A stretch of 32,791 bases of DNA from a virus: positions 1-32,791 of IMG/VR virus record IMGVR_UViG_3300035661_000220. The stretch is one strand, 5' to 3'. The position numbers were made by a program, and so were the translations under genes. Positions 1 through 32,791 of this stretch are shown here, piece by piece (the stretch's first letter is position 1; each line of letters begins with the position of its first letter). The notes beneath the pieces were generated by a model that did not search any database, was not told where the DNA came from, and saw only the letters and a program-made list of their open reading frames with translations.

Positions 1-98
1 GAGTTCATTCCCCAATTTCCACCATTAGTGTTCATTGGGTTCAGAGGATCTTGAAAAGAGTTAAAGCCAGTATTGGCGGTGGTGCTAAATATAGACAT
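1..98 (-). CDS. Partial CDS, N-terminal 32 residues (possible tape measure or other virion protein)
   Basis: The gene runs off the left edge, and only about 32 N-terminal codons are present. It begins MSIFSTTANTGFNSF and is rich in Asn, Gly and Ser. Its ATG overlaps the stop codon of the upstream frame by one base (TAATG), so it is probably translationally coupled. It directly follows a candidate tail-assembly chaperone pair, a place where many phages carry the tape measure gene. That identity is positional inference only; nothing in these residues proves it. Confidence 0.6.
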   Translation of the reverse strand, partial: MSIFSTTANTGFNSFQDPLNPMNTNGGNWGMN

Positions 99-478
99 TA
101 GATATTCATTCCAGATACTACGTAGTTACCTCGATCATCCATCTTCATTGTAGGTCTTAAAGTGCTTATTCTAGCGTACTCCTCAAACATAGCTTCTTCC
201 TTGGAAGATATAGAAGGCTGAGCGGTTGATGCATCTACCGGATATCCTAGCTCTAGAGAGACGTAGTCATTCCATAAACTTGTTACTTTGTGTACTTGCT
301 CAGCAGTAGTAGAAGTACCCATGGCTATTTGAGCTATCAACCCATTAATCTTTAGCTTCTTAGTAGCCTCTTGAATTATGAACTTCTGAAGCACATAGTC
401 TTGAGGGGATCCTAAGCGAGGAACCTTCACCCCTGAGACGAATAGTTGTAATCTCCTATTCGCCCAAGGTTCATTTAA
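98..478 (-). CDS. Tail-assembly chaperone, frameshift extension (GT-like), 126 residues after the slip
   Basis: This frame stays open upstream of the only conventional start (a GTG at 430, with no well-placed ribosome binding site) as far as the A AAT TTT heptamer at 478-484. The extra codons read as ordinary protein (LNEPWANRRLQLFVSG, then VKVPRLGSPQDYV), so the true product is probably a -1 frameshift fusion with the upstream 181-residue protein, about 307 residues in all. This matches the G/GT chaperone arrangement upstream of tape measure genes in many phages. The C-terminus ends NYVVSGMNI. Function rests on architecture and neighbours, not on a recognised domain. The alternative is an independent GTG-start gene covering 98-430. 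Confidence 0.7.
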   Translation of the reverse strand, partial: LNEPWANRRLQLFVSGVKVPRLGSPQDYVLQKFIIQEATKKLKINGLIAQIAMGTSTTAEQVHKVTSLWNDYVSLELGYPVDASTAQPSISSKEEAMFEEYARISTLRPTMKMDDRGNYVVSGMNI

Positions 479-484
479 AAATTT
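439..484 (-). promoter_or_regulatory. Programmed -1 frameshift signal: slippery heptamer plus downstream hairpin
   Basis: On the minus strand the upstream frame ends GAA AAT TTT TAA. A AAT TTT (484 to 478) fits the X XXY YYZ slippery pattern, since both tRNAs can re-pair at AAA TTT after a -1 slip. A stop codon follows at once. Sixteen bases from the heptamer is a perfect 7-bp hairpin, CGAATAG (462-456) with CTATTCG (445-439), with a 10-nt loop. Slippery site, stop and stimulatory stem in this order are the usual parts of a frameshift cassette. Confidence 0.72.
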
Positions 485-1020
485 TCTTCACCTTCTCTAC
501 ATGCCATCTCTACTTTAGAATCGAAATTCGCTAGAGTATCAATTAGGACCGATACAATAAAAATAGGTAACTTATTAATAAACTTGTAAGTAGCTTCTTG
601 CCCTAAAGCACTTAGTTCTTTACCAGAGTAGTTTACTAAAGAGTAAGATAAGTTAAGCATTGCTTTATGTTCTTGCACAGTAGAGACTAGATTATAAGGA
701 GTGTTGTCTATCTCACGAGAGATCTTTAGTGTTTCTTCTGCAGATCTACTTCTAAGAGTTATAGGAAGTTTACCTTTAATAGTAGTTGTTTCCGTGTATT
801 CACCTTGAAATAACAGAGTGTCGAAAACTGCATATAGTTCCTCTTTAGTCCATTTAGGTTTAGCTTCTACTACACCAGTAGGTTCTACGGCTGGTGCAGC
901 GGGTGTTTCAACACCTGGCTCACTTGGAAGCTCTGCTTCTACAAAAGTAGCGGCTTTAGCAGCTTTACTCTTTGATACGTTTACTACAGGTACTTCGTCA
1001 AAACTGGTGTTATTAGACAT
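475..1020 (-). CDS. Putative tail-assembly chaperone (G-like), 181 residues
   Basis: The N-terminal 55 or so residues are a Pro/Ala/Val/Glu-rich, probably disordered tail. A compact domain starts near KPKWTKEEL and carries a beta-strand pair around GEYTETTTIKGKLPITLRS, a pattern I associate with phage tail or baseplate assembly chaperones. The ORF ends exactly on the slippery A AAT TTT TAA sequence, so most ribosomes should stop here and a minority continue into the 98-478 frame. It lies downstream of the terminase and upstream of a virion-protein fragment, all on the same strand. The call depends mainly on the frameshift arrangement. A T4 gp26/gp51-like baseplate chaperone is an alternative. 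Confidence 0.6.
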   Translation of the reverse strand: MSNNTSFDEVPVVNVSKSKAAKAATFVEAELPSEPGVETPAAPAVEPTGVVEAKPKWTKEELYAVFDTLLFQGEYTETTTIKGKLPITLRSRSAEETLKISREIDNTPYNLVSTVQEHKAMLNLSYSLVNYSGKELSALGQEATYKFINKLPIFIVSVLIDTLANFDSKVEMACREGEENF

Positions 1021-1060
1021 TTATTCTATTTCCTTATTAAGATTATTTTAGGCTATCGGG

Positions 1061-2497
1061 TTATTCGTCATCATGGTTGGTATATGTAAAATCGCCACGT
1101 AGAATCATTAACCCTATATTTGCAAATACTACACTATGAACCCAGTCATCAGAGCCATCATCATCTTTACGATATAGTCTCTTACCTGCTCTAGATTCTT
1201 CTTCGAACATACATAATGCATGATCCCAGTACTTGCCTGTTATTTCAAAACTAGGTGCTTCAAAAAACTTTCTACCTAATTTGAATTTCATTATAACAGA
1301 GTCTATGCAAGATGTCCTATCTGCTGCGTAATATCTACCATCCTTATCCCAACGCAGGGTGTTCTTTGCTGTAACGTAGTTAATAGATACTACTTTATCA
1401 TGGCCCAGTTTATTAGCCAACAACTCCCACTGAAGCTTACCGACTCCTCTGTCCATAGACATAATCTGGCAATTGAACTGAGTGTACAAGTCTGCTGCGC
1501 GTTTAACTTGATCGAGAATGTCAGTACCCTGAACTATCTCACTATGTAGTAAGTAAAGCTTACCCATGTAGTCTGAGCCAATAACAGAGAAGGCAGTAAA
1601 GGATTTAGTTGTTCCGGTCACAGACCAGTCACACCCAATCACTACCTGGTTTAAACCACGGTAGTCGGTTGGCCAGCAAGTGTCAAACTCTTTCTTGTCT
1701 GGGTTACAACAGTTGCGAGCTTCTGTTAGAGATAAGATTCTACCCCCACTACCTGAAGCAATGCCGAACACCTCATTACACAACTTAGGTAAAGAATAGT
1801 CTCTAATTTTTTCCTGTAAGTCAGCCCATTTGTTTGGAGCTACTCGAGAGCCAAAGATAATCTGAGGCATGTGAAAACCCATAGACTCATTAGAAGGTTT
1901 CATAGATACCCACTGTCCAGTAGTAATGTCTATTGGTTTAAAGCAGTGTGGGCAGGAAGGACCTAATTTAGAGGAAGAAATTAATAGACATGTTTCTAAG
2001 TCATGAGGGACGGCATACTTACCACAATGAGTACACTTGGTTACCCACTCATTTTGACAGCTACGTTTCCACAGCAAGTCTAAACTACCGCCTTCATTTT
2101 TTGCAGTACCAGTGAAGCGTTTGTATGCATAAGGAGAAGCTGCTAAAGTCTCTTGAAGAATAGGAATAGTATCTAAAGAGATGTCTTGAATCTCGTCCAT
2201 CAATAAGCTATCCGCGTTTACTCCTCGAACTCTATCTGCAGAAGCTTCTGTGTCAGCGTAGCCAAGATATATGATAGAGCCATTAGTAAAGCTCTTCTGG
2301 AATACGTTCTTCTTAGTAGAAGGATCTGTAAAGTGTTTCTTGATAAGCGGATTAGACATGTAAGGGTCTAGGTAGGCTGTCGAGAATCTCGAAGTCTGCC
2401 CACTCAAAGGTGCTATATACAATGTGTTAAAGTAATTCCGGATTATGCTCTGTGAAATAGAGGCACCGCCCATCATTACGGATTTGCCGATCAGCAA
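1061..2497 (-). CDS. terL: Terminase large subunit, main part (ATPase and nuclease)
   Basis: This is the motor that packages DNA into the prohead and cuts the concatemer. Visible motifs are: GKS of Walker A near residue 4; Walker B LLMDE at about 98-102; a CxxC pair (CTHCGK and CPHC) like a zinc ribbon; and nuclease acidic residues in VIGCDWS, SMDRG and DDWVHS. The open frame can start only at a TTG (2497) inside an inserted segment. The rest of the P-loop (AGRQ) is encoded upstream at 2549-2695 and separated by 60 nt with three in-frame stops. Without the insert the protein would be 524 residues, a normal TerL length. Identity is secure; how a functional protein is made is not. Confidence 0.92.
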   Translation of the reverse strand: MLIGKSVMMGGASISQSIIRNYFNTLYIAPLSGQTSRFSTAYLDPYMSNPLIKKHFTDPSTKKNVFQKSFTNGSIIYLGYADTEASADRVRGVNADSLLMDEIQDISLDTIPILQETLAASPYAYKRFTGTAKNEGGSLDLLWKRSCQNEWVTKCTHCGKYAVPHDLETCLLISSSKLGPSCPHCFKPIDITTGQWVSMKPSNESMGFHMPQIIFGSRVAPNKWADLQEKIRDYSLPKLCNEVFGIASGSGGRILSLTEARNCCNPDKKEFDTCWPTDYRGLNQVVIGCDWSVTGTTKSFTAFSVIGSDYMGKLYLLHSEIVQGTDILDQVKRAADLYTQFNCQIMSMDRGVGKLQWELLANKLGHDKVVSINYVTAKNTLRWDKDGRYYAADRTSCIDSVIMKFKLGRKFFEAPSFEITGKYWDHALCMFEEESRAGKRLYRKDDDGSDDWVHSVVFANIGLMILRGDFTYTNHDDE

Positions 2498-2551
2498 ATA
2501 TCACCCCCCCATCTTGCTCCAATTTCAGAAGACTAGACAGGGGGGTGACTA
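2492..2551 (-). other. 60-nt stop-containing hairpin insert within the terL Walker A codons
   Basis: On the minus strand the exact order is GCG GGG CGG CAG, then 60 nt, then ATC GGC AAA TCC. The insert is a multiple of three but contains in-frame TAG, TGA and TGA, and TAG is its first codon. Right after that TAG comes TCACCCCCC (2548-2540), which pairs perfectly over 9 bp with GGGGGGTGA (2509-2501). An outer CAG/CTG pairing brings the two junctions together. Removing the 60 nt gives AGRQIGKS, a consensus terminase P-loop. Candidates are a translational bypass element (compare T4 gene 60: take-off codon, UAG, hairpin), a tiny spliced intron, or an assembly artefact. Against simple bypassing, I see no matching take-off and landing codons in the right frame. 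Confidence 0.75.
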
Positions 2552-2695
2552 CTGCCGCCCCGCAACCAGCACTAGGCTTTTAGGAGTTATATCATACACT
2601 GGAATAAAAGGTTCATATCCGTTAAAGGATAAAGGCTTACCTTTTAATCGTAGAATTGATTTAGCAAAGTCTGAAGGCTTAATATCAAATTTCAT
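2549..2695 (-). CDS. terL: Terminase large subunit, N-terminal fragment (48 residues)
   Basis: The ATG at 2695 has a good ribosome binding site (AAGGA about 8 nt upstream). It encodes 48 residues starting MKFDIKPSDFAKSIL and ending LVLVAGRQ, followed immediately by TAG. The ending is the first half of a terminase Walker A (AGRQ), in the same frame as the GKS that resumes 60 nt later. N-terminal stretches of this kind (a short helix, then FxxYxP and VLVxxRQ) precede the P-loop in many TerL proteins. On its own the fragment could not bind ATP, so it must be joined to the 1061-2491 part or the gene is broken. Confidence 0.85.
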   Translation of the reverse strand: MKFDIKPSDFAKSILRLKGKPLSFNGYEPFIPVYDITPKSLVLVAGRQ

Positions 2696-2714
2696 TTAGT
2701 ATTCCTTGTTAAGT

Positions 2715-2736
2715 AAAAGCCGTAGGCTTTTTTATT
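2715..2736. terminator. Symmetrical terminator hairpin between terL and the plus-strand cassette
   Basis: AAAAGCC (2715-2721) and GGCTTTT (2725-2731) form a perfect 7-bp stem with a GTA loop, followed by more T residues on the plus strand. The A/T flanks let it work in either direction. It sits 20 nt upstream of the terL start codon, so minus-strand transcripts entering terL must cross it. Confidence 0.6.
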
Positions 2737-2778
2737 AGTAGTAGTAGTTTAACACGTTTCAATAAAAGCGATTCTATT

Positions 2779-2788
2779 GGTATAAATA
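2779..2788 (+). promoter_or_regulatory. Candidate phage promoter, GGTATAAATA
   Basis: TATAAATA at 2781-2788 matches the T4 late promoter consensus and has no obvious -35 box. GG precedes it, as at four other sites here (13202, 15859, 27418, 27909), each upstream of a plus-strand module. It would start RNA near 2794, at the first base of the structured leader. Confidence 0.55.
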
Positions 2789-2791
2789 ATA

Positions 2792-2886
2792 TAGACAGAT
2801 ATGTTAGCTATTGATTGCCGTGTGGCTCATATAATCTATAGATTATTTTTTCGTTAAGCGAAACAAACTCTGTCTAATTTTTTTTA
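2792..2886 (+). ncRNA. Candidate structured leader RNA or attenuator ahead of the Ubl-like gene
   Basis: TAGACAGA (2792-2799) pairs perfectly with TCTGTCTA (2869-2876), closing a domain of about 85 nt and followed by eight T residues (2878-2885). Inside are a 16-nt perfect palindrome, ATAATCTATAGATTAT (2831-2846), a TTTCG/CGAAA hairpin (2849-2863) and a GCC/GGC pair near 2817-2825. The outer stem starts where RNA from the 2779 promoter should begin. It may be a regulatory leader, an attenuator or a small RNA. The 7-8-bp closing stem recalls a tRNA, but there is no T-loop or anticodon arm. Confidence 0.45.
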
Positions 2887-2921
2887 TCGATACTAAAAAT
2901 TTTAACTTTTAAGGAAATAAT

Positions 2922-3197
2922 ATGTCATCAGTTGCAATATCAACAACAGAATTTACAGTAACCAGCACCGGTCAAGATTTCTCTATCCCAGGCGATTGGA
3001 CTCCAGCTCAGATCGTTAACATGTATGGTACAACCATTCCTGGTTTGGGTAACATGGATTCTACCGCTGAAGTAGATGGCTCTACTCGTAAAATCACCTT
3101 CCGTCCTAAGACAGGTACTAAAGGTGCTCGTTTACTTAAGACTGGTGTAAAAGGTGCTAGTTTATTTAAGCGTGTTGTGAATTTCTTAATTGGCTAA
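2922..3197 (+). CDS. PRTRC system protein C-like, putative ubiquitin-like modifier (91 residues)
   Basis: The core matches what I know of PRTRC protein C: a short beta-rich start, DWTPAQIVNMYG followed by a PGL motif (family: PEEVRxxYxxxYPEL), then RKITFRPKTGTKG (family ending YTFxxxxGTKG). Family members usually end at about GTKG. This one has some 25 further residues in which GTKGARLLKT is repeated as GVKGASLFKR, and the chain ends in a glycine. With E2-, JAB- and E1-like genes downstream, a modifier role is a reasonable inference. The start has an AAGGA site 8 nt upstream and follows a structured leader. A terminator separates it from the enzymes, so it may be made in excess. Confidence 0.72.
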   Translation: MSSVAISTTEFTVTSTGQDFSIPGDWTPAQIVNMYGTTIPGLGNMDSTAEVDGSTRKITFRPKTGTKGARLLKTGVKGASLFKRVVNFLIG

Positions 3198-3221
3198 TAA
3201 CTAGCTAGTCTAGTTGTTGTT

Positions 3222-3252
3222 GAAGCAGGGGTTTAACTCTCCTGCTTTTTTT
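3222..3252 (+). terminator. Terminator or attenuator between the Ubl-like gene and its enzymes
   Basis: AGCAGG (3224-3229) pairs with CCTGCT (3241-3246), extended by G-T and G-C pairs, then TTTTTTT. No new GGTATAA promoter with usable spacing follows before the next gene, so read-through probably supplies the downstream genes at a lower level. Confidence 0.75.
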
Positions 3253-3281
3253 AGTTTACAAATAAATAAGGGTATAGGATT

Positions 3282-3956
3282 ATGTCCAATGATCTTGAGT
3301 CTGCCATAGAGACGTTAAATAGTTATGAAGGAATGTCTAACAAGCTAGTGCACATCAAGGCTATTGGACATAACGCCTGTATAAAGTCTCTTTGTAAGTA
3401 TTCTAATTTCAAGCTTAAAGAGCTAGGTCTGGTAACTGCCGGCTATAGTAAGACTATAGACTTATATCGCCCTATAGGCAATCTAAGAACGTTATGGCAA
3501 ATTATTTCTCGTAATCTCAGAGTTAGAATTCCATATCTAGCACCTATGGAGGCAGAGTTTGTTAAAGTGCGTAATGATTACGTAAGTCTTCGTCCTCATC
3601 CAAGCCCTAGAGTTGAAAGATACCTGCGTATGATGGGTAGAAAGTTAAGTACGCTTACAAATGGTACCTACGAGCTTATTAGTAGGTATGACTCTGAGAT
3701 GGATCGAGAAATTTGGATATTAAGGTATTGTGACATAGTACCTTCTAAGGCTAACAGAATCTATGCTTTTAGTATTTTAGAAATGCTAGAGGATATGCTT
3801 CAGGTTCTAGCCACTCTTCATAGAGAGATGTGCATAAGAGACGATATTCTTCCAGATAACTTCTTCCTTAGAGAGGAGGGTGTGCAGCCTGTGGAAGTGG
3901 TACCCGTCCAACCAGTAATCGAAACCGTCACTATACTAGGAGATATAAATGAGTGA
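3282..3956 (+). CDS. Unknown protein of the PRTRC-like cassette (224 residues)
   Basis: I do not recognise a family. The protein is mostly predicted helical and basic in the middle (MGRKLSTL, RYLRMM). It has scattered Cys residues not arranged as a zinc site, and a short Pro/Val-rich tail (PVEVVPVQPVIE) after an acidic helix. It overlaps the next gene by 8 nt, so the two are translationally coupled. In plasmid PRTRC cassettes, proteins named E and F occupy comparable positions, but I cannot match this sequence to them. It is most likely an accessory subunit of the conjugation cassette. Confidence 0.75.
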   Translation: MSNDLESAIETLNSYEGMSNKLVHIKAIGHNACIKSLCKYSNFKLKELGLVTAGYSKTIDLYRPIGNLRTLWQIISRNLRVRIPYLAPMEAEFVKVRNDYVSLRPHPSPRVERYLRMMGRKLSTLTNGTYELISRYDSEMDREIWILRYCDIVPSKANRIYAFSILEMLEDMLQVLATLHREMCIRDDILPDNFFLREEGVQPVEVVPVQPVIETVTILGDINE

Positions 3957-4215
3957 GCAGGCAGATAAAATTAATATTTTAGATTTCTTGAATCTAAACG
4001 TTGAGACCCTACCTGATGTGTATGAGTCAGGTATGGCTAAATTAAAACTTGCTTTTGAGGTCCCTACTAACTCAAAAGAGCTTACTCAAATCTTTGAACT
4101 ATTCACAAAATATTTTGATGCTAGAGATAGTATTAGAGCTCCTAATCCAAAAGTAATAAGTGATGCAGCCAAGAGAATGCCTCACTTCCAATCCACCGTA
4201 GACTTTTATATTTAA
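3949..4215 (+). CDS. Small unknown protein of the PRTRC-like cassette (88 residues)
   Basis: This is an acidic, mainly helical 88-residue protein with no recognisable motif. It starts within the end of the preceding gene (ATGAGTGA overlap) and is followed 11 nt later by the E2-like gene, which has an AGGAAAT site. The tight packing indicates an operon with the Ubl/E2/JAB/E1 genes. Its size allows a small adaptor or a second modifier-like protein, but it ends in FYI with no terminal glycine, so a modifier role is not supported. Confidence 0.72.
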   Translation: MSEQADKINILDFLNLNVETLPDVYESGMAKLKLAFEVPTNSKELTQIFELFTKYFDARDSIRAPNPKVISDAAKRMPHFQSTVDFYI

Positions 4216-4226
4216 TAGGAAATTAA

Positions 4227-4874
4227 ATGGCACAGAATTTTATAATGCATTCCACGCATGTGGAGTTTGAAACGCCTACTGGTCTAATGAAAGCTTTATC
4301 TTTTGCAGACTTTAAATGCTTAATAGACAAAGCAGTCGAAGCTACTGAAGTAGAAGAGCCTATTTTGTTACCAAGCAATTGCTACTTAATCAGTAGGGCA
4401 GGAGATAATATGAAGCTGTCTTGCTATTACCCTGCTGCTATACGAGAGATTGAGTTTATTAGACGCGTAGACGGAAAGCCTAAAAAACACACGATACCCT
4501 TCCCTAACATGATTCTTAACTTCCTACTAACTAAGTCTGCAGACAAGTGGATTGTTAAAAGTGTCTATTACTACTGTACGGATAAGAAGTTATCTCAGTT
4601 ACCTCTTCGTGCTGTTACTACACAAGACGAAGGTGTTTGGAATAGCCCAATGCCTAACACGTTCGGGGATGCTCATATGTGCTACGGTAGAAACTCCATG
4701 CCTTCAGGATTTGTTGATAACTTCCGAGGCTTGGATTGGTATTTCTCGTTTCTATTCTCAACACCTTTTAATAGTGACCTGAGTATCAGCTGTGTAAAAG
4801 GTACACAGCCTGCAGATTGGATTAATGAGTTATCAGGTATGACAGAGTTTCCATACGCCAGACTAGGTAAGTAA
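4227..4874 (+). CDS. PRTRC system protein B-like (prokaryotic E2-like), 215 residues
   Basis: PRTRC protein B is described as a divergent prokaryotic E2-like fold. The matching signature here is a hydrophobic strand region, IPFPNMILNFLL (90-101), another strand, KWIVKSVYYYC (107-117), and then PMPNTFGDAHMCYG (141-154). The last resembles the family pattern 'P-x-x-N-x-x-x-D/G-x-x-C-x-G', in which the Cys (C152 here) is the candidate catalytic thiol. The protein lies between a small coupled gene and a JAMM peptidase, followed by an E1-like gene, the expected company for an E2. The family call is fairly good; actual thioester chemistry is inferred. Confidence 0.7.
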   Translation: MAQNFIMHSTHVEFETPTGLMKALSFADFKCLIDKAVEATEVEEPILLPSNCYLISRAGDNMKLSCYYPAAIREIEFIRRVDGKPKKHTIPFPNMILNFLLTKSADKWIVKSVYYYCTDKKLSQLPLRAVTTQDEGVWNSPMPNTFGDAHMCYGRNSMPSGFVDNFRGLDWYFSFLFSTPFNSDLSISCVKGTQPADWINELSGMTEFPYARLGK

Positions 4875-4935
4875 CATTCTTAGTCGTTGTTATTAGTTAT
4901 TATTCAATATTGTTAAATTAGAGGAGGATTCCTAA

Positions 4936-6216
4936 ATGAAAGAATTAGTTAAATTTATATCTTGTGTTGTTACCCCAGATGAGTTTGAAGAAGTCAAAGC
5001 TTCAGGAGCATGGTCAGAAATCTATATTAAAGATGGTCTTAACTTCTTCAAATACACGAAGCTTCGAGGCGGTCGTCATGTTACAGTAAAAGTACCAGCT
5101 ATTCCTGGATTGGTTAATAGTGCAGATTCTATTAAAGAAGACATTAACTTCCTTCCTGCTGGAAAGATTCCTGCAACTTTACTTCATGACATCATTGCTT
5201 TCTTTAAAGATGTTATGAGTACAACTAAGCAAGACGTTGAAGCTATGGCTCACATCCTGTGGAATGCTACTGATGGTTACCACATCGCAGTACCTAATCA
5301 AACAATCAGTAAGGCTGCGGTTAGTTATGGGAATGACCATATTAAAGAAGGCGATATAATCGTATTAGATATTCACAGCCATAACACTATGGGCGCATTC
5401 TTTTCTGGAACAGATAACGCAGATGATCGTAACGGTATTTACTACTCAGGAGTAGTCGGTAAATTAAACATGCTAACTCCTGAGTTAGTATGGCGCTTCA
5501 ATATTGGTGCAGAAAAACGCACTGCTTCAGTAACAGACATCTTTGAAGTAGAAGTTCTAGGCAAGTCTAAACCAGAATGGTTAAGCCAAGTCAAGATTCG
5601 TACTGCTCCTGCAGTTCCTCCGTTCAACCCTAATTTAAACTCTGGTGCTCACGATTGGGTAAATAAGTATAAAGGTCCTAATACTCCAGGTGTTCAAGGC
5701 GCTCCAAGATTACCTTCTACCAACATGCGTGATGGGTTTGATAACTTCATGGGTTTTGGTGCTGATGACCTAGGCCCGGCCTTTGCTTTCAGTAGTGGAA
5801 CCAATGATCTGTTCTCACAAGGAACTGACAACTCTTCCCTAGGTCGTATCTCTAAGAAAGAGCGTAAAGCTATTCAGCGGGGAGAAGGTGTATGGCGCAA
5901 TGGTAAGTTCGTGCCTACTACTAATGTGACCCCTATTACTAGCCGTAGTTATAATGAAACTTACGTAGCTGGGCCTTTGGATATGGACGGTCTTGAAGGT
6001 ATTGTCAGTATGGGGGATATGGGTTATACAGAGTCAGAAGATAGCGTCATGATGAATTCTCTTATGAGTGAGGACATTGCAGACGCAATAGGAACCATCG
6101 AAGATGTATTAGAAGATTTAGAAGGAGCAGATGTAGAAATACTTACGCTAATGCGTAAAATGTATGCCATGCTCTCTGGAGCTGGTCAAGCCAAAATAGC
6201 CACTGAAGGAATCTAA
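4936..6216 (+). CDS. JAB/JAMM metallopeptidase, PRTRC system protein A-like (426 residues)
   Basis: The JAMM signature is complete: H147-S-H149, seven residues, then S157-G-T-D160 (HxHx7SxxD), preceded by the strand DIIVLDI. JAMM enzymes use zinc to cut isopeptide or peptide bonds next to ubiquitin-like proteins. In these cassettes the enzyme may trim the modifier or remove conjugates. The N-terminal 140 residues are longer than a minimal JAB domain, as in PRTRC protein A. The C-terminal 200 residues are a Gly/Asn/Ser-rich low-complexity stretch plus an acidic helical end, an extension I do not recognise. The start has a strong AGAGGAGG site, and the stop is 2 nt from the E1-like start. Confidence 0.82.
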   Translation: MKELVKFISCVVTPDEFEEVKASGAWSEIYIKDGLNFFKYTKLRGGRHVTVKVPAIPGLVNSADSIKEDINFLPAGKIPATLLHDIIAFFKDVMSTTKQDVEAMAHILWNATDGYHIAVPNQTISKAAVSYGNDHIKEGDIIVLDIHSHNTMGAFFSGTDNADDRNGIYYSGVVGKLNMLTPELVWRFNIGAEKRTASVTDIFEVEVLGKSKPEWLSQVKIRTAPAVPPFNPNLNSGAHDWVNKYKGPNTPGVQGAPRLPSTNMRDGFDNFMGFGADDLGPAFAFSSGTNDLFSQGTDNSSLGRISKKERKAIQRGEGVWRNGKFVPTTNVTPITSRSYNETYVAGPLDMDGLEGIVSMGDMGYTESEDSVMMNSLMSEDIADAIGTIEDVLEDLEGADVEILTLMRKMYAMLSGAGQAKIATEGI

Positions 6217-6218
6217 AT

Positions 6219-7589
6219 ATGTTTGAATTTATCCCGAATACAGTTCCTAATACTGTAGTAGTAGTGGGTGCTGGTGGTACAGGGGGTAGGTTAATACCTC
6301 TGTTAGCTCAGTTCCTTAAAACAATGCCTTGGGTCATCGACCCTGCTATTATCATTGTTGATGACGATATTGTAGAGGAGAAGAATCTACTACGTCAGAA
6401 TTTTATTCGTGCTGACGTTGGTAGACCTAAAGCAGTAGTTATGGCTGAACGATATTCTCGTGCTTTTAATATTGAGATTATTCCGGTAGTCAAACGAGTG
6501 GAAGGTTATTATCGAGAGCATAAAGTACTCTTCGAAAACCGCACTACAGATAATGGTTCTCCTATTGTTGTTATGTGTGTTGACTCAGCTGATGCACGTA
6601 GAGCTATTTTAAAAGCTTTCTACTCAGTTAGTGGTAGTGGGCAACCGTTATTTATTGATGCAGGTAACGAGGATTCCTTTGGTCAAGTAATGGCGTTTCA
6701 TGCTCAGTACTTAACTAGGTCTGAGGGCTATAGTTTCCAGGATTACCTGAATCAATATGAAATTCCTCCTATGTTGCCGGTTCGTGTTAGAGTCCCTAGC
6801 CTATACATTGATTTGGATTTCTACGCAAACTTGGTTGATACACCTGGGGGTAGCTGTGCTGACTTAGACCAGACCTTGGCTATTAATGCGATGATGGCAA
6901 CCAGTATTATGGGTGTCATTCAGAACTACTACTATGTCAAGCCTTTTACCACAACTCGCATCAACTTGGTCGTAGCTCAAGGAGGTTCTTCTAACATGTC
7001 TGACCTTAGAGGAATGTATAATATCGCCAGTACAACACCAATCAGGGAGTTAGTAGAATCCAGTAATCTTCGTGGTACTAGCTTAGACTCTCTATTCAGT
7101 GAGGCTAGACGCAGCTATGATCTGTTAATGGAGGAGCAGCGAGAAGCAGCGAGAGTATTAAAGGAAGCAGAGGAAGCTCGGGCTAAAGCTGAGAAGATTC
7201 TAGCTGAGGCTATGGCTAAGGAGAGGGCTGAGGCTGAGGCTCTGGCTATGGCCGAGGATGCTACAGTAGTAGTAGAAACTCCGGAGATGCAAAGTATGCG
7301 TGTTCGCATCGAGGAGTATCATCAGGACCAGTTATCAGAAATGAATGCTATTGCTGTTAATGCTATTAATGCTAGTAGAGGAGAGAGCACAGCAGCCACT
7401 GTACTGACAGAGGAGATGGATGCAGAAATGTATAGAGATGCTATTGCTGCGGCTATGGGGACTGGTAGAACAACGACAGTTAACGTCACAGATGGTGAAA
7501 TAGATGGAATACCTAATTCTACTGTTATGCTGGATGTTAGTGAAGCCGGGCTTGAGGTGCTTATTTCAGCACTTTCAGCTCAGTCCTAG
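6219..7589 (+). CDS. E1-like ThiF-family adenylyltransferase, PRTRC type (456 residues)
   Basis: The protein has the ThiF/E1 nucleotide-binding loop VVVVGAGGTGG (13-23), the following acidic strand VDDDIVEEKNLLRQNF (47-62; the Arg and Asn there typically contact ATP) and CVDSADAR (120-127). E1-like enzymes adenylate the C-terminal glycine of a ubiquitin-like protein. C213 in PGGSCADLDQ is the candidate thioester Cys. After about residue 290 it has an Ala/Glu/Arg-rich predicted coiled coil (EAARVLKEAEEARAKAEKI region) and a further 130 residues not typical of minimal ThiF. It is the last gene of the cassette, followed by a strong terminator. Confidence 0.85.
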   Translation: MFEFIPNTVPNTVVVVGAGGTGGRLIPLLAQFLKTMPWVIDPAIIIVDDDIVEEKNLLRQNFIRADVGRPKAVVMAERYSRAFNIEIIPVVKRVEGYYREHKVLFENRTTDNGSPIVVMCVDSADARRAILKAFYSVSGSGQPLFIDAGNEDSFGQVMAFHAQYLTRSEGYSFQDYLNQYEIPPMLPVRVRVPSLYIDLDFYANLVDTPGGSCADLDQTLAINAMMATSIMGVIQNYYYVKPFTTTRINLVVAQGGSSNMSDLRGMYNIASTTPIRELVESSNLRGTSLDSLFSEARRSYDLLMEEQREAARVLKEAEEARAKAEKILAEAMAKERAEAEALAMAEDATVVVETPEMQSMRVRIEEYHQDQLSEMNAIAVNAINASRGESTAATVLTEEMDAEMYRDAIAAAMGTGRTTTVNVTDGEIDGIPNSTVMLDVSEAGLEVLISALSAQS

Positions 7590-7606
7590 GCAAGTGTAGT
7601 AAGAGA

Positions 7607-7639
7607 AAAGTGGGTAGTTTTAACATACCCACTTTTTTT
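7607..7639. terminator. Strong bidirectional terminator after the ThiF-like gene
   Basis: AAAGTGGGTA (7607-7616) pairs perfectly with TACCCACTTT (7626-7635), with a 9-nt loop and T residues after it. The A-rich left flank gives a T tract on the minus strand too. It lies between convergent genes ending at 7589 and 7643, so it can insulate both. Confidence 0.88.
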
Positions 7640-7642
7640 AGA

Positions 7643-8071
7643 TTAGACTCTGGCGCGAGAAGCCGTAGTCAGATTATCAACAACGTTGTAGGTAGCCAAG
7701 GTAGTACCATCTTGTCTAAGCATTGTTAGTACACCAGTTGCTTTATTCCAAGACCAGCTACCAATTGCTTCATTCTCTAGATTTTGTAGGTAAGAGAACT
7801 TATCTCTAGCAACAACACTGATACCCGCAGCTATCTGGTTTTGAATATAGATAGTATAGTTACCAGTTGAGCTAGGAGTGAAGGTTAGGAGATAAGCTCC
7901 TCCACCCATTTCTACGAAAGTAAAGGTTGGGGCTACGGGAGTAGTTAAAGTAGAAAGTACTACGTTATTCAAAGCTACTACGTATGCGAAACCTGTTAAA
8001 CCTGTAACAAGATTTACACTTGTGAAAGGAATAGAGATCGGTGTGTTAATAGGGGTTTCAATGTTTACCAT
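7643..8071 (-). CDS. Putative virion protein with Ig-like fold (142 residues)
   Basis: The first 90 residues are beta-rich and resemble an Ig-like domain (LLTFTPSSTGNYTIYI, like the last strands of such folds). The C-terminus, from NLENEAIGSWSWNKATG through MLRQDGTTLATYN, resembles a module I recall at the ends of many phage virion proteins, where 'x-W-x-x-x-x-x-x-x-x-L-x-x-x-x-x-D-G-T' is a recurrent pattern. It is the last gene of the minus-strand block that starts with the PhoH-like gene and overlaps its upstream neighbour by 14 nt. A fibre or decoration role is likely, but the exact position in the virion is unknown. Confidence 0.72.
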   Translation of the reverse strand: MVNIETPINTPISIPFTSVNLVTGLTGFAYVVALNNVVLSTLTTPVAPTFTFVEMGGGAYLLTFTPSSTGNYTIYIQNQIAAGISVVARDKFSYLQNLENEAIGSWSWNKATGVLTMLRQDGTTLATYNVVDNLTTASRARV

Positions 8072-8588
8072 GTATCATTCCTTGTAAATATAGTTTTATT
8101 GCTAACTCTTTATCCCGTGTGTCTTCTTGAGTCTGGCCTGGAGACAAAGCTAACGGGTCTACTAGGCTTGCAAAGATACCTACTGGAACTGAGTAACCTT
8201 CTTCGTTCAGCATATAAGTTATAACCTGTTTAACTGAGTTGGCAAAGTCTCCTGGATATATCCCCATAATCTCTGCTATTGCAAAAGCCATTTCTAAAGA
8301 GGTAGGGACTGGAGTTACTTCAAAGTCTGCAGGTTCATTATTTATGACTTCAGTAGAGTATAAGAAAAAAAGCACGTCATTATAGAACAACTCTTTTTCA
8401 GCATCTAGAATCTGAAGAACTCGTATCTTGTCCATCATCAGAGGACTAAACACTGCACCCATCTGAATAGAGATAGTCTCGGGCTCTAAATCCTTCCAAA
8501 TACCCTCTCCAAATATCTTGTCAAGGGCTGCCTTTAAAACAGGCAGTCTAACTTGATCTAAACCTTTTAGGTCTTTTAATTCTAACAT
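8058..8588 (-). CDS. Unknown phage protein (176 residues)
   Basis: This is an acidic, mostly helical protein with no motif I recognise. Segments such as LEMAFAIAEIMGIYPGDF and QVITYMLNEEGYSVP look like a globular fold with hydrophobic helices rather than a membrane protein. It overlaps the next gene by 14 nt and follows the 285-residue gene by 3 nt. It therefore belongs to the same transcription unit as the ligase and the virion-like genes around it. A connector or assembly role is only a guess from position. Confidence 0.72.
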   Translation of the reverse strand: MLELKDLKGLDQVRLPVLKAALDKIFGEGIWKDLEPETISIQMGAVFSPLMMDKIRVLQILDAEKELFYNDVLFFLYSTEVINNEPADFEVTPVPTSLEMAFAIAEIMGIYPGDFANSVKQVITYMLNEEGYSVPVGIFASLVDPLALSPGQTQEDTRDKELAIKLYLQGMIHGKH

Positions 8589-8591
8589 AAC

Positions 8592-9449
8592 TTACACCGA
8601 TTTTAATAGGGATGCCAGTATTCTTTGTAAGTCCAAAGGAAGTGATTCTAATACATGTTTGTCATTTACTGGGTCATTAGTAAGACCTTCTGCCACATCT
8701 TTACCTAGGACTGAAGCAATTCTATCCTTACCGAGTCTAGCAATCTTCTCGTAAGGAACCTTAGCACCTGCCAGAGAGATAAGCAATACTGAGGCAGCAG
8801 ACTTAATAATTGACTCCTCAAAGAAGTTAAAGCCCATATACTGTAACTCATTCTCTTTCTCTAAGTCAAGGACTGTTGAAGCTATCTTCATCAAGTCAGC
8901 ACGTAGCAGAGTTGTCTCATCCGTGTCACTAATTATTCTAGCAAGCTTAACAAATCGCTCATCCTTGGAAGCTTGATAGCGGGAGATCATTCCGCCTACA
9001 GCGGCTTCTTTGTCTAAGTAACCTACTCCTGCATATTTCTTTATGTCGTCATTCATACCATCGGCGCCATGGATTTCGTACAAGTGAGCGGCTACCTGAG
9101 CAGTCTTCTCCATTCCTTGAAAGGCACTGCTAGTAGAGTATTCTTCAGTCGAGTTGAACTCGCTAGCTGATTTAACTAGAGCGTTAGAGGCATAAGCAGA
9201 GATAGAAGCTATGAAAGGTTTCAGTTCATTCTCTATATTATAGACAGCAGCGGCCTTTTCTAGAGTACCGTAAGCATCATAGTCTACTGCTACCTTAGCA
9301 ACCTTTGTCAGGTAGTTGAAGCGTAGTACTGAAGCGATGTAGGAGTCCATAGTCTCTACAGGGAATTCTTGTTCTAAATTAGCCTTTTTAACTAAGGCAG
9401 TAGCCTCAGGTACTATTTCTAAAATGGCTTTAATATCATATGCTAGCAT
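8592..9449 (-). CDS. Unknown, probably virion-associated helical protein (285 residues)
   Basis: The protein is almost entirely predicted helical and rich in Ala, Glu and Lys. It has repeated VKKA, EKAA and DKEA spots (LVKKANLEQEF, GYLDKEAAVGG, KIARLGKDRIA) like those in other proteins of this window that carry the KYLEKIA-type peptide. A good AAGGA site precedes the ATG. No enzymatic motif is visible. An internal head protein or injected protein is plausible on composition, but a purely cytoplasmic role cannot be excluded. Confidence 0.75.
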   Translation of the reverse strand: MLAYDIKAILEIVPEATALVKKANLEQEFPVETMDSYIASVLRFNYLTKVAKVAVDYDAYGTLEKAAAVYNIENELKPFIASISAYASNALVKSASEFNSTEEYSTSSAFQGMEKTAQVAAHLYEIHGADGMNDDIKKYAGVGYLDKEAAVGGMISRYQASKDERFVKLARIISDTDETTLLRADLMKIASTVLDLEKENELQYMGFNFFEESIIKSAASVLLISLAGAKVPYEKIARLGKDRIASVLGKDVAEGLTNDPVNDKHVLESLPLDLQRILASLLKSV

Positions 9450-9452
9450 TTA

Positions 9453-9896
9453 TTATTTCCTTATTATTTTTAAGCCAGCCAGTTGAGCCATTAGGCTTAC
9501 ACTATTCTGGTCGGTCGGTTTTGTCAGTAAGGATCGCGTCATATCCTTTTTCTTTATGTCTTTTCTTAAGTTATTAAAGTTATCATACGCAGTATACGTT
9601 GCTCCTGCTGCTGCAGAAGTAGCTATAGTTTTAAGAATAGGACTGGATAGTGGCCTAACAGCGTGATAAGCACCCAGCCCAACTGCAGCAATAGAACCTA
9701 TTGTTTTCAGCAGGTATTTAACATCAGTAGAGTCAAAATGTACACCATCTGATAGCTCTTTAGCGTGAGCTTTTATTAGCTTGATTCTAGCTTCGACAGG
9801 CAAAGCCAAAAACACCTCATTCTTAAGTAGGTGCTCAAAGCTTATTCCTTTAGCTTTGTATAGTTCTATTAAATTTCTAAGTACAAGTTCTTCCAT
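9453..9896 (-). CDS. Unknown protein with two small hydrophobic segments (147 residues)
   Basis: Residues 1-60 are a helical soluble domain. Residues about 66-82 (IGSIAAVGLGAYHAV) and 88-103 (ILKTIATSAAAGATYTAY) are small-residue-rich hydrophobic stretches. Glycine-zipper patterns like these occur in internal head proteins that later contact the host membrane, and in small membrane proteins. The tail is basic. It lies 3 nt from the 285-residue gene and 18 nt from the ligase gene, in one operon. I cannot assign a family. Confidence 0.72.
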   Translation of the reverse strand: MEELVLRNLIELYKAKGISFEHLLKNEVFLALPVEARIKLIKAHAKELSDGVHFDSTDVKYLLKTIGSIAAVGLGAYHAVRPLSSPILKTIATSAAAGATYTAYDNFNNLRKDIKKKDMTRSLLTKPTDQNSVSLMAQLAGLKIIRK

Positions 9897-9914
9897 AATG
9901 TCTCTATTTTAGTG

Positions 9915-10799
9915 TTAGACTATATCCCATGCGCCATCGGGTAATCCGTTATATACTGGGGCTCTGAGTTTGTGTGCAGTAGGATTCATTGCTTTAACCT
10001 GAATCATTCTATTCATCCACCTATCCTTATGAGCCCAAATCTCTTCTCTCAACTCTCTTGAGAATCCTGTTCCTACTGCTGCTACAATACGTCCTGTTTT
10101 ATCAGCAACTACTAAAGCACCCATGCTATTTTTTAGGTTGCCGTTAATATCGACTTCCTGGTTTATGGCAACAACTTTTAAATTCCAAGTACCTTTATGC
10201 TTAAGCTTTAGTCTAGGGTTGTTTGTTTCAGGAGCTGTCTTGCTAGTTATTATAACACCTTCAGCCTCATTCTGTTTAGTCTTGTGTGCAAGATTAGTAA
10301 TAGCCTCTTGACCCTCAACCCATTCGGGGGTAAATAAAAGGCTTGGTTTACCGTAATCTTGTTCCAGCTTTTGCATATATTCTATCTTCTCACCATAGGT
10401 TGGAAGTCTAGGATGTAACACATCTAATAGAACGGCTCGTACAGGCCCTGTTTTCTGTTGGGTATCTAATGCCCTAGGGGGTAGTGAATTAAGAATGCCA
10501 GATACTACAGGATGGCTTTCTATAGCGTCTTTACTCATATCATGTCCTGTGTGAACTAGTTCTACATGAAATGTTTGGTTAGCGTAAGCAGGAAGAGGAG
10601 TAGACAGATGAGGAAGCTTTACAGTGCGATCTGGGAAGTCTCCTTTAACTCCTTGTCTACGAGAGATAAAGGCAGGAGTTCCCTGTTCGTCAAAATGTAA
10701 AAAATAGCTAGCACCATCCCACTTTCTAGAACCGATAGGATCTTGTATCTTTACAATTCTAGAATCATCTTCTATATAAGGGTGGCGTTTATAGTCCAT
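9915..10799 (-). CDS. ATP-dependent DNA ligase-like protein (294 residues)
   Basis: The nucleotidyltransferase motifs are in order: motif I SRKWDGAS with the adenylated Lys at K26; motif III FHVELV with E80; motif IV EGVIITS (180-186); and motif V LKLKHKG (197-203). The last 85 residues fit an OB-fold domain. The reaction would seal nicks using an enzyme-AMP intermediate. At 294 residues it is a minimal ligase without an N-terminal DNA-binding domain. It shares an operon with an SNF2-type helicase and a PhoH-like ATPase, and a LigD-type 3'-phosphoesterase domain gene lies just upstream, which together look like a DNA repair or processing set. Confidence 0.88.
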   Translation of the reverse strand: MDYKRHPYIEDDSRIVKIQDPIGSRKWDGASYFLHFDEQGTPAFISRRQGVKGDFPDRTVKLPHLSTPLPAYANQTFHVELVHTGHDMSKDAIESHPVVSGILNSLPPRALDTQQKTGPVRAVLLDVLHPRLPTYGEKIEYMQKLEQDYGKPSLLFTPEWVEGQEAITNLAHKTKQNEAEGVIITSKTAPETNNPRLKLKHKGTWNLKVVAINQEVDINGNLKNSMGALVVADKTGRIVAAVGTGFSRELREEIWAHKDRWMNRMIQVKAMNPTAHKLRAPVYNGLPDGAWDIV

Positions 10800-10815
10800 C
10801 TACGTATTTTAAAGT

Positions 10816-12267
10816 TTAGTTATTTTTCTTAACCAATTCTTTAATCTCATTAGTCAAATCACCTTTATGGTCGGAGTTCTCTTGTAAGTATTGATCTATA
10901 GAGTGGGACTTAGATTTACCGAACATAGTCTTAGGGAATATTGAGTGGTACATCTCTACATCTACATGTCTTTCATTAGCAGGCAAGTGCTCATGAGATT
11001 TATATCTAACACCTCGGCCTACTACCTGCTTAATCTTAGAGTGATTAAAGTGAGGTTCTAATGTCTGAATAAGCTTTGTGCCTTTAAGGTTTAGACCTTC
11101 TGCACCTGAGGAAGAAACTAGTAGGACAGGGGTTTTTCCAGAGTTGTAGTCTTGTACTAACTGATCTTTCTGAGCAGCGGTCAACTTACCTGTGTATAAA
11201 GAGTGAGCAATACCTTTAGAAGTCAAAGTCTTGGAATAGTCATCTAACCCGGCACCTAAATAGTTGGAGTAAACTAAGCCTCTGAAGTTTTTATCTGACT
11301 TCATCTTCTTCTCTAGATTATCCGTTGCAGTCTGAATCTTTGGAGAGATATGATCATACTGAGGCATGAATGGGTGAACTGAATTTGAGACTTGTCGTAT
11401 TCCACTAGAGAATGCGTTAAGCTGAGAAGACTCTTTCTTATCTAAAGGTAGGTTCATACGTACCTTCATTCTTAGATGGAAAGGCAGTTGACCTTCTAGA
11501 TAGCGGTATATTCTATGCTGCTCTGGAGACATCTCTACTTGAATAATCTTTTCTGACTTAGTAGGGAAATGCTTCATAGACTCAGGGTCATCTTCCAAGT
11601 CGTAATGGTCTACATAGCCCTTAATAATATTATGTAACTGCTTTGTATTCTTTAAATGAGTTACTTCCCTAGACTTGGCACCTAGTAGTTTTTGCATTAA
11701 GGTGGGGCTCTCTTGTATCTTGGCCAGATACATGTTGTCGAAAGTTTTGGGGTCCTTAGGCAGGATGTCTCTGCCTGCAGCAATATTATATAAAGGAGCC
11801 ATGTCACTAGGCTTATTATAAATAGGGGTTGCAGTTGCTAGTACTCTACGTTTTGCCCCAGAAACTATCTCAGATAAGGCTTGATGTCGTTTAGTACCGA
11901 CGTTTCTCAACTTATGTGCCTCGTCCATCACTACCGTATGGAAGTGTTGCTTACTAAGCTCATCCTCCATAGCAGTAGCTTTTTCATAAGATAGGACTGT
12001 TAAACGACTACGATCTATTTTTAAGTTATGTTTCTTAATTTCATGATCGACGTTCTTTACTAAACTAGCAGGAGCAACAAGTAAGGATCTACCACCTTTC
12101 TCTTCATCTTGATACCTTTGAATAGCTTCCAGGAAGGTGCGGGTCTTACCTGAACCTGTGCTGTGGTCTAGAACTATACCTCCAGAGCGATCTAGCTTTT
12201 TAATAGCCCTAGATTGCTGAGGTTGTAGTTTACTAACTTCTACTTCTTTTTTTGTCTTATCATTCAT
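10816..12267 (-). CDS. SNF2-type superfamily 2 helicase (483 residues)
   Basis: The SF2 motifs are clear: LQPQQSRAI (Q-like), TGSGKT at 37-42 (motif I), VVAPAS-type LLVAPASLV (Ia), VVMDEAHKLRN with DEAH at 115-118 (II), LATATPIYN (III), SSSGAEGLNL (V) and QVVGRGVRYKS (VI). The arrangement is SNF2/Rad54-like, a double-stranded DNA translocase with no extra domain. Several phages carry such a protein (T4 UvsW is a more distant SF2 relative). It overlaps the PhoH-like gene by 8 nt and precedes the ligase. Possible jobs are fork regression, remodelling of protein-bound DNA, or recombination. Confidence 0.9.
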   Translation of the reverse strand: MNDKTKKEVEVSKLQPQQSRAIKKLDRSGGIVLDHSTGSGKTRTFLEAIQRYQDEEKGGRSLLVAPASLVKNVDHEIKKHNLKIDRSRLTVLSYEKATAMEDELSKQHFHTVVMDEAHKLRNVGTKRHQALSEIVSGAKRRVLATATPIYNKPSDMAPLYNIAAGRDILPKDPKTFDNMYLAKIQESPTLMQKLLGAKSREVTHLKNTKQLHNIIKGYVDHYDLEDDPESMKHFPTKSEKIIQVEMSPEQHRIYRYLEGQLPFHLRMKVRMNLPLDKKESSQLNAFSSGIRQVSNSVHPFMPQYDHISPKIQTATDNLEKKMKSDKNFRGLVYSNYLGAGLDDYSKTLTSKGIAHSLYTGKLTAAQKDQLVQDYNSGKTPVLLVSSSGAEGLNLKGTKLIQTLEPHFNHSKIKQVVGRGVRYKSHEHLPANERHVDVEMYHSIFPKTMFGKSKSHSIDQYLQENSDHKGDLTNEIKELVKKNN

Positions 12268-13003
12268 AACTTTGTACTATATCTGAGACTATCCCAGATC
12301 TAACTATGTCCTCTACTGTAAATGTTACTACTGCTACTTGAGGGATCCACTTAACTCTACGTACTGCATCCATCAATCCTGATTTAGAACCTATGTCTGA
12401 TTGTGCAGGATCTCCATTAATTATCATACGGCAGTTACTACCTATGCGAGTCATGAGCATTTTTAGTTGTTCAGCTGTCAAATTCTGGGCCTCATCAACG
12501 AGGACAATAGTATCTTCAAAGGTTCTGCCTCGCATATATCCTACAGGAGAAGCTTCTATCTTGTCGTGTCGTATAGCATATTCCATAAACCCTTTATTAA
12601 GACGCTTAATCAGTATCTCTTTATAAGGTGTTAAGTATGGGCCAAACTTCTCTGCTATCTCGCCAGGTAGGAAACCCATATCTTCACCCGCTTCTACTGC
12701 AGGTCTAGTAAGTATTAGTTTAGTCACTGACTTATCTAGTAACTCTTCTGCAGCTACTGCTGTGGCTAAAAAGGTTTTACCTGTACCGGCTGGACCTATA
12801 CCGAAAGTTATTTGAGCTGTTCTAATTGCGTGAATGTATTCTTCTTGATTTCTATTTTTAGGGACTATAGGTTTTGCCTGAATTGGAACATAAGCAGGTA
12901 TAGTTTCTCTGGAGTAATCAGTGGGCTCCTCAAAAGAGCTATAGTTGCTTCCACGTCTAGTTGATCTTTGTATTTCTTTATTGTCACGATTACGTCTTGA
13001 CAT
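12260..13003 (-). CDS. phoH: PhoH-like P-loop ATPase (247 residues)
   Basis: Motifs are GIGPAGTGKTF (Walker A, 68-78), LILTRPAVEAGEDMGFLPG (a PhoH hallmark), and VLVDEAQN (Walker B, 167-174), with MIINGDPAQSD as the sensor-like segment. PhoH domains are ATPases related to SF1 helicases and are very common in phages, with roles in nucleic acid metabolism. The first 45 residues are Arg/Asn-rich and probably disordered. An AAGGGA site precedes the ATG. It is the first gene of the minus-strand unit that continues through the helicase and ligase to 7643. Its promoter should lie within 13004-13200, but I see no clear box. Confidence 0.93.
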   Translation of the reverse strand: MSRRNRDNKEIQRSTRRGSNYSSFEEPTDYSRETIPAYVPIQAKPIVPKNRNQEEYIHAIRTAQITFGIGPAGTGKTFLATAVAAEELLDKSVTKLILTRPAVEAGEDMGFLPGEIAEKFGPYLTPYKEILIKRLNKGFMEYAIRHDKIEASPVGYMRGRTFEDTIVLVDEAQNLTAEQLKMLMTRIGSNCRMIINGDPAQSDIGSKSGLMDAVRRVKWIPQVAVVTFTVEDIVRSGIVSDIVQSYE

Positions 13004-13201
13004 TAGGTAGTCCCTTAATAAAAATCTGAGATGTTACAGGTTAGGTAGTAGTCTGCTAGTCACGTTATCTACACATTTAAATCCCCCAAATATCTTGATG
13101 TAAGTATACCTGTTCTGAGTTGTGGAAGTAAAGGTTTTACTTTATATAAACCAAACATTGTGATCTTTTCTATGTAGTATTAATCTTTCAGTCTTTAAAA
13201 T

Positions 13202-13211
13202 GGTATAAGAG
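13202..13211 (+). promoter_or_regulatory. Candidate phage promoter, GGTATAAGAG
   Basis: It has the same GGTATAA core as at 2779, 15859, 27418 and 27909. It lies about 50 nt upstream of a short gene with a strong AGGAGG site. There is no -35 box, and the upstream 20 nt is A/T-rich. Confidence 0.5.
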
Positions 13212-13252
13212 TAGTACATAGATAAGTCTCTATTTTCAACATAGGAGGTAAC

Positions 13253-13387
13253 ATGCTAACCATCATAATAGATTTCATTAAAGAACATATTGTCTCAGTA
13301 GTAGGTATTTGTGGAGTGGCTTCGGTTATAGCAACTGAAGCTGTTAAAAGTAAGTTTAGCTCTAGTAAGAAGCATCGTTCTTCATAG
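13253..13387 (+). CDS. Small single-span membrane protein (44 residues)
   Basis: The gene has a near-perfect ribosome binding site (AGGAGG, 13244-13249) with good spacing. The product has a hydrophobic span, roughly residues 11-28 (HIVSVVGICGVASVIATEA), followed by a Lys/Ser-rich cytoplasmic tail (SSSKKHRSS). It is alone in its transcription unit, on the plus strand between two minus-strand blocks. Its last 26 nt overlap the end of the convergent phosphoesterase gene. It might be a holin-like, superinfection or host-membrane effector, but nothing in the sequence decides this. Confidence 0.65.
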   Translation: MLTIIIDFIKEHIVSVVGICGVASVIATEAVKSKFSSSKKHRSS

Positions 13388-14630
13388 CAGCAGATAGAGC
13401 TGCAGAGGTACGCTGAAGATGGGCGGAGGTAGGATTGACTAAGTGTTCCACCAATTTAGCCTTCATCCCATTATTATAGCTAGCTCCTTGTTTCCAACCA
13501 TGTTCTATAGGCTCGCTAATCAGGTGACTTGTTATAGTGTCTGATATTTTTCTACCATACTTATTTTTATTAAAAGCTTTAGTAGAGGCTACATGCTTAG
13601 TTAAAGATAGTAATCCACTGCCAGGTTCTACTGCGACAGCTCCTGCACTACCAACTATGTGCGCTGTAGAAGAAGGCTTTGCTTGTACGAGATTGGAGGA
13701 CGGTATACCTTTAGAAAGATGAGAAGATATATTATTCAATAAAGGGTATTTTTTACTCTTCCAAATAGCCTCTAGTCTATTAGCATTTCTATGGTCTAGA
13801 AGGCCAGTCATATCTACCCCAGTGTGATGCTTCAATGCATGTACTGCATTTACAATTGTGGGGTTCTTAGACAGTCCATATTTATGTAGATCATTAAACC
13901 TACCTTGACTAAGCATTCTAAGACCAACTTTATCTCTAGAAGAAAGACTAGGGGCTATCTCTCTTAAGTGAGACCCAAGCTTACCGGCTACATTACCGGC
14001 GATAGCTAAGTCTGGTGATACTGCTCCAATAATAGCTTTCTTAATTTTGTTAACATGTCCTGCAGCCTCACCCCCCATATACCCGTTAGCAAAGTGGGTA
14101 GCAAGGTTATTAGCAACAGTCTTACTACGCAATCCTAGGTTTGTTATTGCATTCTGAGCCAAGTGCCCTATTGCCGCTCCTCCTAAGAAGGATGCTTCCT
14201 TATTTACACCCGCAATCTTCTCTATGTACTTATTCTCTTTCATGTCTTTCTTACTCTCTGTTAAGTTCTTAAATAACCACTGCTTCTCTCCATAGCTCGG
14301 TATATGCTTAAGCAAGTATTTCTCTCCGCTAGCTGTCTCAATAGTAAAGTAGTCCTTGCCCTTTGCAAGCTTACCTTTCTTAACCCACTTTAAGTAGGTA
14401 GTACCTCCTCCGTATTGTCCATTAGGAATAACTACTTTAGGACTAAGGGCGTAGTCTCTGTCATGTACAGGCTGTTCGTGAAAGATAATAGACTTGCCTG
14501 GTTCTGGTACGTTTTTGAAACTGGCCCAAGAGTAGGCCTTATCTCCTATAACTATTCGGTAGTCATAGTGAAGTCCTGCTTTGTCTGCGTGGTGTTCTTG
14601 TTGTGTAAAAAGTACTTCTGAGTCATTCAT
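13362..14630 (-). CDS. LigD-type 3'-phosphoesterase domain fused to a helical tagged region (422 residues)
   Basis: Residues 1-125 match the LigD phosphoesterase domain: EHHADKAGLHYDYRI (12-26; H14, H21, D23 and R25 fit the metal and phosphate site), SWASFKNVP, HDRDYALSP and a G-rich segment PNGQYGGGTTYLKW, ending QWLFKN. This domain removes 3'-phosphate and ribonucleoside ends at breaks. At residue 130 an internal Met begins MKENKYIEKIAGV, the recurrent KYLEKIA-type tag, followed by about 280 helical, Gly/Ala/His-rich residues like the internal proteins elsewhere here. It may be a fusion, or an internal start at 14243 may make a separate 293-residue protein. The gene overlaps the upstream gene by 8 nt. 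Confidence 0.85.
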   Translation of the reverse strand: MNDSEVLFTQQEHHADKAGLHYDYRIVIGDKAYSWASFKNVPEPGKSIIFHEQPVHDRDYALSPKVVIPNGQYGGGTTYLKWVKKGKLAKGKDYFTIETASGEKYLLKHIPSYGEKQWLFKNLTESKKDMKENKYIEKIAGVNKEASFLGGAAIGHLAQNAITNLGLRSKTVANNLATHFANGYMGGEAAGHVNKIKKAIIGAVSPDLAIAGNVAGKLGSHLREIAPSLSSRDKVGLRMLSQGRFNDLHKYGLSKNPTIVNAVHALKHHTGVDMTGLLDHRNANRLEAIWKSKKYPLLNNISSHLSKGIPSSNLVQAKPSSTAHIVGSAGAVAVEPGSGLLSLTKHVASTKAFNKNKYGRKISDTITSHLISEPIEHGWKQGASYNNGMKAKLVEHLVNPTSAHLQRTSAALSAAMKNDASY

Positions 14631-14910
14631 CGTAATCTAGTGGTAGTAAGTAGGACTTGAAAAGGTCTCCTGCATATAAACTCAGGAAGGCTGCGTCTTG
14701 AGCTTTTGCTCCCCCAGAGAGAGCTTCGACATCATAGCGATCATCAGAGTCATCCAGCATAAGAATGACAATCTTATTAGGAGTATACTCGCCACTCTCT
14801 ACTATTTCAATTGCTTCTCTCAGTCTTTCTAGGACTGTCTCTTTAGAGGGAACATTGTTCTCGACCATCTTTTTCTTACGTGCACTGTCTAGTGAGCCGA
14901 TATCTGACAT
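14623..14910 (-). CDS. Unknown acidic protein (95 residues)
   Basis: A basic N-terminus (SARKKKMVENNVP) is followed by a helix (ETVLERLREAIEIVESG) and a strand, NKIVILMLDDSDDRYDVEALSGG, that resembles the end of many small phage proteins acting in metabolism. The gene has an AGGA site and overlaps the phosphoesterase gene by 8 nt, so the two are coupled. I cannot name a family. It is the first gene of a short minus-strand unit whose upstream boundary is the giant palindrome. Confidence 0.7.
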   Translation of the reverse strand: MSDIGSLDSARKKKMVENNVPSKETVLERLREAIEIVESGEYTPNKIVILMLDDSDDRYDVEALSGGAKAQDAAFLSLYAGDLFKSYLLPLDYDE

Positions 14911-14961
14911 AAATCCTCCAAAGTAATCATACAGGTATTTTAATAGAGGTGATCTTCAGAC

Positions 14962-15230
14962 ATTTCTCAAAACTGTTTATCCATAATAAACAATAGCTTA
15001 CAAAAAAAAAGGCATAATTTTGTCCAGCCTGGACATGCCATGTCCCATCGAAAATACACTTTGTCCACCTGTTTTCTTAATCAAATCATAGACTTACCTC
15101 ACTTCTGGACAAAAAGACACGTGGACATTCAAAACAATATAACAAGTATTAAAAATAAGAATATCACTATAAAAAATAATATGGCCAAAAAGACGACCAG
15201 ACATTCAAAACATAAGGCACTTTGTGAGAA
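14962..15230. repeat. Left arm of a giant imperfect palindrome (about 270 bp per arm)
   Basis: This arm is the inverted copy of 15361-15630. The longest uninterrupted match is 71 nt (15099-15169 with 15423-15493); elsewhere the arms differ by scattered substitutions and short indels, so this is not a fresh duplication or a simple assembly fold-back. Within the arm, the hexamer TGTCCA or its complement TGGACA recurs at least five times, including the small palindrome TGTCCAGCCTGGACA (15020-15034), often next to CAAAA or TTTTG. No convincing gene is present. Confidence 0.88.
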
Positions 15231-15360
15231 ATATATTCTAGCCATAAAAATTTGTTTTGGGCTAAAAAGCCATCCCTTATATATATAGTTACTTAAAAAG
15301 TATATTTATATATATAAGAGGGGGTACTAGTAATAATTCATAATTTATATTGGTATTTCA

Positions 15361-15630
15361 TTCTCCACAAAGTAGCTTATATTTTGAATGTCTGGTTGTC
15401 TTTTGTCCTTGAAATATTTTTGTAGTGATATTCTTATTTTTAATACTTGTTATATTGTTTTGAATGTCCACGTGTCTTTTTGTCCAGAAGTGAAGTAAGT
15501 CTATGATTATATTAAAGAAACAGGTGGACAAAGTGTCTTTTCGATGGGACATGCTATGTCCAGGCTGGACAAAATTATGCCTTTTTCTTTGTAAGATGTT
15601 GTTTCTTATAGATAAATAGTTTTGAGAAAT
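15361..15630. repeat. Right arm of the giant imperfect palindrome
   Basis: This is the partner of 14962-15230. The 130-nt spacer between the arms is very A/T-rich and carries its own symmetry about the same centre (near 15296): CTTATATATATA (from 15276) faces TATATATATAAG. The whole 670-bp block could fold into one long cruciform or RNA hairpin. Possible roles are a replication or packaging site, a regulator-binding cluster, a MITE-like element, or part of the retron-like module downstream. Open frames in both arms encode nearly the same peptide only because the DNA is repeated. Confidence 0.88.
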
Positions 15631-15639
15631 ATCCGACAC

Positions 15640-15858
15640 TAGCAGTTATCCTGTAAACTTACCAAGTACTTCTATTACCGGATAACACATTGCTTTACCT
15701 ACTTGGCAATACTGTGCGACTTATATATCCGTAATGTGCTCAGGAGCCCTCAGATGAGCCTAGGATCGATTTATTACTACTGTGGGATATCCTTACCTAA
15801 CTTTAGTAAACAAAGCTCTTATAGACCCCTATACAATATCAACTAAGAGCTATTTTTT
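15640..15858 (+). ncRNA. Candidate structured non-coding RNA upstream of the reverse transcriptase module
   Basis: About 220 nt have no gene but show stems: CCAAGTA (15662-15668) with TACTTGG (15700-15706); short inverted matches around GCTCAGGAG and GATGAGC (15738-15760); and a terminal hairpin, AGCTCTTA (15814-15821) with TAAGAGCT (15844-15851), followed by six T residues. Retron ncRNAs (msr-msd) usually lie just upstream of the RT, so this is the best local candidate. I could not define the a1/a2 repeats or the priming guanosine, and two small ORFs lie between it and the RT. Confidence 0.35.
15814..15858 (+). terminator. Terminator at the end of the non-coding region
   Basis: An 8-bp stem, AGCTCTTA/TAAGAGCT, with an inner TATAG/CTATA helix, is followed by ATTTTTT. 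It ends whatever is transcribed from 15640 onward and directly abuts the GGTATAA box at 15859. Confidence 0.7.
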
Positions 15859-15868
15859 GGTATAAGGT
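15859..15868 (+). promoter_or_regulatory. Candidate phage promoter of the reverse transcriptase module, GGTATAAGGT
   Basis: It has the same GGTATAA core as four other plus-strand sites and is placed right after a terminator, 65 nt before the first small ORF of the RT operon. Confidence 0.5.
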
Positions 15869-15932
15869 ATTTAGATGGGGAATCTATTCTAATCCCGATC
15901 ACTATAACTATAAAAAAAGGTTTTACAAGCAA

Positions 15933-16049
15933 ATGACTATTCTACAAAAAATATTGGCATTCCTCTCAGTAGCACTAACAATAGCCGTGGAAGTGGCCCG
16001 TATCATTAAGGCGCACATGGATTCCAAAGAGGGGAACCAAGCAACTTAG
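15933..16049 (+). CDS. Small hydrophobic peptide at the start of the RT module (38 residues)
   Basis: The sequence has one hydrophobic span (ILAFLSVALTIAVEVA, about residues 7-22) followed by a charged tail with RIIKAHMDSKEG, typical of a one-pass membrane peptide. The ribosome binding site is weak (AAAAAAAGG, 10 nt or more upstream). It is followed 15 nt later by the next ORF, suggesting an operon with the RT. Some retrons have membrane effectors, but I cannot match this peptide to any. Its small size leaves room for chance. Confidence 0.45.
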   Translation: MTILQKILAFLSVALTIAVEVARIIKAHMDSKEGNQAT

Positions 16050-16064
16050 GAGATCTAGATTTAA

Positions 16065-16598
16065 ATGGTTAGACTTGACGAGGTTATAGGCTTAGTAACT
16101 AAGCCACCCAGAAGTTCAAAGCCTGTCCTTGAAACGAATAGAGATGCTTTTATTCTCGTTACTGGCTTGCTCTATGACTACTACCCTATTAAATTTAAAC
16201 CCATTTCTTTAGGTGATAAATTTATCAGGATAGAAAAATCACCACCCGTATTGGCAGATGGACTTATTATCTGTAATAAAAAAGTGTATACCATAACAAA
16301 ACAAGAACTATTAAGGAGAAAATTTAATGTCGCAAACGAGCGTCCAGTCAGTACCACAAAGCACACAAGTACAACCAACACCATTGGCACTGCCAGTCCT
16401 GGGCTCCAACCGGGACTTAGCGAATCACTTGGGGATGAAGTCGCCCAAGACGCTAACTTGGCTTGGGAAGAACAAGTCGGAGCATTACTCTACGCTGACA
16501 ATTCGCAAACGTGGGACTGGGAAAGTGAGATTATTACACAATCCCGATCAGCCGATGAGAACAGTACAATATCGAATACTGACGAAGATCCTCGATAA
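16065..16598 (+). CDS. Unknown ORF overlapping the reverse transcriptase by 272 nt (177 residues)
   Basis: The start has a good TTAGGAG site. The first 88 residues before the RT start look like a compact beta-rich domain (GDKFIRIEKSPPVLADGLIICNKKVYTI). The rest is encoded in a different frame over the RT N-terminus and is Ser/Thr/Asp-rich (ADENSTISNTDEDPR at the end), as expected for an overprinted tail. The RT ribosome binding site lies inside this gene. Either the long overlap is real or the gene has lost an earlier stop. It may be a retron accessory protein; no family is recognised. Confidence 0.5.
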   Translation: MVRLDEVIGLVTKPPRSSKPVLETNRDAFILVTGLLYDYYPIKFKPISLGDKFIRIEKSPPVLADGLIICNKKVYTITKQELLRRKFNVANERPVSTTKHTSTTNTIGTASPGLQPGLSESLGDEVAQDANLAWEEQVGALLYADNSQTWDWESEIITQSRSADENSTISNTDEDPR

Positions 16599-17409
16599 GA
16601 TTGAGATACCCAGTTATATATACGCGTTTGAAAAAGATAAATCTATTCCTGTTATGACGCAAGAGCACATTAACAAACGAGTGGTTGTAAGTATTGACAT
16701 TAAAGACTTCTTCCATAGTATTAAGCAGAGTTCTTTATTTGAAATGTTTACAGGCATGGGTATGGGGGTCACTCCAGCAAGAACGTTATCAGAGTTATGC
16801 ACGTATAAGGCATATGTACCACAAGGGGCTTTGACTAGCCCAAAGATAAGTAATATCATTGCTGCGAAAACATTCGGACCTTTGCTCCGAGAATATTGTG
16901 ATTCTAAAAATTACACATTAACCATCTACGCAGATGACATTACTTTATCCATGAATAGGCATACTGATTCTTTAGAGCAGATTATTAAAGATATTTCAGA
17001 ATTTGTAACACGGTTTGGATTCAGAATAAACAAGAAGAAGACGAAGGTAATGGGTTATTATCAGCGTCAATGGGTTTGTGGTGTTGTAGTAAATCAGAAA
17101 ACTAATATGCTGAAAAAAGACCGGCTACTTCTGAGAGCTATAGTACATAACATTACGAGGAATGGGGTAGAGGAAGAATCCTTGAAAGCAGGGGCTCCTA
17201 ACCCATCTACTTTCTTAAGTTCTGTCAAGGGTAGAATAGGCTGGCTTAAACAGTTAAATCAACCCTTAGGTGATAAGTTGTTGTTGAAGTTGAATACCTA
17301 CCTAAAAACGTTGGGTAGTGAAATTGGGGCTGAGTCAGAAGTTGTAATGGAAGAAGACGTGCATGACCTCATGAGGAAGAACATGGGTTCAGAAGCATCT
17401 ACGACATAA
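16327..17409 (+). CDS. Retron-type reverse transcriptase (360 residues)
   Basis: RT motifs are in order: TIRKRGTGKVR (58-68, RT1), VVSIDIKDFFHSI (120-132; first catalytic Asp D124), VPQGALTSPKISN (164-176), TIYADDITLS (199-208; catalytic YADD), GFRINKKKTKVM (231-242) and WVCGVVVN (249-256), the last matching the VTGLVV-type thumb signature of retron RTs (Ec86 has VTGLVIS). There is no maturase, protease or endonuclease domain, and a DGR-type GxxxSQ is absent. An N-terminal 25-residue Gln/Ser/Pro-rich tail precedes the fold. The start has AAGGAGA 8 nt upstream. In bacteria such RTs make msDNA and act in anti-phage systems; in a phage, superinfection exclusion is possible. Confidence 0.9.
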   Translation: MSQTSVQSVPQSTQVQPTPLALPVLGSNRDLANHLGMKSPKTLTWLGKNKSEHYSTLTIRKRGTGKVRLLHNPDQPMRTVQYRILTKILDKIEIPSYIYAFEKDKSIPVMTQEHINKRVVVSIDIKDFFHSIKQSSLFEMFTGMGMGVTPARTLSELCTYKAYVPQGALTSPKISNIIAAKTFGPLLREYCDSKNYTLTIYADDITLSMNRHTDSLEQIIKDISEFVTRFGFRINKKKTKVMGYYQRQWVCGVVVNQKTNMLKKDRLLLRAIVHNITRNGVEEESLKAGAPNPSTFLSSVKGRIGWLKQLNQPLGDKLLLKLNTYLKTLGSEIGAESEVVMEEDVHDLMRKNMGSEASTT

Positions 17410-17441
17410 CAATACGTAAGATGATGCAATAATAGTAGTAC

Positions 17442-17470
17442 CGAGAGGAATAAGGGTTTCCTCTCGTTTC
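17442..17470 (+). terminator. Hairpin terminator after the reverse transcriptase gene
   Basis: CGAGAGGAA (17442-17450) pairs perfectly with TTCCTCTCG (17458-17466), with a 7-nt loop, followed by a weak T tract (TTTC). A stronger terminator follows at 17581, and the 110 nt between them holds only a 19-codon ORF (17493-17552), which I do not call. Confidence 0.65.
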
Positions 17471-17580
17471 ATTTGAAGAAGTGGAGTAATACATGACGTA
17501 TAACACTAGTAACAATCTAGAACTAAACTCCACCTTAGGGATTCAAATGTAGCACCAAAACAAATCGCCTCTATTGCCGA

Positions 17581-17608
17581 CCTTCGGGGAAACCCGAGGG
17601 CATTTTTT
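17581..17608 (+). terminator. Strong terminator at the end of the RT module
   Basis: CCTTCGGG (17581-17588) and CCCGAGGG (17593-17600) form an 8-bp stem with a GAAA tetraloop, followed by CATTTTTT. It faces the end of the convergent spike gene. Confidence 0.85.
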
Positions 17609-17611
17609 AGA

Positions 17612-18709
17612 TTAACCCAAATGAACCCCGCTACTATCAATAGTCACAAAGTGCCCGCCAAAAGTGCAGTTAATACCAGAAGCATTAGCAACTATAGTAG
17701 CAGAGTTATTATAAGTAACTATTGCACTACTACTAGTGAACGTGGCGCTAGACACTGTTCCGTTTGTGGAACTAACAACTACGGTACTAGGGGAGACAGT
17801 AACAGCACCAATAGCACCTCCCGAGGCTGTAGTAGTCTTAACTAAAGCGGGAGAGTGATCAATCGTAGCTATATTGGCCTTCCCTGCATCCTGAATTATC
17901 TTTTTATCTTCCCCAGATAGATCCACGGTTTTAACTAGTAATTGATTGTTGCTAGCATCTACTATAATTTCTTTTTTAATTATAGTATTAGCGACGGGAA
18001 ACGTAGCAGGGTTTGCATTATGATAATCGTCCTCTAGATGCTCGGCTAAGGCAGTATCTCCTAGGAATTCCTTATACTTATATTTGCCTACTCTACTATT
18101 AGTTAAGGTGTCTGAAGCCCCAAAGAACCCATACACTCTACCACGAATAGATACATGAGCCTTACTAGAAAGATCAGTGAACACTTCATAGTTTCTACCT
18201 ACTATTCTAACTAGGTCATCCAATTTACAAACAAATATCTGAGCCAGTCTACTGGCCTTGATTATAACAGAACCACCTCGTAGCATACCAAAGATACCAC
18301 CGCCTTTACTACTTGTAATAGAATCTCCTATTACCATGTCTCCAGGCTTGCCGATGTTTGTCACTGATCCAGATCGGATAGGGCTAAGGTTGCCTGTATC
18401 GTTAGGATTAGCTCCTGAGTCTAGTGGCTGAGGGAAAGCTTCTCCATCTTCTCTCTTGGGTAAGAATCCTATGATGACAGGATACCCTAAAGCAGCCGTT
18501 ATCATAACCCTGTCTCCTAAAGAAGGACCTTCATGGCTACCCCCTCGATCAGCACCACCAGAAGATAATAACCAAGTCACAGAACTGATGTTCTGACCTT
18601 TGTTTGTTTTGACTTGACAAAACATTCGCTCGATGTCTACTGAGCTGACAATTCCTTCCATGAAGTTAGAATCTAGTTGTGCACCTTTTGGAATCCGTAG
18701 TACTGACAT
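17612..18709 (-). CDS. Baseplate spike/hub protein (gpV/gp5-like), 365 residues
   Basis: Residues about 12-85 look like the OB-fold of baseplate spike proteins (MEGIVSSVDIERMFCQVKTNKG, GDRVMITAALGYPVIIGFLP). A middle part follows, with GGSVIIKASRLAQIFVCKLDDLVRIVGR. The last 100 residues are Ser/Thr/Val repeats (SPSTVVVSSTNGTVSSATFTSS region), typical of a triple-stranded beta-helix tip ending FVTIDSSGVHLG. In contractile tails a trimer of this protein forms the membrane-piercing needle. It is on the minus strand after the tube and sheath genes, separated by a terminator, in the usual tail-gene neighbourhood. Confidence 0.8.
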   Translation of the reverse strand: MSVLRIPKGAQLDSNFMEGIVSSVDIERMFCQVKTNKGQNISSVTWLLSSGGADRGGSHEGPSLGDRVMITAALGYPVIIGFLPKREDGEAFPQPLDSGANPNDTGNLSPIRSGSVTNIGKPGDMVIGDSITSSKGGGIFGMLRGGSVIIKASRLAQIFVCKLDDLVRIVGRNYEVFTDLSSKAHVSIRGRVYGFFGASDTLTNSRVGKYKYKEFLGDTALAEHLEDDYHNANPATFPVANTIIKKEIIVDASNNQLLVKTVDLSGEDKKIIQDAGKANIATIDHSPALVKTTTASGGAIGAVTVSPSTVVVSSTNGTVSSATFTSSSAIVTYNNSATIVANASGINCTFGGHFVTIDSSGVHLG

Positions 18710-18733
18710 ATCTATTCACCTAATCTAAAAAGA

Positions 18734-18769
18734 AAAACCCTGCTTATTTTTTAGTTTAAGCAGGGTTTT
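18734..18769. terminator. Bidirectional terminator between tube candidate and spike genes
   Basis: AAAACCCTGCTTA (18734-18746) is perfectly complementary to TAAGCAGGGTTTT (18757-18769), a 13-bp stem with a 10-nt loop. The A/T flanks give a U tract in either direction. It probably ends the abundant sheath and tube transcript on the minus strand. Confidence 0.88.
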
Positions 18770-18789
18770 ATAAATGTGAAACTTATTAC

Positions 18790-19464
18790 TTAGTTTGCGA
18801 AGCTCACTGGAACTGGTCTATCAAACTGAATCGAGATATTTTCTGCAATAGCAGGAGCAGTAGAACTGACAGAGAAGCTATACGATTCAAACATGCAATA
18901 CTCTAGATACACTGCAGAAAGAATCTTACCATTACCTGTACCACCGCCACGAGTCTTGAACACTAGCAGCATACCAAAAGGTACAGAGAAGTATTCGCTA
19001 TCTAAGTTCATCATGATGTCTGGATTAGGTGAATCTGCACCTGGAGCACCAAAGCCACTAATATCTTGATTAGGGTGATATGCTTTGTTAGTAAGAGCTG
19101 CTAGGATATTCTTTTGATCAGCCAACATCTTGCTGAAAGAAACACCCGACATCGTCTTTCCTCTAGTAAAGAAGGCTCTATTAGAACCAATCTCATATAG
19201 ACGGGCTAGCTGAGCATTGCCACTAAATTGCAAACCATCAGTTAAACCGATAGGTAGCAAGTTAGCAGCGTCTCCGCTTAGACCTGTATATCGAGCAGGG
19301 CCTGCAAACATTAGTGTGCTGTCTGGGGTTGCAGAGTATTGACTAAAGCGTTCTAGGCCATCGTCCGCAAGCTTGCTTACGTACTCCCCTTTCCAGTCCC
19401 AGTCCGTGGAGAACCCGGTATCTTGGACGGTTGTTAGTGAATCATTAGCTGGAGTAGCTGACAT
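18790..19464 (-). CDS. Putative tail tube protein (224 residues)
   Basis: The protein is a single beta-rich domain. SPF-type segments (EYFSVPFGMLLVFKTRGGG), a central AYLEYC-like strand (ILSAVYLEYCMFESYSFSVSS) and a final strand, ENISIQFDRPVPVSF, resemble tail tube proteins of large myoviruses, in which the penultimate strands read 'YLEx...YxxSxxS' before 'ExxxxxFxRxxP'. It lies two genes downstream of the sheath and just upstream of a strong terminator, the usual position for an abundantly made tube. There is no sequence hallmark as strict as for the sheath, so tube is an informed inference. Confidence 0.65.
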   Translation of the reverse strand: MSATPANDSLTTVQDTGFSTDWDWKGEYVSKLADDGLERFSQYSATPDSTLMFAGPARYTGLSGDAANLLPIGLTDGLQFSGNAQLARLYEIGSNRAFFTRGKTMSGVSFSKMLADQKNILAALTNKAYHPNQDISGFGAPGADSPNPDIMMNLDSEYFSVPFGMLLVFKTRGGGTGNGKILSAVYLEYCMFESYSFSVSSTAPAIAENISIQFDRPVPVSFAN

Positions 19465-19480
19465 TTATTTTTTCCTTTAC

Positions 19481-19798
19481 CTATTTCTTTAATTCGTGGT
19501 AGGCATCTATTGCGCCTTTTCTTACAGCATGGGCAGCTTCTACATGAGAGAGACTATGTCTCTTACCTAACTCTACCATACTATCCTTAAACTTTGCTTT
19601 TTCTGCCGAGCTATAAATACTAGAGTGTTCCACATTACCTAAATGAGCACTAGCCCTAGACATAATGTTAGAGGCTGATGCTGCAGAAGATTTCATAAGC
19701 TTAGTCTTTACTTTATTAGCAAGGTCTAAAACAGGTTTACTGTTGAAGGCTTGTTTTTCTAAGTAGTACTGTGCGGCTTTAATAATTTGTATATTCAT
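19481..19798 (-). CDS. Small helical protein with a KYLEKIA-like N-terminus (105 residues)
   Basis: It starts MNIQIIKAAQYYLEKQAF, a variant of the YLEK(I/Q)A tag found at the start of several other proteins in this window. The rest is basic and helical with many His and Ser residues (RASAHLGNVEHSS, RHSLSHVEAAHAVRKG). The gene is squeezed between sheath and tube genes with 40 nt or less on each side, so it is co-transcribed with abundant tail genes. An internal head protein or tail assembly factor is possible. No family is recognised. Confidence 0.72.
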   Translation of the reverse strand: MNIQIIKAAQYYLEKQAFNSKPVLDLANKVKTKLMKSSAASASNIMSRASAHLGNVEHSSIYSSAEKAKFKDSMVELGKRHSLSHVEAAHAVRKGAIDAYHELKK

Positions 19799-19805
19799 AT
19801 TTTAA

Positions 19806-19829
19806 GTAAGGAGAGTATACCCTCCTTAC
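19806..19829. terminator. Hairpin after the sheath gene (weak terminator or processing site)
   Basis: GTAAGGAG (19806-19813) pairs with CTCCTTAC (19822-19829), and GTATAC lies in the loop. The minus-strand tail is only moderately T-rich (CTTAAAATA), so partial termination or transcript processing seems more likely than a full stop. Confidence 0.45.
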
Positions 19830-19837
19830 ATTTTCCT

Positions 19838-22471
19838 CTAGATAACTAAATACAAATCTAAGTAGTTGTTAGGGTAAACAACCGAGATCTTGACTTGACA
19901 GGTAATATGATCCTTATTGACTGGATCTTGTAACAATGCCAAGATCTGGTATCCAAGTAGTGGAGCACCAATCTTAGGAAGCTTCTTAGCTTTCAACAAT
20001 TCAGACGACGCAACTATAGTCTGTCTGATGATATTCAGCGTATCTGGCGTAATATTCCAAGTTCCGATAAAAGGCTTAGTTTTGTCGTAGTAGAAGTACG
20101 CTAAAAAGTCCCAATTCTTCACAACCAACAACTCACGGTATTCCAACACAGACATGTCTGTAGTCAGTTCATGACGAACGTAAGGAGTACCTCCTTGAGT
20201 CTCTTGAGCAAACAACAATGTACCAGCACCTGCCATGGTATTCATATCTGCTTTAGAGAAGTAGAAGTTACTATGCTTAAGATCAACAATACCTGCAACA
20301 CCGATATTGGTGAAACCTTGTTGTACTGGCATACCTGCAACCAGACCAGCCAGAGCAGAACACAAGTAGTATCCTGGAAGATACTTAACAACGCCATTCA
20401 CCATAACACCAACAACGTCTGGTTGAACATGAATAACTCTGTTTGCATTGAACTGAGCAGAAGTAGCAGCAACACCGTTAGCCATTTGAGTCTTGGTCAA
20501 ACTACGGCTTACGAAGTAAGAGATTGCTGTAGCAGCAGTAGAGCCAGAAACAACCAATTGCTGATTACTTACTACTTGAAGAACTGTCAACGAACCCACA
20601 ACTGTACCTGGGGTAGCAGCAGTGATGTTGACTAAATCACCAGGAGTAACGCCGTCAGATATGAAAGTAGCGTTGCTTACATTTAATACGTAATTACCGT
20701 TAGTTAAGCTAATAGTATTATTTCCACCATTAGCATTTACATAGGTAGAAGAGTAAGGACCTATATCTTGAATGGTGCTTATTGCTGTGTTAGCCAATAG
20801 AATTCTCCAAGATGCGTTCTCAGGAGTGCTCATTAAAATAGCATGTGTTTTAACCATGTTAAGGATAGAGATATCTTGAGTTAAAGGAGTTAATGCATAC
20901 AGTCTAAAGGTCTCAGAAAGAACTAAAGCGTTTGAATAACCTGTCAAATCGTTGGTAGCTACGCCAATACCGAATATACGACCCGTAGTGTTAGCCAGAG
21001 CCAAACTTAAAGCCAAAGCTAGAGGGTTATCGTCTGAGATCTCTCCTAGTAAAGCACTGACATCTAAAGCTGAGTTAAATGTGTTAATTGTGCCAGCCAA
21101 GTCTGTTCTCATTGCGCGGTACTGAATGTGAACTTCTGCACTCAATACTAAGCCGTAGACTAGTTCTGGATTAACTTCTACAATTACCTGACCTGTAGTA
21201 GCAGTAGCAGAGACATCATAGTTAAGCGCACCAACTGTAATTGGTTTATTCAAAGGCAACTGTTGGTTGTTGTAAGTCTGAACAACGTTTACTGTGAAGT
21301 CTGGGATCTGTTTAACTACGGCGGCAACAACAGTAGTACCTGCAGCAGCGGCTAGAGTAATAGTAGTACCTGCTATACTAGAAACGGTTGTTACTAAATC
21401 AGCACCTAGAGCACCAGCACCGCTAACGATTATATTATTTCCAACTGCTAAACCTGTAGCACTTACAACTGTAAGAGTAGGAGAAGCAGCAGTCATACCA
21501 CCTGTAGTTTGAACGCCTAGGTCAGTAGGCATAACGTCAGTAGTATTGATTGAAACTACGGTACCATTAAGACCACTAGAAGTAACTAGAGACTGTACTG
21601 AAGTAGTGAACGACTTAGATACAGAAGCGTTGTTAACGTAAGCAAGTTTGATTGTATCACCAGGCTGACAACGTAATGTGTTTGTTACACTGTTTACGTT
21701 CGAAGGTGCAACCTTAGTAACTGCCAGGCTAGCAACGGTAGTTGTAGCAGCAGCACTGATTGTAAACACAGATCCAACAATGTTAGTAATTGTTACTGTT
21801 AAAGTGGCTGCAGCAGCACCTGCTCCTGCAATAGTGATTTGATCACCAATTACAAAACCTTTTGGGTTAGCAACTGTTAATGAACTACTAGCAGCAGTGA
21901 TTGAACCGGTAGTAGATGGTTCATTTATTGTTATTACATTATAGTTTGCGTAGCTTCTACCCCCCGTAACCATAGTCTCTACCATTGTGTTAGTTACCCA
22001 CACCTGAATAGATGAAGTATCTACGACTTGACCTGGCTGTTGACCTGGAAGAATAAAGGTATTTGCAATAGTAGGGTTTACAATCAAACCAGCCTTAGTC
22101 ATTGCGGCATCAGTAACACTGGTACTTGCAGCTGTATCTAAAGTAGCAACGTTACCTGTGATATCGGTAATCTTTGCTTGTAGATTTGAACCTGAGACTC
22201 CTGCTCCAGTAATAATGACAGAGTCACCTACTGAGAAGCCACCTGTAGCTATAACTGTAACCGTGAAGGCTCCAGCTAGGATTGAACCAGTAGTAGTAAC
22301 GGCAGACAAAGCTGCGGTAGCGACCATTGATGGGGTTGAACCAGAGACATATCGTAGGATATTGTAAGCTGGTCCGATAATGCAAGAATCCAAGTCTGGG
22401 GTTGAATTGGCTACACCACCAGAGCTTTGAAGTTGCTCGTACACCTGAGGTGAAGGAACTATGTAAGACAT
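19838..22471 (-). CDS. Contractile tail sheath protein with three inserted beta repeats (877 residues)
   Basis: The N-terminus (YIVPSPQVYEQLQSSGG, IIGPAYNILRY) and the C-terminal domain (GGTPYVRHELTTDMS, LVVKNWDFLAYFYYDKTKPFIG, NIIRQTIVASSELLK, DLYLVI) are characteristic of myovirus tail sheaths. The sheath contracts to drive the tube through the cell envelope. At 877 residues it is long. Three similar 60-65-residue repeats, at about 62-126, 188-253 and 323-387, each read like 'GxxTxxxxGFxVGDxIxIxGAGxxxxxLxxxIxxIxGxxxTLxxAAxT', and are probably surface-exposed beta domains. The gene is the centre of the tail operon and fixes the phage as a myovirus. Confidence 0.9.
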   Translation of the reverse strand: MSYIVPSPQVYEQLQSSGGVANSTPDLDSCIIGPAYNILRYVSGSTPSMVATAALSAVTTTGSILAGAFTVTVIATGGFSVGDSVIITGAGVSGSNLQAKITDITGNVATLDTAASTSVTDAAMTKAGLIVNPTIANTFILPGQQPGQVVDTSSIQVWVTNTMVETMVTGGRSYANYNVITINEPSTTGSITAASSSLTVANPKGFVIGDQITIAGAGAAAATLTVTITNIVGSVFTISAAATTTVASLAVTKVAPSNVNSVTNTLRCQPGDTIKLAYVNNASVSKSFTTSVQSLVTSSGLNGTVVSINTTDVMPTDLGVQTTGGMTAASPTLTVVSATGLAVGNNIIVSGAGALGADLVTTVSSIAGTTITLAAAAGTTVVAAVVKQIPDFTVNVVQTYNNQQLPLNKPITVGALNYDVSATATTGQVIVEVNPELVYGLVLSAEVHIQYRAMRTDLAGTINTFNSALDVSALLGEISDDNPLALALSLALANTTGRIFGIGVATNDLTGYSNALVLSETFRLYALTPLTQDISILNMVKTHAILMSTPENASWRILLANTAISTIQDIGPYSSTYVNANGGNNTISLTNGNYVLNVSNATFISDGVTPGDLVNITAATPGTVVGSLTVLQVVSNQQLVVSGSTAATAISYFVSRSLTKTQMANGVAATSAQFNANRVIHVQPDVVGVMVNGVVKYLPGYYLCSALAGLVAGMPVQQGFTNIGVAGIVDLKHSNFYFSKADMNTMAGAGTLLFAQETQGGTPYVRHELTTDMSVLEYRELLVVKNWDFLAYFYYDKTKPFIGTWNITPDTLNIIRQTIVASSELLKAKKLPKIGAPLLGYQILALLQDPVNKDHITCQVKISVVYPNNYLDLYLVI

Positions 22472-22509
22472 GTATTTTTTTCCTTATTAAAATCTTTAGT
22501 TATTTTAGA

Positions 22510-23094
22510 TTATATGGTAAGACTTTGGATAAACCCATTAATCTTTAACGCATCATTCTGAACTTGCCACAGCTCTTCCATTAGGTATGGAACAGAGATG
22601 ACAACCTGGAATATTTCTGTGTCTTCTTTACTTGGAGTACAAGGAGACACCGACATTGGTACTGCAAAATTCTTAAAGCCTTGGCTATTACAAATGTAAG
22701 GCTTAGTCCAAACTAAAAAATGAGATACCATATCTGTTACTAACTCACAGGTTCCTTCATTTCTAGCCTCTATCGTAATAGAAGCTTGTCCATTAATAAA
22801 AACCATGTTTGTTCTTTTATCTAGGCCAAAAGTAACATCCATTGGTAGTGCTTCAGCCATGTTATCAGACAAACCTGTGTTAGAGATTTGGTACCCACCA
22901 CGATCAACTAAGATCCTAGGCTTCTCCTGCAATTCTATTTTGTTATAGTTGTTTACAGAAGATATGTCTATTTTAGTTTCTTTAGGATCCTCAGAATACT
23001 TTAAATCTGGCCCTGCGTAATTAGTGAAAAAATACCGTAAAGGTTTCACAATAATCATGGATACAAAATTAGGGGAGAAACGGGACATGCTCAT
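22510..23094 (-). CDS. Putative tail terminator/neck protein (194 residues)
   Basis: This is a single mixed alpha/beta domain with no catalytic motif. RTNMVFINGQASITIEARNEGTCELVTDMV and FQVVISVPYLMEELWQV look like a virion protein that packs as a ring. It lies immediately upstream of the sheath gene, a place where tail-terminator or tail-completion proteins occur in many myoviruses. The start has two Met codons (MSM), and the gene begins 4 nt after the acetyltransferase stop. The role is inferred from position and fold impression. Confidence 0.65.
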   Translation of the reverse strand: MSMSRFSPNFVSMIIVKPLRYFFTNYAGPDLKYSEDPKETKIDISSVNNYNKIELQEKPRILVDRGGYQISNTGLSDNMAEALPMDVTFGLDKRTNMVFINGQASITIEARNEGTCELVTDMVSHFLVWTKPYICNSQGFKNFAVPMSVSPCTPSKEDTEIFQVVISVPYLMEELWQVQNDALKINGFIQSLTI

Positions 23095-23097
23095 TTA

Positions 23098-23544
23098 TTA
23101 ATCCTTTAACTTCTTGAACCGGTCACTACCTTTTATTTGGTCCACCTTTTCTAAATACTTGTTGCTTACTATGCTTTTCTTCATTATATTATACAGCGTC
23201 CCGTCTTCATCTATAAACTCCCCATTCTTTTTGAATCCAGCCTTGCTAAATATAGACATACTAGCCAGGTTATCTGGTTCAATGTAAGCTAATCCATTTT
23301 TCTTATTAGTAAAGAAGTCCAACACTGCTTTACTGCCTAGTCCTAGATTCCTAAACTTAGGACTTACAAAAATAGCACCTGTTCGGTGGTGGGCCATGCC
23401 TTTATACATTGATTTTTTAGGTGCATAGAAACCTACAATTTTATCTTCATGAAGTATTGGTATTAACTTACGGTCTGGTATCTCTCCAAATAAGTTAGGA
23501 TCTGCTATAGCCTCTTTTAGGATATTATCTGGAATACCCCTCAA
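23098..23544 (-). CDS. GNAT-family N-acetyltransferase with a C-terminal KYLEKV tag (148 residues)
   Basis: The GNAT acetyl-CoA loop is visible as RNLGLGSKAV (65-74), the R/Q-x-x-G-x-G/A motif, followed by EPDNLASMSIFSKAGF (89-104), typical of the family's last helix and strand, and a final strand before residue 122. After the domain comes SNKYLEKVDQIKG (127-139), the same peptide that begins several internal-type proteins here. The substrate is unknown. Position among neck genes and the tag suggest the enzyme may be carried in the virion. The gene overlaps the upstream neck gene by 4 nt. Confidence 0.8.
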   Translation of the reverse strand: MRGIPDNILKEAIADPNLFGEIPDRKLIPILHEDKIVGFYAPKKSMYKGMAHHRTGAIFVSPKFRNLGLGSKAVLDFFTNKKNGLAYIEPDNLASMSIFSKAGFKKNGEFIDEDGTLYNIMKKSIVSNKYLEKVDQIKGSDRFKKLKD

Positions 23545-24416
23545 TTTACATACCCCGCTGGAAATACTGTTGGATCTTTCGTAATCAGTTGATACTCCAC
23601 GCTCTCTTTATCTAACTCTGTGATCTGCATAATCTGTCTTACTGAAACAGTAAGTAGTTCTGTACTTTGTATTGCTTCGACTCTATAAACCTTCCAGTCA
23701 GATAATCTTACTATTAAATCATGAGGATTAATCTCGGGGTATGATATTGTCCAAGCTCCAATCTGGTTAGGCTCAAACTTACCGAAATAAGTCAAGGTAA
23801 CACTATTAGGAGTAGGTTCATACTGAATAAAAGAACTGATGCCCGGAAAGTATCCGCCTTCAAAACTAGTACCAAGGCAGGAAGGGCAAGCATCGTTCAT
23901 CACCCGTTCAGTAGTTGGGTTCCAACATAGAAGGCAACGTTTACCGTAAGTTCTTCTAGAAAAAACCAGTGACTCAACACCAGTGTACTTAGATAATAAC
24001 AGGTATTCTCTGCGCTGTATATCAAGGGCTTTAAGTTCAACATCTTTTCTTCTTATCTTTTGCCAGGATGACGCTGGAGATCTAGTTGTTTGTCCGGAAG
24101 GTAGAATGACTTCTACTACATAAAAGTCTCTACTAAATTTACTAAATGCTTCTGTAGTTAAATCTTTAAAGAACGTACCTGTAATAGGGGTCTGGTTGAC
24201 CTGTTCAAAAGGACCGTCTCCCTTAGCACTCTTGTATACGTTGAACGTACAAGCTCCCCATGATGCAGGAATACTCCACTCCATAGTTACTTGTTTATAC
24301 CAGATAGGATAAAACTTAACCGTGATGGACCCATCGGTAGTCACTGCTATAGTAGGGACACCTTGGAATCCAGTTATCGGATAGTAGTCGTAGGAGAAGG
24401 AGAAATTAAATGACAT
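23541..24416 (-). CDS. Putative neck/adaptor protein with a zinc-ribbon knuckle (291 residues)
   Basis: The first 115 residues look like a fibronectin-III-like domain (ITVKFYPIWYKQVTMEWSIP, WGACTFNVYKSAKGDGPFE, RDFYVVEVILPSG). A helical link precedes C161-x2-C164 and C177-x2-C180, a four-Cys zinc knuckle, then a beta-rich C-terminal domain. This layout is reminiscent of structural proteins at the head-tail junction in large myophages. It lies between a connector-like gene and the acetyltransferase, with 0-4 nt gaps, in the neck cluster. The exact role is inferred. Confidence 0.65.
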   Translation of the reverse strand: MSFNFSFSYDYYPITGFQGVPTIAVTTDGSITVKFYPIWYKQVTMEWSIPASWGACTFNVYKSAKGDGPFEQVNQTPITGTFFKDLTTEAFSKFSRDFYVVEVILPSGQTTRSPASSWQKIRRKDVELKALDIQRREYLLLSKYTGVESLVFSRRTYGKRCLLCWNPTTERVMNDACPSCLGTSFEGGYFPGISSFIQYEPTPNSVTLTYFGKFEPNQIGAWTISYPEINPHDLIVRLSDWKVYRVEAIQSTELLTVSVRQIMQITELDKESVEYQLITKDPTVFPAGYVN

Positions 24417-24935
24417 TTAATAGGAGCTAGCAATCTTCTCTAGATACGTATTACTAAATCCTGCTAGTTTTTCAAACCATTCAGACTCTCTAATAGCTTT
24501 TGCTGAAGTACTTGCTTTCTGGAAAGCCTCTGTAGAGCCACCTGGTTTATCAGGATGTACTTTGTGCATGTGTGCTTTCATGTGCTTGTTAACTTCAGCC
24601 TTGGTTTTAAATGAACTGCGCTTTGCACCAAAACTCTTGAGGTGATCGTCTACGCTTCCAGGGTTAAAAGTAGATCTTTTATACTTATTGCCAGGAATAC
24701 CTCCCCTTAATAGCTCTTTGACATCATGAATATACGCTCCTGCCAAGCCACCGGATACAGCACCGCCAACTACATTAATACCAGTTCTCCAGTTAGATTT
24801 ACGTTTCCTCCGGTTCACAACCTTGTCTTCTAAATACCCATATGTACCACCCAGACCAGCACCTATCGCCACATGCTTACCAAGCGGTGTGAGGCTAATC
24901 CCCATAGCAATCTTCTCTAAATACTTATTTTCCAT
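24417..24935 (-). CDS. DnaJ J-domain protein with N- and C-terminal KYLEKIA tags (172 residues)
   Basis: I choose the ATG at 24935 (MENKYLEKIAMG) over the one at 24974 because the shared tag then sits at the N-terminus; the longer form would add 13 residues and overlap the previous gene. Residues about 22-80 are glycine-rich with small hydrophobic helices. Residues 100-150 form a J-domain-like helix pair with the HPD tripeptide at 127-129 (HKVHPDKPGGSTEAFQK), which activates Hsp70 ATPase. The chain ends SNTYLEKIASSY, a second copy of the tag, and SEWFEKLAG just before is a third, looser copy. A packaged or injected J-protein acting on host DnaK is an attractive inference. Confidence 0.8.
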   Translation of the reverse strand: MENKYLEKIAMGISLTPLGKHVAIGAGLGGTYGYLEDKVVNRRKRKSNWRTGINVVGGAVSGGLAGAYIHDVKELLRGGIPGNKYKRSTFNPGSVDDHLKSFGAKRSSFKTKAEVNKHMKAHMHKVHPDKPGGSTEAFQKASTSAKAIRESEWFEKLAGFSNTYLEKIASSY

Positions 24936-24945
24936 TTTTCTTTCT

Positions 24946-25392
24946 TTACCAAATAGGGAAGTTAGCATAGTCACTAGAAACGCAATCCCACCCAGACTCC
25001 ATGTTTAGATGTATCTTTACAGATTTTACTGCATTTTGAAAGTCAGCCTGATACATTCCTGCTAAGGTAGTATAGAGCTGCATTCTTTCTTCGACGGGTA
25101 CCGTTACTCCACCGTCTGAATATTCTAGTGTGTTACGTGCTAGTAAAGCTGACGCTCCAGCAAATAACTTATATAAAGTACCACTTAAGAATACTGATTT
25201 AAAACGTTGATCAACCGTGTACATCGTATCGGCTGATAGTGGAGGAGCCATATTCCAATCTGAGACGGCCAAGCTAATAGCTAAACCTATTTGCATGTCA
25301 GAGAATTCCTGAGCATCTAGCAAGTGGTTATTTTCAGCATAGTCACTTAAGTAGGCTCTTACTTCATCAGGTGTTAGAACTGGTAAACCCAT
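24946..25392 (-). CDS. Putative head-tail connector protein (148 residues)
   Basis: It starts MGLPVLTPDEVRAYLSDY, followed by an all-helical domain (FSDMQIGLAISLAVSDWN, FKSVFLSGTLYKLFAGASALLARNT). Adaptor proteins of tailed phages often have such a 'TPDEVRxxL' start and helical body. Upstream is a terminator and the 142-residue gene; downstream are neck genes on the same strand. The assignment is by pattern and neighbourhood; head-tail adaptor is more likely than tail terminator. Confidence 0.6.
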   Translation of the reverse strand: MGLPVLTPDEVRAYLSDYAENNHLLDAQEFSDMQIGLAISLAVSDWNMAPPLSADTMYTVDQRFKSVFLSGTLYKLFAGASALLARNTLEYSDGGVTVPVEERMQLYTTLAGMYQADFQNAVKSVKIHLNMESGWDCVSSDYANFPIW

Positions 25393-25413
25393 TTATGTAT
25401 TCTTTTTAAAAGT

Positions 25414-25435
25414 AGAGCCTCAGAGAAGAGGCCCT
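25414..25435 (-). terminator. Minus-strand hairpin terminator before the connector gene
   Basis: AGAGCCTC (25414-25421) pairs with GAGGCCCT (25428-25435) at seven of eight positions with a 6-nt loop, followed on the minus strand by ACTTTTAAAAA. It separates the head-protein unit from the neck unit, perhaps incompletely. Confidence 0.55.
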
Positions 25436-25457
25436 GGCTTGTTACTTCTTTAGCTTG

Positions 25458-25886
25458 TTAAGCTTTTGCTTTAGTCCCTTTAGCAGGCTTTGCATCAGCA
25501 TCGGTTGCTGTAGCTGCTTCTGCGACTGGAGCTTCTGCCTCTGTTGCTGTAACTGGAGTAACTTTAACTTCATCAACTTTGGCTTCATCCGCAGGTACTT
25601 TCGTATCTTGAGCTAATAGCTCTTCAATGCTTGATGCACCTTCATTTGCTGGCTTAGTAAACTTCATTTCTGGAGCTGGAGCTGTAGCAGACTCAGTTGG
25701 TGCTATATCCATTAGTTTAGCCCAACCACGACGAATAGCGAAAATAACGTCTTCGTGTTCTGATTCTTTTTCAGAGATTTGTGCGTGTTCACCACGTTTG
25801 ATAGTAAGACGGTTATCCATCATTTGTAGATGCGACTCTACCATGTTAACTAGATACTTTACTTTTCCTGGAATATTGATACTCAT
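25458..25886 (-). CDS. Putative structural protein with acidic Ala/Thr/Pro-rich tail (142 residues)
   Basis: Residues 1-60 form a helical domain (VKYLVNMVESHLQMMDNRLTI) ending before MDIAPTES. The remaining 80 residues are low complexity, rich in Ala, Glu, Thr, Val and Pro, and end GTKAKA. Such tails are common on phage scaffold-associated or small head proteins. The gene sits between two tagged internal-type genes and the connector and has a GGAGA site. No family is recognised. A shared-composition argument (compare the N-terminus of the 475-1020 protein) does not imply homology. Confidence 0.7.
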   Translation of the reverse strand: MSINIPGKVKYLVNMVESHLQMMDNRLTIKRGEHAQISEKESEHEDVIFAIRRGWAKLMDIAPTESATAPAPEMKFTKPANEGASSIEELLAQDTKVPADEAKVDEVKVTPVTATEAEAPVAEAATATDADAKPAKGTKAKA

Positions 25887-25902
25887 TGTTTGTTTCTCCT
25901 AA

Positions 25903-26631
25903 TTAATAATATTGGTTTTGATCTATTGGAGCTTGTTTAGTACCGTAGTGTTTGCCAATTGCAAAAGTACCTGCTACTGCACCGCCTTTTCCAAGCAGAC
26001 CCATTCTAGCATCAAGTTGGTCTTTTAGCAAACTTCTAGCACTATTCATGGTTGCTTTACGAGTAAGTATCTGTTCACTTTTACTCATTCCGGCTGCTCT
26101 AGCTTGTTTTCTTGCAGCACGAACCATATCTCTAGCCTGCTGGGTTATTGCGCCACTCTTAAACTTGCGACCTGCTTTCCCAGTCATTTTAATACCAAGA
26201 TTCTCAGCAAAGGTATTTATCTGACCGCCGCTAGCCACGTTTGCTTGACCTATAAAAGAAGAGACGCCATTATTTAAAGCTCTACCAGCAGACCTAGCAA
26301 GATCCCCGAAAGAAGCCTGCTTATAGAAAGCTTTGTACTCTTCTAATATTTTGTTCTGTTGGTTCTGCTTATACTTGTGTAATCCATACAAGCCAACCCC
26401 TGCTATGCTCGCTACTCCAAGCCCTGCTTTAATTCTAGCATTAATAGATGCATTTCTAAGGTGTGCGTGTTGACCGGCATAGTCCTTAAATTCTTTACCT
26501 GCAGCCTGAGCCTCGGATAATGCATCCATCATACTTTTATTCTTTCTTACTCTAGAGCCGGTAATATCATCGAAGAACTCAGACAACCCTGCTTGCTTCT
26601 CTAAAACCTTGTCTAAATATTTGTTACTCAT
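25903..26631 (-). CDS. Putative internal head protein with N-terminal KYLDK tag (242 residues)
   Basis: It starts MSNKYLDKVLEKQAGLSEF, a form of the shared NKYLEKIAG peptide. The rest is basic, Ala/Gly/Arg/Lys-rich and helical, with a small-residue hydrophobic stretch (AGLGVASIAGVGLYGL) and another near the C-terminus (GGAVAGTFAIG). It overlaps the preceding gene by 8 nt, which carries the same tag, suggesting a tandem family. High basicity and tag fit a protein packed with DNA inside the head, as T4 internal proteins are, but this is inference. Confidence 0.72.
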   Translation of the reverse strand: MSNKYLDKVLEKQAGLSEFFDDITGSRVRKNKSMMDALSEAQAAGKEFKDYAGQHAHLRNASINARIKAGLGVASIAGVGLYGLHKYKQNQQNKILEEYKAFYKQASFGDLARSAGRALNNGVSSFIGQANVASGGQINTFAENLGIKMTGKAGRKFKSGAITQQARDMVRAARKQARAAGMSKSEQILTRKATMNSARSLLKDQLDARMGLLGKGGAVAGTFAIGKHYGTKQAPIDQNQYY

Positions 26632-26917
26632 TCGAGACGCCTTTGTTTCTGGATTTAATAGCAGCTACTGCTCCAGAAGCAATACCAGCTGAACCAACAG
26701 CCGCAACACTTCTAGCCTTAACAACTTTAGAAGCCTCACTTCTCACCATGCCTTTTACAATAGCTCTATCTGTGGGATCTGAACGGTAGCTTTTACTTTT
26801 AGCCAGGTTACGGTGTATTTTCTTCAATGCATCTAACTTACTTCCCGTAAGCAATTCTGCTCCTCTGCTTATGGTAGAAGAAATTCCTGCGATTTTTTCT
26901 AAATATTTATTACTCAT
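26624..26917 (-). CDS. Small putative internal head protein with N-terminal KYLEKIAG tag (97 residues)
   Basis: It starts MSNKYLEKIAGISS, the cleanest copy of the shared tag. The rest is strongly basic (SKLDALKKIHRNLAKSKSYRSD) with a small-residue hydrophobic stretch (VAAVGSAGIASGAVAAI). No enzyme motif is seen. It sits just downstream of a terminator-isolated capsid-associated gene and upstream of the 242-residue tagged gene. The same reasoning as for that gene suggests a packaged protein. Confidence 0.72.
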   Translation of the reverse strand: MSNKYLEKIAGISSTISRGAELLTGSKLDALKKIHRNLAKSKSYRSDPTDRAIVKGMVRSEASKVVKARSVAAVGSAGIASGAVAAIKSRNKGVSNE

Positions 26918-26956
26918 TTACTTACTCCAGTAGATTACCTTATATTTTAACAGATA

Positions 26957-26984
26957 ATAAAAAAGGCTCCCATTGCAGGAGCCT
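26957..26984. terminator. Terminator after the 106-residue virion protein gene
   Basis: AGGCTCC (26964-26970) and GGAGCCT (26978-26984) form a 7-bp stem with a 7-nt loop. On the minus strand it is followed by TTTTTTATT. It separates the 27024-27344 gene from the tagged internal-protein genes. Confidence 0.85.
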
Positions 26985-27023
26985 GTAAAGCTTATCATCT
27001 AATTCCTAGAAGGGGAAGAGAAA

Positions 27024-27344
27024 TTAGAAGCTAATTTTTGAAAGAGTGATTGTTCCAGAGGTGAAGGCTGTGCAGTTACCACGAACATACTTCCAAGGAC
27101 CGGTAGACTCAAGAACCGCAGGAGCGGTATATGAAGCTAGAGTATACCAAGTAGTACCATCCATAGATACTTCTACTCTCATAGTACCAACGAATGTACC
27201 TGCAACTACGTATGCATGTGGATGACCTTGTTTTGTAATAGCTACTGTTGAACCGGTAGCTACTGAAGTAGCTGTTTGCAGAACGACAGTAGTACCGCCA
27301 GCCAAACCACCGGTGTTATCGCTTTGTGTAATAAAATCTGACAT
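27024..27344 (-). CDS. Putative capsid decoration or head-fibre protein (106 residues)
   Basis: This is a small all-beta protein, Gly/Thr/Val-rich (LAGGTTVVLQTATSVATGSTVAI, TMRVEVSMDGTTWYTLASYT). The segment 'VEVSxDGTTWYxL' is common in phage decoration and adhesin-like folds. Flanking terminators on both sides make it a single-gene unit, as expected for a protein needed in high copy. The start has an AAGGAAA site. The call rests on fold impression and gene neighbourhood. Confidence 0.6.
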   Translation of the reverse strand: MSDFITQSDNTGGLAGGTTVVLQTATSVATGSTVAITKQGHPHAYVVAGTFVGTMRVEVSMDGTTWYTLASYTAPAVLESTGPWKYVRGNCTAFTSGTITLSKISF

Positions 27345-27372
27345 TTGTATTTTCCTTAAGGTTAAATGTAAA

Positions 27373-27393
27373 AGACCTGTGTACGTCAGGTCG
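27373..27393. terminator. Hairpin terminator upstream of the 106-residue gene
   Basis: GACCTG (27374-27379) pairs with CAGGTC (27387-27392), and on the minus strand TTTTAC follows. It would stop minus-strand RNA arriving from the capsid side and isolates the plus-strand module starting at 27418. Confidence 0.6.
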
Positions 27394-27417
27394 TATTCTT
27401 ATTTTAACCCATATTGT

Positions 27418-27427
27418 GGTATAAGAA
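27418..27427 (+). promoter_or_regulatory. Candidate phage promoter, GGTATAAGAA
   Basis: GGTATAA core about 50 nt upstream of the 121-residue gene, which has a GAGAGG site. The upstream sequence is A/T-rich with no -35 element. Confidence 0.5.
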
Positions 27428-27469
27428 AAATAGGAAGATATTTTTATTAACTAATGAGAGGTAAGCTAC

Positions 27470-27835
27470 ATGGAAAATCTTAAACCTTGGGAAACCGAGC
27501 CAGACTATCTTAACTGGATAGATGCGAATACTGGATACGCTTGTGTGATTAAACGAAATCCAACCACTGGAGCATTATGTGGATATGTTAGACTGCCTGG
27601 AGGACACTTGGATAAACTTAGTAGTGTTACTGATGTACATGGAGGTATAACCTTCGCAGGTGGCTTACACAGTCTTTCTGGAGAAACCCTAGAAGGGTTT
27701 TATATCGGCTTTGACTGTGCACATCACGGGGATTTTCTTCCTGAGTATGACAAGACAAAAGGGGTCTACAGAGACTTTGCTTATGTAAGGTCAGAGGTAG
27801 AATCGATGGCCCGTCAGTTAGCTAAGTTTAAGTAG
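27470..27835 (+). CDS. Conserved phage/bacterial protein of unknown function (121 residues)
   Basis: The pattern LPGGH, then DVHGGITFAGG, then YIGFDCAHHGDFLPEYD, then YRDFAYVRSEVESMARQLA is a family I recall from many phages and some bacteria ('VHGGLT... WxGFDCAHxGD... YKDxxYVxxEVExLAxQL'). It has no assigned function. The DVHGG and FDCAHHGD segments have conserved His, Asp and Cys residues that could bind metal. It is a one-gene module with its own promoter-like box and strong terminator. Confidence 0.78.
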   Translation: MENLKPWETEPDYLNWIDANTGYACVIKRNPTTGALCGYVRLPGGHLDKLSSVTDVHGGITFAGGLHSLSGETLEGFYIGFDCAHHGDFLPEYDKTKGVYRDFAYVRSEVESMARQLAKFK

Positions 27836-27847
27836 TTAGCAACAAAG

Positions 27848-27876
27848 AAAAAGCCTGAATCATTCCAGGCTTTTTT
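27848..27876 (+). terminator. Strong terminator after the 121-residue gene
   Basis: AAAAAGCCTG (27848-27857) pairs perfectly with CAGGCTTTTT (27866-27875), with an 8-nt loop and a further T. Confidence 0.9.
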
Positions 27877-27908
27877 AGCCTGGGGGTTTAAGATTTACTT
27901 GAAAAAGA

Positions 27909-27918
27909 GGTATAATAA
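27909..27918 (+). promoter_or_regulatory. Candidate phage promoter of the homing endonuclease pair, GGTATAATAA
   Basis: GGTATAA core 50 nt upstream of the chosen ATG (27959). It lies within the extended open frame that starts at the TTG of 27899, arguing that translation really begins downstream at 27959. Confidence 0.5.
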
Positions 27919-27958
27919 TAGTACGAAGTTATCTTTATATCTTAGAATAGGAATTAAT

Positions 27959-29614
27959 ATGGCTTATCCGAAGCTAACTGAAGAAGTATGCTTAAGACGG
28001 TTAATTGAGAAATACCCAACCTTTGATTTCTCTCAATTCAAGTACATAAATAGTAAAACTAAGAGTACCGTAATTTGTGATAAAGGGCATACTTTTTTAC
28101 AACACTTCAGCAATCTAGATCGAGGTATATCTTGTAATTTATGTGGAATAGAGAGGAGATCTACTAGTAAAAAAGACACTAGGGAGTCCTTTATAACTAA
28201 AGCAATGTCGGTGCATGGTTTACTCTACAACTATGAAAAAGTCGTATACACAGGAAATAGGGTCAAGATTGAAATAATATGTAAAACTCATGGTAGTTTT
28301 TGGCAAACGCCTAACGCACACCTACAAGGCTGTGGTTGTCCAGAGTGCAGTGGAAATGTACGTAAGGCTCCGGAGATAAGCTTTAAAGAAGACTCTACGA
28401 AAGTACACGGGGTTAGGTATAACTATTCCAGGTTTACATACAAGGGAAACAAGGTTAAAGGGGAGTTAATATGTTCAGAGCATGGACCTTTCTGGATCAG
28501 GCCGAACTCACATCTACTAGGCATGGGTTGTCCTAGATGCGGTAGTATTAGATCCGCAAACTTGAGGAGACGAACTTTAGAATCATTTGTAGCCGAGAGT
28601 GATGCCATACACCTAGGTAGGTATATTTATACTAAAGTTATCTACGTAAGCAGTCATGTTAAATGTGAGATAATTTGTAAGGATCATGGATCTTTCTGGC
28701 AAACACCTGCTAGTCACTTAGAAGGTGTAGGATGCCCTTCCTGTGCTAACTTAGTGTCTACTCCTGAAATAGAAATAGGAGATTTTATTAAAAGTCTTGG
28801 GTTTGATATTGTTACAAATTCTAGAACCCTGCTTGGTAATGGTAAAGAGTTGGATATATTCATTCCTGGGAAGAACTTGGCAATAGAGTTTAATGGATTG
28901 TGGTGGCATGGAGAAATACACAAACCTAAACGTTATCACTTAGACAAATTAGAGGCTGCAACTAAAGCAGGGATAAGGCTAATATCTATTTTTGAAGATG
29001 AGTGGATATCTAAGAAAGAAATAGTTAAAACTAGACTATCCCATATACTAGGAGTTTCTTCTAAGACCTTATACGCTAGGAAACTAGATGTTAACTATCT
29101 GCGTAGCCAAGAGGCAAGTCCTTTCTTTCAGACTACACATATTCAGGGCCCAACACAATCATCTATTTATATAGGATTATATGATAATGCCGAGTTAGTA
29201 GCATGTATGTCTTTTGGTAAATCCAGGTTTGAGAAAAGAGAAGGATTGGTTGAGTTATTAAGGTTCTCCTCCATAGGATCAGTAGTAGGTGGGTTTAGTA
29301 GACTGTTAAAAAGGTTCTTACTGGATAACCCTAATATAGTTTCAGTAGTTAGTTACTCTGACAAGAGATGGTCTCTAGGGGAGGTATACAGTAAAAATGG
29401 ATTTAGTAAAGTAGGCAGTAGTGAACCAGGATATTTCTGGTGTAAGAAACATACTAGGTATGGTAGACAGAGTTTTCAAAAGCATAAGCTTCCTGGGGCT
29501 CTAGAAGTGTTTGACCCTGCTAAGACTGAAGTGGAGAATTGCAAGGCTAATGGGTATTACCGCATATTTGATTGCGGCATGGATAAATGGGAATTAGTAT
29601 GGAAACGAAAATAG
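27959..29614 (+). CDS. EDxHD-type homing endonuclease with four zinc-knuckle repeats (551 residues)
   Basis: I use the ATG at 27959 (MAYPKLTEEV, AGGA site 8 nt upstream) because the frame's earlier TTG overlaps the promoter box. The first 275 residues hold four copies of a module of about 65 residues: 'YxYxxVxYxxxxxKVxIICxxHGxFxQxPxxHLxGxGCPxC' (for example CKTHGSFWQTPNAHL, CSEHGPFWIRPNSHL, CKDHGSFWQTPASHL). The nuclease core (GNGKELDIFIPGK, IEFNGLWWHGE, YHLDKLEAA, IFEDEW) fits the Vsr-like EDxHD endonucleases such as I-Bth0305I. The C-terminal 200 residues (MSFGKSRFEK through KANGYYRIFDCGMDKW) are a module commonly attached in phages. It is followed by a paralogue overlapping by 16 nt. Confidence 0.87.
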   Translation: MAYPKLTEEVCLRRLIEKYPTFDFSQFKYINSKTKSTVICDKGHTFLQHFSNLDRGISCNLCGIERRSTSKKDTRESFITKAMSVHGLLYNYEKVVYTGNRVKIEIICKTHGSFWQTPNAHLQGCGCPECSGNVRKAPEISFKEDSTKVHGVRYNYSRFTYKGNKVKGELICSEHGPFWIRPNSHLLGMGCPRCGSIRSANLRRRTLESFVAESDAIHLGRYIYTKVIYVSSHVKCEIICKDHGSFWQTPASHLEGVGCPSCANLVSTPEIEIGDFIKSLGFDIVTNSRTLLGNGKELDIFIPGKNLAIEFNGLWWHGEIHKPKRYHLDKLEAATKAGIRLISIFEDEWISKKEIVKTRLSHILGVSSKTLYARKLDVNYLRSQEASPFFQTTHIQGPTQSSIYIGLYDNAELVACMSFGKSRFEKREGLVELLRFSSIGSVVGGFSRLLKRFLLDNPNIVSVVSYSDKRWSLGEVYSKNGFSKVGSSEPGYFWCKKHTRYGRQSFQKHKLPGALEVFDPAKTEVENCKANGYYRIFDCGMDKWELVWKRK

Positions 29615-31071
29615 TAAGATCTACAAAAAAGTTAACGCAAGAAGAGGCTATTGGTATTCTTACTAATCTATACCCAGAGTGTGATTTTTCTAGGTTTGTC
29701 TACATCAATAGTGCGACTAAGGGCACCGTCACCTGCGGTAACAATCACACTTTTCAGCAAAGTTATAAAAAAATGAGACGGGGTATTCTTTGTGCCAAAT
29801 GTGGAGGAGTAGCCAAGAAAACTACAAAGGAGGCTGTTGCGGAGTTAGAAAATAAGTATGGAACTTACTGCGACTATTCAGAAGTCGTGTACACTGGGGC
29901 TAATAAAAAGATAACCGTAATATGTCCAGTCCATGGTAGGTTCACAATAGACTTCGCAGCTTATTTATATCAGTCTACCTATCCTTGCCCTAAATGTGGC
30001 ATAGCTAGCAGGGCATCTAAACAGTGGGATACAAAAGAGGATTTCCTAAGTAAAGCTTCTTCCCTGTATGGAGACACAATAGACTTCTCTAAGTTCGTGT
30101 ATAAAGGTAGTAAGATTAAAGGAGAGGCGGTTTGTAAAAAACATGGCAGTTATTGGCAAATACCCAACGCCATTATTTCTGGTAGGAATGGATGCCCCAA
30201 ATGTAGTTATAAAGTGTCAAGGCCTGAAACAGATCTTACTGAGTTTATAAATAACCTAGGTTTACCAGTGCTATCCAATAGTAGAGGCTTACTAGATAAT
30301 GGAAAAGAAATTGATATATTCATACCAGGCTTAAAAGTAGGAATAGAATTTAATGGGCTTCGATGGCACGGAGAAGATTTCCGGGATAAAGGGTATCATT
30401 TAGATAAACTTAATGCGGCTAATAGGGCAGGGATTAGACTTATACAGATATTTAGTGATGAGTGGGACACTAAAAAAGAAATAGTGCTATCTCGTTTAAC
30501 TCATATTTTAAATAAAGGAACCGATGTAAGGTACGCACGTAAGCTGGAGTGTAAAGTAGTTCTACCTATGGAAGCCTACTCTTTCTATGAATCCACTCAC
30601 ATTCAAGGTGGAGTACGATCTCAAGACTACGCAGTAGGGTTGTATGAGGGAGATACTTTAGTAGCCTGCATGTCTTTTGGGGAATCTAGATTCTCTAAAG
30701 AGTTAGGGCAGAAAGAGTTACTTAGATTTTCCTCGATAGGAGCCGTGGTAGGCGGATTTAGTAGATTACTGAAAGCCTATCTGAAGGCATTTCCGGGAAT
30801 TCATTCTATAGTAAGCTATTCGGATAAGCGTTGGTCGGTTGGAGATGTGTATAGAAAGAATAACTTCATTCACTCCGGGACTAGTTCCCCGGGATATTAT
30901 TGGTGTAAAAATAATAAACGATATACTCGACATATGTTCCAGAAGCATAAGTTATATAAGATACTGGAGGTATTTGATCCCTCTTTAACAGAAGTAGAGA
31001 ACTGCAAGGCTAATGGGTACTACCGAGTATTTGATTGTGGTATGGATAAATGGAAACTAACCTGTAAGTAG
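29599..31071 (+). CDS. EDxHD-type homing endonuclease, second tandem copy, three repeats (490 residues)
   Basis: This is a paralogue of the preceding gene along its whole length: zinc-knuckle repeats (CGNNHTF, CPVHGRFTIDF, CKKHGSYWQIPN), nuclease core (NGKEIDIFIPGL, IEFNGLRWHGE, YHLDKLNAAN, IFSDEW) and C-terminal module (MSFGESRFSK to GYYRVFDCGMDKW). It has one repeat fewer. A start at 29587 (four residues longer) is also possible; both overlap the upstream stop, so the pair is coupled. It ends at a terminator right beside the major capsid gene, which suggests insertion as intergenic mobile genes. All catalytic positions appear kept, so neither copy looks broken. Confidence 0.87.
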   Translation: METKIVRSTKKLTQEEAIGILTNLYPECDFSRFVYINSATKGTVTCGNNHTFQQSYKKMRRGILCAKCGGVAKKTTKEAVAELENKYGTYCDYSEVVYTGANKKITVICPVHGRFTIDFAAYLYQSTYPCPKCGIASRASKQWDTKEDFLSKASSLYGDTIDFSKFVYKGSKIKGEAVCKKHGSYWQIPNAIISGRNGCPKCSYKVSRPETDLTEFINNLGLPVLSNSRGLLDNGKEIDIFIPGLKVGIEFNGLRWHGEDFRDKGYHLDKLNAANRAGIRLIQIFSDEWDTKKEIVLSRLTHILNKGTDVRYARKLECKVVLPMEAYSFYESTHIQGGVRSQDYAVGLYEGDTLVACMSFGESRFSKELGQKELLRFSSIGAVVGGFSRLLKAYLKAFPGIHSIVSYSDKRWSVGDVYRKNNFIHSGTSSPGYYWCKNNKRYTRHMFQKHKLYKILEVFDPSLTEVENCKANGYYRVFDCGMDKWKLTCK

Positions 31072-31077
31072 TAAAAG

Positions 31078-31105
31078 AAAAAGCCTAGATTTCTCTAGGC
31101 TTTTT
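31078..31105. terminator. Bidirectional terminator between endonuclease and capsid genes
   Basis: AAAAAGCCTAG (31078-31088) is perfectly complementary to CTAGGCTTTTT (31095-31105), an 11-bp stem with a 6-nt loop. Convergent genes end on both sides (31071 plus, 31130 minus), and the symmetrical A/T flanks serve both. Confidence 0.92.
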
Positions 31106-31129
31106 TTAGCTTCAACCAGAACTAGCTGA

Positions 31130-32017
31130 TTAGAAGTTTAGAACAACTGCACCATTTACGTTACCGAAGCCCATACCAACAGCTTCGTAGGTCTTGAAGC
31201 TAATCATATCTGCTCTTGTTTCTAGGTAAACCATAGAATCTTGCAGCATCAAGAACTGACCAAGATACTGAGGAGGAGCAAAAGCGATACACTGGTTATT
31301 AGGCAGAATGTCGTTCTTGTTAGTAGTGATGATCTTCCAACCGTAGAAGTTATCCAGGTTAGCAGTACCAGTCATCAAGCTACCAGCAACACCAGAACCA
31401 ACTTGAGTAGCTGGCTGTTTGATCAGGTCAGCATACATTTCTTGGGTCATCAACAAGGTACCAACTGGCACTTGCTTAGCCAACAGGTTCTTAACACCGT
31501 TCATCAAAGTCTGAACAGTGAAACCGCCAGAGATGGTGTATACGTTGCTATTAGCTGCAGCGATGGTTGTGATTGCGCTGTACAAAGATTGGTCTTCTTG
31601 CTTCTGAAGATCTTTAACGCTGTTCTCTTGAAGAACAGTACGGATGTCGGTACGGTATGTAGCCAACTCGAACTTAGACTTCTTGAACTCAGCAGATTCA
31701 ATCTTGTTGAAGGTTACTGGGTAACGAGCACCCTTGAAGTAACGAATCTCAGGACGACCTACGAAAGGTACAGAAGCAGCGATAGAGTCAGGTTCCTTCT
31801 CGATGATAACTGTTGGCTCTTCTGTGATTTGACGATCCAAATCAGCAGCTGTAACCAAAGTAGGCATCAAGATCTTACGAGCAAAGCCATCTTCACGAAG
31901 TTTTTGTCTTACGAAAGCAGACATAGCAACGCTAGCTTCTTTAGTCATACCTTGATCAATTTTATCAAGGAAAGACTGGTTTAAAAATTGCACGTTAATT
32001 GTTTCGGTATTATACAT
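31130..32017 (-). CDS. Major capsid protein, HK97-like fold (295 residues)
   Basis: The order of features fits HK97-fold capsid proteins: an N-terminal arm (QSFLDKIDQGMTKEASVAMSAF, itself similar to the shared YLEK tag); a P-domain-like middle with paired strands (GRPEIRYFKGARYPVTFNKIES); a long spine helix (KFELATYRTDIRTVLQENSVKDLQKQEDQSLYSA region); an A-domain with LLMTQEMYADLIKQP and WKIITTNKNDILPNN; and a final strand pair (MISFKTYEAVGMGFGNVNG). Short intergenic gaps with a decoration-like gene and a scaffold-like gene upstream are typical. Base usage is richer in C than neighbouring genes, as expected for a highly expressed gene. Confidence 0.85.
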   Translation of the reverse strand: MYNTETINVQFLNQSFLDKIDQGMTKEASVAMSAFVRQKLREDGFARKILMPTLVTAADLDRQITEEPTVIIEKEPDSIAASVPFVGRPEIRYFKGARYPVTFNKIESAEFKKSKFELATYRTDIRTVLQENSVKDLQKQEDQSLYSAITTIAAANSNVYTISGGFTVQTLMNGVKNLLAKQVPVGTLLMTQEMYADLIKQPATQVGSGVAGSLMTGTANLDNFYGWKIITTNKNDILPNNQCIAFAPPQYLGQFLMLQDSMVYLETRADMISFKTYEAVGMGFGNVNGAVVLNF

Positions 32018-32031
32018 TTGTCGTTATCTCC

Positions 32032-32457
32032 TTAGAACATGCAAACGGTTAAGTGTGCAGTCTGGGTGCCACTAGCAGCAACAACATCAAGTACGTAACC
32101 AACGTCAGTTACAGCACCAGCCGACAAAGCCACAAGACCACCAGCAGCTGCAGCAACAGGGCTACCAGGAACAAATGCACCTGCAGCGAATGTCGTTGAG
32201 TCGATACGGGCAATGTAGTTACCCCAAACAACAACAGCTTTATTTGTGTTAGCAGACGCGCCGCTATCACCATTACCACGAACTACCACGCCACAAACAC
32301 GGGTAGCTGCAGTAGTTTTAATCAAGTTACCACTTGCATCCAAAGTTACGAAATCGCCATTGACGAGTGTAACACCGGAAGCAATAGTTTGAACTCTTTC
32401 ACGAGAACCGTCCGCAGGCCAGCCGCGAAGTATCTCAACTCTACTTTCCATCAACAT
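32032..32457 (-). CDS. Putative capsid decoration/stabilisation protein (141 residues)
   Basis: This is an all-beta, Ala/Gly/Val/Thr-rich protein (GDFVTLDASGNLIKTTAATRVCGVVVRGNG, NYIARIDSTTFAAGAFVPGSPVAAAA). It resembles small decoration proteins encoded just upstream of the major capsid gene in many phages. It has a strong AGGAGA site with good spacing, and its stop is 14 nt before the capsid gene. Its codon usage is similarly C-rich, implying high expression. Homology to gpD-type proteins is not shown, only the fold impression and place. Confidence 0.7.
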   Translation of the reverse strand: MLMESRVEILRGWPADGSRERVQTIASGVTLVNGDFVTLDASGNLIKTTAATRVCGVVVRGNGDSGASANTNKAVVVWGNYIARIDSTTFAAGAFVPGSPVAAAAGGLVALSAGAVTDVGYVLDVVAASGTQTAHLTVCMF

Positions 32458-32529
32458 TTAAGTTTTCTCCTGTTTAAAGGCCTACTAGGGCCAGTTACTA
32501 TTTAGAAGGACACACCTTCAAATTCTGTA

Positions 32530-32791
32530 TTACGAAGTTAAGAAGTCCAAGAATGGATCTGTCTTCTCTTTCTTCATTCCGATGCCTTTACCAAGTTCCC
32601 AAGGTTCTTGTGCAGCCGAAGCTACTTTAGTCATCAGTGAAGGTGCAGATTCCATTGCTGTAATCTCTTCTTCGCTATATCCTGCCGAAGCAAGTTTAAC
32701 TCTAAGTTCGGTATCATCAGACGTTGCTTCTGATCTTTCACTTATTTTAATCTGTAATTCTTCAGCTTGTTTTTCTAAGTCACTAATATAG
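32530..32791 (-). CDS. Partial CDS, C-terminal 87 residues of a scaffold-like protein
   Basis: The gene runs off the right edge; 87 codons including the stop (TAA, 32532-32530) are present. The visible part begins with a predicted coiled coil, acidic and Lys-rich (ISDLEKQAEELQIKISE), continues SYSEEEI-like (AGYSEEEITAMES), and ends KTDPFLDFLTS. Scaffolding proteins upstream of capsid genes have this acidic coiled-coil character and a short helical C-terminus that binds the capsid protein. A prohead protease C-terminus is an alternative. The frame has no start codon within the window that would be needed. Confidence 0.65.
   Translation of the reverse strand, partial: YISDLEKQAEELQIKISERSEATSDDTELRVKLASAGYSEEEITAMESAPSLMTKVASAAQEPWELGKGIGMKKEKTDPFLDFLTS

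Follow-up and report, generated by a model that had tools for sequence, protein, structure and literature searches.

A multi-copy palindromic element with an A/T-rich core in a group of large tailed phages, a candidate replication origin

The palindrome and its neighbours in the window

The DNA analysed here (the window) spans an entire IMG/VR virus record (32,791 bp), in which an imperfect palindrome of 681 bp is followed by an operon encoding a retron-type reverse transcriptase (RT). The features of the locus are listed in Table 1.

Table 1. Features of the palindrome and of the adjoining RT operon (window coordinates)
Feature	Position	Strand	Basis or remark
Entire imperfect palindrome (a single copy of the multi-copy element)	14956..15636	.	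Self reverse-complement alignment; fold z -37.6
Left arm	14956..15275	.	TGTCCA/TGGACA x5: 15021+, 15030-, 15062+, 15106-, 15122-
71 nt exact stretch, inverted in the other arm	15099..15169	.	Longest exact arm match
A/T-rich core, candidate unwinding element	15276..15336	.	Holds 12-bp inverted repeat 15276-15287/15307-15318
Right arm	15319..15636	.	Mirrored sites x5: 15465+, 15481+, 15525-, 15557+, 15566-
Inverted partner of 15099-15169	15423..15493	.	Mirror about 15296
TTTGGTATAAG, extended -10-like promoter of the RT operon, not part of the element	15856..15866	+	Same word before operons in relatives
Gene for 38-aa hydrophobic/amphipathic peptide, neighbour	15933..16049	+	Read from sequence; similar short ORFs in relatives
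P0001, conserved protein before and overlapping RT, neighbour	16065..16598	+	30-36% identical in RT-bearing relatives
Retron-type RT, neighbour, not required for the element	16327..17409	+	PADLOC RT_III-A/XIII, E~1e-66

Alignment of the palindrome with its own reverse complement by blastn gave 83.3% identity over 689 columns (E <= 1.7e-179), and the complementarity of the outer arms (14956-15175 and 15417-15636) was 92%. The single-strand fold was calculated at -395 kcal/mol, compared with -130 for dinucleotide shuffles, and the minus strand was equally extreme (z = -37.3). A previous, sequence-only reading of this DNA had reported an imperfect palindrome with an A/T-rich centre and 71 nt identical in both arms, all of which was borne out; its arm size of about 270 bp was an underestimate, the arms being nearer 320-340 bp. 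The 60-bp segment at 15277, at the centre of the palindrome, was the least stable in the whole contig. The element contains 10 occurrences of TGTCCA/TGGACA, where the frequency in the contig itself predicts 0.41, and each of the five left-arm sites pairs with a right-arm site about the centre at 15296. The suggestion that these repeats resemble binding sites was supported by the lineage-specific arrays of relatives described below, binding itself being inferred.

Two ORFs inside the palindrome (15040-15288 and 15358-15639) are mirror images of one another, 78% identical, and no homologue of either was found in the compared genomes; no gene therefore explains the palindrome, as had been proposed. 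The same palindrome was recovered in independent assemblies (L003/L008, L006/L009 and L021/L022) and the same kind of element is carried by sequenced isolates, which excludes both chance and an assembly fold-back artefact.

The RT operon (15856-17409) consists of the promoter, the peptide of ~38 aa, P0001 and RT. The RT has the motif VCG, where retrons usually have VTG. P0001 and RT were conserved across the RT-bearing relatives, with the RT broken in G022. Elsewhere in the window, Prok-E2_D, JAB and ThiF genes lie consecutively at 4227-7589 and resemble a ubiquitin-like conjugation or PRTRC cassette; relatives of the ThiF protein are present in the compared genomes. Two related tandem genes at 27899-31071 are similar to HNH/homing endonuclease families, the first with weak Vsr and Mom-like matches. 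The region 13362-14630 encodes a protein with a sub-threshold match to LigD_N (3'-phosphoesterase), found at varied positions in relatives and not consistently adjoining the element. Promoters of the type TTGGTATAAG were nearly all in the same direction in two relatives (0 versus 31 in G001 and 1 versus 28 in G004).

Copies of the element in related phages

The capsid and terminase proteins of the window matched Salmonella phage Arash and Vibrio phages D69, D181 and D148, and further related contigs were gathered with a conserved structural protein; a search with the LigD-like protein as a marker for relatives gave nothing. A search for the arm in related phages had previously been suggested; direct DNA similarity of the element gave no match in phage records, because between genomes only the layout persists, namely arms of a short lineage-specific repeat around an A/T core. 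No earlier description of these elements was found in open-access papers, and the annotations of Arash and D69 do not mention them.

The element is a multi-copy feature of a phage group with genomes of ~165-190 kb, with three or five copies per genome and fewer in incomplete contigs. Whole-contig palindrome scans identified three copies each in G001, G004 and G013, tens of kilobases apart and with one per genome near the RT. Three copies were also present in G015, G023 and Vibrio phage D69, and five in Salmonella phage Arash, G017, G019, G020, G021 and G022, while G006, a 145-kb fragment, had two. In G016 one copy was internal and each of the two contig ends (L118 1-574 and the end of L127) lay inside a further copy, so the assembly breaks at the element. 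Weaker palindromes in G008 (97.5, 79.4 and 2.3 kb), which have neither the repeats nor the A/T core, were left uncounted. Palindromic character was strong in the RT-bearing clade, clear in D69 and weak in G019, G020 and G021, whose copies were identified by their dispersed repetition and by a core of the same type.

The repeat was TGTCCA in the window, G001, G004 and G011, TGTCTA in G015, TTGTCA in G013, CCGCACTT in G010, TGTAAC in Arash, D69 and G017 and TGTAGCAA in G023, with others in further genomes. Palindromes upstream of the RT in viral-contig relatives carried TGTCCA in several cases, CCGCACTT in L018 and TTTGTCA in L021. Relative to genome background, these 6-8-mer arrays were enriched by a factor of roughly 15 to 75. 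The cores coincided exactly with the least stable 60-bp loci in nine genomes, occupying ranks 1-3 in G001, G004, G013 and G015 and ranks 1-5 in G017 and G019-G022. The Arash cores tied for the top five least-stable loci, and the window, G008 and G010 each had a core at rank 1. The ranks were less clean in D69 (4-6), G011 (2), G023 (1, 2 and 4) and G016 (5-7).

The five Arash copies lie at about 26.7, 66.5, 100.2, 138.6 and 173.4 kb, and the gaps between them were near-equal, at 39.7, 33.8, 38.3, 34.8 and 34.2 kb (P 2e-5 for random placement). Similar evenness was calculated for G019-G021 (P 2-8e-5), with G022 less even, and the D69 gaps, for copies at about 67.5, 125.2 and 185.4 kb, were 57.7, 60.2 and 68.8 kb (P 0.005). 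G015 was moderately even, and G001, G004 and G023 only weakly so (P 0.05-0.16). Five loci were common to Arash, G017 and G019-G021; as this clade shares the same loci, the evenness of the five-copy genomes represents one arrangement and not five independent events. Diverged genomes had some of the element positions in common. A shift test based on shared neighbours, applied to five genomes, gave a marginal result (P 0.05).

Copies within one genome of the five-copy clade were 90% identical, whereas copies from different genomes were 76% identical at the same position and 77% at different positions. This difference between and within genomes, irrespective of position, indicates concerted evolution. 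The three G013 copies were 98-99% identical to each other. The proposal that the palindrome is old, maintained and useful agrees with these data, since relatives carry several elements at partly conserved positions, and the copies are alike within a genome.

Candidate functions of the element

The location of a retron-type RT 0.7 kb downstream of the palindrome led to the first hypothesis, that the palindrome is a giant msd, the ncRNA of the adjacent RT. The very strong hairpin is consistent with this, as is the occurrence of a comparable palindrome before the RT in most relatives, and the general likeness to a retron msr-msd is a long hairpin upstream of a retron-type RT. However, an RT profile search of 16 genomes or contigs gave no match in seven, with the RT of G022 broken, and the element was present in several copies in genomes without an RT (D69, Arash, G017, G019, G020, G021 and G023). 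The RT-side copy kept its place in Arash, G017 and G019-G022, and in Arash a P0001-like remnant lies ~430 bp from the fifth copy. Conversely, in G008, G015 and G016, which have the RT, a distance of ~12 kb or more separates it from the nearest copy. The element is thus independent of the RT. In addition, a promoter-like site separates the element from the RT operon, no msr or a1/a2 was recognised for the element, and no Rfam family was recognised in either the operon or the element. The giant msd was rejected because genomes without an RT carry the element, and we consider it scarcely credible; of the retron-like module described earlier beside the palindrome, the neighbour is real and a tie between the two is not.

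A transposable element of the MITE kind, bearing long inverted repeats, would offer an account of several near-identical copies in one genome, such as those of G013, and its ends and target duplications were not systematically compared. Mobile copies at variable positions were not observed, however: positions were partly common to diverged genomes, the copies were evenly spaced, and three or five were present in nearly all complete genomes with a repeat proper to each lineage. This explanation is disfavoured and was judged the least probable of all; a fold-back artefact and a simple MITE had been named beforehand as observations that would overturn the sequence-only reading, and neither fits. 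Control of transcription of nearby operons, through an upstream activating array or a bidirectional promoter/terminator, also appears improbable. In G001 each of the three palindromes has an edge no more than 120 bp from a TTGGTATAAG promoter, but such a promoter was near only one of three in G004, one of three in G013 and none of three in G015, and the gene neighbours vary from copy to copy. Moreover, two of the five Arash copies are between convergent annotated genes, a placement at which no promoter is needed. The main rival is a genome-organising or partition-type site, at which a phage protein on spaced arrays would condense, anchor or segregate the chromosome with no start of replication. 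Such a site is equally compatible with the repeat arrays, the several copies and the even spacing, and the skew test described below was without sign of origins. Alone, such a site leaves the least-stable centre and the mirror-image layout unexplained, and no partition protein was recognised, although none was specifically sought; we regard it as possible, if unlikely.

Arrays around the easiest-melting DNA, in several homogenised and spaced copies, are best fitted by a set of replication origins. We therefore favour, with a probability of roughly 0.6, the reading that a large tailed phage has several homologous replication origins, of which the palindrome is one, origin activity being inferred. 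Two traits of an origin were present, an A/T-rich unwinding element (cores that are the least stable 60-bp loci in most genomes) and an array of putative initiator sites, for which there are no binding data. A strand-composition shift, a supporting though not universal trait of bidirectional origins, was not seen. The GC-skew check for an origin that had been recommended gave no support when controlled for coding strand; the difference in third-position GC skew on leaving the elements was -0.015 against a null sd of 0.0066, a slight shift contrary to the sign usually seen and without a leading-strand signal, and plain cumulative GC skew followed gene direction. The replication functions recognised among the conserved genes were a PolA-family polymerase, a Toprim/DnaG-type primase and SF2 helicases, with no initiator identified. 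Further points against the reading are the imperfect core ranks of D69, G011, G023 and G016, the faint palindromic layout of G019-G021, the single arrangement behind the five-copy evenness, the weak evenness of G001, G004 and G023 and the marginal shift test. The open literature searched contained no replication data for these phages.

If the elements are origins, a sequence-specific initiator, phage-encoded or recruited and as yet unidentified, would bind the short repeats (TGTCCA in the window) in both inverted arms. The arms would place this initiator symmetrically on both sides of the A/T core, the site in the genome predicted to melt most easily, and it is proposed that helicase and primase could then be loaded in both directions. 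With three or five roughly evenly spaced sites, the 165-190 kb genome may be copied in parallel segments. Recombination is presumed to keep the copies within a genome alike, and homogenisation by this route could allow the repeat to drift as a set, specific to each lineage. The full proposition, that each genome is replicated from a set of three or five homologous inverted-array origins, kept homogenised and spaced roughly evenly, and that their initiator site changes by lineage as a set, we put at about an even chance.

Known origins and significance

By analogy, the closest working parallel to the phage elements is herpes simplex virus (HSV), in which three origins are redundant and consist of inverted initiator boxes flanking an AT-rich spacer (PMC12543377). 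The redundancy of oriL/oriS and their inverted boxes are the points of resemblance. The phage element differs in belonging to a bacterial virus, in arms that reach about 330 bp and hold many more sites, and in a lineage-specific repeat with an unidentified initiator; no homology has been shown. Phage T4 has a genome of similar size (169 kb) and starts replication at five or more origins (oriA, C, E, F and G), with A+T unwinding elements at oriF and oriG and repeats at oriE (PMC3016281). The T4 origins are without a common motif (PMC3016281), whereas the copies in this phage group are homologous and homogenised, with inverted arms. Short repeated sites, bound by an initiator and needed for replication, are likewise a feature of the iteron origins found in plasmids and in the PLE satellite (RepA_N) (PMC7145576). 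Such origins occur once per replicon, in contrast to the several copies and mirrored arrays of the phage group, in which no RepA was found.

Phages with multiple origins are already known from T4, but without a shared motif among the origins. If the reading as origins is correct, a recognisable, homogenised and spaced origin-like element would make origin usage predictable from sequence, and it would become testable whether the spacing is selected and how initiator and sites change together. Such tests are practical because Arash and the Vibrio phage D69 group are isolates. If the elements are not origins, they would represent some different type of spaced site, present in multiple copies on phage chromosomes, which would be at least as surprising.
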